Shown: one piece after another, positions 1 through 64,000 of the stretch | Layout: each line of letters opens with the position of its first letter | Position numbering within the stretch: position 1 is the stretch's first letter | NCBI GenBank assembly: GCA_029287455.1 | Contig: JARFRB010000117.1 | Span: 1 to 64,000, forward strand | Direction of reading: 5' to 3' | DNA length: 64,000 nt | Origin: Pelagibius litoralis | GTDB lineage: Bacteria; Pseudomonadota; Alphaproteobacteria; Kiloniellales; DSM-21159 | Program-made: the position numbers and the translations under genes | Notes under the pieces: generated by a model | The model's input: the letters and a program-made list of their open reading frames with translations, nothing else | The model's database searches: none | Told to the model about the DNA's origin: nothing

Positions 1-10
1 TCAGGCTCAT
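1..10 (-). CDS. Start of the gene downstream of chorismate mutase, cut by the left edge
   Basis: Reading leftward, an ATG at 10 overlaps the TGA stop of the chorismate mutase gene in an ATGA arrangement, which suggests a translationally coupled next gene. Only about three codons (Met-Ser-Leu) are inside the window, so the product cannot be identified. In related alphaproteobacteria an aminotransferase of the HisC family often follows this mutase, but that is family knowledge and not visible here. Confidence 0.4.
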
Positions 11-906
11 GTCCCGACCTCTTGCCGGGCCGGGGTTTCGCTGGGCGACGGGGCCAACTCTTCCGGCGAGAGCGGGACGGTGTGGGCGCCGATGACCCAT
101 CCACGCGGCTGCTTTCCGCCCGAGACCTCGGCAAGGCGTGCGAGCCAATCGCCTTCAGGGTCGACGAAACCCTCGACCTCCGCGAAATGCAGCCAGGCAT
201 CGCCCCCGTCCGACCACATCTGGGTCTCCCGCACGGTCAGGCCAATCTTGCCGAGCAGGGTACGAAAAGCGCTGCGGCTGACGTCTTCCTCGGTCTCGAC
301 CACCAAGAGGCTGCGGTCCGCCCCGGTTTCTTCCAGGGAGGACAAGGCCACCACCAGCGCGGTCGCGCCGTTGGCGTTAGGCGATGCCGGCTCTGCGAAA
401 GGCAGGCGCGCGACGACCCGCGGCACCGAAGCGCCGTCGCGCGCCAGATGCCGCCACCACGGCGCCTCCAGGTCCGCGTCGCAGGGCGGCAGGACGCCAA
501 GGCTCGCCTTGCCCTCCGCCACGTCGCTGATCACGCGCACCGCGGAGCCTTGTTCGCCGATCGGCGTCAAGACCCCATAGTGGTCCCGCGCGAGCCCCCG
601 TAGCGAGGGCTCACCCTCGGCTCCCAGAACGGACACGCTGAAGGGGCCTTGCTGGGCCAGGGAATCGGAAAAGATCTCGCGCCAGATTCGCACGAGCACG
701 GATTTTGGAAGGCTGCCCCGATGCCTGGCCAAAAGCCGCCGAAGCACCTGCGCCTCACGCCCGGGCTTGACCACCGCCCGGCCGGATTTCGTTCGCCCGA
801 CTTGGCGCGAAATCTCGGTGCGCCGCATCAGGAGATCGTGCAGCCGGTTGTCGATCTCGTCGATTTCCCGGCGCAAGTCTTCTAGGGCTGGGTTGGCGGT
901 TTCCAT
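7..906 (-). CDS. Chorismate mutase (type II AroQ domain) with a C-terminal extension
   Basis: Converts chorismate to prephenate in phenylalanine and tyrosine synthesis, in the cytoplasm. Residues about 8-88 form the AroQ-type helical domain: the opening helix LRREIDEIDNRLHDLLMRR carries the typical Arg and Asp positions and a second Arg sits in the KSGRAVVKPGRE segment. The remaining 200 residues resemble the divergent back half seen in alphaproteobacterial mutases of about 280-300 aa. No clear prephenate dehydratase signature such as a Thr-Arg-Phe motif was seen, so I do not call it a P-protein. It is divergent from metX and its stop overlaps the start of a further gene at the left edge, pointing to an aromatic amino acid operon. 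Confidence 0.85.
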   Translation of the reverse strand: METANPALEDLRREIDEIDNRLHDLLMRRTEISRQVGRTKSGRAVVKPGREAQVLRRLLARHRGSLPKSVLVRIWREIFSDSLAQQGPFSVSVLGAEGEPSLRGLARDHYGVLTPIGEQGSAVRVISDVAEGKASLGVLPPCDADLEAPWWRHLARDGASVPRVVARLPFAEPASPNANGATALVVALSSLEETGADRSLLVVETEEDVSRSAFRTLLGKIGLTVRETQMWSDGGDAWLHFAEVEGFVDPEGDWLARLAEVSGGKQPRGWVIGAHTVPLSPEELAPSPSETPARQEVGT

Positions 907-1030
907 GGGGCGTGGGGCATCCAGTGAAAAACAGGGCCGTTAGTGATAGTCCCCCGCTTCGCCAAAAGCAAAGGAAACAAATAGGCAACTTCCGCGCTCG
1001 CCCGCGCCCGTTCCACGGGCAAACTATGAG

Positions 1031-1060
1031 TTGACAGGCCTAGGCGCTCTGCTTTTAGTA
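1031..1060 (+). promoter_or_regulatory. Sigma70-like promoter candidate for metX
   Basis: A perfect TTGACA at 1031-1036 is followed after about 17-19 bp by the T-rich TTTTAGTAG at 1053-1061, giving a plausible -35/-10 pair about 75 bp before the metX start at 1134. It lies in the 227 bp region between divergent genes. The -10 element is weak. No SAM-II type riboswitch was recognised in this leader. Confidence 0.4.
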
Positions 1061-1133
1061 GCTTCCCCTGAATTTTGACCCGATGGTGTGGCGCGCCGCC
1101 GCCGGTTTCCATCGTGGCGCCGAGCCGATCAGC

Positions 1134-2372
1134 ATGAAAGCGCAAGATCCGAGCACTCCGAGCAAAGGTTGGCGGACGCCCGCGGAGAGGCTGCCGAGCG
1201 AGAGCCTGACCTTTGGCCCCGAGGCGCCGCTCAGGCTGGATTGCGGTGTGGATCTGGCACCCTTCACCCTGGCTTATCGGACATACGGCACCTTGAACGC
1301 CGAAAAATCCAACGCGGTCCTGGTCTGCCATGCCTTGACCGGGGACCAGTTCTGCAGCGAGCGGCATCCGCTGACCGGGCGCCCGGGGTGGTGGGAACTC
1401 ATGGTCGGCCCGGGGCGCCCGCTGGATACGAACCGCTATTTCGTGCTTTGCGTGAACGTGATCGGGGGCTGCATGGGCTCCAGCGGCCCGAAGGAGATCA
1501 ATCCGGCGACCGGCAAGCCCTGGGGCCTGTCCTTCCCGATCGTCACCATCGCGGACATGGTGCGCGCCCAGCGCCTGGTCATCGATCACCTGGGAATCGA
1601 GAAGCTGTTCTGCGTCACCGGCGGCTCCATGGGCGGGATGCAGGCCCTGCAGTGGGCCGCGAGCTATCCGGAGCGGGTGCACGCCGCCGTGCCGATCGCG
1701 ACGGCGGCCTATCATACGGCCCAGAACATTGCCTTCCACGAGGTCGGCCGCCAAGCGATTATGGCGGACCCGGACTGGGACGAGGGCAACTACCTGGAAA
1801 GCGGAAAAGTGCCACGGCGCGGCCTTTCCGTTGCCCGCATGACGGCTCACGTCACCTATCTGTCCGAGCAAGCTCTCCATGAGAAGTTCGGCCGCCGCCT
1901 GCAAGACCGGGGTGCGCTAAGCTACGGCTTCGAAGCGGATTTCCAGGTCGAAAGCTACCTTCGTCATCAGGGGATCAGTTTCGTCGACCGCTTCGACGCG
2001 AACTCCTATCTCTACATCACGCGCGCCATGGACTACTTCGACCTCGCGGCCGAGCATGGCGGCGTGCTGGCGCAAGCCTTCACCGGCGGCAACGTGCGCT
2101 ATTGCGTGATGTCATTCACCAGCGACTGGCTGTTCCCGACCAGCGAGGCAAAGCGCATCGTGCGTGCCCTCAACGCCGCGGCCGCGGACGTTAGCTTCGT
2201 CGAGATCGAAAGCGACAAGGGACACGATGCCTTCCTGCTTAACGAGGTAGAGTTTCACGAGACCCTGAACGGTTTTCTCAATGGCTGCGCCGAGCCGCTG
2301 GGATTGCCCACCCGCGATCTCGTGCCCTGGGACCCGGCCCAGGGCGACCCGACCAAGGACCGCATCTCGTGA
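1134..2372 (+). CDS. metX: Homoserine O-acyltransferase MetX
   Basis: Acylates homoserine (acetyl- or succinyl-CoA donor; the family name is acetyltransferase) as the first committed step of methionine synthesis. The 412 aa protein is an alpha/beta hydrolase: nucleophile Ser about 165 in [10 protein letters not shown], Asp about 331 in SDWLFP and His about 364 in DKGHDAF form the triad. The start at ATG 1134 gives an N terminus like other MetX proteins; the frame is open to 1083 but that adds 17 residues without homology. The stop overlaps the GTG start of metW (GTGA), the usual metX-metW coupling in proteobacteria. Confidence 0.95.
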
Positions 2373-3040
2373 CGGCGGCGGAGAGCCCCGCGGCCCGCTC
2401 CCGTCTAGCGGCGCGCCCCGCGTCCATTCGGACGGACCTGCGCCTCATCGCGGAAATGATCGAACCGGAAAGCCGCGTGCTCGATATCGGCTGCGGGGAC
2501 GGGGCGCTTCTCGACTATCTGGTGCACTTCAAGCAGGTCGTGGGGCGTGGGCTCGAACTCAGCCAGGCGGGCGTGAACGCCTGCGTCAGTCAGGGGCTGT
2601 CGGTGGTGCAAGGCGACGCCGATCAGGATCTCAGCGACTACCCCGACGGGGCGTTCGACTACGTGGTGCTCAGCCAGACGCTGCAAGCCACCCACGATCC
2701 GCGCGCCGTCTTGGAGCAACTGGTGCGGATTGGCCGCCACGCAATCGTGTCCTTTCCCAATTTCGGCTACTGGAAACTGCGGTTGGGCTTGCTCTTCAAG
2801 GGCCGCATGCCGGTGACGGCCTCGCTGCCCGACCAATGGTACGAGACCCAGAACATTCACCTCTGCACGATTCTCGATTTCCTCGAGTTGGCGCGGCGCT
2901 GCGGCTTGGATATCGAGCGGTCCTTGATGCTTGACGAGCGGGGTGATGCAAAGCCGCTCGGCAGCGAGGCAATCGCCAATCTTACAGCGACCGACGCGGT
3001 GTTCCTTCTGAAGCGGGGCGGAACGGAAGCCGCCCGCTAA
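2369..3040 (+). CDS. metW: Methionine biosynthesis protein MetW
   Basis: A class I SAM-dependent methyltransferase-like protein of 223 aa. The SAM-binding motif VLDIGCGDG lies near residues 36-44, and the family-typical segments [10 protein letters not shown] and [11 protein letters not shown] follow. MetW is known to partner MetX; in some bacteria it is required for MetX activity, using homoserine succinylation. It starts with GTG overlapping the metX stop, so the two are almost certainly co-translated. The end is four bases from the stop of the convergent NlpC/P60 gene. Confidence 0.93.
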
Positions 3041-3044
3041 GGCT

Positions 3045-3899
3045 TCACCCGAAAGGCCGCCGGAGGCAGTGGATGCCTTCCCCACTCTCCGCGCGAGCGC
3101 GCGCGTCGATGGCGGCAAGCGGCTCGACGGCGACGTTGAGGCTGTGGCCGGTCGCATTCACCACGATCTCGCCGTCCAGTGCGATCGCCACGTGACCCCC
3201 CCAATAGATCAGGTCGCCGCGCTTCGGCGCGCTATCCGGCGCGAGCCGGGCACCCAGGGCCGGATCGGCTTCTTGCTGGTCGCTGTCCCTGCGGCACTCG
3301 ATCCCGGCGAGCCGGAGTGTCAGCTGCACCAGGGAGGAGCAGTCCAGGCCAATCCCGCTGCGCCCGCCCCAAAGGTAGGGCGTTCCGACAAAGCGCAAAG
3401 CATCCTCCACGAAATCGCCGCCAACAGCGTCCTTGGCCAGCAGATGACCGGCGAAAATCCAGCCACCGCCCGCGCGCTCCAGAAAGGGGCCGCTTTCGCC
3501 CAGGGCCGCAACGGCGCCGCCATAGCTCATCCAGTCGATCGGCGGTGTCTTCAGATCGGGTTCCGGGAAGAGCGGCGTATGCAAGGCCCGCACGAAATGG
3601 GTCGCGGGCGGCAGGGCGCTATCGAGTGCCGCTTCCTCGCAGTACCCCACGTAGCCGTCGCTCTCGTTCTGCACCCAAGCCCAGCCGTCGCGCCGGTCGA
3701 AGACCCGCAGCGCCTCCCCGGAGAGCAGTTGGCTGTCCAAGCCTGCGGTGGCGGAAGGCGCGCGCCTGAGATCTGCGATGCCGGTCAGCACACGGCTCTC
3801 CTCGCCCTCGACGAAACGGGGGGATTCGACGATGTCCCTGAGGCGGCTGTCGGCGAGGTCCGGACGGCTGGCGTTCAAGCGGCGGTCAAGTTGGGACAT
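3045..3899 (-). CDS. NlpC/P60 (C40) peptidase with N-terminal SH3-like domains
   Basis: Predicted gamma-D-glutamyl-diaminopimelate endopeptidase acting on peptidoglycan fragments. Two bacterial SH3-like modules (about residues 35-95 and 100-155) precede the C40 domain, where Cys187 in GLDCSSLV, His236 in GGHVAIA and a polar third His252 (NATGHSL) form the catalytic set. No signal peptide is visible, so it may work on cytoplasmic recycled peptides, as proposed for similar proteins. The ATG start has an AAGGAA Shine-Dalgarno 8 nt upstream. It lies 12 bp downstream of the Fe-S protein gene in the same direction and is probably co-transcribed. Confidence 0.9.
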   Translation of the reverse strand: MSQLDRRLNASRPDLADSRLRDIVESPRFVEGEESRVLTGIADLRRAPSATAGLDSQLLSGEALRVFDRRDGWAWVQNESDGYVGYCEEAALDSALPPATHFVRALHTPLFPEPDLKTPPIDWMSYGGAVAALGESGPFLERAGGGWIFAGHLLAKDAVGGDFVEDALRFVGTPYLWGGRSGIGLDCSSLVQLTLRLAGIECRRDSDQQEADPALGARLAPDSAPKRGDLIYWGGHVAIALDGEIVVNATGHSLNVAVEPLAAIDARARAESGEGIHCLRRPFG

Positions 3900-3911
3900 G
3901 CTGAAGGTTCC

Positions 3912-6005
3912 TTATGAGGATTCGTCGCTTCCCTCTGCCTTGCCCTGGCGCGCCCGCTCCGCCAAGACCTTGGCCCGCGCCTCCTCGATTTCGCGCTCTC
4001 GAAACGCGTCCTCGGTGGTGTGGGTGCGCGGACGCGCGGCGGCCTTGAAGGGTGTGTCGTCGCTCTCCAGCTCCGCCACGACGCGGCAATTTTCGCACAT
4101 CATCATACGCTCGATTCGGCCGGAATCCATGAACATCGGATGCTTGCCGGCAAGCTGTTGGGTGATGCGCTCGATGGTGGGCTTCACGCCGAAGGGGGTG
4201 CCGCAGCGAATGCACTCGAAAGGCTCGGCCTCGTTGAGCGTCACCGTGCTCTTCGCCGCCTCCGTGAAGTTAAGGCGCGGCTCAAGAGTGATCACGCTCT
4301 CCGGGCAGGTGTTCGCGCAGAGCCCGCATTGCACGCAAGCCTCCTCGTTGAACCCCAGCCAGGGGCGGTCGGGATCATCCAGCAGCGCGCCGGTCGGGCA
4401 GGCGCCGACGCAAGCGAGACAGAGGGTGCAGCACCCCTTATCAACATTCACCGCTCCAAACGGCGCCCCCGGTGGCATGGCGAGGATATCCTGCGGCGAG
4501 GGGGCCACGTCGTGCAGATGGCGCAGGCCCAGCATGGTGCGGGTGCGCTTTCCGCCCAGCGGCAGGAAGGTTCCGGGCTTTGCCGCATCGCCGGGCGATA
4601 GGGCGAAGAGGGCTGCCTCGACCGCGTCCGGGTCCTCCTCGCCGATAAGGTGGATGCGCCCGCCGCCGTGGCCCAGGCCCTCCATCACGGTTTCGGCCAA
4701 GGCCATCTGGCTGGCCAGGCCCGCCAGCTCCGCGCGATGGGACGGCGGTATCAGGATAGCTATGGCGTGCGCGCCATAGCCAAGGGCCAAAGCAAAGAAG
4801 TCGATGCCGACCTGGGTGACCTCGTTGACGGCCAAGGGAACGACGCTTGCCGGCAGGCCGCGCCCGCCGCGTGACATCGCCGAGATCATCTCCGCGCCGT
4901 CCCGTTCGTCGTGCAGCAGCAGGTCCGGCTGGCCGCCGCCCGCCGCTCGGTAGGCGGAGAGCAGCGTGCGCAAGCGCTCGAAGAGCGAGTTACCGCCGGG
5001 CAGCGCATAGGTGACCGCACCGGTCGGGCAAACGCTGGCGCAAAGCCCGCAGCCACCGCAGACCTGCGGGTCGATGGCGACCGTGTCTCCATCCGGGGTG
5101 ATCGCCGAGACCGGGCAGTGGTCCAGACAGCGGTTGCAACCGGTCTTCTGGCTGCGGGCGTGGGCGCAGATCGCGGGGTCGTAATCCACATAGCGCGGCT
5201 TCTCGAACTCGCCCACCAAACCGGCCACGTCGAAGATCGCTTTCTGCACCAGAGCCGGATTGTCCGGATCGGGGCGCAGATACCCGTCCCGGCGGTCGTG
5301 CTCGGGGAACAATGGCGCGTCCCCGGTCAGATCCAAGATGAGATCGCATTCGGAATAGGCGTTGTCGCGCGGCGCCTCGAAAAGCAGCTCCAGCCGCGAG
5401 GACGGCAGGGCGGAGGCGTAGCCATCGACTGTGATCGCGAAGCCGCCCAGGTGCCCCTTCGCCGCCTTGATCCGGCCCTGGAAGATCGGCACGTCCATGC
5501 GCCGAGGCGGCAGGATGCCCTGGCCGCTTGTCAGGAGGACTGTGACCTGCAGGCTGCCCGCCAACTGCCGCGCCGCCTCGATCGCCCGCTCGTCCGATCC
5601 GTAGACCAGGCAGACGCCTTCGGACTTGAACGAGACTGTGCGGGTGGGGGCGACTGCCTCGCTGGCCGCGGCGATAAGGGCGGCGATCTTCGGCGTCGCG
5701 CTTTCGGCCTCTGCCGCCCAGCCCGCGGACTCGCGAATGTTCACGAAGTCCAGCTCGCCCTTGGCCTGTTCCTCGTCGGCGATCTCGGCGAAGAGTGGCG
5801 CTTCTTGCGTGCAGGCCACCAGCACCGGCGCGTCGCCCTGGATCGCGGCCTGGAAATTCGCCAACTGGCCCCGGCAAAGCTGGGTGTTCAATTCGATCTC
5901 GCCGGAGGCGCCGTTCGCGTGACAGGCGTCGCGCAGCTTCTCCGCGTCCAAGGGCATGGTTTTCTCGCAATCGCAGACGAGAATGCGCCGGCCGCGCAGT
6001 TCCAT
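3912..6005 (-). CDS. Large 4Fe-4S binding protein of the formate dehydrogenase accessory type
   Basis: A 697 aa soluble protein with at least four ferredoxin-like cysteine groups. A first pair lies at about residues 270-325 (CNRCLDHCP and CGGCGLCASVCP), a second at about 515-565 (CCTLCLACVGACP and CVQCGLCANTCP). Two CxxC pairs follow near 600 and 637 (CIRCG, CENC), like a rubredoxin or zinc ribbon. Proteins of this architecture typically stand beside DUF3305/DUF3306, TorD-like chaperones and formate dehydrogenase; none of these is in the window. An in-frame TTG at 6020 exists, but GGGAGAAG just before ATG 6005 is an ideal ribosome site, so I start at 6005. Electron transfer is a reasonable role; partner unknown. 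Confidence 0.85.
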   Translation of the reverse strand: MELRGRRILVCDCEKTMPLDAEKLRDACHANGASGEIELNTQLCRGQLANFQAAIQGDAPVLVACTQEAPLFAEIADEEQAKGELDFVNIRESAGWAAEAESATPKIAALIAAASEAVAPTRTVSFKSEGVCLVYGSDERAIEAARQLAGSLQVTVLLTSGQGILPPRRMDVPIFQGRIKAAKGHLGGFAITVDGYASALPSSRLELLFEAPRDNAYSECDLILDLTGDAPLFPEHDRRDGYLRPDPDNPALVQKAIFDVAGLVGEFEKPRYVDYDPAICAHARSQKTGCNRCLDHCPVSAITPDGDTVAIDPQVCGGCGLCASVCPTGAVTYALPGGNSLFERLRTLLSAYRAAGGGQPDLLLHDERDGAEMISAMSRGGRGLPASVVPLAVNEVTQVGIDFFALALGYGAHAIAILIPPSHRAELAGLASQMALAETVMEGLGHGGGRIHLIGEEDPDAVEAALFALSPGDAAKPGTFLPLGGKRTRTMLGLRHLHDVAPSPQDILAMPPGAPFGAVNVDKGCCTLCLACVGACPTGALLDDPDRPWLGFNEEACVQCGLCANTCPESVITLEPRLNFTEAAKSTVTLNEAEPFECIRCGTPFGVKPTIERITQQLAGKHPMFMDSGRIERMMMCENCRVVAELESDDTPFKAAARPRTHTTEDAFREREIEEARAKVLAERARQGKAEGSDESS

Positions 6006-6093
6006 GGAGTCTTCTCCCAAAATCCCAGTGAGTGCGCTCCCGGTTCACGCCCGGCGCGCTTCTTGTTTCCTTATATGTCTTATGACCGCGAAC

Positions 6094-6127
6094 TTTAGGC
6101 AAGGCCGCGCCGCGATACGAGCCTAAA
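6094..6127. promoter_or_regulatory. Inverted repeat between divergent Fe-S protein and regulator genes
   Basis: TTTAGGC at 6094-6100 and GCCTAAA at 6121-6127 form a perfect 7 bp inverted repeat with a 20 bp spacer, in the 236 bp region between the divergent Fe-S protein and the HTH regulator. The position suits an operator for the adjacent regulator, or paired half-sites. That is inference from position only. Confidence 0.3.
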
Positions 6128-6241
6128 ATCCCGATACCTCGCGCCTTTCCAAATCGCAAGCCGGGCAATGGCGGCACCGGAGAAGATGGCTTAAGCTTCG
6201 CCGAGGGCAAGACGAACGCCTCGGGGAGGGTGACCGCCGCC

Positions 6242-7129
6242 ATGGCGGATTTTCCGGAATTGATGACAACGCGCGAGGTCGCCGACTACCTGCGTATCAA
6301 GGAGCGCCGGGTCTACGAGCTGGTGCGCCAGCGGGAGATCCCTTGCACGCGGGTGACCGGCAAGTGGCTGTTTCCGAAGCCGGCGATCGATCTTTGGCTG
6401 AGCCGGGGCGTGGCGGAGGAGGGGGCTGAAAGCGAAGCTCCACCGGTGATCGCGGGCAGCCACGACCCCTTGCTCGACTGGGCGGCGCGGGAAAGCGACT
6501 GCGGGCTCGCGCTGATGTCGGGGGGCAGCTTGCATGGGCTGCGCTGCTTCGCCGAGCGCAAGGCCCGTGTTGCCGGCTTGCATCTGCTAGACCCGGAAAG
6601 CGGCGATTACAACCGGCCGATCGTCGCTGAGAGTTTCGGTCAGGAGCCGGTGGTGCTGATCGAATGGGCGCGGCGGCGCCAGGGCCTGGTGCTTGCCGCG
6701 GGAAATCCGCGCGGCGTCGCGGGCCTGGTGGACCTGGCGCGGCCGGAACTTTGCTTGCTGCGGCGCCAGGCGGAAGCGGGCAGCCGCATTCTCTTCGCGC
6801 ACTTGCTGGAGGGCGCGGGCCTTGATCCGGAAGCCCTGAACTGGTCGACGGAAACGCCCGGCGGGGAACTCGAGGTGGGCTTGGCGATCCTGGAGGGGCG
6901 CGGGGATGCGGGCTTGGCCGTGGAAGCGGTTGCCCGTGGCCTCAAGCTCGATTTCCTGCCGCTGGCGGACGAGCGCTACGACCTGTTGCTGCGACGGCGC
7001 GATTACTTCGAGCCGCCTATGCAGCGGCTGCTGGATTTCACACGCACGCCGGACTTCGCCGAGCGCGCCGCCGCCATGGGCGGCTACGATATCTCCGGGA
7101 CCGGCAAGGTGCGCTTCAACGGGGCTTGA
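6242..7129 (+). CDS. HTH regulator with a C-terminal periplasmic-binding-like (PBP-like, PF12727-type) domain
   Basis: A 295 aa cytoplasmic protein. Residues about 5-55 form an excisionase/MerR-like helix-turn-helix (TTREVADYLRIKERRVYELV, then GKWLFPK and a DLWL end). Residues 75-290 resemble the substrate-binding fold of molybdate-type binding proteins (LALMSGGSLHGL, GNPRGV, GLAVEAVARG), here without a signal peptide, so it likely senses a small ligand. Such regulators commonly stand beside the large Fe-S protein and formate dehydrogenase genes and may respond to oxyanions. ATG 6242 is preferred over GTG 6230 because GGGGAGGG lies 11 nt upstream of the ATG and abuts the GTG. Confidence 0.85.
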   Translation: MADFPELMTTREVADYLRIKERRVYELVRQREIPCTRVTGKWLFPKPAIDLWLSRGVAEEGAESEAPPVIAGSHDPLLDWAARESDCGLALMSGGSLHGLRCFAERKARVAGLHLLDPESGDYNRPIVAESFGQEPVVLIEWARRRQGLVLAAGNPRGVAGLVDLARPELCLLRRQAEAGSRILFAHLLEGAGLDPEALNWSTETPGGELEVGLAILEGRGDAGLAVEAVARGLKLDFLPLADERYDLLLRRRDYFEPPMQRLLDFTRTPDFAERAAAMGGYDISGTGKVRFNGA

Positions 7130-7141
7130 GGGCGGGGTGGA

Positions 7142-7253
7142 GAGGGAAACCACCAAACTCTGGATCGCCGCGCTAACGCCCGCAATGACGAACAAAGAAC
7201 GGCGTCATTGCGAGCCGTAGGCGAAACAATCCAGAGTTTGGTGGTTTCTCTAC
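7142..7253. repeat. Long palindromic intergenic repeat (MITE/REP-like)
   Basis: A near-perfect inverted repeat of about 110 bp. Outer arms of 19 bp at 7147-7165 and 7230-7248 are exact complements, inner arms around 7172-7190 and 7203-7223 match closely, with a loop near 7191-7202. The inner right arm (CGTCATTGCGAGCC, then CAATCCAG) resembles a palindromic repeat scattered through many bacterial genomes. It ends inside the last codons of the dioxygenase gene, so it may act as a shared terminator for the converging transcripts. Confidence 0.8.
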
Positions 7254-8386
7254 TCGGCCGCCGGCCGCAAGACCCGCAGCCTGGAGTACAGGTGCTCGCG
7301 GTCCACATAGACGCCTTGCAGGTGGCGAAAGCCGCTGGCCGGATCGAAAGCTTCACGGCCGTGGAGCAGGCGCAAGTTGTCGAAGGCCAGCAACTCGCCC
7401 GCTTGAAGACGGAAGTTCAATTGCAGATCCGGCAGCCGGGTTAGTTCCACGAAACGGCGATGAGCGCGGTAGAGGCGCGCCATATCCTCGCCCGGCGCGT
7501 CGATCCGGGCCAGGATGGCGAGATTGCAGCGGATTTCCCGCAAGCTTCCATCCGGCCACAAGCCGATCGCCGGGGCGCGGAAGCGGATATCCGCTTCGCC
7601 GTCGTGAAAGCGGAAGGGAAGCGGTGTGCGCGCCAGGGCGTCGAAGGCCTCGGGGTCCTCGTCGCGCAAGCGTTCGGCCACGGCGAACCCATCCACCAGG
7701 GTGCTGGCGCCCCCCTGCGCCTCGTTCGCGATGCAGAAGAGGAACTGGAAATCCGGCTGGCGTTCCCAGTTGGGCAGATCGGTGTGGGGGTTCAGCTTGA
7801 TGGCCGTATAGGCGTTGTTGTTCGGGTCCGGCTTGGAGACCACGTCAAAGACCACGCCGAAGTTCGTGGGGCGCGGCGGCCCCATGCGCGCAGCCAGGCG
7901 CAAGACCTCCCCTTCCACCGGCGGCGCGCCCTCGATCAAGGCGAAGCCGTAATCCCGCAAGGCCGAGAGCCAGGCCCGGGCGCCGGCTTCACTTTCTAAA
8001 TCGGCATAGGCGAACCGCGGCTCCGATCCCGCTAGACGGCCATCCCAGATCACCGGGAAAGCCGTTCCGCTCAAGTCGGGCGCGCCATAGCCCCTCAGGT
8101 CGGCGGCTTCGTAGCGGCTGCTGTGCGGTACGCCACCCCACTCGACGCGCAATGCTCCGTCGCTTTCGATCGAAATGCGCTCGGGCAAGAGATCCGGGGG
8201 CACGCTCAGGATGTCGAAGGTGCGTTCGCGGGTGCTGGGGTGCAGGCACTCCGGGCAGGGGCAGTTATCCCTCAGCCAAAGCGGTTCGACGTCGACGCGA
8301 TGGCCGTCGGACCAGCCGAGCCGGATCTTGCGGTCGCCCACCGTGGCCTCGACGAGGCGAAGCTCGGTATCCGGAGCGGTCCCCAT
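7250..8386 (-). CDS. Gamma-butyrobetaine hydroxylase-like 2-oxoglutarate/Fe(II) dioxygenase
   Basis: A 378 aa protein with the two-part layout of gamma-butyrobetaine and trimethyllysine hydroxylases. The N-terminal DUF971 domain (about 1-95) has the zinc-binding LRDNCPCPECLHP pattern. The TauD-like domain (about 125-365) has the HxD iron ligands in NPHTDLPNW and the distal His in LLHGREAF. The true substrate is unknown; carnitine-pathway genes are not nearby. It lies 13 bp after leuB, so it probably shares the leucine transcript. ATG 8386 was chosen; GTG 8389 is an equally possible start. Its 3' end runs into the palindromic repeat at 7142-7253. Confidence 0.85.
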   Translation of the reverse strand: MGTAPDTELRLVEATVGDRKIRLGWSDGHRVDVEPLWLRDNCPCPECLHPSTRERTFDILSVPPDLLPERISIESDGALRVEWGGVPHSSRYEAADLRGYGAPDLSGTAFPVIWDGRLAGSEPRFAYADLESEAGARAWLSALRDYGFALIEGAPPVEGEVLRLAARMGPPRPTNFGVVFDVVSKPDPNNNAYTAIKLNPHTDLPNWERQPDFQFLFCIANEAQGGASTLVDGFAVAERLRDEDPEAFDALARTPLPFRFHDGEADIRFRAPAIGLWPDGSLREIRCNLAILARIDAPGEDMARLYRAHRRFVELTRLPDLQLNFRLQAGELLAFDNLRLLHGREAFDPASGFRHLQGVYVDREHLYSRLRVLRPAAE

Positions 8387-8399
8387 CACCTGGGTCTTC

Positions 8400-9512
8400 C
8401 TAGGCTGCTTGTTCGTCGAGTTCGCGGATCAGCGCCTCGCCCATGGCCTCGGTGGACACCGTCGTGGCACCGGGGGCCGCGATATCCGCGGTCCGAATGC
8501 CGCTGCCGAGCACCTTGGTCACGGCGCTTTCGATCAAGTCCGCGTCCTCGGCCAGATCGAAGCTGTAGCGCAGCGCCATTGCGAAGCTCAGCAGGGTGGC
8601 GATTGGATTGGCCTTGCCTTCGCCGGCGATATCGGGGGCGGAGCCGTGCACCGGCTCGTAGAGCGCCTTGCGGCGGCCGGTCTCGTCGATGTCGCCCAGC
8701 GAGGCGGAGGGCAGCATGCCGAGCGATCCCGTCAACATCGCCGCCTCGTCGGACAGCATATCGCCGAAGAGATTGTCGGTCACGATGACGTCAAACTGCT
8801 TGGGCCAGCGGACCAGCTGCATGGCGCAGTTGTCCGCATACATGTGCGTGAGTTCAACGTCTGAATAGGACTCTTCATGCAGCTTCGCGACTTCCTCGCG
8901 CCAGAGCACACCGGACTCCATGACGTTGGCCTTTTCGCTGGAGCAGACCTTGTTGCCGCGCTTGCGCGCAAGCTCGAAGGCCACGGCCGCGACGCGGCGG
9001 ATCTCCGGCGAGGTGTAGACCTGGGTGTTAACGCCCCGGCGCGTTCCGTCCGGCAGGGTCTCGATGCCCCGCGGCTCGCCGAAGTAGACGCCGCCGGTAA
9101 GCTCGCGCACGATCAGGATGTCGAGGCCGGACACCACCTCCGGCTTCAGGGTGGAGGCGTCCACCAGGGCCTCGAAGCAGATCGCGGGGCGCAGGTTCGC
9201 GTAAAGCTGCATCTCCTTGCGCAGGCGCAGCAGGCCGCGTTCGGGCTTCTGGGCAAAGGGCAAGGAATCCCACTTCGGGCCGCCAACGGCCCCCAGCAGC
9301 ACCGCGTCGGCGTTCATTGCCCGATCCATGGTCGCGTCCGCCAGGGGGGCGCCCTCTGCGTCGATGGCTGCACCACCGACCAGGCCCTCGCCGACGTCGA
9401 AGGTAACCGCGCGCCGGCGGTCCATCCAATCGATGACGCGGCGCACTTCGCCCATGACCTCGGGGCCTATGCCGTCGCCGGGCAGAACGAGCAGGGATCT
9501 ATTCGCGGGCAT
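8400..9512 (-). CDS. leuB: 3-isopropylmalate dehydrogenase LeuB
   Basis: NAD-dependent oxidation and decarboxylation of 3-isopropylmalate in leucine synthesis. The 370 aa protein has the family signature GDGIGPEV at its N terminus, the substrate-binding Arg region ([14 protein letters not shown]), and the [20 protein letters not shown] motif. The frame is open upstream to 9554, but a GGAGG about 10 nt before ATG 9512 and the standard N terminus decide this start. leuD is 85 bp upstream and the dioxygenase 13 bp downstream. Confidence 0.97.
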
Positions 9513-9597
9513 GTCTTCATGAACCTCCAAATGCGGTCTTCTTGTCTCGGGCAAGCAGGGTCGGCGCCGCCGGCGCGAACCGAGAAGACAGGCGGCC

Positions 9598-10206
9598 TTA
9601 GCCGTAGAGCCAGGGCTGGCCGAGCTTCTGCTTTTCTTCGAAGCCGTCGATGCGGGTGTCTTTTTCGAGCGTCAGCCCGATGTCGTCTAGCCCGTTCAGC
9701 AGGCAGTGCTTTTTCCAGGGATCGATCTCGAAGGCGATGCTCTCGCCGTCTGCGGTCGAGATGGTTTGGGCTTCCAGGTCCACGGTCAGGGTCGCGTTGG
9801 CACCGCGCTCGGCGATCTCCATCAGGCGGTCGACCTGGTCCTGAGGCAGGATGATCGGCAGAATCCCGTTCTTGAAGCAGTTGTTATGAAAGATGTCCGC
9901 GAAGCTTGGGCCGATCAGGCAGCGGATGCCGGCATCCAGCAACGCCCAGGGCGCGTGCTCGCGCGAGGACCCGCAGCCGAAGTTTTCCCCGACGACCAGA
10001 ATTTGCGCCTCGCGATGGGCCGGTCGGTCCAGCACGAAATCCTTGACCGTGCCGTCGGCTTCCCGGCGCAAGGCGTGAAACAAGCCTTCGCTGAGGCCGG
10101 TCCGCTTGATGGTTTTCAGGAATCGCGCCGGAATGATCTTGTCGGTATCGACATTGACCATCGGCAAGGGCGCCGCCACCGCGGTCAACCGGTCGAACTT
10201 ATCCAT
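9598..10206 (-). CDS. leuD: 3-isopropylmalate dehydratase small subunit LeuD
   Basis: Forms the isopropylmalate isomerase with LeuC. The 202 aa length is normal. Typical segments are [14 protein letters not shown] near the N terminus, the [17 protein letters not shown] active-site region and NGILPI. An AGGAGA ribosome site precedes ATG 10206. Unusually, two cell wall genes lie between leuC and leuD here. Confidence 0.97.
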
Positions 10207-10319
10207 GCCGCTGCTGTCTCCTCGTCGCGCCGGGCTCTCACGGCCCCGCTCGCCAAGGATTTAGCGCATGGCGCGCGCGAACTCAATCGGACGAATGCGC
10301 CCCGACAAACGCGGCGGGT

Positions 10320-10952
10320 TTAGGCCGGCTTCCAATTCCAGTAACGCACCCGCCCGGTATCCACGTGCACGAAGCCGGACTTGGCGTAGTAGCCAACGCC
10401 GCCGGCCTGCATCTCCCAGGCCGCGTTGCGCAGGCCCTTCAGGCCCTGGCCCGGCAGATGGATGTCCATTGCCTTGCCTTTGGTGTGGAAGGAGTTCTTG
10501 GCGACACCGCTGGATTTCTTGCGCAGGTTTGCGTTGGTCTTGGGCGAGCGGTAGCCGGAGATGATGTCGAAGGTTTCCGTCGTGCCCAAGCGCTGACTCA
10601 CCGCGTGCAAAAGGTCGAGCAGGTTTCGGTCGATCTCTATCACCTCGCCGCTGCGCCAGTCGCGCAGGAGGTGATTGATCCGCGCCAGGGACTCGGCCTG
10701 ATATCCGCCGCGCCAATAGGTCTCGGTCAAGCGCTCGCCGGTGTGCACGTTGTGCAGGGAAAGCGTACGGCTGGACGTGTTCTTGAAAGCCGATGAAAGG
10801 GGCGAGGCGCTCATCAGGCTCGCCGATTGAACTTCCGCCATGGCCGGACGCGCGGTCAAGCCCGCCAGTCCCGCTGTGAGCCCCAAGCCGCCGAGTCCAG
10901 CCAGAACGCGGCGGCGTACACGCCCATCAGGCGTTAAACCCATCTCCGTCAC
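10320..10952 (-). CDS. Tat-exported YcbK/MepK-like (DUF882, M15-type) peptidase
   Basis: A 210 aa predicted murein endopeptidase of the periplasm. The N terminus has an Arg-rich RRRVLAGLGG followed by a hydrophobic stretch ending ARPAMA, which fits a twin-arginine-type signal. Residues 70-210 are the DUF882/M15 domain: SGYRSPKTN, the zinc ligands His and Asp in SFHTKGKAMD, and a third His in FVHVDTG. GTG 10952 has AAGGGGGA at proper distance, which is better than the longer frame to 10991 or the internal ATG 10943. The gene follows the YcbB-type transpeptidase, the same pairing as ycbB-ycbK in E. coli, where MepK cleaves LD-crosslinks. Confidence 0.88.
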   Translation of the reverse strand: MTEMGLTPDGRVRRRVLAGLGGLGLTAGLAGLTARPAMAEVQSASLMSASPLSSAFKNTSSRTLSLHNVHTGERLTETYWRGGYQAESLARINHLLRDWRSGEVIEIDRNLLDLLHAVSQRLGTTETFDIISGYRSPKTNANLRKKSSGVAKNSFHTKGKAMDIHLPGQGLKGLRNAAWEMQAGGVGYYAKSGFVHVDTGRVRYWNWKPA

Positions 10953-11005
10953 GCGGTATCCCCCTTTTCCGTGGTACGGACCACAATTCAAATAGGCGAC
11001 CCAGG

Positions 11006-11035
11006 CACCCCTACTCCCAAGGGGTGAAGCTTCAC
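11006..11035. promoter_or_regulatory. Overlapping hairpin and 12 bp palindrome upstream of the YcbK-like gene
   Basis: CACCCC at 11006-11011 can pair with GGGGTG at 11021-11026, and GTGAAGCTTCAC at 11024-11035 is a perfect palindrome overlapping the right arm. They sit about 55-85 bp upstream of the YcbK-like start in a 210 bp gap that also has an AT-rich tract near 11070-11095. An internal promoter or operator is possible. Confidence 0.3.
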
Positions 11036-11137
11036 ATTAGGCCACTCGTTAACCATAGAGGGGGAAAAGTTGATAAAAGAATAACATTTCTGTGGCAACT
11101 CGGACGCGGCGTAGGGACAGGCTCCGGATTACCCCTT

Positions 11138-11172
11138 CCGGTCACCGGTCACCGGTCACCGGTCACCGGTCA
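11138..11172. repeat. Five tandem copies of the heptamer CCGGTCA
   Basis: Five perfect 7 bp copies in a row. The last copies contain the stop codon of the L,D-transpeptidase gene (TGA read on the minus strand at 11163-11165). Each unit also contains TGA on the coding strand, so the number of copies beyond the stop does not alter the protein. Confidence 0.9.
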
Positions 11173-12788
11173 GCGAGCAGCACCTTGGCCAGAAGCGCGT
11201 CGCGGCCGTAGATGTCCTCGCGGAAGTGTACGCTGCCATCCTTGTTCACCCAGGCGGTGAGGTAGGTGAGGTGCACGGGCAACGGCGTCTGCAAGGGCAC
11301 GACCGTACGCTTGCCGCTGTCGATAACCTCGCGGACCTTCGCCTCGTCCCACCCCTCATGTCCGTTCAGGACGAACTCAGCGAATGTAATCGGCTCATGC
11401 ACGCGCACGCAGCCATGGCTAAAGGCGCGGCTGGCGCGGCCGAACAGACTCTTGGACGGTGTGTCGTGCAGATAGACATTGAACTGATTGGGGAACATGA
11501 ACTTGATTCTGCCGAGCGCGTTGCGGTCCCCCGGCTCCTGGCGGATCTTATAGCCGAAGTTGTCCGCGCGCACCCGGGTCCAGTCGATATTTTGGGGGTC
11601 GAGCGTCTTGGCTGATTCGCCCCAGCCGTCGAAGAGCAGGTATTCGTTTTTGGCCAGATAGCCCGGATCTTTCTTGATTTTGGGCAGCAGCTCGTTGCGG
11701 GCGATGGACGGCGGCACGGTCCAGTAGGGATTGATCTCAATGTAGGTGATCTCGTCGCTGAACACCGGCGTGCGGAAATAGGGGGTGCCGACAACCACGC
11801 GGGAGTCGAAAATCGTATCCTCCTCCCCGCCCGATGCGACCACCACCTTGAGATGGAAGTCGGCGAGATTCACGAAGACAAAGCGATCACCGAAATCGTC
11901 GGGCATCCAGCGCCTTCGCTCCAGGTTCAAGATCAGCTGATCGATGCGGCGTTCGACCGGGACGTTGAGCGCCGCCAGGCTCTCGCGGCCGACCTTGCCG
12001 TCCACCTCCAGGCCATGCCGCGCCTGGAAAGCTCGCACGGCGGACTCGAGATCCGCGTCGAAGAAGGTGGGGTCGCCCGCGGCCGGGCCGGAGACTTCGC
12101 CCGTAACCGCAAGGCGGGACCGTAGGGCTTGCACGCGTGGATCGGTCGTGCTCGGCTTCAGGGTCTCGCCCTCCGGCACGTTCGGCCAGCCGCCGCCGGC
12201 CGCCAGGCGCCGGTAGTCCTCCAGGGCCAGCCGCGTTCGGTCATAACGGTCGCTGCTTGGCTTGAAGCTTTCGATGAAGGCATCGATATCCGCGCTGCCG
12301 GCGGCGCCGGTCAGGACTTGCCCGCGCTCCACGTCTTGTGGATAGACAAAAGTCTCCGGGTCGAACAGCGCGGGCTCCACCCGCCCGGACGCCAGGTCCG
12401 AGGCGAACTGCATCAGGCCGAGGCTCAGCTCGGTTTCCAGGTCCGCCAAGGCCCCCGGCGTATCCGCGTCGAGCAGGGCATCGATCTCCCGGGCAGCGTA
12501 GTCATTGGGGTCGAGGCCTTCGCTCCCGGCATCCAGAAGGTGCTCGGCCAAGGTGACGCCGCGCGCCGTGACCCCGGTTTCGCTCACCCACAAGGGCTGG
12601 TAATCCCGTGCGCCATAGAACGCGGCCAGCGCGGCGATGTCGGCCGACTCTTCCTCGGTGACCTCCGCGCCGAGGGGCGCGCCCATGCGCTCCGCAATCG
12701 CCGTCTCCAGAGGGCCGGCCAACGCGGGCAGGGGAAGGACAAGCGCAAAAACTGCGCAGAGGAAAAGCAGGCTCGGCAAGCGCGGCAC
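11163..12788 (-). CDS. YcbB/LdtD-type L,D-transpeptidase
   Basis: Forms 3-3 crosslinks in peptidoglycan, or attaches proteins, in the periplasm. The 541 aa protein has a signal peptide (PRLPSLLFLCAVFALVLP, then LPALAGP), a peptidoglycan-binding domain at about 255-295 (AVRAFQARHGLEVDGKVG) and a YkuD catalytic domain at about 310-520 with SHGCVRVHEP carrying the active Cys. The frame is open to 12857, but GGAGG with a 6 nt spacer precedes GTG 12788 and this start gives a clean signal peptide. It stands between leuC and the YcbK-like gene. Confidence 0.92.
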   Translation of the reverse strand: MPRLPSLLFLCAVFALVLPLPALAGPLETAIAERMGAPLGAEVTEEESADIAALAAFYGARDYQPLWVSETGVTARGVTLAEHLLDAGSEGLDPNDYAAREIDALLDADTPGALADLETELSLGLMQFASDLASGRVEPALFDPETFVYPQDVERGQVLTGAAGSADIDAFIESFKPSSDRYDRTRLALEDYRRLAAGGGWPNVPEGETLKPSTTDPRVQALRSRLAVTGEVSGPAAGDPTFFDADLESAVRAFQARHGLEVDGKVGRESLAALNVPVERRIDQLILNLERRRWMPDDFGDRFVFVNLADFHLKVVVASGGEEDTIFDSRVVVGTPYFRTPVFSDEITYIEINPYWTVPPSIARNELLPKIKKDPGYLAKNEYLLFDGWGESAKTLDPQNIDWTRVRADNFGYKIRQEPGDRNALGRIKFMFPNQFNVYLHDTPSKSLFGRASRAFSHGCVRVHEPITFAEFVLNGHEGWDEAKVREVIDSGKRTVVPLQTPLPVHLTYLTAWVNKDGSVHFREDIYGRDALLAKVLLADR

Positions 12789-12860
12789 GGCGGACCTCCA
12801 TTCAAATCGGAGCCGCAGCTTGGCAAGTCCACGCCAGGCGCGAAACCCTAAAAGCACCTA

Positions 12861-14267
<1,407 letters not shown>

Positions 14268-14434
14268 GGTCGCTTCCGTTTGTTTTCTGGCCTTCCGTCC
14301 GCCAGCGCCTTGAGGCGCGTGCGGCCGTGATTGGGAGGCGCACCATAGCGATTTGGGTCGCCCGGGCAAAGTCTTGAGGTGAGGCGGGCTGGGGGAGCGG
14401 GCTGATGCCGATCCTTATCATGGCGCAGGCCGCT

Positions 14435-15199
14435 CTAGGGCACGCGGCGGTCGATCCTCGTCCGTCGGCGAAGCGCGTCCAGGCTGGCTTCGTCCAGCCG
14501 GGGCGAAAGGACGACTTCCGCGCCGCCCCCCAGCCCGGCGTATGTCGCCGCCAGTGCCGCGGGGTCGCTCAAGGGCGCGCCGAGCAGCCAGCGCTCTCCC
14601 GGCAGCGCGGGCGGAATCTTCGCTGACAATCGGGAAAGCTCGGCCGCGTCCAAGGGGATTTCGGAGAATGCCTGGAAGATCTCGCCGCTTCCCCAAGCCG
14701 AATTGGACGCCGCGCCTTCGCGGGATTCGGATAACCGGAAGAAGCGGGGGTCGGGCGGCAGGTTGGCGAGCCCGCCGCCCCGCAAGAGGGGCAGCAGAAG
14801 GTTGCGCGGGAATGGCAAGAGATCGGCGAAGCGCCCGACCGCCACTTCAGCCTTCGGGCAGGCGGGCAAGGTCTTCAGAACCCGGTCCAAAAGGGCCGCC
14901 AGGTCCAATGTTACGATAAGCTCCGGACGGAAACGGGCAATCGCCGCCTCGGCCTCGGCGCGCGGATCCAGCAGCAGCACCTTGCCGCCGGCCGCCAGAC
15001 CGGCTGCCAGCGCCACCAAGGCCGCCGGGCAATTGGGGATGAACATCGCGACCCTGCGGGCGGGCTCTTCACGGGATTGCAGGCTGGCGGCGAGCTTGCC
15101 TGCCCGCGCGGCTAGCTCGCCGCTCTGGATCACCCGCCCAAGAAACCGCACCGCCCCTTGAGCCGAGCCCGCGAAGAGCGGGGGTGGGTCAAGGCTCAC
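14435..15199 (-). CDS. Shortened AMP-dependent ligase-like protein
   Basis: A 254 aa protein that resembles only the N-terminal part of acyl-CoA synthetases: RVAMFIPNCPAALVALAAGL and GGKVLLLDPRAE match the segment where these enzymes position their first Rossmann-like subdomain. The phosphate-binding Ser/Thr/Gly loop and the C-terminal adenylation domain are missing, so it is unlikely to be an active ligase. The frame is uninterrupted and GC-rich and starts with GTG overlapping the stop of the DUF938 gene (GTGA), so it appears translated. Could be a decayed gene or a reduced accessory protein. Confidence 0.6.
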   Translation of the reverse strand: MSLDPPPLFAGSAQGAVRFLGRVIQSGELAARAGKLAASLQSREEPARRVAMFIPNCPAALVALAAGLAAGGKVLLLDPRAEAEAAIARFRPELIVTLDLAALLDRVLKTLPACPKAEVAVGRFADLLPFPRNLLLPLLRGGGLANLPPDPRFFRLSESREGAASNSAWGSGEIFQAFSEIPLDAAELSRLSAKIPPALPGERWLLGAPLSDPAALAATYAGLGGGAEVVLSPRLDEASLDALRRRTRIDRRVP

Positions 15200-15813
15200 T
15201 GTCGAAACACCAGGGTCATGTTGTTAGCCGGCATATCGATGACCTTCATTTGCGCGAATCCCGCCGCGCGCGCGACGGCGCCGACGTCGTCCAGGTCGCG
15301 AAGCCCCAAGCGGGGGGCGCGGGCTTTGAGGTCGGCGTCGAAGGCAGCGTTTCCGGGGCTGGTGTGCTGGCCGTCGCGCTTGAAAGGGCCATAGATGAGC
15401 AAGGGGCCGCCGTGCTTCAGCACCTTTGCCGCGCCGCTGAAGAGGGCCTCGGTGGCGCTCCAGGGTGCCACGTGCAGCAGGTTCACTGCTAGCATGGCGT
15501 CGGCGGTCGCGATGGGCCAAGGCCAGGCCTCGACGTCGAGGTTCAGCGGGCTCCGCAGGTTTGACAGCCCCGCGTCGCTGGAATAAGCGGCGATACTGGC
15601 AAGCGCCTCGTCCCTAGGGTCGCTTGGCTGCCAGACCAAGTCGGGAAAGGCCGCGGCGAAGAAGACCGCGTGCTGCCCCGGACCGCTCGCGATCTCGAGC
15701 AGGTTTCCTCGCGCCGGAAGTTCCCGGGCCAAGACTTCCAGCAGGGGCCCACGATTTCGCTCGGCGGCGGGCGAATGCAGACGGGGATCGGGGCTGTCAT
15801 GCGGGTCCGGCAT
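15196..15813 (-). CDS. DUF938 family SAM-dependent methyltransferase-like protein
   Basis: A 205 aa protein of the DUF938 family, related to class I methyltransferases. Signature parts are the N-terminal SPAAERNRGPLLEVL, the SAM-binding LLEIASGPGQHAVFFA and the DAMLAVNLLHVAPW segment. Substrate unknown. Its stop overlaps the start of the ligase-like gene, so the two are translated together. Confidence 0.85.
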   Translation of the reverse strand: MPDPHDSPDPRLHSPAAERNRGPLLEVLARELPARGNLLEIASGPGQHAVFFAAAFPDLVWQPSDPRDEALASIAAYSSDAGLSNLRSPLNLDVEAWPWPIATADAMLAVNLLHVAPWSATEALFSGAAKVLKHGGPLLIYGPFKRDGQHTSPGNAAFDADLKARAPRLGLRDLDDVGAVARAAGFAQMKVIDMPANNMTLVFRQ

Positions 15814-15938
15814 CGTGCGTTTCCTCTACCTCGCGGGCCAAGGCCGCGCCGGGAGTCCCGGTGGGCATGCCTGCGGCGGATAAATCCCTAAAACGACAAG
15901 GGTTGCCTGCCATGAAAGGGGCGTGATAGGCAATCGCC

Positions 15939-16397
15939 ATGCTGAAGCGCTTGAAGGATTTCTTGTCCTCCCAACCCGGAGATGAATCGGGTGCGGACCA
16001 CGACGAGTTACAGCTCGCCCTGGCCGCCCTCCTGGTCTATGCAGCCCACTTGGACGAGGAGCTCGACGGGGACGAGCGGGAAATCATTCTGGGCCTTCTG
16101 GAAGAGCATTTCGAGCTCGACCGGGCGGGGGCGCTGGATCTCTTCGAAAAGGCGTGGGCGAAAGCGGCTGAAACCACCCAGCTCTTTGGCATGACGCGGG
16201 TGATCTGCGATCACTACGACGCGGACCAGCGTTTGGAGATGCTGGAGATGTTGTGGCAAGTCGTGTACAGCGATGGCCGCTTGCACGATCACGAGGCAAG
16301 CTTGATGCGCCGCGTGGCGGGCTTGCTGCATGTATCGGACCGGGACAGCGGGGTTGCCCGTAAGCGCGCGCTGGACCGATTGGGGATGAACCACTAG
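15939..16397 (+). CDS. TerB-like (DUF533/TerB fold) protein
   Basis: A 152 aa all-helical acidic protein of the TerB family, which was named for tellurite resistance but is widely found as a stand-alone protein of unknown role. Recognisable parts are LALAALLVYAAHLDEELDGD and the LEMLEMLWQVVYSDGRLHDHE repeat-like segment containing conserved acidic residues that in TerB bind metal. It lies 54 bp before fdxA in the same direction. Confidence 0.82.
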   Translation: MLKRLKDFLSSQPGDESGADHDELQLALAALLVYAAHLDEELDGDEREIILGLLEEHFELDRAGALDLFEKAWAKAAETTQLFGMTRVICDHYDADQRLEMLEMLWQVVYSDGRLHDHEASLMRRVAGLLHVSDRDSGVARKRALDRLGMNH

Positions 16398-16451
16398 CCG
16401 AGCGGAACGCGCCGGAATTTGCCGGCATCCGAAACGAGGACGACGAAACCG

Positions 16452-16790
16452 ATGACCTATGTGGTGACCGAAGCCTGCATCAAGTGCAAATACATGGACT
16501 GCGTGGAAGTCTGTCCGGTCGATTGCTTCTATGAAGGCGAGAACATGCTGGTCATTCATCCTGACGAATGCATCGACTGCGGTGTCTGCGAGCCGGAATG
16601 CCCGCCCGAAGCCATCATACCGGACAGCGACGCCGCCGCGGACGATTGGCTAGAGCTGAATAAGGAATACAGCGAAGCCTGGCCAAATATTAACCGCAAG
16701 GGCGAGTCTCCTGCCGACGCGGACGTGCATCGCGGCGAGGCGGACAAGTACAAGAAATACTTTAGCGATAAGCCAGGCGCCGGAAGCTGA
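16452..16790 (+). CDS. fdxA: Ferredoxin FdxA, 7Fe-8S type
   Basis: A 112 aa ferredoxin carrying one 3Fe-4S and one 4Fe-4S cluster. The N-terminal motif [18 protein letters not shown] lacks the fourth Cys of a standard set, as in 7Fe ferredoxins, and [12 protein letters not shown] gives the second cluster. The long C-terminal tail ending near [15 protein letters not shown] is family typical. The start is MTYVVTEAC at 16452; the upstream open frame to 16419 lacks homology. An electron donor to unknown partners. Confidence 0.95.
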
Positions 16791-17176
16791 AACCTGATCG
16801 GCCCCTCCGGTTTGCGCTAGCGGTTCCCTAGGGAGCGCCGGCGATCAATATCACGTGACCGTGGCCTTGGTCGGCGGCGCGGCGGGCTCCGGAATCCGCG
16901 GAGATCCTTGGGGCCAGGTTGTTTTCCGGCGCTTTTGAAACTATAGTATTACAATTGCTGAACTCTTAGTTATTTGAAGGGGCGCGGCAAAGCGGAGGCT
17001 TTTGCCGCCCGTCGTTTTCCGAAGAGATCGGAAAGATCCGCGGCGCGGCAGGGGGCGATTTTAGGTGCTGGCCGGCCTCGACGCTTGAGGCCGTCTTCGT
17101 CCTCTCCGCGAATATTTTGCACCGGGTCCCGTTTCCTGGGCCCAAACGGGATGAATAAGTGGAGACTGGCCAAAAC
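16791..17176. other. 386 bp non-coding region, carD leader
   Basis: No gene seen. The stretch 16935-16985 is notably AT-rich (runs such as TATAGTATTAC and TTAGTTATTTG) against a GC-rich background and probably holds the carD promoter, although no convincing -35/-10 pair was found. A CACGTG lies near 16852. Confidence 0.5.
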
Positions 17177-17674
17177 ATGGCAAAGAAGTTGGAGTTTGAA
17201 ATCGGCGATTATGTGGTCTACCCGACCCACGGCGTCGGGCGCGTGATGGGTATCGAACAGCAGACGATTTCGGAAATGGACGTCGAACTTATCGTCATTA
17301 AGTTCGAGAAGGACCGTATGACGCTCCGGGTCCCCGTCGCGAAGGCCCAAAATTCCGGCTTGCGGCGCCTTTCCTCGCGCAAGCTTATGGACACCGCCCT
17401 GACGACCTTGCGCGGCCGCAGCCGCGTGAAGCGCACCATGTGGAGCCGCCGCGCGCAAGAGTACGAGGCGAAGATCAATTCCGGTGATCCTGTCTCGATC
17501 GCCGAAGTGGTGCGCGACCTGCATCGCGGCGAAGACCAGCCGGACCAATCCTATAGCGAACGGCAGATGTACCAAGCGGCGCTCGATCGCTTGGCCCGCG
17601 AGCTCGCCGCATTGGAAAAGATCGACGAGGTCGCGGCCGCGGCCAAACTCGAAAAGCTTCTGAGCGCCGCCTAG
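17177..17674 (+). CDS. CarD family transcriptional regulator
   Basis: A 165 aa RNA polymerase-binding regulator. The N-terminal RID/Tudor-like domain (about 5-60: FEIGDYVVYPTHGVGRV) contacts the RNAP beta subunit in the family, and the helical C-terminal domain (about 70-160: RRLSSRKLMDTAL, WSRRAQEYEAKINSGD) binds DNA at the upstream edge of the open complex. In alphaproteobacteria CarD activates promoters, including rRNA promoters, that lack a conserved T at -7. MAKKLEF at 17177 is the usual start. Confidence 0.93.
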   Translation: MAKKLEFEIGDYVVYPTHGVGRVMGIEQQTISEMDVELIVIKFEKDRMTLRVPVAKAQNSGLRRLSSRKLMDTALTTLRGRSRVKRTMWSRRAQEYEAKINSGDPVSIAEVVRDLHRGEDQPDQSYSERQMYQAALDRLARELAALEKIDEVAAAAKLEKLLSAA

Positions 17675-17806
17675 CGCCGCCCGGCACCGCTTGCGCAAGG
17701 CGCGGTGGCCGACCGGTTTCTTGGCCCAACAAGGCGTCGAAGGCGGCGGCGGCCAGGCGTGTCGTCATGTGTTATAGGAGTTTAAGGCGGGGTAGAGGCG
17801 GCGGCC

Positions 17807-18610
17807 GTGGACCGGAATCAACAGAAATTCGGACATTTGCAGGCTGCCCAGCGGATTTGGGCGATTGCGTCGGTTCACGGCGATGCTCTACGCCTCGGCA
17901 AGCTTCATGACCGGATCTGGGGGCGCCTGGCCGCAGGCGATCAAGTGGTCTACCTGGGCAATCTACTCGGGCGCGGGCCGGCGGTGTCCGAAACCCTGGA
18001 CCACGCGATCGCCTTTCGCCGCGCCGTCATGTCCGTGGCCCCGGCTGAGCAGGACCAGGTGATCTTCCTGCGCGGCGCCCAAGAAGAAATGTGGCAGAAG
18101 CTTTTACAACTGCAATTCGCGACCGACCCGCGCGGTGTGCTCACTTGGATGTTCGATCAAGGCGTGGGGGCGACGCTGGAAGCCTATGGCGGGTCCCAGG
18201 ACGATGCTTTCGCCGCTGCCAAGAAAGGGGCCATAGGGCTGACGCGCTGGACGCAGGCCTTGCGCGCCGTCATGTCGGGCCGGCCTGGCCACATGGCCTT
18301 GATGAGCGCGCTGAAGCGCGCGTGCACCACCGACAATGGCCCGCTGCTCTTCGTGAACAGCGGGCTCGACCCCTCGCGGCCCCTCGACAGCCAACGGGAT
18401 TCCTTCTGGTGGGCAAGCTCCGGGTTCGCGCGGATCGCCGAACCCTACGGAAACTACAAGCGAATCCTGCGCGGCTTCGACCCGGCCCATCCGGGCCTCG
18501 CCGAGACGCGCTACACGGTCACTCTCGACGGCGGCTGCGGCTTTGGCGGGCCTTTGCTGGCCGCCTGTCTTTCGCCCGATGGCGAGATCCTGCACCGGAT
18601 CGAGGTTTAG
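17807..18610 (+). CDS. PPP-family (PrpA-like) metallophosphoesterase homologue lacking metal ligands, probable pseudophosphatase
   Basis: A 267 aa protein that keeps the order and spacing of bacterial serine/threonine PPP phosphatase motifs but not their catalytic residues. GDxHG is ASVHG (21-25), GDxxDRG is GNLLGRG (51-57), GNHE is GAQE (90-93), VHAG is VNSG (183-186) and the late GHT site is RGFD near 222-225. The conserved surroundings remain, for example DPSRPLDSQRDSFWW and a C-terminal LDGGCGFGGPL corresponding to the DTGAxxGG end. Thus the fold is expected but metal-dependent catalysis is not. It lies between carD and rpoH in the same direction, starting with GTG. Function unknown; a binding or regulatory role is inference. 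Confidence 0.85.
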   Translation: MDRNQQKFGHLQAAQRIWAIASVHGDALRLGKLHDRIWGRLAAGDQVVYLGNLLGRGPAVSETLDHAIAFRRAVMSVAPAEQDQVIFLRGAQEEMWQKLLQLQFATDPRGVLTWMFDQGVGATLEAYGGSQDDAFAAAKKGAIGLTRWTQALRAVMSGRPGHMALMSALKRACTTDNGPLLFVNSGLDPSRPLDSQRDSFWWASSGFARIAEPYGNYKRILRGFDPAHPGLAETRYTVTLDGGCGFGGPLLAACLSPDGEILHRIEV

Positions 18611-18768
18611 CGCGCACCCTGCCCGCCCGCGACCGCCGCTCGTCCGGCCGGCGCACCCATCCGCTCAAGACCAATGGGTTTCCCACGAAATTCGTGGCAC
18701 GAAACTGATCCACTCGCGGCCCGCCTTCGTAAACCTGTTAACGCATACAAGAATACGGGAAGCAGAGC

Positions 18769-19653
18769 ATGGCTTACTTAGAAACCGCGGAGGCGCAGCG
18801 CGCGAACGCGGCTTTTATCCGGAAGTCGATGAGCGAACCTTTACTGTCGCGCGAACGGGAATTCGAGTTGGCGCGCCTGTGGCGAGAGGAAAATGACGAG
18901 CGGGCACTCCACGAACTGATACGCAGCTACACCCGCCTGGTGATCGCGGTTGCGTCGAGGTTCCGGAATTATGGCTTGCCCTTGGGCGATCTTGTTCAAG
19001 AAGGGTCGGTAGGGTTGATGCAAGCGGCGGCTCGTTTCGAGCCAAGCCGGGAAGTTCGCTTCTCGACCTACGCCACATGGTGGATTCGTTCGGCCATCCA
19101 AGACTTCATTTTGCGCAACTGGTCGATCGTGCGCACGGGCACGACGGCCGCGCAGAAATCGCTGTTCTTCAATCTACGCCGGTTGCGCGCGCGGATTGAG
19201 GAGAACAGCGGGCGCGTCTTGGATCACGATGGCCGCGAGCGCATCGCGCGGGAGCTCACGGTGAGCATCGGTGACGTTGAGTCCATGGAGTCCCGGCTCT
19301 CGGCGAGCGACCAATCGCTCAACATGGCCGTCGGTGAAAGCGGTGAGGACGAGTGGCAGAACTTCCTGGCCGACGAACGGCCGGGGCCGGAAGAGAACGT
19401 CATGGTTTTGCACGACGGCCAACTTCGCGCGCGCTGGCTTGACGATGCGCTGGGCGCTTTGGACCGCCGCGAGCGGATCATAATCGAGGCGAGGCGCTTG
19501 ACCGACGATGGCGCGACCCTTGAGGACCTGGGCAAGGAACTCGGCGTCAGTAAGGAACGGGTGCGTCAGTTGGAGCATCGGGCGCTCGGTAAGCTGCGCC
19601 GTGAAATCCTTAGCCACAATGCCGCGCCGGACGAGTTGTTGATCGAAGGCTAG
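18769..19653 (+). CDS. rpoH: Heat-shock sigma factor RpoH (sigma-32)
   Basis: A 294 aa sigma factor with region 2 (ELIRSYTRLVIAVASRFRN, then LVQEGSVGLMQAAARFEP and FSTYATWWIRSAIQDFILR), the RpoH box-like QKSLFFNLRRLRA that is specific to sigma-32, and region 4 (LEDLGKELGVSKERVRQLEHRAL). It directs transcription of chaperone and protease genes. A GGGAAG precedes the ATG. Alphaproteobacteria often have two rpoH paralogues; which one this is cannot be told. It converges with the cyclase gene, 13 bp apart. Confidence 0.96.
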   Translation: MAYLETAEAQRANAAFIRKSMSEPLLSREREFELARLWREENDERALHELIRSYTRLVIAVASRFRNYGLPLGDLVQEGSVGLMQAAARFEPSREVRFSTYATWWIRSAIQDFILRNWSIVRTGTTAAQKSLFFNLRRLRARIEENSGRVLDHDGRERIARELTVSIGDVESMESRLSASDQSLNMAVGESGEDEWQNFLADERPGPEENVMVLHDGQLRARWLDDALGALDRRERIIIEARRLTDDGATLEDLGKELGVSKERVRQLEHRALGKLRREILSHNAAPDELLIEG

Positions 19654-19666
19654 GTTTGGGCCGCCG

Positions 19667-21553
19667 TTACCTCGCGGCCTGGTCTTCGCCTGGCTCGTAT
19701 TCCAACAGCTGCAGTATGTCGAGCTGCCCGGCGCGGCCCCTGATCGTGTGTTGGCCAAGATCGCTCAACTGGAACTCGGACCCCAGTTGCGCGGCCGTGG
19801 ACCCGCTGATCAGGATCTTGCAGTCTTGGCGTTCCTCCCCCAGTTCGTGGCCGAGAGATTCCAGCCTTTGGGCAACGTTCACGGCGTCCCCGACGAGGGT
19901 GTAGTTGATGCGGCCCGGCGCGCCAATGTTCCCGACCAGCACGCTGCCGCTCTGAATGCCGATGCGTAGCCGCACCCTCGGCCGGCCGGCGCGGCCCCGT
20001 TGCTTGTTCTCGAGATACACCGCCTGAGCGATCGCGACGGCGGCGCGGCAGGCGCGCTCGGCCTGGTCTGGCTGGTCGTCGGGTGCCCCCCAGAACGCCA
20101 TAACGGAATCGCCGATGTATTTGTCGACCGTGCCCCCCTCCGCTTCGATGCAGCCCGCCAAGAGGCCGAAATGCCGGTTGAGGAAGTCGGCGACCTGGGT
20201 GGCGTCCAGCTTTTCGCAGACCGTGGTAAAGCCAACGATATCGGTGAAGAGGACCGTCACCGGCCGCTCTTCGGAGCGTGTGGCCGCCTCCCCGCTTAGC
20301 ATAAGCCGCATAACGAGGCTGCGGGGCACGTAGGTTTCGAAAAGGCGCAAGCCGCCCAGCATGGCGTTATAGGCATTGGCCGCTTGGTCCAGTTCCTTGA
20401 ACGGGCTGCCGGGGAGCAAAGGTGCCGCGGCCAGATCCAATCGCCCGATCGCACGTGCCGCCCGGGCGATCCGCTGTACCGGCCGCGAAACCGCCCGGCC
20501 GAAGACAATGGCGAGCCCCATGGCCGCGATCAAAATACCAAGCGAGACGAAAGCTGCGTCGATCAATCTGCGGAAGGGGACGCGCGCGTCGCTAGCTGGC
20601 AGATGGACTCCGACGATCCAGGGGGTCTGCGTGGGACCCTGGAATTCTCGGTAGACGAAGATTCTCTCTCCCTGGGAGGTTTCAACTTCCCGCCCATCCA
20701 GATCGCTTCCGGCGAGGAGCCAATTCATCTCATAGCCGTCCGGCAGCCAGATGTCGGCAAGAACGGCGTCCTGAACCTCTCCGAGCTTCGGCAGAGGCTT
20801 GGATTCCGAAACGCCGCGCACGCCGCCGGCAAGCGACGGATGCGCCAACACACTGTCGCGCCCATGGAGAACAAAGATTCCGACTTCCGGATCATCGGAT
20901 AGTTCGGAGACGAACTCCGAGAGAGCTGAGATCGACACCACGGCGACAACGACCCCCAGAGTCTCGCCGTCTCCGCGCAAGGGCGCCTGCACGACCACGT
21001 GCGGCTGGCGAAGCGCTTTGACCCAGGTCACGAGGTAGCGCGACGAGGATTCGGGCAGGCGCCCCGCACCCAAGGCCGCTGCGCTTTCGGGCTGTTCCTG
21101 CCATCCGCCGCCAAGCACTTCCAGCCGATCCGAATAGTTGGCGATGGCTAAGGTGCGTCCGCTGCCGAGGAGTAAAGCGGCACCGCGGATCTGTGGCGCC
21201 CCGGCGAAAACTCCACGCAGGAAGTCCTCCGTTGCCGTTTCGTCCTCCAGGTTCAGTGAACCTCTGGCAACTTGGGCCGCGGTGAAATCGACGATATTTT
21301 CCGCCGGCTTCAGATGGCGGCGGATACGCCATTCCAAGTCCTCGAGCGACTGCTCGGTGCGCGCGAGCACCAGCTCCTTGGTGTTGTCGGTCGCGAGCTT
21401 CAAGGTGACCCAGCTGACGGACCCCAAGGCAATCAGCATCAGACCGCCGAAGCCAAGCAGCAAGGCTGCGGCTAGCGAAAGACGCCGGCGCCGAGGGCGT
21501 TGACTCGCCCCCGCAGGTTCCAGGTCGGCGTCTTCGTGTGTCGGGCGCTTCAC
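19667..21553 (-). CDS. Membrane class III adenylate/guanylate cyclase with extracytoplasmic sensor and HAMP-like linker
   Basis: A 628 aa receptor-type cyclase. A transmembrane helix at about 26-48, a dCACHE-like periplasmic sensor at about 50-330, a second helix at about 335-357, a HAMP-like linker (GRAVSRPVQRIARAARAIG) and a catalytic domain at about 430-610 are visible. Metal-binding Asp residues are in VLFTDIVGFTT and in GGTVDKYIGDSVMAFWG; NYTLVGDAVNVAQRLE is the usual transition-state region. It starts with GTG overlapping the stop of the nuclease-like gene, so they are co-translated. Substrate ATP or GTP is not decided. Confidence 0.92.
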   Translation of the reverse strand: MKRPTHEDADLEPAGASQRPRRRRLSLAAALLLGFGGLMLIALGSVSWVTLKLATDNTKELVLARTEQSLEDLEWRIRRHLKPAENIVDFTAAQVARGSLNLEDETATEDFLRGVFAGAPQIRGAALLLGSGRTLAIANYSDRLEVLGGGWQEQPESAAALGAGRLPESSSRYLVTWVKALRQPHVVVQAPLRGDGETLGVVVAVVSISALSEFVSELSDDPEVGIFVLHGRDSVLAHPSLAGGVRGVSESKPLPKLGEVQDAVLADIWLPDGYEMNWLLAGSDLDGREVETSQGERIFVYREFQGPTQTPWIVGVHLPASDARVPFRRLIDAAFVSLGILIAAMGLAIVFGRAVSRPVQRIARAARAIGRLDLAAAPLLPGSPFKELDQAANAYNAMLGGLRLFETYVPRSLVMRLMLSGEAATRSEERPVTVLFTDIVGFTTVCEKLDATQVADFLNRHFGLLAGCIEAEGGTVDKYIGDSVMAFWGAPDDQPDQAERACRAAVAIAQAVYLENKQRGRAGRPRVRLRIGIQSGSVLVGNIGAPGRINYTLVGDAVNVAQRLESLGHELGEERQDCKILISGSTAAQLGSEFQLSDLGQHTIRGRAGQLDILQLLEYEPGEDQAAR

Positions 21554-22356
21554 TCAATCACCTCGATTTGTTCCGGATGGGTGATCTCGATCATCGGGCC
21601 GTTGACTTCGGTCAGCCAGCCGCGCACCCGTACGCGCAAGCCCTCATAGTCGCTGATCTCGATACCTTCGCGCTCGAACAGGCGGCGGACCCCGGGCTCC
21701 AGCGAGGCGGCGAAGTCGCTGCGCCGATCCGGCCCGAAGTTGAGATAGCCGCGGCCGCGCACCACCGCGGTGGCGAGAACCTGGCCCTCGACGATCTGAA
21801 AGCTGCGAAGGCGGCCTCCCGTCTGGTCGGTCGTTAGGACACGGTAGAACGGCAGCGCCCAGATACCGCGCCCCTTGGCGCGCGCAACCTTCTCCGCCGC
21901 CAGCAAGCGGCTGACGCCCGACCGGGTCTCCGCGGTGCTGACCACCCGCGCCAATCCCGCCGCCAGCAGGGCCGCTTGGATCCATCCGCCCTCGTCGTCG
22001 AAGACTTGGGCGTGCAGGCGGCCGTAGCGGTTCCTGGGCGGGCCGGTGAACACCAGGCTCAAACGGCGCCCCAGGGCGAACTCGCCAAGCGCGGCCCGCC
22101 CCGCATCCTCGAGCGGCCAAGACTTCGTCTCGTCGAAACCGAGCGGCGCCTTGGGTGCCTGTATCGCGGCGAGGCGCAGCAACCGCCCGTCGCTAAGCTC
22201 CAGGGTATCTCCGTCGATTGCGGCCACGGCCTCCACCGTAGCGTCGGCCTGGAAGCCGAATGGCAAGGCCGGCGAGGCCTCTGCGGCCAGCGGCCGCCAT
22301 ATCACGGCGGTCATCAGGACGAACACGGAAATCCGCAAGGGGTGCAAACGCGCCAT
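21550..22356 (-). CDS. Exported staphylococcal nuclease-like (SNase) domain protein
   Basis: A 268 aa protein with a signal peptide (HPLRISVFVLMTAVI, ending near AAEASP) and a thermonuclease-like fold: VAAIDGDTLELSDGRLLRLAAIQAPK and the later NRYGRLHAQVF correspond to the substrate loop and barrel of SNase. The second catalytic Arg/Glu set is only partly recognisable, so nuclease activity is uncertain. The C-terminal 80 residues have a distinct OB-like domain (VRVRGWLTEVNGPMIEITHPE). Precedes and overlaps the cyclase gene by 4 nt. Confidence 0.8.
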   Translation of the reverse strand: MARLHPLRISVFVLMTAVIWRPLAAEASPALPFGFQADATVEAVAAIDGDTLELSDGRLLRLAAIQAPKAPLGFDETKSWPLEDAGRAALGEFALGRRLSLVFTGPPRNRYGRLHAQVFDDEGGWIQAALLAAGLARVVSTAETRSGVSRLLAAEKVARAKGRGIWALPFYRVLTTDQTGGRLRSFQIVEGQVLATAVVRGRGYLNFGPDRRSDFAASLEPGVRRLFEREGIEISDYEGLRVRVRGWLTEVNGPMIEITHPEQIEVIE

Positions 22357-22639
22357 GGAGGCCTAGCTTAGCGCCCGCCGAAGGCCGCGTCTGCCCGAAT
22401 TGCGGTTACCGTCCTCTCCTTCTCACGCAGCCTTGGGCGGCGCGCGCCGGGGCGCGACCGCTCGCACAGGCCGCTTCGGAAGGGTGATGGCGTGGCGCGG
22501 TCTGCTTGCGCTATAACCGGCTGGCCCAGGGCGGATCCAAAGTGGGCGGGCGCGGAGCTTGCGCACCGGGGCGCCGGGGCCGGCATGCCCAGTCGTTTCG
22601 GCTCTTTGTGCCAAACCTCCCCCGCGCGACGGAGTTTCC

Positions 22640-23590
22640 ATGACGGCAAGCGATCTTTTCCCTCCTTTAGAGCCCTTCGAATCCGGGCGCTTGAACGTGA
22701 CGCCGCGCCACAGCCTCTATTGGGAGCAATCGGGCAATCTCCAGGGGCGCCCGGTGGTGTTTCTGCACGGCGGGCCTGGCGCTGGGGCCTCGGCGGACCA
22801 TCGCCGCTTCTTCGATCCCAGGAGCTATCGCATCGTGATCCTGGATCAGCGCGGGGCCGGCCGTTCAACCCCGCTCGGCGACATCGAGGACAACACCACT
22901 CCCGCCCTGATCGCCGACCTGGAGGCGTTGCGGGCGCACTTGGGCATCGACCGCTGGCAGGTCTTCGGCGGGTCTTGGGGTTCCACGCTTGCCCTGGCCT
23001 ACGCTCAGGCCCATCCGGAGCGGGTGACGGCGCTGGTCCTGCGCGGGATCTTCCTGTGCCGGGACAGCGAGATCGACTGGTTCCTATATGGCATGCGCAC
23101 GCTTTTCCCGGAGGTCTGGCGGCGCTTCGCGGACTTCCTGCCCGAGGCCGAGCGGGGCGATCTTCTCGCCAATTATCAACGCCGGCTGGTCGATCCGGAC
23201 CCCGCGGTGCATCTGCCCGCGGCCCGGGCCTGGAGCACCTACGAGGGGGCGTGCTCCACCCTGCTGCCCAGCCCGGAAACCGTCGCCGCCTTCGGCCAAG
23301 ACCGCATGGCGCTCGGCCTCGCCAGGATCGAGGCGCATTATTTTCTCAACAAGGTCTTCCTGCCCAAAAACGCGTTGCTGGAGCGCGTCGGGCGCCTGAA
23401 AGACATCCCGGCGGTCATCGTGCAAGGCCGCTACGACTGCGTTTGCCCCATCGTCACCGCCGACGAGCTCCACGCCGCCTGGCCGGAAGCCGATTACCAA
23501 GTCATCCCCGACGCCGGACACTCTGCCATGGAACCCGGCATCCGCCGCGCCCTCGTCGCGGCGACGGAGCGCTTCAAAGTGCTGCCGTGA
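22640..23590 (+). CDS. pip: Prolyl aminopeptidase (proline iminopeptidase, S33)
   Basis: Removes N-terminal proline from peptides, in the cytoplasm. The 316 aa alpha/beta hydrolase has the oxyanion-hole HGGPGAGA, the signature DQRGAGRSTP, nucleophile Ser in GGSWGSTLALAYAQAHPERV, and the acid and His residues in QGRYDCVCP and DAGHSAMEPG. MTASDLF at 22640 with a CGGAG upstream is the start; the longer frames reaching 22492 and 22559 are not homologous. Confidence 0.95.
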   Translation: MTASDLFPPLEPFESGRLNVTPRHSLYWEQSGNLQGRPVVFLHGGPGAGASADHRRFFDPRSYRIVILDQRGAGRSTPLGDIEDNTTPALIADLEALRAHLGIDRWQVFGGSWGSTLALAYAQAHPERVTALVLRGIFLCRDSEIDWFLYGMRTLFPEVWRRFADFLPEAERGDLLANYQRRLVDPDPAVHLPAARAWSTYEGACSTLLPSPETVAAFGQDRMALGLARIEAHYFLNKVFLPKNALLERVGRLKDIPAVIVQGRYDCVCPIVTADELHAAWPEADYQVIPDAGHSAMEPGIRRALVAATERFKVLP

Positions 23591-23655
23591 GGGGTGGGCT
23601 AGGCTGGCCTGACGTCTTCCGATCTGCTATGCCTTGAACCATCCGGCGCGCCGAA

Positions 23656-23732
23656 GTCCCCGTAGCTCAGCTGGATAGAGCACAGGATTCCTAATCCTGG
23701 GGTCGCAGGTTCGAATCCTGCCGGGGACACCA
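23656..23732 (+). tRNA. tRNA-Arg (anticodon CCT)
   Basis: Complete cloverleaf of 77 nt including the encoded CCA. Acceptor GTCCCCG (23656-23662) pairs with CGGGGAC (23722-23728); anticodon stem CAGGA/TCCTG encloses loop TTCCTAA with anticodon CCT at 23690-23692; the T arm contains GGTTCGAATCC. A short T-run follows the CCA. Decodes AGG. Confidence 0.98.
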
Positions 23733-23892
23733 TTTTTCTTATAATGGGGCTGCCGGCCGCATCTCGATATGGGTGATTCGAACTTGGTTCAAGCGCCGAC
23801 GCCAGCCCCCTCGGGAAGGGCACGTTTCGCTTGCGGCCGGGTCTTTGCGTCCTGGCCGAATGAGACAGCGCGCAACGCCCTAGACGCTCGCC

Positions 23893-24099
23893 CTAAACGC
23901 CGGCCGGGTCCGCGCTGCGCTCCACGAGCTCGGTGAGGCGCGTGTTGAGTTGCTCCTTGCGCAGTTCCAGGGCGGCCAGTTTCTCCTGGCCTACGATGGG
24001 GTCGCGGGCCTCTTCCGGGTGGGTCTTGCGGCGGTCGATTTCGTCCTGCACGGACTTGATCTCGGCCTCAAGGCTTTCGATTTCGCTGAAAGTGTCCAT
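23893..24099 (-). CDS. Small coiled-coil hypothetical protein
   Basis: A 68 aa acidic protein with a continuous heptad-like helix (FSEIESLEAEIKSVQDEIDRR and then LAALELRKEQLNTRLTELVE). No family recognised. ATG 24099 has a GGAG 9 nt upstream, so this start is preferred over upstream ATGs in the longer frame to 24171. Codon use is like the neighbours, which supports coding. Confidence 0.55.
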   Translation of the reverse strand: MDTFSEIESLEAEIKSVQDEIDRRKTHPEEARDPIVGQEKLAALELRKEQLNTRLTELVERSADPAGV

Positions 24100-24278
24100 G
24101 GCTAAAGGCTCCATCGCTGCGGGGTAAGGCTGCCGGGGGGCGCCAAAGGCTGCCCGGGGCCGACAGCGCATACGATGGTGTCAGATGCCTGCGCCGCGGG
24201 CTAGAGCGGATCGCGGATTCAAGCTTTCACCTTGCGCCTCTGGTCTTGCGCCAGGGGGAGTCACGTCGCGGCGCCGAG

Positions 24279-24611
24279 TCACGGCGCCGGATAGTGGACC
24301 GCGAGCCACACCGTGACTTCCGACTGGGACGTCCAGGCGGCGCGATGGCGGGTGCCGGCCGGGATGTGCAGCCAGTCGCCGGGCGCCAGATGACGCCGCG
24401 CGGCCTCCCCCTCGAAGGTCAAGGCTGCGCCTCCCGCGACCAGCAGGACCCATTCGTCCCAGTCCTGCTCCATCCATTCGCCGTCAGGTGTGGCGTGACC
24501 GGTGGAGACGATCCGTTCGATCCGGCAGCCGCCGCCCGAGGCCAAACTCTCGAAGGCTTCGGCCGGGATCGGTCCCTCGGGAAGATGGCTGAAAAGGTTG
24601 CCGCCCTGCAT
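24279..24611 (-). CDS. Small single-domain cupin protein
   Basis: A 110 aa cupin. The barrel motifs are visible as the acidic WDEWVLLVAGGAAL followed by LAPGDWLHIPAGTRHRAAWT; the first motif has lost the usual paired His (Glu-Gln-Asp-Trp instead), so metal binding is uncertain. AGGAGG precedes ATG 24611. Probably a small-molecule binding or isomerase protein of unknown substrate. Confidence 0.8.
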   Translation of the reverse strand: MQGGNLFSHLPEGPIPAEAFESLASGGGCRIERIVSTGHATPDGEWMEQDWDEWVLLVAGGAALTFEGEAARRHLAPGDWLHIPAGTRHRAAWTSQSEVTVWLAVHYPAP

Positions 24612-24978
24612 TGGCCCTCCTTCCGTCGTTCGAAAGCGCGCCGGCACGTCTCCGTCAGATGGCCCCCGCATGGGTTTCGCGCCGTTATCGATAATACTTT
24701 CGGCTGTTCCGGTCTTCGCATTCAGAAAAACGGGCGCGATTCCAGTGCCTGCCACCAAAATTCTGGTCCAGCTTGAACGAATGGATAAGAATACGCGCTT
24801 TAGCGGTTCGACATTACCCAATTTGGGCAAATGATTGTGCGACGAAGAGCTAATTCCACAAAGCAGGCTTCCCCCGACGCGGGGATACAACTAGCTTGTA
24901 TCGGTGAATGGTTGCGGGCTGGAGTTCCGCCGGTGGACGCGTTCGGCGGAAATCGGCCCGCTTTATTGCCGCGAAGGA
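24612..24978. other. 367 bp region between divergent cupin and glycosyltransferase genes
   Basis: No convincing gene. The part 24700-24900 is less GC-rich than the surroundings. It contains the dyad CCCAATTTGGG at 24817-24827 listed separately. Confidence 0.5.
24814..24830. promoter_or_regulatory. Palindromic operator-like site
   Basis: TTACCCAATTTGGGCAA: CCCAA at 24817-24821 and TTGGG at 24823-24827 are exact complements around one central T, with TT and AA flanks extending the dyad. It sits between the divergent cupin and glycosyltransferase genes, a typical place for a dimeric repressor site. The cognate regulator is unknown. Confidence 0.35.
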
Positions 24979-26001
24979 ATGCCTTTGGCGGATCGAAGAT
25001 CGAAACGGCGCAAAGACCTGGCAACAGCGCAAAAGCTTCGTTCCGCGAAGCTTACGATCGGCTTGCCCGTTCAGAATGGCGCCCGGCACTTGGAAGCCTG
25101 TCTGGACTCGATGCTGTCTCAGGACATCGATGGCTTGGAAGTCATCGTTTCGGACAATGCCTCCACGGACCGCACGCCGGAAATCCTCGGGGACCTCGCC
25201 AGCCGGGATCCGCGGCTCAAAGTGTTCCACCAGCCGATCAACCTGGGCGCTGCGCGAAACTACGACTTCTGCTTCTACAAATCCGCCAGCCGGTACTTCA
25301 AATGGCAAGCCCACGACGACATCCTGGCCCCGGGATACTTGGCCAGCACCGTCGACGCATTGGACAAGGACCAAGGGGCGGTTGGCGTGCACACGCAAAC
25401 CCAGCTCGTGGACGAGAACGCCCGGCCCCTGGTCTACGACGCCGATGCCCGGGGGTATGTCGACGACACGGGCTTCGTTTGGAAGCAGGGCTTGGACGAT
25501 CTGTCGGGTTTATCGGACGAGGACCCGGTGTCTCGCTTCGCAGCGGTTCTGCGGAATTGCCACAATTCCTTCGAGTTCTTCGGCGTTTGGCGCCGGGAGA
25601 GCATGCTGGGCAGTGGGCTTCATTTGCCCTTCTGGGGCTCGGACCGCGTATTCCTTGCCGAAATGTCCTTGCGGGGCCGGATAAGGGTTCTCGAACCGCG
25701 CCTGTTCCAGCGGCGCTGCCATGTGGAACAGGCAAGCAGCCTGCCGGTCAACGAGGCGGTGCGGTGGATCGATCCCGAGAAGCGCTTCATGCCCTTCTTC
25801 TCGGTGCAGGGCGCCCATTTCCGGGCCTGTTGGCGCGCGATCTCCCGCTCGCCGGTGAAAGAGTCCGAGAAGCGGCGCTGCCGCCTGGCCTTGCTGCGCC
25901 ACGCCGTGCGGCGCGAAAAATTCCGCAGCATCCTGCGCGAAGGCCCCTTGCGTCATCTGGGCGTCGGAGTTCCAGGCTACCGGGATCTGGCTGGACGGTA
26001 G
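24979..26001 (+). CDS. Family 2 glycosyltransferase
   Basis: A 340 aa GT-A fold enzyme: LTIGLPVQNGARHLEACLDS, then VIVSDNASTDRTPEIL for nucleotide sugar binding, and the acidic KWQAHDDILAP in the place of the metal-binding DxD. The acceptor is unknown; exopolysaccharide or lipopolysaccharide synthesis is likely from the family. No other sugar genes are adjacent. The start is uncertain: ATG 24979 is chosen, with GTG 24904 in the same frame as an alternative lacking a ribosome site. Confidence 0.82.
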   Translation: MPLADRRSKRRKDLATAQKLRSAKLTIGLPVQNGARHLEACLDSMLSQDIDGLEVIVSDNASTDRTPEILGDLASRDPRLKVFHQPINLGAARNYDFCFYKSASRYFKWQAHDDILAPGYLASTVDALDKDQGAVGVHTQTQLVDENARPLVYDADARGYVDDTGFVWKQGLDDLSGLSDEDPVSRFAAVLRNCHNSFEFFGVWRRESMLGSGLHLPFWGSDRVFLAEMSLRGRIRVLEPRLFQRRCHVEQASSLPVNEAVRWIDPEKRFMPFFSVQGAHFRACWRAISRSPVKESEKRRCRLALLRHAVRREKFRSILREGPLRHLGVGVPGYRDLAGR

Positions 26002-26053
26002 CGGGGGAACCCCCCGGCGGCCCGTCTCTCGCCCGTCCGCGCGCGCTCGCGGG

Positions 26054-26755
26054 ATGACCGCGCGCCGCACCATTCTTCGCGGCCTGGCCGCCGCGGCCCT
26101 GCCAGGCGCTCTTTGGCCGGCGCGCGCGGCGAAGGCGGCCGAGGTCGACCTGGCATTGGTTCTCGCAATAGATTGTTCCTATAGCGTCGACGCGATGGAA
26201 TTCGCGCTTCAGACCGGGGGGATGGCCGCCGCCTTCGAAGACCCCCAGGTGCGCGCGGCGATCGCCGCAAATTCCACCGGCACAATCTTGGTTTCGGTCG
26301 TGCAGTGGTCCAGCCAAGGTTCGCAGGTTCTGGCCCTGCCGTGGCGTTTGGTGGACGCCGGCGCGGGTGCCGAGCGCGTCGCCCGGGAGATCGCCTCCTT
26401 GCGCCGGGCGACGGCCGACGGAGCAACCTCCGTCTCGGCCGCGCTCACCTTCTCGGCTCAGCTCTTTGACCGGCTTCCCTTCAGCGTGGCGCGCCGGGTG
26501 ATCGACCTGTCCGGCGACGGGCGGAACAACACCGGGCCGCGCCTGGCTCTCGCGCGCGATTACGTGCTCGGCCAAGGCGTCACCATCAACGGTCTTGCCA
26601 TCCTGCAAGACGTCGCGACCCTGCACTTCTACTTCGAGCAGCGGCTGATCGGCGGCACCGGCGCCTTCGTTCAACCTGTCGCGGCCTATACGGATTTCGC
26701 CGAAGCCTTCCGTCTCAAGCTGCTACGCGAAATCTCGATGCCGGTAGTGTCGTAG
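26054..26755 (+). CDS. Exported DUF1194 (von Willebrand A-like) protein
   Basis: A 233 aa protein of the DUF1194 family. An RR-containing N terminus ([20 protein letters not shown]) and AARAAKAAE end suggest export. The vWA-like core has a MIDAS-like DCSYSVD and the later [11 protein letters not shown] segment. Function unknown. The stop lies 14 bp from the stop of the convergent tlpA-like gene. Confidence 0.85.
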
Positions 26756-26769
26756 AGTCAAGGTGTCGG

Positions 26770-27369
26770 TCAGCCACCGGTCTTGAGAAGCCCCGAGCGC
26801 TGGGGGGCGTCGCCAAGATAGTAGCGGAAGAATTCGATGGCCTCGGGGGCGTCCCAAGCTGTCGCCCCTTGCAGCCCCGCGACAATGCGCCCCTGCCTGT
26901 CGATCACCAAGGTGGTAGGCAGGGCTCGGATCCCAAGCCTGCGGGAAAGCAGGTTCTTGGGATCGAGAAAAATCTCGAGATGGGTCAACTCAAGCCGCTC
27001 GAAGAACGGCTCGACGGCCGTCATGCCTCCCCGGTCGCCGGACAGCGCCACGACAGTCAAGCCCTCGCTGCCCAGGCGCGCCTGAAGACGGTCGAGGGAG
27101 GGCATCTCTTCCACGCAGGGCGCGCACCAGGTCGCCCAGAAGTTCAGAACGACGACGCGGCCCCGGAAGTCGGCCAAGGTCATCTCCTGCCCGCCGCTCG
27201 TCGTGAAGGCATCGTCTGGCGCTTCCATCGGTTCTTCGAAGAGCGTCATGGCGTCCTCGAAGGCGCCTTTCAGGGGCGGTCCCGTTTCGGCGAAAGCCGG
27301 GCCCGGGCTGGCGAGCCCCAGAAGGGCCGCGAGGGCGGCCGCAAAAGCCTTTCGCTTTACGCGTCGCAT
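26770..27369 (-). CDS. Periplasmic TlpA/ResA-like thiol-disulfide oxidoreductase
   Basis: A 199 aa thioredoxin-fold protein with a signal peptide ([21 protein letters not shown]) and the active site [15 protein letters not shown]. The cis-Pro region is [12 protein letters not shown]. TlpA-type proteins reduce periplasmic thiols, for instance for cytochrome c or oxidase assembly. It is divergent from argH with only 18 bp between the start codons, an arrangement found in many alphaproteobacteria. Confidence 0.93.
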
Positions 27370-27387
27370 CGGCTAAACCTTTCCACC

Positions 27388-28809
27388 ATGAGCAAGCCAG
27401 AAAACCCCTCTTCGTCAAAAGGCACAGCCGCCCCCAACACCATGTGGGGCGGGCGCTTCGCCGGTGGCTTCGCCGAGATCATGGAGCGGATCAATGCGTC
27501 CATCGATGTGGATCGCCGCTTTCACGATCAAGACATCACAGCCTCGCAAGCCCACGCGGAAATGCTCGTCCAACAAGGCATCATCTCCCAGGAAGATGGC
27601 GCGGCGATCCGCGAAGGTCTAGAGAAAGTGCGTCACGAGATCGAGAGCGGTGCGTTTTCCTTCTCCGCCGCGTTGGAAGACATTCATATGAACGTTGAGG
27701 CGCGGCTGACCGAGCTGATCGGCGCGCCGGCCGGGCGCTTGCACACCGCGCGCTCGCGCAACGACCAGGTGGCGACCGATTTCCGGCTCTGGGTGCGCGA
27801 TGCGCTGGACGCCCTGGACGGCGCCGTGAAGGATCTGCAGGCGGCACTGCTCGACCACGCCGAGGCGGAGGCGGGGACGGTCATGCCTGGCTACACCCAT
27901 CTGCAAGCCGCCCAGCCGGTGACGTTTGGGCATCACATGCTTGCCTACGTGGAAATGCTGGGCCGCGACCGGGGCCGCCTTGCCGATTGCCGGCGCCGCC
28001 TGAACGAGAGCCCCTTGGGCGCGGCCGCGCTCGCCGGCACGTCCTTTCCCATCGATCGGGGCCGCACCGCCCAGGCCCTCGGCTTCGACCGGCCAATGGC
28101 GAACTCTCTCGACGCCGTTTCGGACCGGGACTTTGCCTTGGAGTTTCTCTCGGCGGCAGCGATCCTTTCCGTGCACCTCTCGCGTTTCGCCGAGGAAATG
28201 GTGCTGTGGTGCTCGGACGGCTTCCGCTTTATCGCGCTTTCCGATGCCTTCACCACCGGAAGCTCCATCATGCCGCAGAAGAAGAACCCCGATGCGGCGG
28301 AGCTGGTGCGAGGCAAGTCGGGCCGGGTGATCGGCGATCTGAACGCCTTGCTGATCGTCCTGAAGGGATTGCCGCTGACTTACGGAAAGGACATGCAGGA
28401 GGATAAGGAGCCGGTGTTCGACGCGGCCGATACGGTGATGCTCTGCGTTACGGCGATGACCGGCATGGTGCGCGACATGCGGCCGAACCGCGATGCCCTG
28501 CGCGAGGCTACCGCCGCGGGCTACCTGACGGCCACGGACCTCGCCGATTGGCTGGTGCGGGTGCTCGGTCTGCCCTTCCGCGAGGCGCATCATATCACCG
28601 GAAGCATCGTGGCGAGGGCCGAGGCCCTGGGTCAGGCGCTCGCCGATCTGCCGCTCGCCGAGATGCAGGCGATCGAGCCGCGCATTACCGCCGAGGTCCA
28701 AAGCGTGTTGAGCGTGGACAGTTCCGTGGCGAGCCGCACGTCCGAGGGCGGCACGGCGCCCGAGCGGGTCTTGGCAGCCGCGGCCATGGCCAGGCAGCGC
28801 TTCCTATGA
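27388..28809 (+). CDS. argH: Argininosuccinate lyase ArgH
   Basis: Splits argininosuccinate into arginine and fumarate. The 473 aa protein has the fumarase/lyase signature [18 protein letters not shown], catalytic-site [16 protein letters not shown] and [17 protein letters not shown]. The frame is open far upstream (to 26869), but ATG 27388 gives the normal N terminus ([11 protein letters not shown]). The stop overlaps the lptM start by 4 nt. Confidence 0.97.
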
Positions 28810-29033
28810 AGATGGCTCGCCTTTTCCTAATCGTGGCCCTGGTGGGGCTCGCGGCGGCTTGCGGCCGCAAGGGAGACCCCGAGCCGCCGGAAGGCGAGGA
28901 GGCGCGCTATACCTTCCCTGGGCGCTACGCGGATCCGGCCACCCAAGTGCCGACCGACGTCCAGCCCGATCAGGTGGGTCCGGACGGATTGGAAAAGCGC
29001 GACGACCCTGGGCCGCTTTGGTTCCTGAAATGA
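28806..29033 (+). CDS. lptM: LptM-like small lipoprotein
   Basis: A 75 aa lipoprotein with signal [18 protein letters not shown] and the lipid-attachment Cys followed by [10 protein letters not shown], the mark of LptM (YifL). In E. coli LptM helps mature the LptDE LPS translocon. It sits between argH and lysA with ATGA overlaps on both sides; the argH-lptM-lysA order is conserved in alphaproteobacteria. Confidence 0.88.
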
Positions 29034-30331
29034 CCGACACGGCCGAGACCGCCTTCACCTATCGCGATGGAGAGCTCCATGCCGAGAGCCTTCCCTTGGC
29101 GCGGGTGGCCGAAGCGGTGGGCACGCCCTGCTTCGTCTATTCCAGCCAAGCCCTGGAGGATACTTACCGGCGCTTTTCCAAAGCCTTGTCGGACACGGGG
29201 CTGAACAGCCTGGTGTGTTACGCGATCAAGGCCAATCCACACCTTGCCGTGGTCAAGACCTTCGGCGATCTGGGGTCCGGGGCCGATGTGGTCTCGGAAG
29301 GCGAGCTTCGGCGCGCAATTGCCGCTGGGGTGCCGCCCGAACGCATCGTCTTCGCGGGCGTGGGCAAGCAGCGCGGTGAGATGGCTTTCGCCCTCGAGGC
29401 CGGGATCCTGCAATTCAACGTCGAGTCGCCCGACGAGCTGAAGCTTCTGAACGAGGTGGCCGGGGCGCTGGGCAAGATCGCGCCGGTCGCCTTGCGCATC
29501 AACCCCAACGTGGATGCCAAGACCCACGCCAAGATCACCACGGGGACCACGGAGAACAAGTTCGGCATCGAGATCGAGTCCTTGCCCGACCTGCTAGCCA
29601 TGATCGAGGGCTTGGAACACATCGCCATCGAGGGGCTGGCGGTTCACATCGGCTCTCAGCTCACCGACCTTGCGCCCTACGCGGCGGCGTTCGAGCGGCT
29701 GGCCAAGCTTTTCGTGGAGCTGCGCCAGGCCGGGGTGAACCTGCGGCGGATCGACCTTGGTGGTGGTTTGGGCATTTCCTACACCGGTGGGCCGGGGCCG
29801 GACGTCGGGGCCTACGCCGAAGTCGCCCACCGGGCCGTGGCGGATCTCGGCGTGCCGGTGATCTTCGAACCGGGCCGACATCTGGTCGGCAACGCCGGAT
29901 TGCTGCTCGCCCGCGTCCTTTACGTTAAGCAGGGGCGCAGTCGGCGCTTCCTGATCGTCGATGCCGCCATGAACGATCTCATTCGCCCAACGCTCTACGA
30001 TGCTTGGCACGAGATGAAGCCCTTGCGACAAGCGCCGGAAAACGCGCCGCTTGAGCCGGTGGACGTGGTCGGGCCCATTTGCGAGAGCGGCGATATCTTC
30101 GCCTCCGCCCGCCCCTTTCCGCCCATGAAGGCCGGTGAGCTTTTCGCGATTTTTTCGACCGGGGCCTATGGCGCCACAATGTCGTCGACTTATAATACTA
30201 GATTACCGGCTCCCGAAGTGATGGTGCGCGGAGATTCCTTCGCGGTCATCAAGTCGCGGCCAAGCTACGAAGACCTCCTGGCGGAGGATCAGTTGCCCGA
30301 TTGGTTGCGCGCCGCGCAAGGAGCCGCGTGA
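29030..30331 (+). CDS. lysA: Diaminopimelate decarboxylase LysA
   Basis: Last step of lysine synthesis, meso-diaminopimelate to lysine. The 433 aa PLP enzyme has the Lys of YAIKANPHLAVVK, the phosphate-binding GGGLGISY, EPGRHLVGNAG and the active-site Cys region GPICESGD. The ATG overlaps the lptM stop (ATGA). Confidence 0.97.
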   Translation: MTDTAETAFTYRDGELHAESLPLARVAEAVGTPCFVYSSQALEDTYRRFSKALSDTGLNSLVCYAIKANPHLAVVKTFGDLGSGADVVSEGELRRAIAAGVPPERIVFAGVGKQRGEMAFALEAGILQFNVESPDELKLLNEVAGALGKIAPVALRINPNVDAKTHAKITTGTTENKFGIEIESLPDLLAMIEGLEHIAIEGLAVHIGSQLTDLAPYAAAFERLAKLFVELRQAGVNLRRIDLGGGLGISYTGGPGPDVGAYAEVAHRAVADLGVPVIFEPGRHLVGNAGLLLARVLYVKQGRSRRFLIVDAAMNDLIRPTLYDAWHEMKPLRQAPENAPLEPVDVVGPICESGDIFASARPFPPMKAGELFAIFSTGAYGATMSSTYNTRLPAPEVMVRGDSFAVIKSRPSYEDLLAEDQLPDWLRAAQGAA

Positions 30332-30432
30332 GGCGCCGTGGCAATCAGGCGAGGCCGAAGTGGCCGGCCGCAAGATGGCGCGGTCAAACACGGTGAGTTG
30401 AGAGAAGGCGAGTTTCGAAAGGATACGGCAAC

Positions 30433-33003
30433 TTGACGGGCAATCGCGGCGAATCCGAGGACTCGCCGACGACATATCGGTCTGAAGCGGGGGTCGCCGC
30501 GCCCCCAGGCTACCGGCTGCGTCTCGCGCTCGCCCGCGCTGTTCTGTTTTGGGAAGGGCTCTGGCCTGCACTCTGGCCGGCGGCGGGCCTGCTGGGCGTC
30601 TTTCTCGCTGTGGCGCTGCTCGGTTTACTTCCCGCTTTGCCCGGTTGGCTGCACCTTTTGGCCCTCGTGGCCTTCGCGGGGAGCCTTGCCTACGCGCTCT
30701 GGTCTGGGCTGCGCGGACTTCGCGCGCCTTCCGTCGCGGCGGCAAGGCGAAGGCTGGAGCACGACAACAACCTGCCGCACCGCCCCTTGGCGGCCTTGGA
30801 AGACCGCCTGGCCGAAGGGGAGCCGGACCCGGCGGCGGCGGCGTTGTGGGAGGCTCACCGCCAACGCTTGCTGGAGCGGGCGCGCCGGCTGCGGCTTTCG
30901 CCTCCGCGCGCGAGCTGGGCCAGCGTCGACAGTTTTGCCTTGCGCGCGGTCGTTGGCCTCTTGCTCTTGATCGCAGCTGTGGGCGTTGGCGACCGCTGGT
31001 CGGAGAACCTCGGGCGGGTCTTCACCCCAAGCTTCGCAACCGCGCTGCCGGAGACACCGCCCAGCCTGGATATCTGGGTCAATCCGCCAGCATACACGGG
31101 CTTGCCGCCCCGTTTCCTCGATCCGGTTCAAGATGGCGGGGAAATCGTCGATGTGCCGCAGGGCAGCGTGCTGCTGGCGCAAGTGCAAGGCGGCCGGGGC
31201 GAACCCGTGCTGCGTCTCGACGAAACGGCGGCCAGCTTCGACTCCGTGGCCGAGGGGGTTTGGCGCAAGGAACTTACCCTGGATGAGGGGCGCAACGTCA
31301 GCATCGAGCAGGATAAGCTGCCTGTCGCCAGCTTCGGCTTGAACGTGATTCCCGACCGGATCCCGGTCATCGAGTACCTGATGCCGCCGGGTCAAGCGGC
31401 TCGCGGCGCCTTGGAGCTAAGCTATCTCGCCGGGGACGACTACGGACTGGCGGATATAAAGGCCGTCATTCGCCGCAGCGACGATGCCGAAGCGGACCCG
31501 CTTGAGCTCGAACTGGTGTTGCCGGGGCCGGGACTGACCGAGTTGGAAGACGTCAGCTATCACGATCTCACGCCGCACCCCTGGGCGGGCATCGGCGTCA
31601 CCATCACTTTGGAGGCGACCGACGGGCGCGGCCAGGTTGGCCGGACCGAGGCCTTCGAAACCGTGATGCCGGAACGCATCTTCAATCACCCGGTGGCCCG
31701 CGCCTTGGCCGAAGTGCGCAAGCACTTGACCCTGAACCCGGAAGATACCCGGCGCGCAGCGGCGGTCTTGAACAAGATTGGCGAGGAGCCGGCGCACTTC
31801 TTCTATGACGTGGTGGTTTCGCTCGCGCTTGTGTCGGCGGAACGGCGCTTGCTCTATGACCGCCGGCCGGAAAGCGTGGGCGAGGTGCAGCAGCTTCTCT
31901 GGGATACCGCCCTGCGGATCGAGGATGGTGAATTGGCCTTGGCCGAACGCGATCTGCGGGAGATCCAGAGGCAACTGCAGGAGGCTTTGGCCCGCGGTGC
32001 GCCGGACTCGGAGATCGAAGACCTGCTCGACCAGTTGCAAGAGGCCCTGGACCGCTTCTTGAGCGCCTTGCAAGAGCAGATGGCCGAGCAAATGGAGAAT
32101 GGGCAAGCGCCGGAAATGGAGTTCTCGCCCGACACCGAAATGCTGACGGGTCAGGACTTGCAGCAGATGATCGAGCAGGCGCGGGAAATGGCGAGAAGCG
32201 GCGCGCGCGATCAAGCCCAGGAAATGCTCTCTCAGCTCCAGCAAATGCTCGAGAATCTGCAAACCGGCCAAGCCATGCAGGGTATGAACGAGCAAGCCCG
32301 GGAAGCGCAGGAAATGATGCGCGAGATGGAAGACCTCATGCAGCAGCAGCAGGAACTTCTAGACCGCAGTTTCCAGCGCTCGCGCGAGCAGGGACAGTCC
32401 GGACAGCGTCAGCAGCAGGGCGAAAACGGCGGTCAGCGGGAACCCGGTCAATCCCAGGCCGGCCGGGAAGGGCAGCTACCGAGTGAAGGTCAGCCGGGCG
32501 AGCGTGGCGAGGGCAGCGCCAACCAAGGCGACGCAACGCGACAAGAAGAGTTGCGGCGCCAGCTTGGTGAGATGATGCGCCGACTCGGCGAGGCCACCGG
32601 CGATATCCCCCGCCCGCTGGGCAACGCCGAGCGGTCGATGCGCGATGCGCGCGAGGCCCTGGGCCGCGAAGCGCCCGGCGAGGCGGTCGGCCCGCAAGGC
32701 GACGCCCTTGATCAACTGCAGCAGGGCCTCCAGACCATGCTGGAGGACTTCATGCAGCAAATGGGACAGGGCCGGGGGCAGCAGGGCCAGCAAAGCGGAA
32801 TGACCCCAGGTGAAGGGCGCGACCCGCTTGGGCGGGGTTCCGGGGAACACGGACAGCAAAGCATCGACAACGTCGAGATCCCGGGGGAAATGGATCTCAG
32901 GCGCTCACGCGAGATCTTGCAGGAACTGCGCCGGCGCAGCGGGCAACGCAGCCGACCACAGTTTGAGCTCGACTACATCGACCGGCTGTTGCAGCAGTTT
33001 TAG
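30433..33003 (+). CDS. TIGR02302 (DUF4175) family membrane protein
   Basis: An 856 aa protein typical of alphaproteobacteria. Two transmembrane helices at about 45-95 and one near 175-195 precede a large periplasmic part. The C-terminal third (about 560-800) is very rich in Gln, Glu and Met, with long helical segments such as EMLSQLQQMLENLQTG. Function unknown; size and domain order match TIGR02302. It starts with TTG at 30433 with AAGGA 8 nt before; no ATG is nearby. It follows lysA by 101 bp. Confidence 0.9.
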   Translation: MTGNRGESEDSPTTYRSEAGVAAPPGYRLRLALARAVLFWEGLWPALWPAAGLLGVFLAVALLGLLPALPGWLHLLALVAFAGSLAYALWSGLRGLRAPSVAAARRRLEHDNNLPHRPLAALEDRLAEGEPDPAAAALWEAHRQRLLERARRLRLSPPRASWASVDSFALRAVVGLLLLIAAVGVGDRWSENLGRVFTPSFATALPETPPSLDIWVNPPAYTGLPPRFLDPVQDGGEIVDVPQGSVLLAQVQGGRGEPVLRLDETAASFDSVAEGVWRKELTLDEGRNVSIEQDKLPVASFGLNVIPDRIPVIEYLMPPGQAARGALELSYLAGDDYGLADIKAVIRRSDDAEADPLELELVLPGPGLTELEDVSYHDLTPHPWAGIGVTITLEATDGRGQVGRTEAFETVMPERIFNHPVARALAEVRKHLTLNPEDTRRAAAVLNKIGEEPAHFFYDVVVSLALVSAERRLLYDRRPESVGEVQQLLWDTALRIEDGELALAERDLREIQRQLQEALARGAPDSEIEDLLDQLQEALDRFLSALQEQMAEQMENGQAPEMEFSPDTEMLTGQDLQQMIEQAREMARSGARDQAQEMLSQLQQMLENLQTGQAMQGMNEQAREAQEMMREMEDLMQQQQELLDRSFQRSREQGQSGQRQQQGENGGQREPGQSQAGREGQLPSEGQPGERGEGSANQGDATRQEELRRQLGEMMRRLGEATGDIPRPLGNAERSMRDAREALGREAPGEAVGPQGDALDQLQQGLQTMLEDFMQQMGQGRGQQGQQSGMTPGEGRDPLGRGSGEHGQQSIDNVEIPGEMDLRRSREILQELRRRSGQRSRPQFELDYIDRLLQQF

Positions 33004-33094
33004 GGGTTTCGCGCCAACAAGGCGGCCCCGAGGCGACGCCGGATCGCCCCGCACGGAGCCCCGGTTCTATTGCCCCAGTCTAATCACCCTGTGC

Positions 33095-34591
33095 CTACTT
33101 CATCGTCGGCATGACGAACTCCGCGCCGCTGCGCAAGCCGGTTGGCCAGCGCGAAGTCACGGTCTTGAGCTTGGTGTAGAACCGCACGCCTTCCGGCCCA
33201 TGCATATGATGGTCGCCGAAAAGCGAGCGCTTCCAGCCCCCGAATGAGTGGAAGGCCATCGGCACGGGGATCGGCACGTTTACACCGACCATGCCGATCT
33301 GCGCGCGCTGCGCGAAATCGCGGGCGGCGTCGCCGTCGCGGGTAAAGATCGCGGTGCCGTTGCCGTACTCGTGTGCGTTCACCAGGTCGACGGCTTCCTC
33401 GTAACCAGCCGTACGTACGACCGAAAGGACGGGGCCGAAAATCTCTTCCTTGTAGATGGTCATATCCGGCGTGACATGATCGAACAGGCAGCCGCCGAGG
33501 AAGTAGCCGTCCTCGTAGCCTTGCAGCGTCAAATCGCGCCCGTCGACGGCCAGGGTTGCCCCTTGCTCCATGCCGCTATCGACGTAGCCGCGCACCCGAT
33601 CATAGGCCTGGCGCGTTACCAGCGGACCCATCTCAGCTTCCGGATCGTCGTAGGGCCCAACTTTCAGGCCGCGCACCCTGGGTTCGAGCTTCTCCATCAA
33701 AGCGTCCCCGGCATCACCCACGGCGACGGCCACGGAGATTGCCATGCAGCGCTCGCCCGCCGATCCGTAGGCGGCGCCCATGAGGGCGTCGGTCGCCTGA
33801 TCCATGTCGGCGTCGGGCATGACGATCATATGGTTCTTGGCGCCGCCCAAAGCCTGTACGCGTTTGTTGTGCGCCGTGCCCGTATGATAGACGTACTCCG
33901 CAATCGCCGTGGATCCGACAAAGCTGACGGCGGAGATGTCCGGATGCTTCAGAAGGGCGTCCACCGCCTCTTTATCCCCATGCACGGTGTTGAGCACCCC
34001 GGCTGGGGCTCCCGCCTCTATCATCAGCTCCGCCAGGAAGGTTGGGGCCGAGGGGTCGCGCTCGGAGGGTTTGAGGATGAAGCAATTTCCGCAAGCGATC
34101 GCCACCGGAAACATCCACATCGGGACCATGGCGGGGAAGTTGAATGGGGTGATGCCGGCAACCACGCCTAAAGGCTGCCGCACGGAATAGCAGTCCACGC
34201 CGGTGCCGACGTTTTCGTTGAATTCGCCCTTCAGCAAATGCGGAATGCCGCAGGCGAACTCGACCACTTCCAGCCCGCGGGTAACCTCGCCGGCGGCATC
34301 GGCGCGCACCTTCCCGTGCTCCCGGCTGATCATCTCCACCAAGCGGTCGCGATTCTGTTCGAGCAACTCCTTGAACTTGAACATCACCCGCGCGCGGGTC
34401 AGGGCGGGCGTGGCCGCCCAGGCGGGAAAGGCTTGCTTGGCCACATCGACGGCCGCATCGACTTCGCTGGCGCTGGCCAAGGACACCAGGGCTGAAATCT
34501 CGCCCGTCGCCGGATTGAAGACCTCGCTGGTTCTGTCGCTCTGGCCTTCCATGGCCCTGCCGCCAAAGAAGTGATGGATCGTCCCGGTCAT
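33095..34591 (-). CDS. mmsA: CoA-acylating methylmalonate-semialdehyde dehydrogenase
   Basis: Oxidises (methyl)malonate semialdehyde to propionyl- or acetyl-CoA in valine and inositol or beta-alanine breakdown. The 498 aa aldehyde dehydrogenase has the MmsA form: [29 protein letters not shown] and the catalytic Cys in [17 protein letters not shown] 34591 with GGGAG upstream is chosen; the frame open to 35032 on this strand lies over the mla promoter side and is not homologous. Divergent from the mla-like operon. Confidence 0.95.
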
Positions 34592-34843
34592 GGCAACTGC
34601 TCTCCCTATCGTGATCTGGCTCTTCCAGGGCTCGTCCGCGCGGGGGCCGGCGCCGGTGAAGCTCTGACGGACTCTAGCGCAGAAACCTATCGCGGGAAAT
34701 CGCTGGAGGCGGCCGGGCGGGGGCCGGCGCCGAAAAATCCGGGCGGCGATCCCGGATCGGCTAGCCCAAAAAGCTTTCTTGTTGAAGCCGCTAGGGCATG
34801 TCACAGTCGTTTTTCGGATCAATCGGCTTGGTGGGAGCGAAGC

Positions 34844-36055
34844 ATGACGGAGGTGGCTGACGCCACCGGGGCCCCGTCGCGAGAAGACCGAATCCTGGAT
34901 AGCGGGGCTGGGGACCGCGGCCAACCCGAGGCCGGGCTCGCGGCGCGTCGGGAGGCAGAGGCCGCGTTTCTTGACTTCGACGGCACCTGGACGATCGAAA
35001 CGGTGGGCTCCCGGGACGCGGCGTTGCGCCAAGTTTCAGCGGAGTTCGCGCGCGGCGGCTGCACCACCGCGTGCCTCGATATCTCCCGCGTCGGACGGCT
35101 GGATAGCGCCGGCGCCTGGCTGATCCACCGAACCCGCGCGCAGCTTGCCGAGGCTGGGCTCGCCGTAACGGTCGCCGGCGGCTCGGCCGCCCAAGAGACT
35201 CTGATCGCGAAGACCGGGGGGCGGCAAGCGCCGGTGCCTTTGGAACCGCAGGGGCGGCTCGTTCTCTTCGTCGCGCACATTGGGTGGTCCACCCTGCGCG
35301 CGGTGGAAACCGGGCGTGACCTGCTCGGCTTCATGGGGCTTACGGTGGTGGCGCTCGGCGGTGGTCTGCTTAAGCCTGCCCGTTTGCGTTTCACCTCGGT
35401 TCTGGTGCACATGGAGCGCACCGGTCTGGACGCGTTGCCCATCGTCGGTTTGCTCTCTTTCCTGATCGGCGTTGTCCTGGCCTACCAAGGCTCCGATCAG
35501 CTAGCGCGCTTCGGCGCGGAGATTTTCACGGTGAATCTCGTCGGCATCTCTATTCTCCGGGAAATGGGTATCCTGATCACGGCGATCGTTGTCGCCGGCC
35601 GCTCGGGGAGCGCCTACACCGCGCAGATCGGCACCATGAAGGTCAACCAGGAGGTCGACGCCATGATGACCATCGGGCTCGACCCCGTGGCGGTCCTGGT
35701 GGTGCCACGCGTGCTGGCGCTGATGATTACCCTTCCCTTGCTGACCTTCTACGCGGACATCATGGGGCTTCTCGGTGGCGCCACGATGTCTTGGGCCGTG
35801 CTCGACATCGACCCGCTGCTCTTCGCGCGCCGCCTGAACGAGGCGGTGACCCCCATGGCCTTCTGGGTCGGGATGATCAAGGCCCCCATCTTCGCCTTCG
35901 TCATCGCCTTGGTGGGCTGCTTCGAGGGGCTACAAGTGACCGGAAACGCCGAATCGGTAGGGCATCACACCACCCGCGCCGTGGTCGAGGCCATTTTCCT
36001 GGTGATCGTGCTCGACGCCATGTTCTCCATCTTCTTTTCGATCATCGGGGTGTAA
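34844..36055 (+). CDS. MlaE-type ABC permease with an N-terminal STAS (MlaB-like) domain
   Basis: A 403 aa fusion. Residues about 35-135 are a STAS domain ([21 protein letters not shown]), which in E. coli is the separate protein MlaB. The rest is the MlaE permease with several membrane helices and the EQGL-like motif region [21 protein letters not shown]. It should form the inner-membrane channel for phospholipid transport between membranes. First gene of four; GGGAG precedes ATG 34844. Confidence 0.93.
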
Positions 36056-36059
36056 GCGG

Positions 36060-36851
36060 ATGGTCAGCGCTTCCACCCCCACTCATGCAATAGAGATCGA
36101 GGGTCTGGTTACCCGGTTCGGCCCGAAGACCATCCACCGCGACCTTGATCTGACCGTGCGGCGCGGGGAGGTGATCGGCCTGGTTGGCGGGTCGGGGACG
36201 GGCAAGTCCGTGCTCCTGCGCACGATCATCGGCCTCAACCGGGCCGCCGAGGGCACGATTCGCGTGTTGGGCCGGGACATTTATCGCCTGGACGCGGCGG
36301 GTTGGGGCGATTTGCGCCGCCACTGGGGGGTGCTCTTCCAGGACGGCGCCCTGTTCTCCTCCCTCACCGTGGCGCAGAACATCCAAGTGCCGATGATCGA
36401 GCACACGAACCTGCCCCCCGCACTCCGCCAGGAGATCGCGGAGGTCAAGATCGCGCTGACCGGGCTAGCCTCGGACGCCTGCAACAAGGTCCCGAGCGAG
36501 CTTTCGGGCGGCATGCGAAAGAGAGCCGGCCTCGCGCGGGCACTGGCCCTCGATCCCGATCTCTTGTTTCTGGACGAGCCGACGGCCGGGCTAGACCCGA
36601 TCGGCGCCGCGGCCTTCGACGAATTGATCGGTGATCTGCGCGACGCCTTGGGCTTGACGGTGGTCATGGTGACCCATGACCTCGACAGTCTCTACGCGGT
36701 TTGCGACCGTGTCGCGGTGCTGATCGATCAACGCGTGAAGGTGGGCACGATCGAGGAGCTGATGCAAGAGCCCGACCCCTGGATCCAGGAATACTTTCGC
36801 GGGCCGCGCGGGCGGGCGGCCGCAATGACCAATGGCGAGGGCACGGCGTAG
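36060..36851 (+). CDS. MlaF-type ABC transporter ATPase
   Basis: A 263 aa ATPase with Walker A GGSGTGKSVLL, the Q-loop FQDGALFSSLTV, the ABC signature LSGGMRKRAGLARAL and Walker B LLFLDEPTAGLD, then the switch His in MVTHDLDSL. The Q-loop wording is characteristic of the MlaF/Mkl subfamily. Lies 4 bp after the permease and 3 bp before the MCE gene. Confidence 0.95.
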   Translation: MVSASTPTHAIEIEGLVTRFGPKTIHRDLDLTVRRGEVIGLVGGSGTGKSVLLRTIIGLNRAAEGTIRVLGRDIYRLDAAGWGDLRRHWGVLFQDGALFSSLTVAQNIQVPMIEHTNLPPALRQEIAEVKIALTGLASDACNKVPSELSGGMRKRAGLARALALDPDLLFLDEPTAGLDPIGAAAFDELIGDLRDALGLTVVMVTHDLDSLYAVCDRVAVLIDQRVKVGTIEELMQEPDPWIQEYFRGPRGRAAAMTNGEGTA

Positions 36852-36854
36852 GGC

Positions 36855-38477
36855 ATGGAAACCAAAGCCAACCATCTGCTTGTCGGAAGCTTCGTCCTGA
36901 TTCTCTTTCTCGGCGCCTTGGCCTTCGTCATCTGGCTCGCGAAGCTGCAGGTCGAAGGCGGCATCGACCGCTACCAGATGATTTTCACGGACTCCGTCAC
37001 GGGCCTTTCGGTCGGCAGCGCAGTGCGTTTCAGCGGCGTGCGCGTTGGCGAAGTGACGGAGATCCGGCTCGATCAGGAAAGCCCGGATCAGGTGATCGTG
37101 ACCATAGAGGTCCAAAGCGGGACGCCCGTGAAATCCGATACCGTCGCGAGCCTGGAGCTGGAAGGGCTGGCCGGTGGCCGGTATCTTCTGCTTTCCGGGG
37201 GCTCGAAGAACGGCGCGCCGCCGGCCCAGGTCGCCGGCCTGCGCTACCCCGCCATCGAGACCCGGGCGTCCGCCCTCGAGCAGGTCCTGCAAGGGGCGCC
37301 GGACGTCATCGAACAGGTCAACAGCCTGTTGACGCGGGGCAACCAGCTTCTCAACGACGACAATCTCTTGGCCGTAAGCCGGACGCTCAGCAGCCTGGAA
37401 AGCTTCACGACGACGTTTTCCCAAAGATCAGAAGAACTGGGCCTCTTGGTGCCCAAAGCCGAGAAGACGCTGGATAACCTCGAGCGCTTGTCCGGCGCCC
37501 TGGCCGAGCGGTCGGAGGAGATTGACGGGCTGATCGTCGACGGCGGAACCGTCGTTTCCAACATGGCCGAGCTTACCACCACCTTCACCGCCAGATCGGC
37601 GGAGATCGATCAGATGATCCTCGACGGCGGCAAGACCCTCTCCAACATCGAGCAGGTGACCGCCTCTTTGGCCGAGCGCTCCGACGACATCGACAAGATG
37701 ATCAGCGATGGCGGGCAGGCGGTTGCCGACGTTCGGCAAATGACCGGAAATTTGGCGGCGCGCGGCGGCGACATCGATCAGCTCATCACGAGAAGCGGTC
37801 AGACCGTCGCCAATCTGGAGCGCTTCAGCGCGACCGTGGCGGCCCGGACGGAGGAGGTCGATCGCATGATCTCCGGGGGAAGCCGCACGGTGGCGAATCT
37901 CGAGCAGTTGACCGCGACCTTCGCCGCCCGCTCCCAGGACATCGACAAGCTGATCACCGACGGCGGCCGGACGCTCGAGAACGTCCAGCGCTTCACCGAG
38001 ATCTTCGCCAACCGGGAAGAGGAAATCGATGGATTGATCGTTTCCGCATCCTCCGCGCTCACCAACCTTGAGAAGGCGGCGATCACGGCGTCGGACACGG
38101 CGGTTTCCCTGCAAGCCAACGCGGGCAAGCTGGTCAACCGGGCGGACGAAACCCTGATGGTCGTGCAGGGCGTGGCCGGGAACGCGGATCTGACCCTGCG
38201 GCAGTTGCGCGAGGATATGGACCTGCTTGCCGCGGATGGCCGCCTGGCAGCGCAATCCTTTGCCAATCTCGCCGAGACAATGTCCGAGGTTGTCGAGGAG
38301 AATCGCGAGCCGCTTCGGGATTTCACGGCGGGTGGCCTCTATGAGCTCGCCAACGTCCTCAGCGAGATGCGCCGCTTGATCGTGCGCCTCAACCGCGTGA
38401 CCACTCAGGTCGAGCGCGATCCCGCCCAATTTCTTTTCGGCGACCCGCAACAAGGTTACGAAGCCAATGACCGATAG
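36855..38477 (+). CDS. MCE (MlaD-type) protein with eight 28-residue C-terminal repeats
   Basis: A 540 aa substrate-binding component. An N-terminal membrane anchor (about 8-30: LLVGSFVLILFLGALAFVIW) precedes one MCE domain (about 38-125: GLSVGSAVRFSGVRVGEVTEI, GGRYLLLSGG). Residues about 178-401 are a row of eight repeats of exactly 28 residues (84 bp, DNA 37386-38057), with a shared pattern N-x3-L-T-x-F-x-A-R-S-x-E-I-D-x-L-I-x-D-G-G. Then comes a further helical region. Long helices after an MCE domain are known to form periplasm-spanning tunnels in PqiB and LetB-like proteins, so a tube or needle is likely. The stop overlaps the next gene by 11 nt. Confidence 0.93.
   Translation: METKANHLLVGSFVLILFLGALAFVIWLAKLQVEGGIDRYQMIFTDSVTGLSVGSAVRFSGVRVGEVTEIRLDQESPDQVIVTIEVQSGTPVKSDTVASLELEGLAGGRYLLLSGGSKNGAPPAQVAGLRYPAIETRASALEQVLQGAPDVIEQVNSLLTRGNQLLNDDNLLAVSRTLSSLESFTTTFSQRSEELGLLVPKAEKTLDNLERLSGALAERSEEIDGLIVDGGTVVSNMAELTTTFTARSAEIDQMILDGGKTLSNIEQVTASLAERSDDIDKMISDGGQAVADVRQMTGNLAARGGDIDQLITRSGQTVANLERFSATVAARTEEVDRMISGGSRTVANLEQLTATFAARSQDIDKLITDGGRTLENVQRFTEIFANREEEIDGLIVSASSALTNLEKAAITASDTAVSLQANAGKLVNRADETLMVVQGVAGNADLTLRQLREDMDLLAADGRLAAQSFANLAETMSEVVEENREPLRDFTAGGLYELANVLSEMRRLIVRLNRVTTQVERDPAQFLFGDPQQGYEANDR
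37386..38057 (+). repeat. Eight 84 bp in-gene repeats encoding 28-residue units
   Basis: Eight consecutive units of 84 bp at the same phase, with starts at 37386 and every 84 bp up to 37974. The repeats are diverged at the DNA level but keep the protein pattern and exact length, so the array is old and under selection. Confidence 0.85.
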
Positions 38478-39156
38478 TGCCGGGGGGCTGCTCCCGAAAC
38501 GGCCCTTGCTTGGCCGCCGCCGTTTACTCGCTCGTGCCGCTGGCGCATCCCTGGTTTTGACCTTGCCTCTGGGCTGCACGGGCCTCGTGCCGGGCAGCCG
38601 CCCGCCGCCACGGATCTTCCGCCTGACGCCGAAGAGCTCCTTTCCCGCGGACCTTCCGCTCATGGACTGGCAGATGATCGTGGAGGCGCCGGTTGCGAAC
38701 GCCGGTCTCGACACCACCCGGGTTGCCCTGATGCGCGGGCCGCACGAGATCGAGTACTATGCCCGCAGTTCTTGGGTCGATACCGCGCCTTTAATGGTGC
38801 AGACCTTGATCATCGAATCCTTCGAGAATTCGGGGAAGATCGTTTCGGTCGGGCGGGAATCCCTGGGTCTGCGCGCCGACTATTTGCTGAAGCTCGAATT
38901 GAGGGAATTCCAAGCCGAGTACCAGGAGGGACCGCTTCCCCGCGCGCATGTCGCGATTTCCGCCAAGCTGGTCAAGCTGCCGTCGCGCCAGATTGTCGCC
39001 GCACAAACCTTTGAAGGGTATGAAACCGCAAGTGCCGACACCGTGGAAGAGGTGGTCAATGCCATGGACGTGGCACTCGGCCGGGTTCTGCGCGACATGG
39101 TCGTCTGGACCTTGACGAGCGGGCAGGAATTCTGGGACGTGGCGCCCGGAAGCTAG
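38467..39156 (+). CDS. ABC-type transport auxiliary lipoprotein (PqiC/LetC-like)
   Basis: A 229 aa lipoprotein. An Arg-rich start (GRRRLLARAAGASLVLTLP) leads to the lipid-attachment site LPLGC at about 37. The rest matches the ABC-type transport auxiliary (DUF330-like) fold: VALMRGPHEIEYYARSSWVDT. PqiC-type proteins anchor the MCE tube to the outer membrane. It overlaps the MCE gene by 11 nt and closes the operon. Confidence 0.9.
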   Translation: MTDSAGGLLPKRPLLGRRRLLARAAGASLVLTLPLGCTGLVPGSRPPPRIFRLTPKSSFPADLPLMDWQMIVEAPVANAGLDTTRVALMRGPHEIEYYARSSWVDTAPLMVQTLIIESFENSGKIVSVGRESLGLRADYLLKLELREFQAEYQEGPLPRAHVAISAKLVKLPSRQIVAAQTFEGYETASADTVEEVVNAMDVALGRVLRDMVVWTLTSGQEFWDVAPGS

Positions 39157-39181
39157 ACCCTGGTGCGGCGCTGGCTGGCGG

Positions 39182-40018
39182 TCACGCCTGTTCCGGCAGG
39201 CTCTTGGGCCCGACGGCACGCGCTTCCTCGCTCTGGAAGGGGCGCAGCAGCAGCTTGGGGAGATCCTGCTCGAAACGGCGTTCCACGCCGATCCGCATGT
39301 CGGCCGTGCGCGGGTTCGGGCTGCGCGACCTGAAGAGGGGATCCCAGAAACTGAAAAGAGTGCCGTAGTTGGAGTCCGTATCGCGGCGGACCGCGTGGTG
39401 ATGAACCCAGTGTATCGCCGGCGTTACGAAGACCTTGCCCAAGGCCGCTTCGAGCTTGGCGGGGAGCTTGACGTTCGAGTGATGGAAGACGGCCGACAGC
39501 AAGACGATGGTTTCGAACACGATCACCGAGGCGATGGGGATGTCCAGGACAATGATGAAGGCCATCCGGAACACGGCCGAGAGAATGACTTCGCCCCAGT
39601 GAAAGCGGACCGCGCTGGAGACGTCCAGAAAGCGGTCCAGGTGATGCACTTCGTGGAAGCGCCACAGGAAGGGCACCACATGGTTCGCCCGATGCCAGGC
39701 ATAGATCAGCAAGTCCATGATCACGATGTCTAGCAGGAGGGCCTGCCAGCCGCTCCACCAGTCAGGCCGCCAACCCAAGCTGTGACTCGCCGCCCAGAGC
39801 GATAGCGGCACCACGATCAGCGGCGAGATGGCCGAGTTGATAAGGAAGAGCGTCACATTGCGCGCGATGCGCCGCCAGCCGAAGGCGGCTTCGCCTGCGC
39901 GAGGAGCCGCCGGGGGAACCGCGGCGGGGCGTAGTCGCTCCCAAACCAGGAAGACAACGATCCATAGACCGACCGCGACCACCTTGATCATAAGCGGCAC
40001 TTCGGCTGCCTGCTCCAA
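39182..40018 (-). CDS. Sterol desaturase/fatty acid hydroxylase superfamily membrane protein
   Basis: A di-iron membrane enzyme candidate of about 278 aa with four to five hydrophobic helices and the three histidine boxes HRANH, HEVHHLD and HWVHHH. Substrate unknown; carotenoid, lipid A or ornithine lipid hydroxylation are known in the superfamily. The start is TTG 40018, decided by GAGGAGGA 7 nt upstream; GTG 40051 in the same frame has no ribosome site. Confidence 0.87.
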   Translation of the reverse strand: MEQAAEVPLMIKVVAVGLWIVVFLVWERLRPAAVPPAAPRAGEAAFGWRRIARNVTLFLINSAISPLIVVPLSLWAASHSLGWRPDWWSGWQALLLDIVIMDLLIYAWHRANHVVPFLWRFHEVHHLDRFLDVSSAVRFHWGEVILSAVFRMAFIIVLDIPIASVIVFETIVLLSAVFHHSNVKLPAKLEAALGKVFVTPAIHWVHHHAVRRDTDSNYGTLFSFWDPLFRSRSPNPRTADMRIGVERRFEQDLPKLLLRPFQSEEARAVGPKSLPEQA

Positions 40019-40161
40019 ACTCTCGTCCTCCTCGCGCGAAGCGGAATGCACACAACCGATATGTAGGATAGAGCCCTCGCGGACAAGACAACTCCCTGTG
40101 AAACGGCAACTGCCCGTGAAAGCGCTTGCGCGGGCGGTTGCGGGCGATTAGCTAGAAAACC

Positions 40162-40986
40162 ATGAGTGAAATCCCGCCCTTGCCGCCTGGCTCCCGTCCG
40201 CCCGGCCCGAAGCCGCTTATCGGCCTGCCGGCTTGCATCTGGGCCGAGGGAGAGCATCCGTTTCACAAGGTCGGCGACAAGTATGTGCGGGCCGTTGCCC
40301 TGGCGGCCGCGGGGACCCCGGTCATGATCCCTTCACTCCAGACCCTCATCGATATGCCGGACCTGCTATCCCGGCTCGATGGGATCGTGATGACCGGCAG
40401 CCCGTCGAACGTGCACCCGGACCTCTATGGCCAGCTCGCCACGGAGGAGCACGAGCCCTATGACCCGGCGCGCGACGCCACGACCCTGCCGCTGATCGCC
40501 ACCGCCTTATCAGACGGCGTGCCGCTTTTCGCGGTCTGCAGGGGCTTTCAGGAGCTGAACGTGGCGCTTGGGGGCAGCCTGCATGCGGCTGTGCATGACA
40601 TTCCCGGCCGACTCTCTCACCGTTCGCCGAAGGACCCGGACCCTGACGTCAACTACGGGCCGCGCCATGGCGTGACCCTCACCGAGGGAGGATTACTGCA
40701 CGGTTTGGCCGGGTCTCGCGAGGTGATGGTCAACTCCTTGCATCGCCAGGCCATCGATAATCTCGCGCCGGGGCTTACGGTTGAAGCGGTCGCGGAGGAC
40801 GGGACCATCGAGGCCGTGCGGGTGGAGTCCGCCACTGCCTTCGCGCTCGGGGTTCAGTGGCACCCGGAGTACAAGGTCCTGAACGACCCCTTCTCCGTGG
40901 CGATCTTTCGGGCCTTTGGCCAGGCGGCACGTGAGCGCATGTTGGAGCGGAGCCGCTGGTTGACGGCTCCGCAGGCCGCGAAGTGA
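40162..40986 (+). CDS. Gamma-glutamyl-gamma-aminobutyrate hydrolase-like class I amidotransferase peptidase (C26)
   Basis: A 274 aa protein of the PuuD/C26 type. The nucleophile Cys lies in FAVCRGFQELNVALGG and the His-Glu pair in LGVQWHPEYK; GIVMTGSPSNVHP gives the oxyanion strand. PuuD splits gamma-Glu-GABA in putrescine breakdown, but related members act on other gamma-glutamyl compounds and no put or puu gene is nearby. Confidence 0.9.
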   Translation: MSEIPPLPPGSRPPGPKPLIGLPACIWAEGEHPFHKVGDKYVRAVALAAAGTPVMIPSLQTLIDMPDLLSRLDGIVMTGSPSNVHPDLYGQLATEEHEPYDPARDATTLPLIATALSDGVPLFAVCRGFQELNVALGGSLHAAVHDIPGRLSHRSPKDPDPDVNYGPRHGVTLTEGGLLHGLAGSREVMVNSLHRQAIDNLAPGLTVEAVAEDGTIEAVRVESATAFALGVQWHPEYKVLNDPFSVAIFRAFGQAARERMLERSRWLTAPQAAK

Positions 40987-41020
40987 AGCAAAGCTCGGGC
41001 CGTGGCGGGCGTTTTGAGCG

Positions 41021-41060
41021 AAAATTTCCAGAAAGTGGATTTTTCCAGGTCTTTTTTTCA
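41021..41060 (+). terminator. AT-rich hairpin and T-run after the C26 peptidase gene
   Basis: AAAATTTCCA (41021-41030) pairs, with one bulge, with TGGATTTTT (41036-41044) over a GAAAG loop, and a run of seven T follows at 41052-41058. Located 35 bp after the stop of the C26 gene. Confidence 0.5.
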
Positions 41061-41088
41061 TTAACCGTTGCAATGGCGACACAGCGTC

Positions 41089-41226
41089 TTACATGATTGA
41101 GCAGGGTCGAACGCCGCAAAGGCGGACGACAGAGTGGGAGTGTTGGGTCCCCTGCCAAACTCTCCCACGACCTCCGCGGAGAAGAAGGAACGCCCGGCTG
41201 CCCCCCGACCGGGCGTTCCGCTTTTC
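41089..41226 (+). ncRNA. Candidate small RNA with three hairpins
   Basis: Three successive stem-loops without an open frame: CGCC/GGCG at 41112-41124; a 12 bp stem GTGGGAG...GTTGG with CCAAAC...CTCCCAC at 41134-41168 (one mismatch, one bulge); and an 11 bp GC stem at 41187-41219 followed by GCTTTT, a factor-independent terminator. A TTGCAA at 41068 and TTACAT at 41089 could be a promoter with a short 15 bp spacer. It lies between two genes that converge on it. I do not recognise it as a known RNA family. Confidence 0.4.
41187..41224. terminator. Strong GC hairpin terminator
   Basis: GGAACGCCCGG at 41187-41197 is the exact complement of CCGGGCGTTCC at 41209-41219 around an 11 nt loop, followed by GCTTTT on the plus strand and TTCTTCT on the minus strand. 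It can terminate the candidate small RNA and also transcripts of the YkuD gene from the right. Confidence 0.75.
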
Positions 41227-41239
41227 CGGGTCAAGCCTC

Positions 41240-41770
41240 TCAATTTGCCGCCGTGGCGGGCGGCTCGACCACGACCCTGTCGCCTTCTCGAAATTGACTC
41301 AAGACACGCTGCAAGTCGCCGCGCGCCAAGGCAACGCAGCCGGCGGTTGGTGGTAGCCCTTCGCCCGCGCAATGCAGGAAAATGGCGCTGCCCATCCCGG
41401 GCCGCGGCGGGTCGTCGTTGTGGCCAAGCACGCAAACGAGATCGTAGAGGCCGTCGTCGCGCCACATGCGTTCGTGGCTTCCCGCGAAGGGCAGCTTGAC
41501 CGGCCGGTTGTAGGCGCTTTCCCCTGGATCGTCGCACCAGCCGTCGTCCGGCGAGATGGGCGCCGTGGGGAGAACGCATTCCACGGAAGCGACTCGGTCG
41601 GGGCGATGGCGAATTTCGCGAACGGGCCAAGCGCCAAGCGGCGTTGCACCATCTCCCTCGCGCTTGTCCTCGGCCGCGACGACGCCAGCCCGGCCGATCG
41701 CGCAAGCATAGCTTGCGGGGCCGCAGTTTGCCCTCCAGCTTCCGTTCTCGAATCGCACGACGAGGTCCAT
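41240..41770 (-). CDS. YkuD-family L,D-transpeptidase-like protein
   Basis: A 176 aa protein of the short YkuD family without signal peptide. The catalytic core reads VLGHNDDPPRPGMGSAIFLH and PTAGCVALA, with His and Cys in place; KREGDGATPLGAWPV is also family typical. Such stand-alone members carry out L,D-transpeptidation or are uncharacterised. ATG 41770 chosen by homology; the longer frame to 41824 has an unrelated start. Confidence 0.88.
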   Translation of the reverse strand: MDLVVRFENGSWRANCGPASYACAIGRAGVVAAEDKREGDGATPLGAWPVREIRHRPDRVASVECVLPTAPISPDDGWCDDPGESAYNRPVKLPFAGSHERMWRDDGLYDLVCVLGHNDDPPRPGMGSAIFLHCAGEGLPPTAGCVALARGDLQRVLSQFREGDRVVVEPPATAAN

Positions 41771-41802
41771 GGCCGAAACACTATCAGCCGGCCGCCAAAA
41801 TC

Positions 41803-42510
41803 TCAGTCTCGATTTCCCGGCCACGCCGGCCGCTCGGAGCCGAAGGCCGCCGCCTCGTCGCCGCTGAGCGCCTGCAGCTTCACCAGCGCGTCCAGCATGC
41901 GTTCGGTGAAGTTCGACGTGGGCGGCCCTTCGGCGCCCGGAACTTCCGCCCGGTCAGGTTCGGCTCTCGGCGTTACGGGCCTGGGTCCGGTAAAGAAGCT
42001 TCGATCGATGCGGCGGAAATCCCCGGGCGGGATATGAGCCGCCACCGGCCGTGCCTCGGCGAAGGGAATCGAGGCCGGGGAAGCGCTGGCCGATACCTGC
42101 TCGGAATCTTCCCCTGGCTCGTCTCCCGTCTTTCTAGCCGGGTTCGGACCTTCGTTGGCCGCCTCCGTTTCTGCCGGCGGGGATGACTCGTCGCCAAGCA
42201 GCATGCCGACAAGGGTTTCGCCCAGCTCCGCACCCGTTGCCTCAACGGCGGCCGCGCTGGCCATGCCCGCGACCATTCCGATCGGCCCGCCGAACAGGAA
42301 ACCGCCGGCAACGCGGGCGGGGCCGCTAATCTCGTCCTCGGTGAGCCGGCGATAGATCGTCCCGACGAAGGGCAGATGCTGCAGCGGATTGATGACGTCA
42401 AGCAAGTCCTCGAAGCCCAAGCTCTCGTGATCCGCCGCCACGCCTGCACGTTCCGAGAGGCGGCCGACCTCCGGGCGGATGAAGGGGTCGAACTCGTTCG
42501 CGATGTTCAT
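41803..42510 (-). CDS. Conserved-looking hypothetical protein with a glycine-rich hydrophobic segment
   Basis: A 235 aa protein of unknown family. Residues about 50-85 contain the hydrophobic, glycine-rich ARVAGGFLFGGPIGMVAGMA; the middle (about 105-195) is acidic and low-complexity; the C terminus (NFTERMLDALVKLQALSGDEA) is helical. Similar proteins with this N-terminal VINPLQHLPFVGTIYR motif occur in Rhodospirillales, by recollection. ATG 42510 is used rather than GTG 42519. It precedes the YkuD gene by 32 bp. Confidence 0.7.
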   Translation of the reverse strand: MNIANEFDPFIRPEVGRLSERAGVAADHESLGFEDLLDVINPLQHLPFVGTIYRRLTEDEISGPARVAGGFLFGGPIGMVAGMASAAAVEATGAELGETLVGMLLGDESSPPAETEAANEGPNPARKTGDEPGEDSEQVSASASPASIPFAEARPVAAHIPPGDFRRIDRSFFTGPRPVTPRAEPDRAEVPGAEGPPTSNFTERMLDALVKLQALSGDEAAAFGSERPAWPGNRD

Positions 42511-42728
42511 GCCTGTCACCCAAGCAAACGCGGGGCCAGTTCATGGATCCCGCCAATCCCTTGGGCGGCGCGGCTGCTCGCCCCGGCACCGCCGACGCGC
42601 CGGGGGCAAAACTTGCCGCCAGGCCGAAAGGATTTGCGCAGCGGATCCGTGTGGCCCTTGCCGCGACAAAATGGGTCAGGGAACAGTGCTGGCGTGCCAT
42701 ACGTTGATGGGGCAGGGTGAAAGATGAG

Positions 42729-42744
42729 GGCGGTCAAAACCGCC
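42729..42744 (+). promoter_or_regulatory. Hairpin directly before the hemA ribosome site
   Basis: GGCGGT-CAAA-ACCGCC, a perfect 6 bp stem with a 4 nt loop, ends about 6 nt before the GGAG of hemA. It could influence translation of the mRNA; no regulator is implied. Confidence 0.35.
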
Positions 42745-42758
42745 AATTGGAGCTGAGA

Positions 42759-43988
42759 ATGGATTATGAGGCTTTCTTCCGCGCCGAACTCGGCGGCTTG
42801 CGCGCGGAGGGGCGCTATAGGGTCTTCACCGACATCGAGCGGCGTAGCGGAGCCTTTCCGCGCGCGACGCACCACCGGGAGCGCGCGCCCTCCGAGGTCA
42901 CGGTTTGGTGCTCCAACGACTACCTTGGCATGGGACAGCACCCGCTGGTTCTCGAAGCCATGCACGAGGCTCTTGAGCGCTGCGGGGCCGGTGCGGGCGG
43001 GACGCGGAATATCTCCGGCACGAATCACTATCACGTGCTTTTGGAAGAAGATCTGGCGGCCCTGCATGGCAAGGAGGCAGCCTTGCTCTTCACCTCGGGC
43101 TACGTCTCAAATTGGGCGAGCCTGGGCACCCTGGCGGCAAAGCTGCCGGACTGCGTGGTTCTCTCCGACGCCGGAAATCATGCTTCGATGATCGAGGGCA
43201 TCCGGCACAGCCGGGCGGAAAAGCGCATCTTCGCCCACAACGATCCGGAGGATCTCAATCGCCAACTCGGCGGCATCGATCCGGCGCGGCCGAAGCTCAT
43301 TGCCTTCGAGTCCGTTTACTCCATGGACGGCGACATTGCCCCTATAGCGGAAATCTGCGACGTGGCCGAGGCCCATGGGGCCATGACCTATTTGGACGAG
43401 GTGCACGCGGTTGGCCTTTACGGACCCAGCGGCGGTGGCATCGCCGAACAAGAAGGGCTGATGGATCGCCTGACCGTAATCGAAGGCACCCTTGGCAAGG
43501 CCTTTGGTGTAATGGGCGGCTATATCGCCGCCTCGGCCGCCCTCTGCGACTTCGTGCGCAGCTTCGCTTCCGGCTTCATCTTCACCACCGCCCTGCCGCC
43601 AGCGGTCGCGGCCGGTGCACGGGCTGCGATTCGGCATCTGAAGACCAGTGGCGCCGAGCGAGAGGCTCAGCGTGACCGTGTCGCCAGGCTGCGCCGCCGG
43701 CTCGACGAGGCGGAAATCCCGCATCTCGACAATCCCAGCCACATTGTGCCGGTGATGGTTTGCGACGCGGTGCTCTGCAAGCAGATCAGCGATCTCCTGC
43801 TCGAGCACCACGGCATTTACGTTCAGCCGATCAACTATCCTACCGTGCCGAAAGGCAGGGAGCGGTTAAGGCTCACGCCGTCCCCCTTGCACAGCGATGC
43901 GGATATCGATCGTCTCGTTGCGGCGCTGAGCGAACTTTGGGCGGAGATGAGTCCGGCCGAGGCTGGTCCCCTCAAGCTGAAGGCGTAA
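42759..43988 (+). CDS. hemA: 5-aminolevulinate synthase HemA (Shemin pathway)
   Basis: Condenses glycine and succinyl-CoA to 5-aminolevulinate, the first heme precursor in alphaproteobacteria. The 409 aa PLP enzyme has [30 protein letters not shown], the Asp-His of [10 protein letters not shown] and the PLP Lys in [21 protein letters not shown] at 42759 is the standard start with GGAG just upstream. Confidence 0.97.
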
Positions 43989-44018
43989 TCTCGACGAACT
44001 CGGCGAGACGAACGAACG

Positions 44019-44399
44019 CTACTGAGCGTTCTCCTTGATGTAAGCGATCACGTCGGCGCGGTCTTGCTCTTTCTTCAGACCGGCAAAGGCCATCCGGTTC
44101 TTCGGGATGTAGCCCTTGGGATCGGCGATGTAGGCATCTATCGTTGTTTCGTCCCAAACAATTTCCGCCGCCACCAGCGCTTTCGAGAATTTGAAGCCTT
44201 CAAGCTGCCCCGAGGTCCGGCCAAACACGCCATAAAGCGTTGGCCCGACTTTCTTTTTCCCCTCTTCCAGGGAGTGGCAGGCCGCGCACTTTTTATAAAC
44301 CTTCTTGCCATTCTCTACGTCGCCGGCCGCAAGAGCGCTTTGCGCGAAAACCATAAAGGTGCCGGCCACAAGAATTCCCACGGTGTTCCACTTCGGCAT
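44019..44399 (-). CDS. Periplasmic class I c-type cytochrome
   Basis: A 126 aa cytochrome c of the c2/c550 type with signal peptide (NTVGILVAGTFMVFAQSALA), heme site CAACH, KVGPTLYGVFGR, and the axial Met in IPKNRMAFAGL. Likely carries electrons between the bc1 complex and oxidases. ATG 44399 gives the clean signal; ATG 44423 is an alternative. Converges with hemA, 30 bp between the stops, and could serve the same respiratory need. Confidence 0.92.
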   Translation of the reverse strand: MPKWNTVGILVAGTFMVFAQSALAAGDVENGKKVYKKCAACHSLEEGKKKVGPTLYGVFGRTSGQLEGFKFSKALVAAEIVWDETTIDAYIADPKGYIPKNRMAFAGLKKEQDRADVIAYIKENAQ

Positions 44400-44610
44400 G
44401 ATCCCAGATCGCTCCCGTTTCATTTCGCCTATAAGGGACTGTTTGTCAGCGTTCAATATAGCCTATTCCGGAGGCACGGCCAGTATCGACTACAATGGAG
44501 CGCGCCAGTCATCACTCTGCCCTGGCCGTAATTCCTTTGCCTTCGAACGACCGGGCGAGTCACACTACGATAGTAATCATCCAAAGCTTGGCCAAGAGGG
44601 AGGACGAGGC

Positions 44611-44889
44611 ATGCGCAAATTCATGATCGAACGGGAAATCCCTTCCGTGGGCTCCTTGGAGCGGACGGAAATGAAGGCTGCCGCCGCGAAATCCAATGAA
44701 GCCCTGGCGGAATTGGCGCCTGACGTTCAGTGGGTGCAGTCCTATGTTACCGGCGATCGGACCTTCTGCGTCTACATCGCAACGGACGAAGACGCGGTCC
44801 GCCGCCACGCGGAGATCAGCGGTTTTCCCGCCAACCGGATACTGGAAATCCGCAGAACCATCGACCCGACCACCTCGCGGACGGGCTAA
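44611..44889 (+). CDS. DUF4242 small protein
   Basis: A 92 aa protein of the DUF4242 family (FMIEREIPSVGSL, then VQWVQSYVTGDRTFCVYIA and AEISGFPANRILEIRRTIDP), a ferredoxin-like alpha/beta fold of unknown role, sometimes described as nickel-binding. A GAGGGAGGA precedes the ATG at good distance. Converges with gltS. Confidence 0.85.
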   Translation: MRKFMIEREIPSVGSLERTEMKAAAAKSNEALAELAPDVQWVQSYVTGDRTFCVYIATDEDAVRRHAEISGFPANRILEIRRTIDPTTSRTG

Positions 44890-44904
44890 GCCGCCTTCCC
44901 CGCG

Positions 44905-46113
44905 TTATCCGGCGAAGAAGCGGATAACGAAAGCGTTGGCGATATCGACAAAGAAGGCTGCGACCAAGGGCAGGATGATAAAGGCTTTCGGGGCGGCCCC
45001 GTGCTTCTTCGTCACGGCCGTCATGTTGGCGATCGCGGTGGGAGTGGCACCCAAGGCGAAGCCGCCGAAGCCCGCACCTAGCACCGCCGCCTCGTAATCC
45101 CGGCCCATGACGCGGAAGAGGATGAAAATCGCGAAGAGCACCGCCGCGACCGCCTGCAGGAACAAGATCCCCAGCAGCGGCCCCGCCAAGTCCGCCAGGG
45201 TCCAAAGCTGCATGCTCATCAAGGACATCGCCAGGAAGATGTTCAAGGCATAGTCCGAGATCACGGCCAGCGACGGCGTATGTGACGGCCAGGGCAGGCG
45301 CGGCAAAACCCTGGGCACGACGTTCGACATCGCGATAGCCGCCAGCAGACAGGTCACGAAAAGCGGCAGCTTGAAGCCCGCCTCCTCGAGCGACTCGTTG
45401 ATGACATAACCGATGATGATCGCCACGTGCAGCGCCAGCAGCGCGCTCATCAGGGTCATGTGATTGATTGTCGGCGCGTCGCGCTCCGCGTAGGGCAAGC
45501 CGACGATATTCTCCTCGGTTGCCGTGGACTTCAGATTGTTGCGTTCGATCAGGAACTTGGCGATAGGTCCCCCAACCAAGCTCGCCAGGATCAGGCCGAA
45601 GGTCGCGCAAGCGATGCCGATCTCCATGGCGTTCGCCACACCGTGCCGCTCGGCGATGACCGGCGCCCAAGCGATGGCGGTGCCGTGACCGCCGATCAGG
45701 GAGGCCGATCCGGCCAGCACGCCGACCACGTCCGGCAATCCGAAGAGCAGGGCGCCGGCCTCGCCCACCAGGTTCTGCACGACGATGAAGCTCACCGTCA
45801 AAAACAGCAGAAGCGCCAAGGGCTTTCCGCCTTCGATCAGATCCGAAAAGCGCGCATTCAGGCCGATCGCCGTGAAGAAGTAGATCAACAGCCGGTCGCG
45901 GGTATCCAGATCGAAGCTAATGGCGAGGCCAGCGAACTTATAGATCGCCAAGGTCACGATCGCCGCGAGCAAGCCGCCGGTTACCGGCTCCGGGATATTG
46001 TAGTCGCGCAGAATTGCGAAACGCCGCGTCATCAGCACGCCGGCGAAGTAAACGGTGATGCCGATCGTCAGGGCGAGGAAGTCGTTGACCTCCAGCGTGG
46101 TGATCTCATCCAT
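44905..46113 (-). CDS. gltS: Sodium/glutamate symporter GltS
   Basis: A 402 aa inner-membrane carrier with about ten helices. The two GltS-type loops GSASLIGGHGTAIAWAP and GAGFGGFALGATPTAIANM form the internal inverted repeat that makes the binding site. Imports glutamate with sodium. It lies 31 bp from the stop side of the LpoA-like gene on the same strand. Confidence 0.95.
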   Translation of the reverse strand: MDEITTLEVNDFLALTIGITVYFAGVLMTRRFAILRDYNIPEPVTGGLLAAIVTLAIYKFAGLAISFDLDTRDRLLIYFFTAIGLNARFSDLIEGGKPLALLLFLTVSFIVVQNLVGEAGALLFGLPDVVGVLAGSASLIGGHGTAIAWAPVIAERHGVANAMEIGIACATFGLILASLVGGPIAKFLIERNNLKSTATEENIVGLPYAERDAPTINHMTLMSALLALHVAIIIGYVINESLEEAGFKLPLFVTCLLAAIAMSNVVPRVLPRLPWPSHTPSLAVISDYALNIFLAMSLMSMQLWTLADLAGPLLGILFLQAVAAVLFAIFILFRVMGRDYEAAVLGAGFGGFALGATPTAIANMTAVTKKHGAAPKAFIILPLVAAFFVDIANAFVIRFFAG

Positions 46114-46144
46114 TTCGCTCTCCGACGGCCGGCTGGCCGTCCCT

Positions 46145-47488
46145 TCAGAACAGCGCTTGGTCGAAGTCGGTCGGGGCCTCCTCCAGCAACTCCGGCCCTT
46201 GCGTTGATACCTTCAAAACGGCGAGGCCGCGCTGCACCACGCCATCGTCGCCGAAGCGGAAGATACCGTCGACGCCCGCGAACCCGTCCGGATCGGTCAG
46301 GTCCTGCGGCTGAAAGACACGAACCGCCGCGACCGAGGCGCCGCCGCTCGTCGCCCGGTTCGCGAGTACCGCTGCCAGGGCTGTTCCATCGTATCCAAGT
46401 GCGGCGATGCGTGGGGGATTGGGATCGCCATAGGCACCGGCGTAGCGAAGCCTAAATGCGTCCCACGAGGCCAAGGGGGGTGCCGCGAACCATCCTCCTT
46501 GGATGGAGGGCTCGGCCATCGCAGCCGGATCTTGCCATTGGCTGGTGCCCAGAAACTGAATTTCCGAGGCATCGACGTCGTAATACGGCAGCAAGGGTGC
46601 CACGGAAAGAAGCTGCGATCCCCCGGCGGGCAAAAGCAGGGCGTCGAAGTTTGGCGGCCCGAGAGTGTCCAGGATTTCGAGGCGCTTTAGGGCCGCTTTC
46701 GAAGCTTCGTCACCGACGGCCTCCAGTTCCGCGCGGCGCTGTTGCAAGTCCGCGCGGCGGACCTGGTAATCAGCGAGCACCTGCGCTTGCGCCGCGACGT
46801 CGCTGCCAGCGGGATCGTAGGTAACGATCTTGGTGACCTCGGCGCCGGTTTTCTCCGCGGTTTCCGTCAGGGCGGCGACTGCCAGTTCCCCATAGGCCGT
46901 GCGAGGCGCGAACACGGCGAAGCGCTGTAGCCCTTGCCGGCTGGCGTAGTCCACGACTCGCGCGACTTGGGCGTCCGGCAGAACGCCCATCACGAAAAGG
47001 CTCGGCGCTGCGACGGAGCGGTTGTTGGAGAAGCTAATTGCCTGAATGCCATGCTGCGAGGCCACTGCAGCCACCGCCGGAGCCGAAGCCCCGAACAGCG
47101 GCCCGAGCAAGAGTTGCGCCCCCTGATCGACAGCCCGGTTCGCGGCCGCCCGCGCCCCTTCCGGCGTGCCCCAGGTATCCTCGACCAGAAGCTCGAAGTT
47201 GTCGTCCGCTTGATCGAAGAGAGCAAGCTGCGCTGCGTTCAGCAGGGCCTTTCCGGCGTCTTGGGCAGGGCCGGTCAAGGGCACCAGCAGGGCTACCCGC
47301 ACCCGGCCGTCCGGCGGCACGAGCAAGGGGTCGACCGGTTCCGGCGCCGGTGGGGGCTCGACGACTTGCGGTTGTGGCTCGGGCGGCGGCGGCGTAGGCT
47401 CACTGGAGGCGCAGGCGGCCAGGAAACCCATGGATGCGAACAATGCCGCCAATGCGGGCACGGCAGTCGGAAAATGGCGGCATGTCAC
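46145..47488 (-). CDS. LpoA-like penicillin-binding-protein activator lipoprotein
   Basis: A 447 aa outer-membrane lipoprotein candidate. Start GTG 47488 follows GAGGAGG by 9 nt and gives a signal ending ASMGFLAAC with the lipid Cys at about 26, then a Pro/Glu linker (TPPPPEPQPQVVEPPPAPEP) and a type I periplasmic-binding-like domain (VRVALLVPLTGPAQDAGKALL, GPLFGASAPAVAA). In E. coli LpoA stimulates PBP1a; alphaproteobacterial versions are less studied. Divergent from yraN. Confidence 0.88.
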   Translation of the reverse strand: MTCRHFPTAVPALAALFASMGFLAACASSEPTPPPPEPQPQVVEPPPAPEPVDPLLVPPDGRVRVALLVPLTGPAQDAGKALLNAAQLALFDQADDNFELLVEDTWGTPEGARAAANRAVDQGAQLLLGPLFGASAPAVAAVASQHGIQAISFSNNRSVAAPSLFVMGVLPDAQVARVVDYASRQGLQRFAVFAPRTAYGELAVAALTETAEKTGAEVTKIVTYDPAGSDVAAQAQVLADYQVRRADLQQRRAELEAVGDEASKAALKRLEILDTLGPPNFDALLLPAGGSQLLSVAPLLPYYDVDASEIQFLGTSQWQDPAAMAEPSIQGGWFAAPPLASWDAFRLRYAGAYGDPNPPRIAALGYDGTALAAVLANRATSGGASVAAVRVFQPQDLTDPDGFAGVDGIFRFGDDGVVQRGLAVLKVSTQGPELLEEAPTDFDQALF

Positions 47489-47701
47489 GGTGGCAAACCT
47501 CCTCGCTAGGCTCAAAGAATCCCGGACGCTTTCGACAACCCTGGATTGGGTCCCTCCCTCCCCAGGCCCCGTGGAGTCGCGCCTACCATAGCGCAGCCGG
47601 TGCGAGACGGAAACTCGTTGAGCGCGGAGCGCGGCGCGACTCGCTCCAGTGGGAAAGCCTTTGGCCGCTCCCGGGCGATTGGCTCTCCACGCGGTCCAAG
47701 C

Positions 47702-48064
47702 ATGCCGCGTGAAGCGAGGCAAGCGGCCTATTCGCTGGGCAGGAACGCCGAGCGGATCGCGGCGCTTTGGCTTCGCCTGAAGGGAAATCGCGTGATCGCC
47801 CGCGGCGTCAGGACCGCGTTGGGGGAAATCGACCTCGTGGTGAGGCGCGGCCAGGTGCTCGCCTTCGTCGAAGTGAAGGCCCGGCAAGACCTGGACACGG
47901 CTGCCGCGGCCATAACGCCGCGCCAGCGTGGTCGGATTGTTCGGGCGGCGGAAGCTTTCCGGCTGAAGCACGAAGGCCTCGCGCGCCTGGCGCCGAGGTT
48001 TGACGCGGTGTTGCTGCGCCCCGGACGCCTGCCGCGTCATGTTCCCGACGCTTGGCGGCCGTAG
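47702..48064 (+). CDS. yraN: YraN family (UPF0102) nuclease-like protein
   Basis: A 120 aa protein with a Holliday-junction-resolvase-like fold: GRNAERIAALWLRLKGNRVI, then GEIDLVVRRGQVLAFVEVKAR with the restriction-like E..D..E-x-K core. Role uncertain. In many proteobacteria the order is lpoA, rsmI, yraN; here rsmI is absent from the 213 bp gap. MPREARQ at 47702 is chosen over the longer frame to 47546. Confidence 0.9.
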   Translation: MPREARQAAYSLGRNAERIAALWLRLKGNRVIARGVRTALGEIDLVVRRGQVLAFVEVKARQDLDTAAAAITPRQRGRIVRAAEAFRLKHEGLARLAPRFDAVLLRPGRLPRHVPDAWRP

Positions 48065-48177
48065 TTCGGGTCCCCAGACGACATCCGCCTCACAGGTTGA
48101 TACAGGTTGATGAGGGCAGCTTGCGCGCCAATATTGGGATCCATCACCGCGTTTTCTGGGCTTGGGCGATTGGCAGG

Positions 48178-48789
48178 ATGATCTCGACGCCGGAGGGGCA
48201 TGTACGCGTCAGCGCCTTGGCGGCCCTTGCATTCGCCCTTTCCCAAGTGGCCTGCACGCCGGCCACCATTGCCGTGAGCGGCGGGGCCGCGGGTGGCGTT
48301 GCCGCGAGCCAGGAGCGCGGGTTCTCGACCGCGGTTCAGGATCAAGGCATTCGCCTCAATATCAACGAGCGCCTCTTCGCGACCGACATCGAGCTGTTCT
48401 CGGACGTTGGCTTGCAGGTTCAGGAGGGGCGCGTGCTGTTGACGGGGAATGTGCAAAGGCCCGAACATCGCGTTGAGGCCGCGCGACTGGTCTGGGAAGT
48501 GCCCGGAGTCCGGGAAGTCTACAACGAGATCCAGGTGCGCGACGAACAGGACGTGATCGATAGCGGGCGCGATGAGTGGATCATTCTCCAAATCAAAACC
48601 GATTTGCTGTTGGACAGCGAGGTGTCCGCGGTGAACTACTCAGTCGAATCCGTCAACCAGATCGTCTACCTGATCGGCATCGCCCGCGACCGCGACGAGC
48701 TCGACCGCGTGGTGCGTTATGCCAAGGATGTCCCCTATGTGCGCGGTGTGGTGAACTACGTTCGCCTGGCCGATTCCGTGAGTGGATAG
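48178..48789 (+). CDS. BON-domain lipoprotein (DolP-like)
   Basis: A 203 aa outer-membrane lipoprotein candidate: signal RVSALAALAFALSQVAC with the lipid Cys, then two BON domains (about 75-135 and 145-200; LTGNVQRPEHRVEAARLVWEV and VYLIGIARDRDELDRVVRYA). DolP supports envelope integrity in E. coli and is commonly encoded beside yraN. The exact start is uncertain; ATG 48178 has a weak ribosome site. Confidence 0.87.
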   Translation: MISTPEGHVRVSALAALAFALSQVACTPATIAVSGGAAGGVAASQERGFSTAVQDQGIRLNINERLFATDIELFSDVGLQVQEGRVLLTGNVQRPEHRVEAARLVWEVPGVREVYNEIQVRDEQDVIDSGRDEWIILQIKTDLLLDSEVSAVNYSVESVNQIVYLIGIARDRDELDRVVRYAKDVPYVRGVVNYVRLADSVSG

Positions 48790-48802
48790 CCGGAGCGATG
48801 CA

Positions 48803-49660
48803 ATGAGCTGGTCCCCCGCGAGCGGGCGCCGAGAACTGGAAGTCGCATTGCGCCGAATTGGCGGTGCGGAGGACCACGAGATCGACCTGGCGGAAGCGGC
48901 ACTGCTGTTGGCCGCGCTCGATCGGCCCCAGGTCCCGCTCGACCGCTACCGGCATCACCTCTCTCTGTTGCGGCGTGATACGGCGCAGGAGGGCGCAAGA
49001 GCCGGAGCGGACAGCGACCTTGGCGCCCGGGTTGAGTCCCTGAACCGCGTTATCTTCGGGCGCTACGGCTACACTGGAGACGAAGATACTTACGAGTCCC
49101 TGGACAACGCCGACTTGATGCGCGTGATCGACCGGCGGTGCGGACTGCCGGTGACCCTCGGGATCGTCTATTTGCAAACCGCGCTGAGCCAGGGCTGGGA
49201 AGCGAGCGGATTGGCTTTCCCCGGGCACTTTCTGCTACGGCTGGAGCTTGGCGCGCAGCGGGCGATTGTCGATCCGTTTCACGGCGGCCGCAGCCTGGAG
49301 CCAACCGAAATGCGCGAGCTGCTCAAGACCCTGGCAGGCCAGGAAGCCGAACTCGCACCGCGCCACTACGCACCGGTTGACCGCCGGACCGTGCTGCTGC
49401 GGCTGCAAAACAATATCAAGATGCGGCTCCTGCGCGATCATCGCCCGGAAGATGCCTTGGCGCGTGTCGAGGCTATGCTGCTCTTCGCGCCGCGCGACGC
49501 GGGAAGCTGGCGCGAGGCGGGCCTGCTGCACAGTCATCTCGGCAATCTCCGCGCGGGCATTCTCGCCTTGGAGAACTTTCTCGAGGTGGCCGGCGCCGGG
49601 CACCCCTATCGGCCCGAGGCCGCATCGCTGTTGCGCGAACTTCATCTGCGGATGAATTGA
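48803..49660 (+). CDS. SirB1-like transglutaminase-fold and TPR protein
   Basis: A 285 aa soluble protein. The N-terminal two thirds are a SirB1-type (transglutaminase-like) domain: LNRVIFGRYGYTGDEDTYES, RRCGLPVTLGIVYLQ and GLAFPGHFLLRL; the Cys and His needed by transglutaminases are partly present (RRCGLP, FPGHF). The rest is TPR-like helices (NNIKMRLLRDHRPEDALARVE). Function unknown. It overlaps none, starting 13 bp after the BON gene with CGGAG. Confidence 0.87.
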   Translation: MSWSPASGRRELEVALRRIGGAEDHEIDLAEAALLLAALDRPQVPLDRYRHHLSLLRRDTAQEGARAGADSDLGARVESLNRVIFGRYGYTGDEDTYESLDNADLMRVIDRRCGLPVTLGIVYLQTALSQGWEASGLAFPGHFLLRLELGAQRAIVDPFHGGRSLEPTEMRELLKTLAGQEAELAPRHYAPVDRRTVLLRLQNNIKMRLLRDHRPEDALARVEAMLLFAPRDAGSWREAGLLHSHLGNLRAGILALENFLEVAGAGHPYRPEAASLLRELHLRMN

Positions 49661-49709
49661 GAAGGCTTCGCTTGACGGCCCGGCGGTGCTAGAGCTAGCG
49701 AAAGCCTTC
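49661..49709. repeat. Imperfect inverted repeat between SirB1-like gene and gshB
   Basis: GAAGGCTTCGCT at 49661-49672 pairs with AGCGAAAGCCTTC at 49697-49709 with one bulged base, over a 24 nt loop. It begins right after the TGA of the upstream gene. No T-run follows, so it is not a clear terminator; it may stabilise the mRNA end or be a small repeat element. Confidence 0.5.
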
Positions 49710-49735
49710 CAGCCAGCAACACGAGACGCCCCGCC

Positions 49736-50704
49736 ATGAGCCTTGCCGTCGCCATCCAAATGGACCCGATCGAAACGATCGACATCAACGCCGACTCAAC
49801 CTTCGCGCTGGCGCTGGAAGCCCAGCGGCGCGGTCATGGCCTCTATATCTACCTCCCGCAAGCGCTGTCCTTGAGGGAAGGCCGTGTCTATGCCCGGGCC
49901 CGTGCCCTAGAGGTGCGCCGGGAAGCTGGGAACCATGCCACGTTGGGCGAGACCGAGACCCTCGACCTCGCGACCATGGACGTGGTGCTGATGCGCCAGG
50001 ACCCGCCGTTCGACATGGCTTACATCACCGCCACACATGTGCTGGAGCATATCCACCCGGAAACCCTGGTGGTGAACGACCCGGCGGAGGTGCGCAACGC
50101 CCCGGAGAAGCTCTTCGTGACGCATTTCCCCGGCCTGATGCCGCCAACCCTGATTTCCAGCGACCGGGAAGAGATTTTGGCGTTCCGGCGTCGCTACGAG
50201 GACATCATCGTGAAGCCCTTGTTCGGCAACGGCGGTGCCGGGGTCTTCCGGATCCAACCCAACGACGAGAATCTGAACGCTCTGCTGGAGATGTTCACCG
50301 AGGTCTATCGCGAGCCGGTGGTGGTGCAGAAATATCTGCCCGCGGTGCGCCAGGGGGACAAGCGCATCATCCTGGTCGATGGGGTTGCCGTCGGTGCCAT
50401 TGACCGAATTCCGCCCCCGGGCGAGGCCCGCTCCAATATGCACGCGGGCGGCCGGCCACAGAAAGCGGAGCTGACAAAGCGCGACCGCGAGATCTGCGAG
50501 GCGATCGGGCCGACTCTGAAGGCCCGCGGACTGATCTTCGTCGGCATCGACATCATTGGCGGATATCTGACCGAGATCAACGTGACCTCGCCGACCGGAA
50601 TCCAGGAAATCGACCGCTTCGATGGGATATCGATCGAAAAGGATATCTGGGATGCGATCGAGGCGCGCGTCGAGGCGCGGCCCGGGGGCCGCCCAGTGGA
50701 ATGA
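49736..50704 (+). CDS. gshB: Glutathione synthase GshB
   Basis: Adds glycine to gamma-glutamylcysteine. The 322 aa ATP-grasp protein has the family start ([18 protein letters not shown]), [13 protein letters not shown], the ATP-binding [13 protein letters not shown] and [21 protein letters not shown], and [14 protein letters not shown] at the metal site. The order yraN, BON protein, gshB is conserved in many alphaproteobacteria. Confidence 0.96.
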
Positions 50705-50750
50705 ACAGCCAGTCGAGTGAACAGCCTGCCGCTATGTCCGGGCGGCTTGC

Positions 50751-51536
50751 TTAAGGATAGTCGCAGCGGAACTCGGTAATCTCGACGAATCCGCGTTCGC
50801 CTTCATGGGCCGAGAAGCGGTGCTCTACCACGCCGCGCACCAGGGAAAAATGGAGAGGCAGCTTACCGGCGACCGGCGTCTCGTCGCCGCCCGCCTGGGC
50901 GAGGCGCAGGTCGATTGGCTCGGCCGGGTCGAACCAAGATTCGCGTTGGCCTTGGGCATTGCGCGCGCCCACCCCGCTGGCCGTGATCGTGATGGTGCCG
51001 CCGGCAAAGGCCACGGCGTCGTTCGCGCCGCGAAACAGCGGCGTGCGGACGAGGAAGCGCTTGGTTGTCGTTTCCTCGGCGCAGCTGCGCTCGGCCTCGA
51101 CAGCGTCGACGACGAAGCGCAATCGCTCCACCGGCACGCCAGCGGAGATTTGGCCCTCGATGGCGGTCACCAATTCGGCGATCTCGCCCTGCGGCACCTC
51201 CTGTTCGTAGCGCCGCCGCCATTGCGCTTCGGATCCGCGCGCGGTTTCGGCACCCCGGGCTAGAGAGGCATTCTCTGCGCGCAAGCGATCAAGCTCGCCG
51301 CGCGCGACGTCCAGTTCCTCCTGCAGCACATCCACTTCCACGCGCGCAAGCTCCTCGCCCGTGGCGTAGGCGAACCAGCCCGCTCCGCCGAGCATCGCGA
51401 AGACCAGAATCGTCTTGACGATCGCCCAGCGCCTGCGCCTTCGGCGTTCCCGCCGGGCGCTACTCCAACCCCAAGTATCGCTCCGCACCGATAGGTCCCG
51501 ACGCCTCCCATTTCTTCGCGGCCCTTTCCGGCTCAT
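50751..51536 (-). CDS. Single-pass membrane protein with coiled coil, unknown family
   Basis: A 261 aa protein: very basic cytoplasmic N terminus (RREARRERRRRRRW-like stretch at about 25-37), one transmembrane helix (about 40-60: IVKTILVFAMLGGAGWFAYA), a coiled coil (about 60-115) and a beta-rich extracytoplasmic domain ending with one Cys. The N-terminal part resembles other small inner-membrane proteins, but no family is recognised. It could be envelope-related, given lpoA and gshB nearby, which is weak inference. Confidence 0.75.
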   Translation of the reverse strand: MSRKGPRRNGRRRDLSVRSDTWGWSSARRERRRRRRWAIVKTILVFAMLGGAGWFAYATGEELARVEVDVLQEELDVARGELDRLRAENASLARGAETARGSEAQWRRRYEQEVPQGEIAELVTAIEGQISAGVPVERLRFVVDAVEAERSCAEETTTKRFLVRTPLFRGANDAVAFAGGTITITASGVGARNAQGQRESWFDPAEPIDLRLAQAGGDETPVAGKLPLHFSLVRGVVEHRFSAHEGERGFVEITEFRCDYP

Positions 51537-51682
51537 AAAGCCGGCCTGACCGGCCTTCTTGACCTTCTACGCTCTCAACGTGGCGGTATCTGGGCAAGCT
51601 GGCCGCATCAAGGGATAGCCCGGAAGACCCTCGGGCCGCAAGCCGCCCGGCCTTGGCGAAAGCCTCGTCGCGAAGGGCCAAG

Positions 51683-51694
51683 CGTGATATCACG
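51683..51694. promoter_or_regulatory. Perfect 12 bp palindrome upstream of the CobW gene
   Basis: CGTGATATCACG, 80 bp before the CobW-family start, in a 238 bp intergenic region between divergent genes. A palindrome in this place suggests an operator. A Zur-type role would fit the coupled zinc-related genes but the sequence does not clearly match an alphaproteobacterial Zur box that I know. Confidence 0.4.
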
Positions 51695-51774
51695 TCCCTT
51701 TCGGGAAGTGCGCCACCGCGCGTGGCCGCTTCTAAGGCGGGCCGGCGGGATTGCCCGGAAGCAGAGGAGTCGCG

Positions 51775-52917
51775 ATGCCCCTTATACCCGTTTCCGTTCT
51801 GACCGGTTTTTTGGGCAGCGGCAAGACGACCTTGTTGGCCCGCGCCCTCACCCGCCCGGAACTTGCCCAGACGGCGGTCATCGTCAATGAATTTGGCGAG
51901 GTTGGCCTGGATCACCTGCTGATTGCCCGCAGCGACGATTCCATCGTGGAGTTGAACAGCGGTTGCTTGTGCTGCACGGTGCGCGGCGATCTCGTAAACA
52001 CTTTGGGCGAGCTCTACGATAAGCGCGCGCGCGGGCTCATTCCCGCCTTCGATCGTGTCGTTGTGGAGACCACCGGTCTCGCGGATCCCGCGCCGATCCT
52101 GCACACTTTGATGACCGAACCGCACCTTATGTCCTGCTACCGCTTGGATGGGGTGATCACCACGGTCGACGCCGCGAACGGGATGGACACCCTCGACCGT
52201 CATGAAGAAGCCGTCAAACAAGCGGCCGTTGCGGATCGGCTGGTGATCACCAAGAGCGATTTGCCGGAAGCGCGTGACCAGGCGCTGTCGGAGCGTTTGG
52301 CGGGAATCAACCCGGGTGCCCGGGTCTTGCGGGCGGTGAAGGGCGAGCTAGACCCGTCGCACTTCTTCGACGCGGGGCTCTACAACCCCGAAAACAAGAG
52401 CCTGGACGTTCGGCGCTGGTTGGCCGAGGAAAGCTATGGACAAGGGGAGAGCGCCGAGGACCGGCACCACCACCATGCGCAGGATGATGAGCATGGGCAC
52501 GACCACGGGCACGACCACGCGGATGTGAACCGCCACGACGACCGGATTCGGGCGTTTTGCATTACCCGCGACGAGCCGATCTCCGGGTCGAATTTTTCTC
52601 TCTTTCTCGAGCTTCTCACGGCGAATCGGGGTCCGGATCTGCTGCGCATGAAAGGCATTGTGGATATCGCCGAGCGTCCGGGCCAACCGGCGGTGATTCA
52701 TGGCGTGCAGCATATTCTTCATCCCGTCGTCTGGCTGGATGCCTGGCCGGACGACGGGAGAGGGCGCACCCGCTTAGTCTTCATTACGCGCGATCTGCCG
52801 GCGGCGTGGGTGGAGCGTCTGCTGGACGCGCTGACGGGTCAATCGCCTTCGGGTCAAACGCCTCCGGACCCGGGTGGCGATGGGGAGCCGCTGGCGCGGG
52901 CCGGGGGTGTGGCATGA
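51775..52917 (+). CDS. CobW/COG0523 (G3E) GTPase, putative metallochaperone
   Basis: A 380 aa GTPase with P-loop GFLGSGKTTLL, the metal-binding CxCC motif ELNSGCLCCTVRGDL, Walker B-like VVVETTGLADP and the NKxD-like region VITKSDLPE. A His/Asp-rich linker at about 228-254 (DRHHHHAQDDEHGHDHGHDH) indicates zinc or similar metal binding. COG0523 proteins deliver metal to client enzymes. GAGGAG precedes ATG 51775, and the stop overlaps hisI by 4 nt. Confidence 0.93.
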   Translation: MPLIPVSVLTGFLGSGKTTLLARALTRPELAQTAVIVNEFGEVGLDHLLIARSDDSIVELNSGCLCCTVRGDLVNTLGELYDKRARGLIPAFDRVVVETTGLADPAPILHTLMTEPHLMSCYRLDGVITTVDAANGMDTLDRHEEAVKQAAVADRLVITKSDLPEARDQALSERLAGINPGARVLRAVKGELDPSHFFDAGLYNPENKSLDVRRWLAEESYGQGESAEDRHHHHAQDDEHGHDHGHDHADVNRHDDRIRAFCITRDEPISGSNFSLFLELLTANRGPDLLRMKGIVDIAERPGQPAVIHGVQHILHPVVWLDAWPDDGRGRTRLVFITRDLPAAWVERLLDALTGQSPSGQTPPDPGGDGEPLARAGGVA

Positions 52918-53336
52918 GCGGCGAGACAAAGGGCGCGGGCTTCGCGGATGCCCTTCTCGCCGAATTGCAGTTCGACGAAAAGGGCCTAATTCCGGCGATC
53001 GCGCAGCAGCAAGACAGTGGCGAGGTCTTAATGCTGGCCTGGATGTCCGCCGAGTCGATCCGCGAAACCCTAAGCTCGGGCTACGTCTGCTATTGGTCGC
53101 GCTCGCGCGGAAGTCTGTGGCGGAAAGGCGAAACCTCCGGGCACGTGCAAAAGCTGATCGAGTTGCGCTACGACTGCGATGATGACGCGATCTTGCTGCT
53201 GATAGATCAAACGGGTCCGGCCTGCCACACCAACCGGCGGAGTTGCTTCCACAAAACGGTTCGCGAAGGCCGGGTGGAAATCCTCTGCGCACCTGAAGAG
53301 ACCGTCAGGAGTCCGGAGGATCGCGCGGGGGACTGA
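52914..53336 (+). CDS. hisI: Phosphoribosyl-AMP cyclohydrolase HisI
   Basis: Opens the adenine ring in histidine synthesis. The 140 aa protein has the zinc ligands Cys88, Cys104 and Cys111 (YDCDDDA and GPACHTNRRSCF) and the magnesium Asp cluster. The N terminus and RGSLWRKGETSGHVQ segment are standard. It starts inside the CobW stop (ATGA), the only his gene in the window, so its partner hisE and the rest lie elsewhere. The 3' end overlaps the XRE gene on the opposite strand by 32 bp. Confidence 0.95.
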   Translation: MSGETKGAGFADALLAELQFDEKGLIPAIAQQQDSGEVLMLAWMSAESIRETLSSGYVCYWSRSRGSLWRKGETSGHVQKLIELRYDCDDDAILLLIDQTGPACHTNRRSCFHKTVREGRVEILCAPEETVRSPEDRAGD

Positions 53337-53859
53337 ACGCGCCGGATCCGTCCAGTTGGTTGGACCCATCCAGGCCGTCCGATGCGGCGAGGCTGTCGAG
53401 CCCATCCAGGCGATCCTGTCCCTCCGGTGCGCCCGTTCCGTCGCTCTCGGTGCTGGCGTTCTCCGCCATCGCGCGGCAAAGCTGGGCAAGCGCTTCACGC
53501 ATGCGTTCTTCCTTGATCTTCGCGAAGTTCCGCGCAATGTCGAGGCTCATGCGCTGGCGTTCGGAAACGGTGCTCAAGGATGGGGCCGAGGCGCCGTCAA
53601 AGAAGAATCCCACGCTCACGCCGAGGACTTGCGACAGTTCGAAAAGCCGCCCGGCGGAAATGCGGTTTATGCCGCGCTCGTACTTATGCGCCTGCTGGTA
53701 GGTGACGCCAATCATCTCGGCAAGTTTTTGTTGAGTAAGTCCGAGCATCGTCCGCCGTTCGCGAATGCGCTGTCCGACGTAACGCTCAAGCTCCTGAGTG
53801 GTTTCTTGGATCGCTTCACCGAGCCCATCTTTGGTTGAGTTGTGATAAAACGCACACAC
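53305..53859 (-). CDS. XRE-family transcription regulator of the PraR/SinR-like type
   Basis: A 184 aa regulator. The HTH at about 25-85 (RYVGQRIRERRTMLGLTQQK, LAEMIGVTYQQAHKYERGINRI) matches alphaproteobacterial PraR-like proteins that repress biofilm, quorum-sensing or heme-associated genes. A second helical part follows (FAKIKEERMREALAQLCRAM). The C-terminal 45 residues are low-complexity with repeated LDG and SDG units. It starts with GTG 53859 with no clear ribosome site. Its stop end overlaps hisI by 32 bp, tail to tail. Confidence 0.82.
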   Translation of the reverse strand: MCAFYHNSTKDGLGEAIQETTQELERYVGQRIRERRTMLGLTQQKLAEMIGVTYQQAHKYERGINRISAGRLFELSQVLGVSVGFFFDGASAPSLSTVSERQRMSLDIARNFAKIKEERMREALAQLCRAMAENASTESDGTGAPEGQDRLDGLDSLAASDGLDGSNQLDGSGAFSPPRDPPDS

Positions 53860-54387
53860 TGGGAGGCGATAGATTTACCACACCGTCTAGCGTTAAATGT
53901 TCGCTGTCAAGCCGATTTAAGCATAAACAGCCGTTAAAATGTCTTTGCACCGCTGATTGGCGCCTTGTAATTGATATAAATCAAAACAATAAATTGATTT
54001 TGGGAAAGAAATTTTCTCAAGATGGTAAAGCGTTAATCGAAAGTGCGTTGATTGTTTCTTCAGGTTATTATCCAAATCCGAGAAATGCATTCTTTTGGAT
54101 GAAATGAATAATGTGCCTTGACGGGTTGATCTCAGCCGGGGCGATGGGTCCCGGGTCTAACGGGCCGCCTGCCCCCGAAACTTGGGCGAAGCCGTTGAAA
54201 TCTCTTGAGATAGCTTGTCTCGCCCGGGCGGAGTTGCTCACCGAGGCCGCTTCACCGTTTATTAATTGCGGCGGCGTAGAATTAGGTGTCACAAGAACGC
54301 AACGTTCGGGCCAGTTCCGTGTCAGGACCAGGTAGCGGTACGGCGCCCCTGGTGGCGTAATGGGCGGCCGGTGAGGATAGTCGAGTC
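53860..54387. other. 528 bp AT-rich region between divergent regulator and c-di-GMP genes
   Basis: About 53880-54110 is clearly AT-rich (near 37% G+C by eye), unlike the rest of the window; 54110-54387 returns to normal composition. No convincing gene; a 90-codon frame at 53835-54107 lacks a ribosome site and homology. It holds the FNR-type site listed separately, so it may be a complex promoter region or old transferred DNA. Confidence 0.6.
53971..53984. promoter_or_regulatory. Perfect FNR/FixK-type binding site
   Basis: TTGATATAAATCAA matches the palindromic consensus TTGAT-N4-ATCAA exactly. It is 111 bp upstream of the XRE regulator (minus strand) and about 400 bp upstream of the GGDEF-EAL gene (plus strand). 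In alphaproteobacteria FnrL or FixK bind such sites under low oxygen. Confidence 0.7.
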
Positions 54388-56196
54388 GTGAGTCAAGAAG
54401 ACGATAGGTTTGGCTCAAGAGCGAATGCCGGCGCCTTGGCGGGCGACGATCATGACCTCTGGCGGGGCGCCATGGAGGCTGCCGGCGATGTCGCCTATCG
54501 GTGGGACCTTGGGCGCGACACGCTCGACTGGGCTGGCGGAACCTTTCAGCTATTCGGGCTGGAGCCGGCCGAAATGCCGCGATCGATTGAGGGGGTGGAG
54601 CCTCTTCTCAATATCGAGGACCAGCCCCGTCGTCTCGCGGCGCTAGCCGAGATCATGGAGACCGACTCCCGGGGAGATTTCGATTGCGAGTACCGTGTGC
54701 GGGACACCCGGGGAGACTTCCACTGGGTTCACGACCGCGGGGGATTGCTGCGCGACCCAGCGGGCCGGCCGGTCGCCATGCTTGGCAGCCTGCGCCGCAT
54801 CACGGAGCGAAAGCGCGGCCAAGCACGCTTGGAATTTCTCGCCAATTTCGACGAACTGACCGGTCACTTCAACAAGATCCGCCTGCGCGACGCGCTCGAG
54901 CAAGCACTGGCGGTCGCCCTGCGCCAGGACCGGCCGGGGGCTTTCCTGGTTGTGAGCCTCGACGGCCTGGAGAGAATCTCCGCTGCCCTAGGTCATGAGA
55001 CGAGCGACGAAGTCATGCTCGCGGCGGGTCACCGCCTGGAGTCCTGCCTAAGAGCCGTGGATGTGATCGGACGGCTTGGCGATAATCGCTTCGGCGCGAT
55101 CATCGAAGGCTGCGGGACGCGTGATGCGAAGATTGCCTCCGAACGCATCCTCGCGCGCATCCAAGGCGAACCCGTCGACACCGCGAGCGGCAAGCTGAAC
55201 GTCTCCGGCTCTTGCGGGATCGTCATCTTCCCCGACCATGCCAGAACCTCTTTCGACGTCATGACGAAGGCGGAAACCGCCTTGCTGGCAGCCCGCAATT
55301 CGGATCGTGACGCTGCCCAAGTCTACGAACTCTCCGAAGACCAAAGGATCAGCGACCGGCAGGCCTTCATGATCGGCGAGGAAGTGAAGGCGGCCTTGCG
55401 GGAGAACCGCATGCTGCTGGCTTTCCAGCCGGTGGTCAGCGCTCAGGACCGCAGCATCCGGTTCTTCGAGGGCCTGCTGCGCATGCGCACTGCCGAGGGC
55501 GAGATCGTGCCGGCGGCGGGCTTTATCACGATCGTGGAGCGGCTTGGCCTCACCCGCGCAATCGACCGCCATGTGCTTGACCTTGCGCTGGCAACTTTGG
55601 AATCCACTGAAACCATATCCATTGCCGTCAACATCTCGGGCTTCACGGCCGCGGACCGGTCTTGGCTGCGCGCCTTGGTTGCACGCCTTCGCAGCCGGCC
55701 GGAGATCGCTCAAAGACTTATCGTGGAGATCACGGAGACGGCGGCCCTGCACGATATCGAGGAGACGGCGCGCTTCGTGAGCGTCATTCGGGGGCTTGGC
55801 TGCCGCGTCGCCCTCGACGATTTCGGCGCCGGGTTCACGACGTTCCGGCATCTAAAATCGCTGAGCGTGGATATCGTGAAGCTCGACGGGTCATTCGTGC
55901 GCTCGATCGCCACCAGCACCGAAAACCAGCTCTTCGTGCGCAATCTGCTCGCTTTAACGCAGGCCTTCAAACTGGAAACCGTTGCGGAATGTGTCGAGGA
56001 TCCCGAAGAGGCCGCGTTCCTGGAGGCCGAAGGTCTGGATTTCCTTCAGGGCTATCACATCGGCCGCCCCGAACTTTCGCCCGACTGGCGGGACCCGGGT
56101 TACCCCTTGCGGCTGACGAAGGATCAGAGCGCGCAGAGGTTTGCGGTCCACTCGGGTTTGCGCGTCGCATCATCCGGCTCTCAGGAAACGGGGTAA
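54388..56196 (+). CDS. PAS-GGDEF-EAL protein with degenerate GGDEF
   Basis: A 602 aa cyclic-di-GMP protein without membrane helices. A PAS-like domain (about 25-135) precedes a GGDEF domain whose signature is GDNRF instead of GG(D/E)EF (RLGDNRFGAIIEG at about 230), so it is not expected to make c-di-GMP. The EAL domain has the signature as EGL (FFEGLLRMR at about 352) with catalytic residues kept in VNISGF, IVEITETAAL, LDDFGAGF, VKLDGSFV and AECVED. A phosphodiesterase is likely. GTG start at 54388 with GAGGA upstream. Adjacent to the PHB cluster. Confidence 0.92.
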   Translation: MSQEDDRFGSRANAGALAGDDHDLWRGAMEAAGDVAYRWDLGRDTLDWAGGTFQLFGLEPAEMPRSIEGVEPLLNIEDQPRRLAALAEIMETDSRGDFDCEYRVRDTRGDFHWVHDRGGLLRDPAGRPVAMLGSLRRITERKRGQARLEFLANFDELTGHFNKIRLRDALEQALAVALRQDRPGAFLVVSLDGLERISAALGHETSDEVMLAAGHRLESCLRAVDVIGRLGDNRFGAIIEGCGTRDAKIASERILARIQGEPVDTASGKLNVSGSCGIVIFPDHARTSFDVMTKAETALLAARNSDRDAAQVYELSEDQRISDRQAFMIGEEVKAALRENRMLLAFQPVVSAQDRSIRFFEGLLRMRTAEGEIVPAAGFITIVERLGLTRAIDRHVLDLALATLESTETISIAVNISGFTAADRSWLRALVARLRSRPEIAQRLIVEITETAALHDIEETARFVSVIRGLGCRVALDDFGAGFTTFRHLKSLSVDIVKLDGSFVRSIATSTENQLFVRNLLALTQAFKLETVAECVEDPEEAAFLEAEGLDFLQGYHIGRPELSPDWRDPGYPLRLTKDQSAQRFAVHSGLRVASSGSQETG

Positions 56197-56210
56197 CCGT
56201 CCGGGTCCTG

Positions 56211-56828
56211 TTATTTCGATCCCGAGTTGATCTTCGACAACGCATCCAGTTGCGCTTGAAGACGGTCCATCTGCTTTTTGAGCGTTTCCAGATTCTGGCT
56301 TTGGTCTCCGGTGGGCCTGTCCGCTTCCAGCGCCTTGGGGTCCTCGGGCTCAGCCCCCTCCGGGAAGGGCGAAAACATCTTCATCGTGCGCTCGAACATT
56401 TCCATGGAGTTCTTGCTCATCTCCTCCAGGCTCGCGAAGGGAAAGCCCGCGCCCATGGTCTTTTGCATGGTTTGCGCTATGCGGTCTTGGTTGGCGGCCA
56501 GGGAGTGCATCATGTGGTCCAGATAGCTGGGTACCATCCACTGCATGCCGTGCCCATAAAAGGAGATCAACTGTCGCAGGAAGGAGATCGGTAAGAGATT
56601 CTCTCCCTTCGCCTCCTCCTCCACGATGATCTGCGTGAGCACCGGGCGTGTTATGTCCTCGCCAGTCTTGGCGTCGAAGACGGAGAACTCCACGCCGTCC
56701 TTCACCATCTGGCAGAGATGGTCCAAGGTGACGTAGCTGCTGGTCGCAGTGTTGTAGAGTCTGCGGTTCGCGTACTTCTTGATCGTGATCGGCTGTTTTT
56801 CGGCGGTATCGCCGTCGCTTCGCGCCAC
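56211..56828 (-). CDS. phaR: Polyhydroxyalkanoate synthesis repressor PhaR
   Basis: A 205 aa DNA-binding repressor. The N-terminal PHB_acc_N domain reads ITIKKYANRRLYNTATSSYV and is followed by the accumulation-regulator middle (LPISFLRQLISFYGHGMQWM) and a helical C terminus. PhaR represses phasin and its own gene and binds PHB granules. GTG 56828 has AAGGA 8 nt upstream. Divergent from the synthase genes. Confidence 0.95.
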   Translation of the reverse strand: MARSDGDTAEKQPITIKKYANRRLYNTATSSYVTLDHLCQMVKDGVEFSVFDAKTGEDITRPVLTQIIVEEEAKGENLLPISFLRQLISFYGHGMQWMVPSYLDHMMHSLAANQDRIAQTMQKTMGAGFPFASLEEMSKNSMEMFERTMKMFSPFPEGAEPEDPKALEADRPTGDQSQNLETLKKQMDRLQAQLDALSKINSGSK

Positions 56829-57027
56829 CTATCGAATCCTTCCGGTTACCACACACCCGCGCCCGCTCAAGAGCGCCCAACGCTTTGACAATGCCCGATC
56901 CGCGCCGGGCAAAACAGGTCCTCTTTCCAAAAGTGATGGTGCTGCACCGCAGCGTAAAGAGTCAATATCCAGCGTTTTCAGCCCTCTCGCGGCCCGATCC
57001 GCATGGAATTGCCCCGGACCGGCTGCT

Positions 57028-57480
57028 ATGCTCCACGCCGCTATGGCCGAACACGGGGATATGGACGAACTGGCGCGACGGTACCTTGATCTTTGGCAAG
57101 ATCAAGTCAGCGCCCTGGCCGCCGACCCGGAATTGGGCGCGGCGCTGGAGAAGCTAATGGCCGGGTTTGCCGCCGGCCCCGCCGCCGCCTGGAGCGCGTG
57201 GCCAGGAATCTTGGCGGGTTTGATGACCGGAACGGCGGTCGATGGACAGTGGGATGGACGGAACAGCAAAGCCCGGGACGAAGGGGGCGCGGACGGCCGG
57301 TTCTCCAAAAACGGGGCGGCGCCGGCGGCAGGGGCCTCGCCCGCTGCCACTGCACCTGACGGTGGCGGGGCTGACCTGGGGGACATCGCACGCCGCCTTG
57401 CCCTTCTTGAACAGCGACTTGCTGCGCTGGAGTCCGAGCCTGCGCCCAAGGGCAAGAGAAATCGCCGCGGCGGCGGCTGA
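57028..57480 (+). CDS. Small protein overlapping phaC, possible PHA synthase partner
   Basis: A 150 aa protein. The N terminus (RRYLDLWQDQVSALAADPEL) resembles the start of PHA synthases and PhaE-like partners; the centre is disordered and Ala/Gly/Pro-rich; the C terminus ([19 protein letters not shown]) is a short coiled coil like those at the end of PhaE-type subunits. Its last 239 bp are read in a different frame by phaC. Start uncertain among 57028, 57043 and 57061. A role as synthase partner is inference. Confidence 0.55.
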   Translation: MLHAAMAEHGDMDELARRYLDLWQDQVSALAADPELGAALEKLMAGFAAGPAAAWSAWPGILAGLMTGTAVDGQWDGRNSKARDEGGADGRFSKNGAAPAAGASPAATAPDGGGADLGDIARRLALLEQRLAALESEPAPKGKRNRRGGG

Positions 57481-58525
57481 GGCGCCGGAAGCTTTTCGCG
57501 CTGCCCTGGAAAAAGCTGTGCTGCGGCGCTCCATCGACCTGCTGGAGGCGATCTCGCGCTACCGCGAGCATCCCTATGAGCGCGATTTGCCCGATCCGCC
57601 GGTGCTGTGGCGCGAAGGTACCACGCGGCTGCTGGACTTCGGGCGGGCGAAGCCGGGCGCACCGCCGGTCTTGCTTGTGCCCTCGCTGATAAACCGTGGC
57701 TACATTCTCGATCTCTCGGCGCGCTGCAGCCTCGCGCGATGGCTGGCCAAGGAGGGGTTCCACCCGCTTCTGGTCGATTGGGATGCCCCCGGCACGATCG
57801 AACGGGGCTTCAACCTGACCGACTACATTGCCGGTCGTTTGGAAGGCGCGCTCGACGCGGTTCTCGAAGCGACAGGGCGCGCGCCCTTGCTGGCCGGCTA
57901 CTGCATGGGCGGGCTCTTGGCGCTTGGTTTAGCGCTCAGGCGTCAGCGCGACCTCGCGGCCCTGGCGCTCTTGGCCACGCCCTGGGATTTCTCGGCGTGC
58001 GCCCCCGGGCAAGGGGCGGCGGCGCGGGCGGCCTTGCTCACCTTCGCGCCCGCGATGGACCTGCTCGGCGAGCTGCCCTTGGATGCGATCCAATCGCTCT
58101 TCGCCGCCATCGATCCGGAGAACGGGGCCCGGAAGTTCCTGATGTTCGGCAAGATGGATCCGGTCGGTAGCCGCGCGGATAACTTCGTCGCCTTGGAGGA
58201 TTGGCTGAATGACGGCGTGCCCTTGGCGGCACCGGTGGCCCGGGAATGCCTGGGCGGCTGGTATGCCCGTAACACCACGGCGACCGGCCTCTGGCGGATC
58301 GCGGGAAGGCCGGTGTTGCCGGCGAAACTGGATCTCCCATCGCTTTGCGTGATCCCCGAGACCGATCGCATCGTGCCGCCGGAGTCCGCGCTAGCGCTCG
58401 GTCAGGCGATTCCCGGCGCCGAGCTGCTCCGCCCGCCGCTCGGGCACATCGGCATGGTGGCGAGCGGCCGTGCCCAGGAACTGGCCTGGCAACCGTTGGC
58501 CGCCTGGCTGCGCGAAAGGGGATAA
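57242..58525 (+). CDS. phaC: PHA synthase PhaC, short (class III-like) form
   Basis: A 427 aa alpha/beta hydrolase that polymerises hydroxyacyl-CoA. The lipase-like box is GYCMGG with Cys in place of Ser, the hallmark of PhaC. Asp in PETDRIVPP and His in [10 protein letters not shown] complete the triad, and LLVDWDAPG is conserved. At 427 aa it is much shorter than class I PhaC (about 590 aa). The first 35 residues (Gly/Arg-rich) lie in the overlap with the upstream gene; homology begins near [15 protein letters not shown], so the true start may be later than 57242. Confidence 0.85.
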
Positions 58526-58718
58526 GCGGCATCGGCCGCGTCTTGCGCCCAAGCCCCTTGACTCGGTAAGGTCCGGCCCAGGAAAGCGACCCCTTAAAGT
58601 AGCGTTGTCGGGCAATTCGTCAGAGCCCGCGCGTTCTCTATCGATCGGAAACAGGCTGGACCTCGAAGGGGTCCACAAGACACGAGGGCGGAGCGCCCCA
58701 AGCAGGAGGATCGACACC

Positions 58719-59894
58719 ATGACAGAAGTCGTCATCGCGGGCGCCGCCCGCACACCCGTGGGCTCGTTCAACGGCGCCCTTGCAAGCTTGGCGGCCAGCG
58801 AGCTTGGCACCGTGGCCATTACGGAAGCCCTGAAGCGGGCGAAGGTGTCCGGCGAAGAGGTGGACGAGGCCGTGCTCGGCCAGATCCTGATCGCCGGCAC
58901 CGGCCAGAACCCGGCCCGGCAGGCGGCGATGGCGGCGGGCATTCCCGAGGAGAAAACCGCCTATCAGATCAATCAGCTTTGTGGCTCGGGCCTGCGCAGC
59001 GTAGCGCTCGGTTATCAGGCCATCCTCTGCGGCGACGCCGGCATCATGGTCTGCGGCGGCCAGGAGTCCATGAGCAAGTCGCCCCACTGCGCGCATCTGC
59101 GCAACGGCCAGAAGATGGGCGATCTGAAGTTCGTCGACACCATGATCAAGGATGGGCTCTGGGACGCATTCAACGGGTATCACATGGGCAACACCGCGGA
59201 GAACGTGGCCCGCAAGTGGCAGCTGACCCGCGAAGAGCAAGACGCCTTCGCCGCGAACTCCCAGCAAAAGGCCGAGGCCGCGCAGAAGGCCGGCCGCTTC
59301 GCGGATGAAATCGCACCCGTCACGATCTCCACCCGCAAGGGCGACATTGTCGTCTCCGAGGACGAATACCCCAAGCACGGGACGACGTTGGAGACCCTGG
59401 CGAAGCTGCGGCCCGCCTTCGAGAAGGAAGGCACCGTCACGGCCGGCAACGCCAGCGGGATCAACGATGGTGCCGCCGCCATCGTGCTGATGACCGGCGA
59501 GGAAGCCGCACGGCGTGGCGTGGAGCCCATGGCGCGGATCGTATCCTGGGCCACCTGCGGCGTCGATCCGGCGATCATGGGCACCGGCCCCATCCCCTCG
59601 TCCCGCAAGGCGTTGGAGCGGGCCGGCTGGTCGCCCGACGACCTGGATCTGGTGGAAGCCAACGAGGCCTTCGCGGCCCAGGCCCTGGCGGTCAACAAGG
59701 ACCTTGGCTGGGACACGGACAAGGTCAACGTCAATGGCGGCGCCATCGCGCTTGGCCATCCGATCGGCGCGTCCGGCGCGCGGGTCCTGGTCACCCTGCT
59801 GCACGAGATGCGGCGGCGCGACGCCAAGAAGGGCCTCGCCACCCTGTGCATCGGTGGGGGCATGGGAATCGCCATGTGTGTCGCGCGGGATTGA
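58719..59894 (+). CDS. phaA: Acetyl-CoA acetyltransferase PhaA (thiolase)
   Basis: Condenses two acetyl-CoA into acetoacetyl-CoA. The 391 aa thiolase has the nucleophile Cys in [35 protein letters not shown] and the second Cys in [13 protein letters not shown] strong AGGAGGA precedes ATG 58719, deciding the start against the longer open frame. 193 bp separate it from phaC. Confidence 0.97.
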
Positions 59895-59941
59895 TTGAGG
59901 CCTGTCGGCCAAGGAAGATAATAAGAATAAAGACAACAAGG

Positions 59942-59973
59942 GGTCGTTCCCGAAGGCGGGGACGGCCTCTTTG
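59942..59973 (+). terminator. Hairpin terminator or attenuator between phaA and phaB
   Basis: GGTCGTTCCC at 59942-59951 pairs with GGGGACGGCC at 59958-59967 (10 bp with G-T pairs, loop GAAGGC), followed by TCTTTG. It lies 47 bp after the phaA stop and would separate or dampen phaB expression. Confidence 0.55.
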
Positions 59974-60053
59974 CTGGAAAGACACGCGCCCACGTGGTTT
60001 CATGGGACACCGGCTCTTGGAGCCCAAGTACCGAGAACAAGGGAGGATCTGGG

Positions 60054-60779
60054 ATGGCAGGACGTGTAGCGCTCGTGACAGGTGGCACTCGTGGCATCGG
60101 CAAGGCGATCAGCGAGGCGCTGAAAGCGGCTGGCTATCATGTCGTCGCCAACTACGGCGGCAACGACGAAGCGGCGCAGAAGTTCCAGGATGAAACCGGT
60201 ATTGCCGTCTCGAAGTTCGATGTTTCCGATTTCGGGCAGGTGCAGGACGCGATCGCCAAGATCGTCGAGGAGCATGGGCCGGTCGAGGTGCTGGTGAACA
60301 ATGCCGGCATCACCCGCGACACCACCATGCACCGTATGTCGATCGATCAGTGGAAGGCGGTCATCGACACCAACCTGACCTCCTGCTTCAACTGCTCGCG
60401 CGCGGTGATCGAATCCATGCGTGAGAGGGGCTTCGGCCGGATCGTCAACATCGGCTCGATCAACGGGCAAGCCGGGCAGTACGGGCAGGTGAATTACGCT
60501 GCCGCGAAGTCGGGCATCCATGGTTTCACGAAGGCGCTGGCTCAGGAAGGGGCCGCGAAGGGCATCACCGTCAACGCCATCGCGCCGGGCTACATCGCCA
60601 CCGACATGGTGCGCGCGGTGCCCGAACCGGTGCTGGAGAAGATCAAGGCGCGCATCCCCGTCGGCCGTTTGGGCGAGGCGGAAGAGATCGCGCGGGGCGT
60701 GCTGTTCCTGGTGAGCGACGACGGGGGTTTCATCACCGGCTCCACGCTCTCCATCAACGGCGGTCAGCATATGTACTGA
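60054..60779 (+). CDS. phaB: Acetoacetyl-CoA reductase PhaB
   Basis: NADPH-dependent reduction of acetoacetyl-CoA to (R)-3-hydroxybutyryl-CoA, the PHB monomer. The 241 aa short-chain dehydrogenase has VALVTGGTRGIGKA, NNAGITRD, the Ser-Tyr-Lys centre in IGSINGQAGQYGQVNYAAAK and the family-specific CFNCSRAVI. GGGAGGA precedes ATG 60054. Confidence 0.97.
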   Translation: MAGRVALVTGGTRGIGKAISEALKAAGYHVVANYGGNDEAAQKFQDETGIAVSKFDVSDFGQVQDAIAKIVEEHGPVEVLVNNAGITRDTTMHRMSIDQWKAVIDTNLTSCFNCSRAVIESMRERGFGRIVNIGSINGQAGQYGQVNYAAAKSGIHGFTKALAQEGAAKGITVNAIAPGYIATDMVRAVPEPVLEKIKARIPVGRLGEAEEIARGVLFLVSDDGGFITGSTLSINGGQHMY

Positions 60780-60803
60780 CGCCCTTGGCCGCTGGGTCTG
60801 GCG

Positions 60804-61391
60804 CTATAGGAAGAACCCGACGACCGAAACCGCCAGCAGGCCGCCCATGGCGAGGTTGAAGGCCCGCAGGCGTTCCGGCGTCCCCAAAAGTCGCCCGATA
60901 CCCGCGCCGAACAGCGCCCAGGTGGAGGTCGCGAAGACCGAGACCGCCGCGAAGACCAGGGTGACCACCAAGGCCTGGGATACAAGCCCGCTCTGCGGCG
61001 TGATGTAGGCCGCCGCAGCGCCGACGGCGATCATCCAGGCCTTGGGATTGACCCACTGGAAAGCCGCTGCCTGCAGAAGGCTCAAGGGCTTGGCGGTTTC
61101 GGCCTTGGCGCGGCCGGCCATGGCGATCCGCCAGGCCAGGTAAAGCAGATACCCGGCCCCAACGATCTTCAGCACATGATGCAAAGCCGGCCAATCGCGA
61201 AACACGACTCCCAGCCCCAGCGCGACCGCGAAAAGCAGAAAGGGCCAACCCAAAGTGATCCCCAGTATGTGCGGCAAAGTCCGCCGAAACCCGTAGTTCG
61301 CGCCGGAAGCGGCCAGCATCAAGGTATTCGGCCCTGGCGAGAACGAGGTCGCGACGGCGAAGACGAGCAGGGGAAGCAATAGATCGCTCAT
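60804..61391 (-). CDS. LysE/RhtB family amino acid exporter
   Basis: A 195 aa inner-membrane protein with six predicted helices: FAVATSFSPGPNTLMLAASG, GWPFLLFAVALGLGVVFRDW and a LQAAAFQWVNPKAWMIAVGA loop are family signatures. Exports amino acids or homoserine-like compounds; substrate unknown. MSDLLLP at 61391 is the usual start; the frame open to 61517 has no homology. Confidence 0.93.
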   Translation of the reverse strand: MSDLLLPLLVFAVATSFSPGPNTLMLAASGANYGFRRTLPHILGITLGWPFLLFAVALGLGVVFRDWPALHHVLKIVGAGYLLYLAWRIAMAGRAKAETAKPLSLLQAAAFQWVNPKAWMIAVGAAAAYITPQSGLVSQALVVTLVFAAVSVFATSTWALFGAGIGRLLGTPERLRAFNLAMGGLLAVSVVGFFL

Positions 61392-61574
61392 AACGGCCCC
61401 GGCATGAAAATTAGGGCAAGCATGCTGTCCTAAAACAGATGGGTGTGGCACGCGGGTTTCGCAAGACGGCATTTCGCGATGTGGCCTCAGGAGCCCCTTG
61501 CGCCAGGGCTTGCGCATCTCTAGTAACCCCTCGAACGCAGGAATGAGCGCGCGGCGCGGAGAGACACAGCCGTT

Positions 61575-62243
61575 ATGACCCTCCCCATCATCTTCGACTG
61601 CGACGGCGTTCTGATCGACAGCGAGCGCTTGGCGATGCAGGCGATTCTAGCCGAGCTCGCGGTCTATGGGGTGGTGCTCGATCCGGATGCCGCCGCCAAG
61701 CGCTTCATTGGCATGACCGACAAGGAGATTGCGCGGGTCTGCGCGGCGGAGAGTGGTCTTGAGGTGCCGGAGGGCTTCCCTGAGCGGGTCGCCGAGCGGG
61801 TCCTCGGTCTCTTCGCCGAGGAGCTCGAGCCAATTGCGGGTGCGCGGGCGTTTCTGGAGTCTCACGAGGGGCCCCGGGCCGTGGCCTCCAATTCCGGCCA
61901 GCGCCGCCTGGAAAAGTCCTTGAGCATCGTTGGCTTGGCGCCCTTTTTCGAGGCCAACTGCCGGGTCAGCCACGAGATGGTGGTCCGCCCGAAACCCGCA
62001 CCCGACATCTACCTGCACGCGGCAAGCCTTCTCGCCATCGCGCCCCAAGACTGCTGGGCGGTGGAGGACAGCGTGACCGGCGTGACCGCGGCGGCGGGCG
62101 CCGGCCTCCGGGTAATTGGGTTTCTCGGCGCCAGCGGACATGCGCCGGATCAGGCCGAGCGACTCACGGCCGCGGGCGCGCTCGGCGTCGTCGAGGGCTA
62201 TGGGACCTTGGCGGCGGAAATCGAGCGCTTGCGCAAGGTGTGA
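61575..62243 (+). CDS. HAD-family phosphatase, beta-phosphoglucomutase-like
   Basis: A 222 aa hydrolase. Motif I is IIFDCDGVLIDSERLA, motif II Ser in VASNSGQRRL, motif III Lys in VRPKPAPDIYLHAA and motif IV VEDSVTGVTAA. The small helical cap follows motif I. Substrate unknown; subfamily IA members act on sugar phosphates or phosphoglycolate. Confidence 0.92.
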   Translation: MTLPIIFDCDGVLIDSERLAMQAILAELAVYGVVLDPDAAAKRFIGMTDKEIARVCAAESGLEVPEGFPERVAERVLGLFAEELEPIAGARAFLESHEGPRAVASNSGQRRLEKSLSIVGLAPFFEANCRVSHEMVVRPKPAPDIYLHAASLLAIAPQDCWAVEDSVTGVTAAAGAGLRVIGFLGASGHAPDQAERLTAAGALGVVEGYGTLAAEIERLRKV

Positions 62244-62322
62244 TCTCGCGCCACTCTCCCGGCGGGCAACATTCCATGGCAACCAGTTTGGGCTGTGGAC
62301 CAGAGATCGGGGAGGCTAAATC

Positions 62323-62898
62323 ATGACCACGCCAGGATTGCCGGACGTCGAAACCTTGCGCCGTCAAATCAAGGACGCTATCAAGACCCATTCCAAGATG
62401 TTCATGTTCGAGGGCGTGGTGCTGATCCTCTTCGGGCTGATGGCCATTGCCTTGCCGGTGGTTTCCACCTTGACCATTGGCTTGATCGTCGGGGCCGCCT
62501 TGCTGGTCGGCGGCGTGGTGCAGGTGGTTTCGTCCTTTAAGCATTCCCGGGAGTCGGGCTTCTGGCTGTCGCTGGTGGTTGGCGCCTTGGCCGCGATCGT
62601 CGGGTTGCTGTTTCTTTTCGATCCCTCCTCCGGAGCGCTGTCCCTCACGCTTCTATTGATCGCGCTGTTTTTGGCCGAAGGGGTCACCAAGATCGTGGCG
62701 GCGATTCAGATGCGGGACGTGCTGCCCAATTGGGGCTGGACCCTGGTCAGCGGCCTGATTTCCGTGGTGCTGGCGGGCATCCTGTGGAGCGGGTTTCCGA
62801 TCACCGCGGCTTGGGTGCTTGGCCTTCTGGTCGGCATTAACATGGTCTTCTTCGGCGTCACCCTGATCGTGATGGCTGCCTCCGCCAAGAAGCTCTGA
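62323..62898 (+). CDS. HdeD-like (DUF308) membrane protein
   Basis: A 191 aa protein with about six transmembrane helices arranged as three pairs; ILFGLMAIALPVVSTLTIGL and GAALLVGGVVQVVSSF are typical of HdeD, an acid-resistance membrane protein. Its mechanism is unknown. It has no close neighbour that gives context. Confidence 0.88.
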   Translation: MTTPGLPDVETLRRQIKDAIKTHSKMFMFEGVVLILFGLMAIALPVVSTLTIGLIVGAALLVGGVVQVVSSFKHSRESGFWLSLVVGALAAIVGLLFLFDPSSGALSLTLLLIALFLAEGVTKIVAAIQMRDVLPNWGWTLVSGLISVVLAGILWSGFPITAAWVLGLLVGINMVFFGVTLIVMAASAKKL

Positions 62899-62987
62899 GG
62901 GCACCGGCGAAAAGCGTGCCACGGAAAGGGTTTCGCGCCTCGCGGCGGTGAACTAGCCTAGGGCGAGGCAAAGGGAGCAAAAGACGC

Positions 62988-63194
62988 ATGGACGAAGAAG
63001 TTTTCAACATGGAGCTGCGGAAGTTCCTGAAGAAGGTCGGTGTCACTTCGCAGCGTGAAATCGAAACAGCGGTGCGTGACGCGCTGGAGGCCGGGAAGAT
63101 CGATCCCTCGGGCAGTATCGACGCGAAGGTGACGCTCTCCCTGCCCGGCCTGGGCTTGGTGCAGGATATCGACGGAAAGATCTCGCTGTCCTAG
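62988..63194 (+). CDS. DUF6494 small protein
   Basis: A 68 aa protein matching the DUF6494 pattern (FNMELRKFLKKVGVTSQREI followed by a hydrophobic PGLGLVQDIDGKISLS end). Function unknown. ATG 62988 is preceded by AAAGGGAG at good distance. Confidence 0.82.
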   Translation: MDEEVFNMELRKFLKKVGVTSQREIETAVRDALEAGKIDPSGSIDAKVTLSLPGLGLVQDIDGKISLS

Positions 63195-63225
63195 GTCCAG
63201 AGCCTGAGCGCTGAGTTCGGCGGGT

Positions 63226-64000
63226 CTAGGGCGAGGCAATCGCGGCGGGTAGCGCCATTCCCGCTTGTTTCATGACGTCCCGCAGGCGGTCGGGATAATC
63301 GGTGATAATGCCGTCCACGCCAGCGGTGATCAGGCGGGCCATGTCCTCCGGCTCGTTCACGGTCCAGACAACGACCTTAAGGCCAAGACCGCGCGCCTCG
63401 GCGATATCGCCATCGCGCAGGTCGCGGAAATAGGGCGACCAGACCTTGCCGCCGGCCCGCGCGACCGCTGCTGGAACCGAGCCTTCGAAGTCATCCAGAT
63501 CCCAGCCCGCCGTCCAGGGGGAGGCACCGGGCCGGCCTCTTTCCAGATTGTCGAGCCAGTCCCGCTCCGCAGTGAGATGGACCGTCTCCATGGTCGGTGC
63601 CCGCTCCCGGGCGAGCGCGAGGCTGCGCCAGTCGAAGGACTGCAGGCTTGCCCGGTCCATCGCCCCGGCCGACTCGATATCCGCCAGAATCGCGTCGGTG
63701 AGTGCTGCGGGATCCGGCGAGGTGTTGGGCTCTAGTGGCGAAATCTTGGTCTCGATGTTGTAGCGCAAGGTCCCGCCACCCAGCGCCTCGCCCAAAGCCA
63801 AGACCTCCGCGAGTGTGGGAACCATCACACCGTCGAGGCCTTGCTGCTCCGCGAAGCGTTCCGCCACCCGGCTGCTGGGCTGTGCGCGCCCAACGTCGAA
63901 GCGCTGCAATTCGGCCAGGGTCATGGCTTTGATCACGGGCCCCGGCGCCGCGATCCAGGTCCCGTCGGGGCCGCGCGCCAAGTCCGGCGACAGGCGGCGG
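63226..64000 (-). CDS. Glycerophosphodiester phosphodiesterase (partial, cut by the right edge)
   Basis: The C-terminal 258 or so residues of a GDPD-type TIM-barrel enzyme. Visible parts are the post-His segment (LSPDLARGPDGTWIA), TLAEVLALGEAL, YNIETKISPLEPNT with the metal-binding Glu, SFDWRSLALARERAP, and the end GLKVVVWTVNEPEDMARLIT and GVDGIITDYPDRLRDV. The frame continues unbroken to position 64000, so the N terminus with the catalytic His pair lies outside. Splits glycerophosphodiesters into glycerol-3-phosphate and alcohol. Confidence 0.92.
   Translation of the reverse strand, partial: RRLSPDLARGPDGTWIAAPGPVIKAMTLAELQRFDVGRAQPSSRVAERFAEQQGLDGVMVPTLAEVLALGEALGGGTLRYNIETKISPLEPNTSPDPAALTDAILADIESAGAMDRASLQSFDWRSLALARERAPTMETVHLTAERDWLDNLERGRPGASPWTAGWDLDDFEGSVPAAVARAGGKVWSPYFRDLRDGDIAEARGLGLKVVVWTVNEPEDMARLITAGVDGIITDYPDRLRDVMKQAGMALPAAIASP

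Follow-up and report, generated by a model that had tools for sequence, protein, structure and literature searches.

The window, a stretch of 64,000 nucleotides from Pelagibius litoralis (contig JARFRB010000117.1), carries a pseudophosphatase gene between carD and an rpoH-type sigma factor gene. The following genes of this region were annotated:

16452-16790, + strand: fdxA ferredoxin gene, a conserved member of the gene block (neighbourhood comparison)
17177-17674, + strand: carD, the upstream neighbour (Pfam CarD_TRCF_RID and CarD_C)
17807-18610, + strand: gene of a PPP-fold pseudophosphatase of 267 aa (intact open reading frame, orthologues, predicted fold)
18769-19653, + strand: rpoH-type sigma factor gene, the downstream neighbour (NCBIfam PRK07500 above the cut-off, TIGR02392 below it)

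The open reading frame of the pseudophosphatase starts with GTG and contains no internal stop codon. This GTG at position 17807 is the earliest ATG, GTG or TTG codon past the upstream stop, and a GAGG sequence is located 8 nt 5′ of it. No element was found in an Rfam scan of positions 15000-22000, and the promoter and terminator scan gave results no better than the chance level.

The window genome has two further RpoH-like genes (G000:C108:18617-19417 and G000:C133:868-1674), each sharing about 44-45% identity with the rpoH-type gene at 18769-19653. Convergent to the latter, an adenylate/guanylate cyclase gene with a HAMP domain is located at 19667-21553 on the − strand.

Fold and degenerate motifs of the protein

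A Pfam search with the window protein gave no match, and 20 of its orthologues gave stray weak matches at most. The sole match in the PHROGs search of the window protein was NinI-like (0.0078). Homology to PPP phosphatases was evident from an alignment of residues 10-258 with a canonical protein (G000:C1:32602-33288; 33% identity, E 7e-15) and from NCBIfam PRK00166 matches among the orthologues, down to 6e-6. The AlphaFold2 model, built with 60 family members, reached a pLDDT of 92.3 and a pTM of 0.91. In comparisons with the PDB using Foldseek and VIA-align, active PPP enzymes matched it over nearly the full length with Z scores of 16-21, namely Rhizobiales-like phosphatase 2 (21.2), the PnkP phosphatase domain (21.1), 2qjc (20.4), lambda phosphatase (19.1) and ApaH (17.9). 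According to the predicted model, the PPP/calcineurin-like alpha-beta sandwich is kept.

Five degenerate motifs were located in the protein by orthologue alignment and by comparison with the canonical paralogue:

17867-17881, + strand: ASVHG in place of GDxHG, residues 21-25
17957-17977, + strand: GNLLGRG in place of GDxxDRG, residues 51-57
18074-18121, + strand: GAQE in place of GNHE, residues 90-93, with the family-specific GxQEEMWxKLLQLQFA, residues 90-105
18353-18364, + strand: VNSG in place of VHAG, residues 183-186
18470-18481, + strand: RGFD in place of HGHT, residues 222-225

In the alignment with the canonical PPP protein of the same genome (P0002/L098), which has a Pfam Metallophos match (E 1.5e-16), these are paired as ASVHG/GDIHG, GNLLGRG/GDYIDRG, GAQE/GNHE, VNSG/AHAG and RGFD/HGHT. 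The replacement of all five motifs had been recognized in the preliminary description and is reproduced here, as is the retention of non-catalytic segments (Q196, D241, G243 and G248). The description of the last motif can be refined, since R222 occupies the position of the first His and a Phe or Tyr that of the metal-binding His.

Replacement of the active site across the family

The same kinds of substitution were found in 160 distinct orthologues, a recurrence well outside what chance would give. All 160 retain between zero and three of the six metal ligands, compared with six of six in each of 33 canonical homologues. The Asp of GDxHG is replaced by Ala or Ser in 155 of the orthologues, the first Asp of GDxxDRG by Asn (N52) in 152 (95%) and the second by Gly (G55) in all 160. 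The His of GNHE is retained in none of them and is a Gln (Q92) in 151. For HGHT, the first His is changed to Arg (R222) in 155 orthologues (97%) and the metal-binding His to Phe or Tyr in 138. H24 is retained in 88% of the orthologues and the His of HAG in 41%; judged by this frequency, the protein may still bind one metal weakly.

Outside the motifs, the phosphate-clamp Arg, which binds phosphate in PPP enzymes, is present in 32 of the 33 canonical proteins. Another residue is found at this position in at least 155 of the 160 pseudophosphatases, most often S, G, A or N (140 sequences). The Arg of GDxxDRG is retained in 69 of 160. These alignments show that the family has lost the phosphate-clamp Arg as well as the di-metal site and the catalytic Asp/His pair. 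Since the phosphate-holding residues of active PPP proteins are missing, the earlier suggestion of a phospho-signal reader is disfavoured for the ancestral pocket.

Other positions have acquired new residues that are nearly fixed, namely R71, R89, Q92, E94, M95, W96, K98, A105, W148, T149, R153, W201 and R222. The columns of the ancestral pocket, assessed from the sequence alignment rather than from model coordinates, show stronger conservation than randomly drawn columns (entropy 1.17 versus 1.77; 2.3% of random sets are equally low). Such conservation, together with pocket substitutions that are fixed and not drifting, would also be expected of a rebuilt enzyme, in which H24, N52, R89, Q92, E93 and R222 serve a different reaction that may need one metal ion or none. 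This explanation is considered improbable, as H24 (88%) is the one ligand of six that is widely kept, the phosphate-clamp Arg is lost and the alignment reveals no new set of metal ligands.

The median dN/dS of the pseudophosphatase was 0.08 over 43 close pairs (CarD 0.02, FdxA 0.04, RpoH 0.13), values which were determined by the Nei-Gojobori method from non-independent pairs, some with large dS. Purifying selection is thus combined with a loss of catalytic residues that is fixed across the orthologues, the combination by which a pseudophosphatase is recognized. The idea of selection for the fold without catalysis appears well founded, given the predicted fold and the loss of the site in 160 of 160 orthologues under this constraint.

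A single decayed gene heading for loss could explain the missing motifs, and nothing further was found in its favour. It was rejected because the losses occur family-wide at the same positions, all listed orthologues have open frames and dN/dS is about 0.08; its probability is practically nil. Orthologues with intact motifs at the same locus, which had been named as the case that would point to such decay, were searched for and found in none of the 160. As read from the alignments, the site has undergone replacement under constraint and not decay, and the proteins very probably constitute a conserved non-catalytic PPP family.

Distribution and gene neighbourhood

In a whole-genome search, 37 of 39 close genomes had an orthologue with an open frame, at 44-64% identity. 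Across the class, orthologues were found in 98 of 289 sampled genomes at a threshold of E below 1e-25, i.e., in about a third of the sampled Alphaproteobacteria. A scan of named genomes for the pattern QEEMWxKL yielded 440 relatives. The best 80 of them were used; Tistlia, Fodinicurvata, Denitrobaculum, Kiloniella, Pelagibius, Skermanella and Nitrospirillum are among these. The scores in 398 genomes of the phylum were bimodal, with 13 orthologues of at least 293 bits, all belonging to the class, followed by a gap and a remainder of at most 75 bits, whose top fetched matches are canonical PPP proteins. No orthologue outside the class was found in these 398 genomes, and the best non-class match (G446, 72 bits) groups with the canonical proteins.

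In a maximum likelihood tree of 97 proteins (root arbitrary, bootstrap not fully settled), the pseudophosphatases and the canonical forms are split by one branch with a support of 100/100, and 100% of the bootstrap trees contain a single change between the two. The family is ancient, vertically kept and either sister to or derived from the canonical bacterial PPP phosphatases.

Three loci in metagenome-assembled genomes (L148 and L150, labelled Asaia bogorensis; L146, labelled Chromatiaceae) carry an fdxA-carD-pseudophosphatase block that shares 54-80% identity with the window block, so that these labels look doubtful. A Telmatospirillum metagenome-assembled genome (JARLJB01; L187 and L189) contains two different pseudophosphatase copies, each with carD, which is due to either a duplication or a mixed bin.

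Some pseudophosphatases are known to modulate active relatives, and the protein could act similarly on a canonical PPP paralogue, as a heterodimer or competitor. Both forms occur in 59 genomes, the pseudophosphatase only in 39, the canonical form only in 55 and neither in 136 (Fisher p 3e-7, a value that ignores phylogeny and genome size). The co-occurrence favours such a modulator, but 39 of the 98 genomes with the pseudophosphatase have no canonical homologue at E<=1e-15, and in the window genome the pseudophosphatase and canonical genes are on separate contigs. An obligatory partner of a canonical PPP protein was rejected on the basis of these 39 genomes, and a modulator in general has a low probability.

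With respect to the neighbourhood, carD was found upstream on the same strand in all 80 named loci (the best 80 of 440 relatives), with fdxA in 74 of them. The distance between carD and the pseudophosphatase gene has a median of about 130-145 bp (132 bp in the 80 named loci). In the class, carD is located within 3 kb upstream on the same strand, by coordinates, in at least 78 of the 98 genomes and near the gene in six further ones; in 10 of the 98 it lies elsewhere or on another contig, with carD at a contig end in one of them (G194). One of the six, locus L074 (G287:C45, 2027-3411), has carD and the pseudophosphatase gene tail to tail on opposite strands, unlike nearly all other loci. In about nine genomes the gene is away from carD and has no consistent new partner; five relocated copies share no neighbour (L239 still adjoins rpoH). 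Two pseudophosphatases of family f122 (L237, L241), also away from carD, have a C-terminal extension of about 60-70 aa.

Among the 73 named loci that could be tested, rpoH follows downstream in 30; the other 43 lack it despite sufficient flank. A gene for a HAMP cyclase was found downstream in 19 of the 80 named loci (the best 80 of 440), always on the opposite strand. Many carD-bearing Alphaproteobacteria lack the pseudophosphatase gene cleanly, some with rpoH directly adjoining carD; it is thus dispensable in them. In three such loci (L227, L231, L234), FdxA-CarD is kept and CarD-RpoH directly adjoin. As 256 of the 289 class genomes have CarD, co-occurrence with CarD is uninformative.

The proposed connection to carD therefore holds as synteny in most loci, with the exception of some relocated copies without carD nearby. 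The connection to rpoH is weaker, being seen in fewer than half of the testable loci, and genomes without the gene can also have carD and rpoH side by side.

Function and comparison with known systems

A pseudophosphatase of this kind is likely to act by binding, a mode suggested by the known behaviour of pseudoenzymes (PMC10211241) and by the precedent of VPS29 (PMC3101248). The rebuilt face of the former active site and the QEEMWxKLLQLQFA stretch would then accommodate a protein or ligand. The most constant neighbour is carD, which would make CarD or CarD-bound RNA polymerase the likeliest partner, for which the pseudophosphatase could serve as a scaffold or modulator, possibly in transcription that depends on CarD. 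On grounds of synteny, CarD or RNA polymerase can be named as binding partner tentatively, and RpoH is a weaker candidate than either.

A function unrelated to CarD, with the fdxA-carD block inherited as a unit, would account for the relocated copies that several lineages carry without carD, for the persistence of FdxA-CarD adjacency without the gene and for a gap to carD that is longer than usual in tightly coupled operons. Because synteny extends over the entire fdxA-carD block, the adjacency may reflect inheritance and not function. This explanation is nevertheless rather unlikely, since orthologues with as little as 26-40% identity still adjoin carD on the same strand, and carD is a more frequent neighbour than rpoH or the TerB gene.

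Overall, the favoured explanation, held with some confidence, is that the protein is conserved, acts by binding and not by catalysis, and has a function tied to the carD locus. Its extension to a dedicated RNA polymerase/CarD accessory factor, which arose from a dead PPP phosphatase and is present in a large part of the Alphaproteobacteria and missing from many, is doubtful.

Literature searches turned up nothing specific on phosphatases linked to CarD or on PPP pseudophosphatases in bacteria, and no phosphatase is mentioned in the Caulobacter CdnL paper. The reviews found treat mainly eukaryotic pseudophosphatases of other folds. The family may simply have been overlooked, given that many Alphaproteobacteria lack it. 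As a bacterial family of PPP-fold pseudoenzymes that has fixed substitutions, lacks a Pfam model and is linked to carD, it would illustrate clearly how a phosphatase can become a binding protein, and it is a candidate lineage-specific factor in alphaproteobacterial transcription.

Compared with the canonical bacterial PPP proteins (lambda phosphatase, PrpA/PrpB, ApaH and the PnkP phosphatase domain; PF00149), the fold, motif order and spacing are the same; Q196, W202, D241, G243 and G248 are common to both, and the identity to canonical homologues is about 25-36%. The pseudophosphatase differs in lacking the metal ligands, the catalytic Asp/His and the clamp Arg, in its own stretch at residues 93-105 and in having no Pfam match.

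Eukaryotic replicative DNA polymerases contain inactive calcineurin-like B-subunits with a structural role. They are similar in that a dead phosphoesterase fold serves a nucleic-acid polymerase structurally, but they are eukaryotic, belong to a DNA and not an RNA polymerase and have an extra OB domain.

In the pseudophosphatases PHLPP2 and STYX (PMC12002173, PMC10211241), a phosphatase fold was likewise kept after the loss of catalysis, but these eukaryotic folds are unrelated. The retromer subunit VPS29, an inactive scaffold of the metallophosphoesterase fold (PMC3101248), could serve as a model of how the protein works, since it uses the phosphoesterase fold as a rigid binding platform without activity. 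It differs in being eukaryotic, in belonging to another branch of the superfamily and in binding metal weakly, and the homology to it is limited to the fold superfamily.
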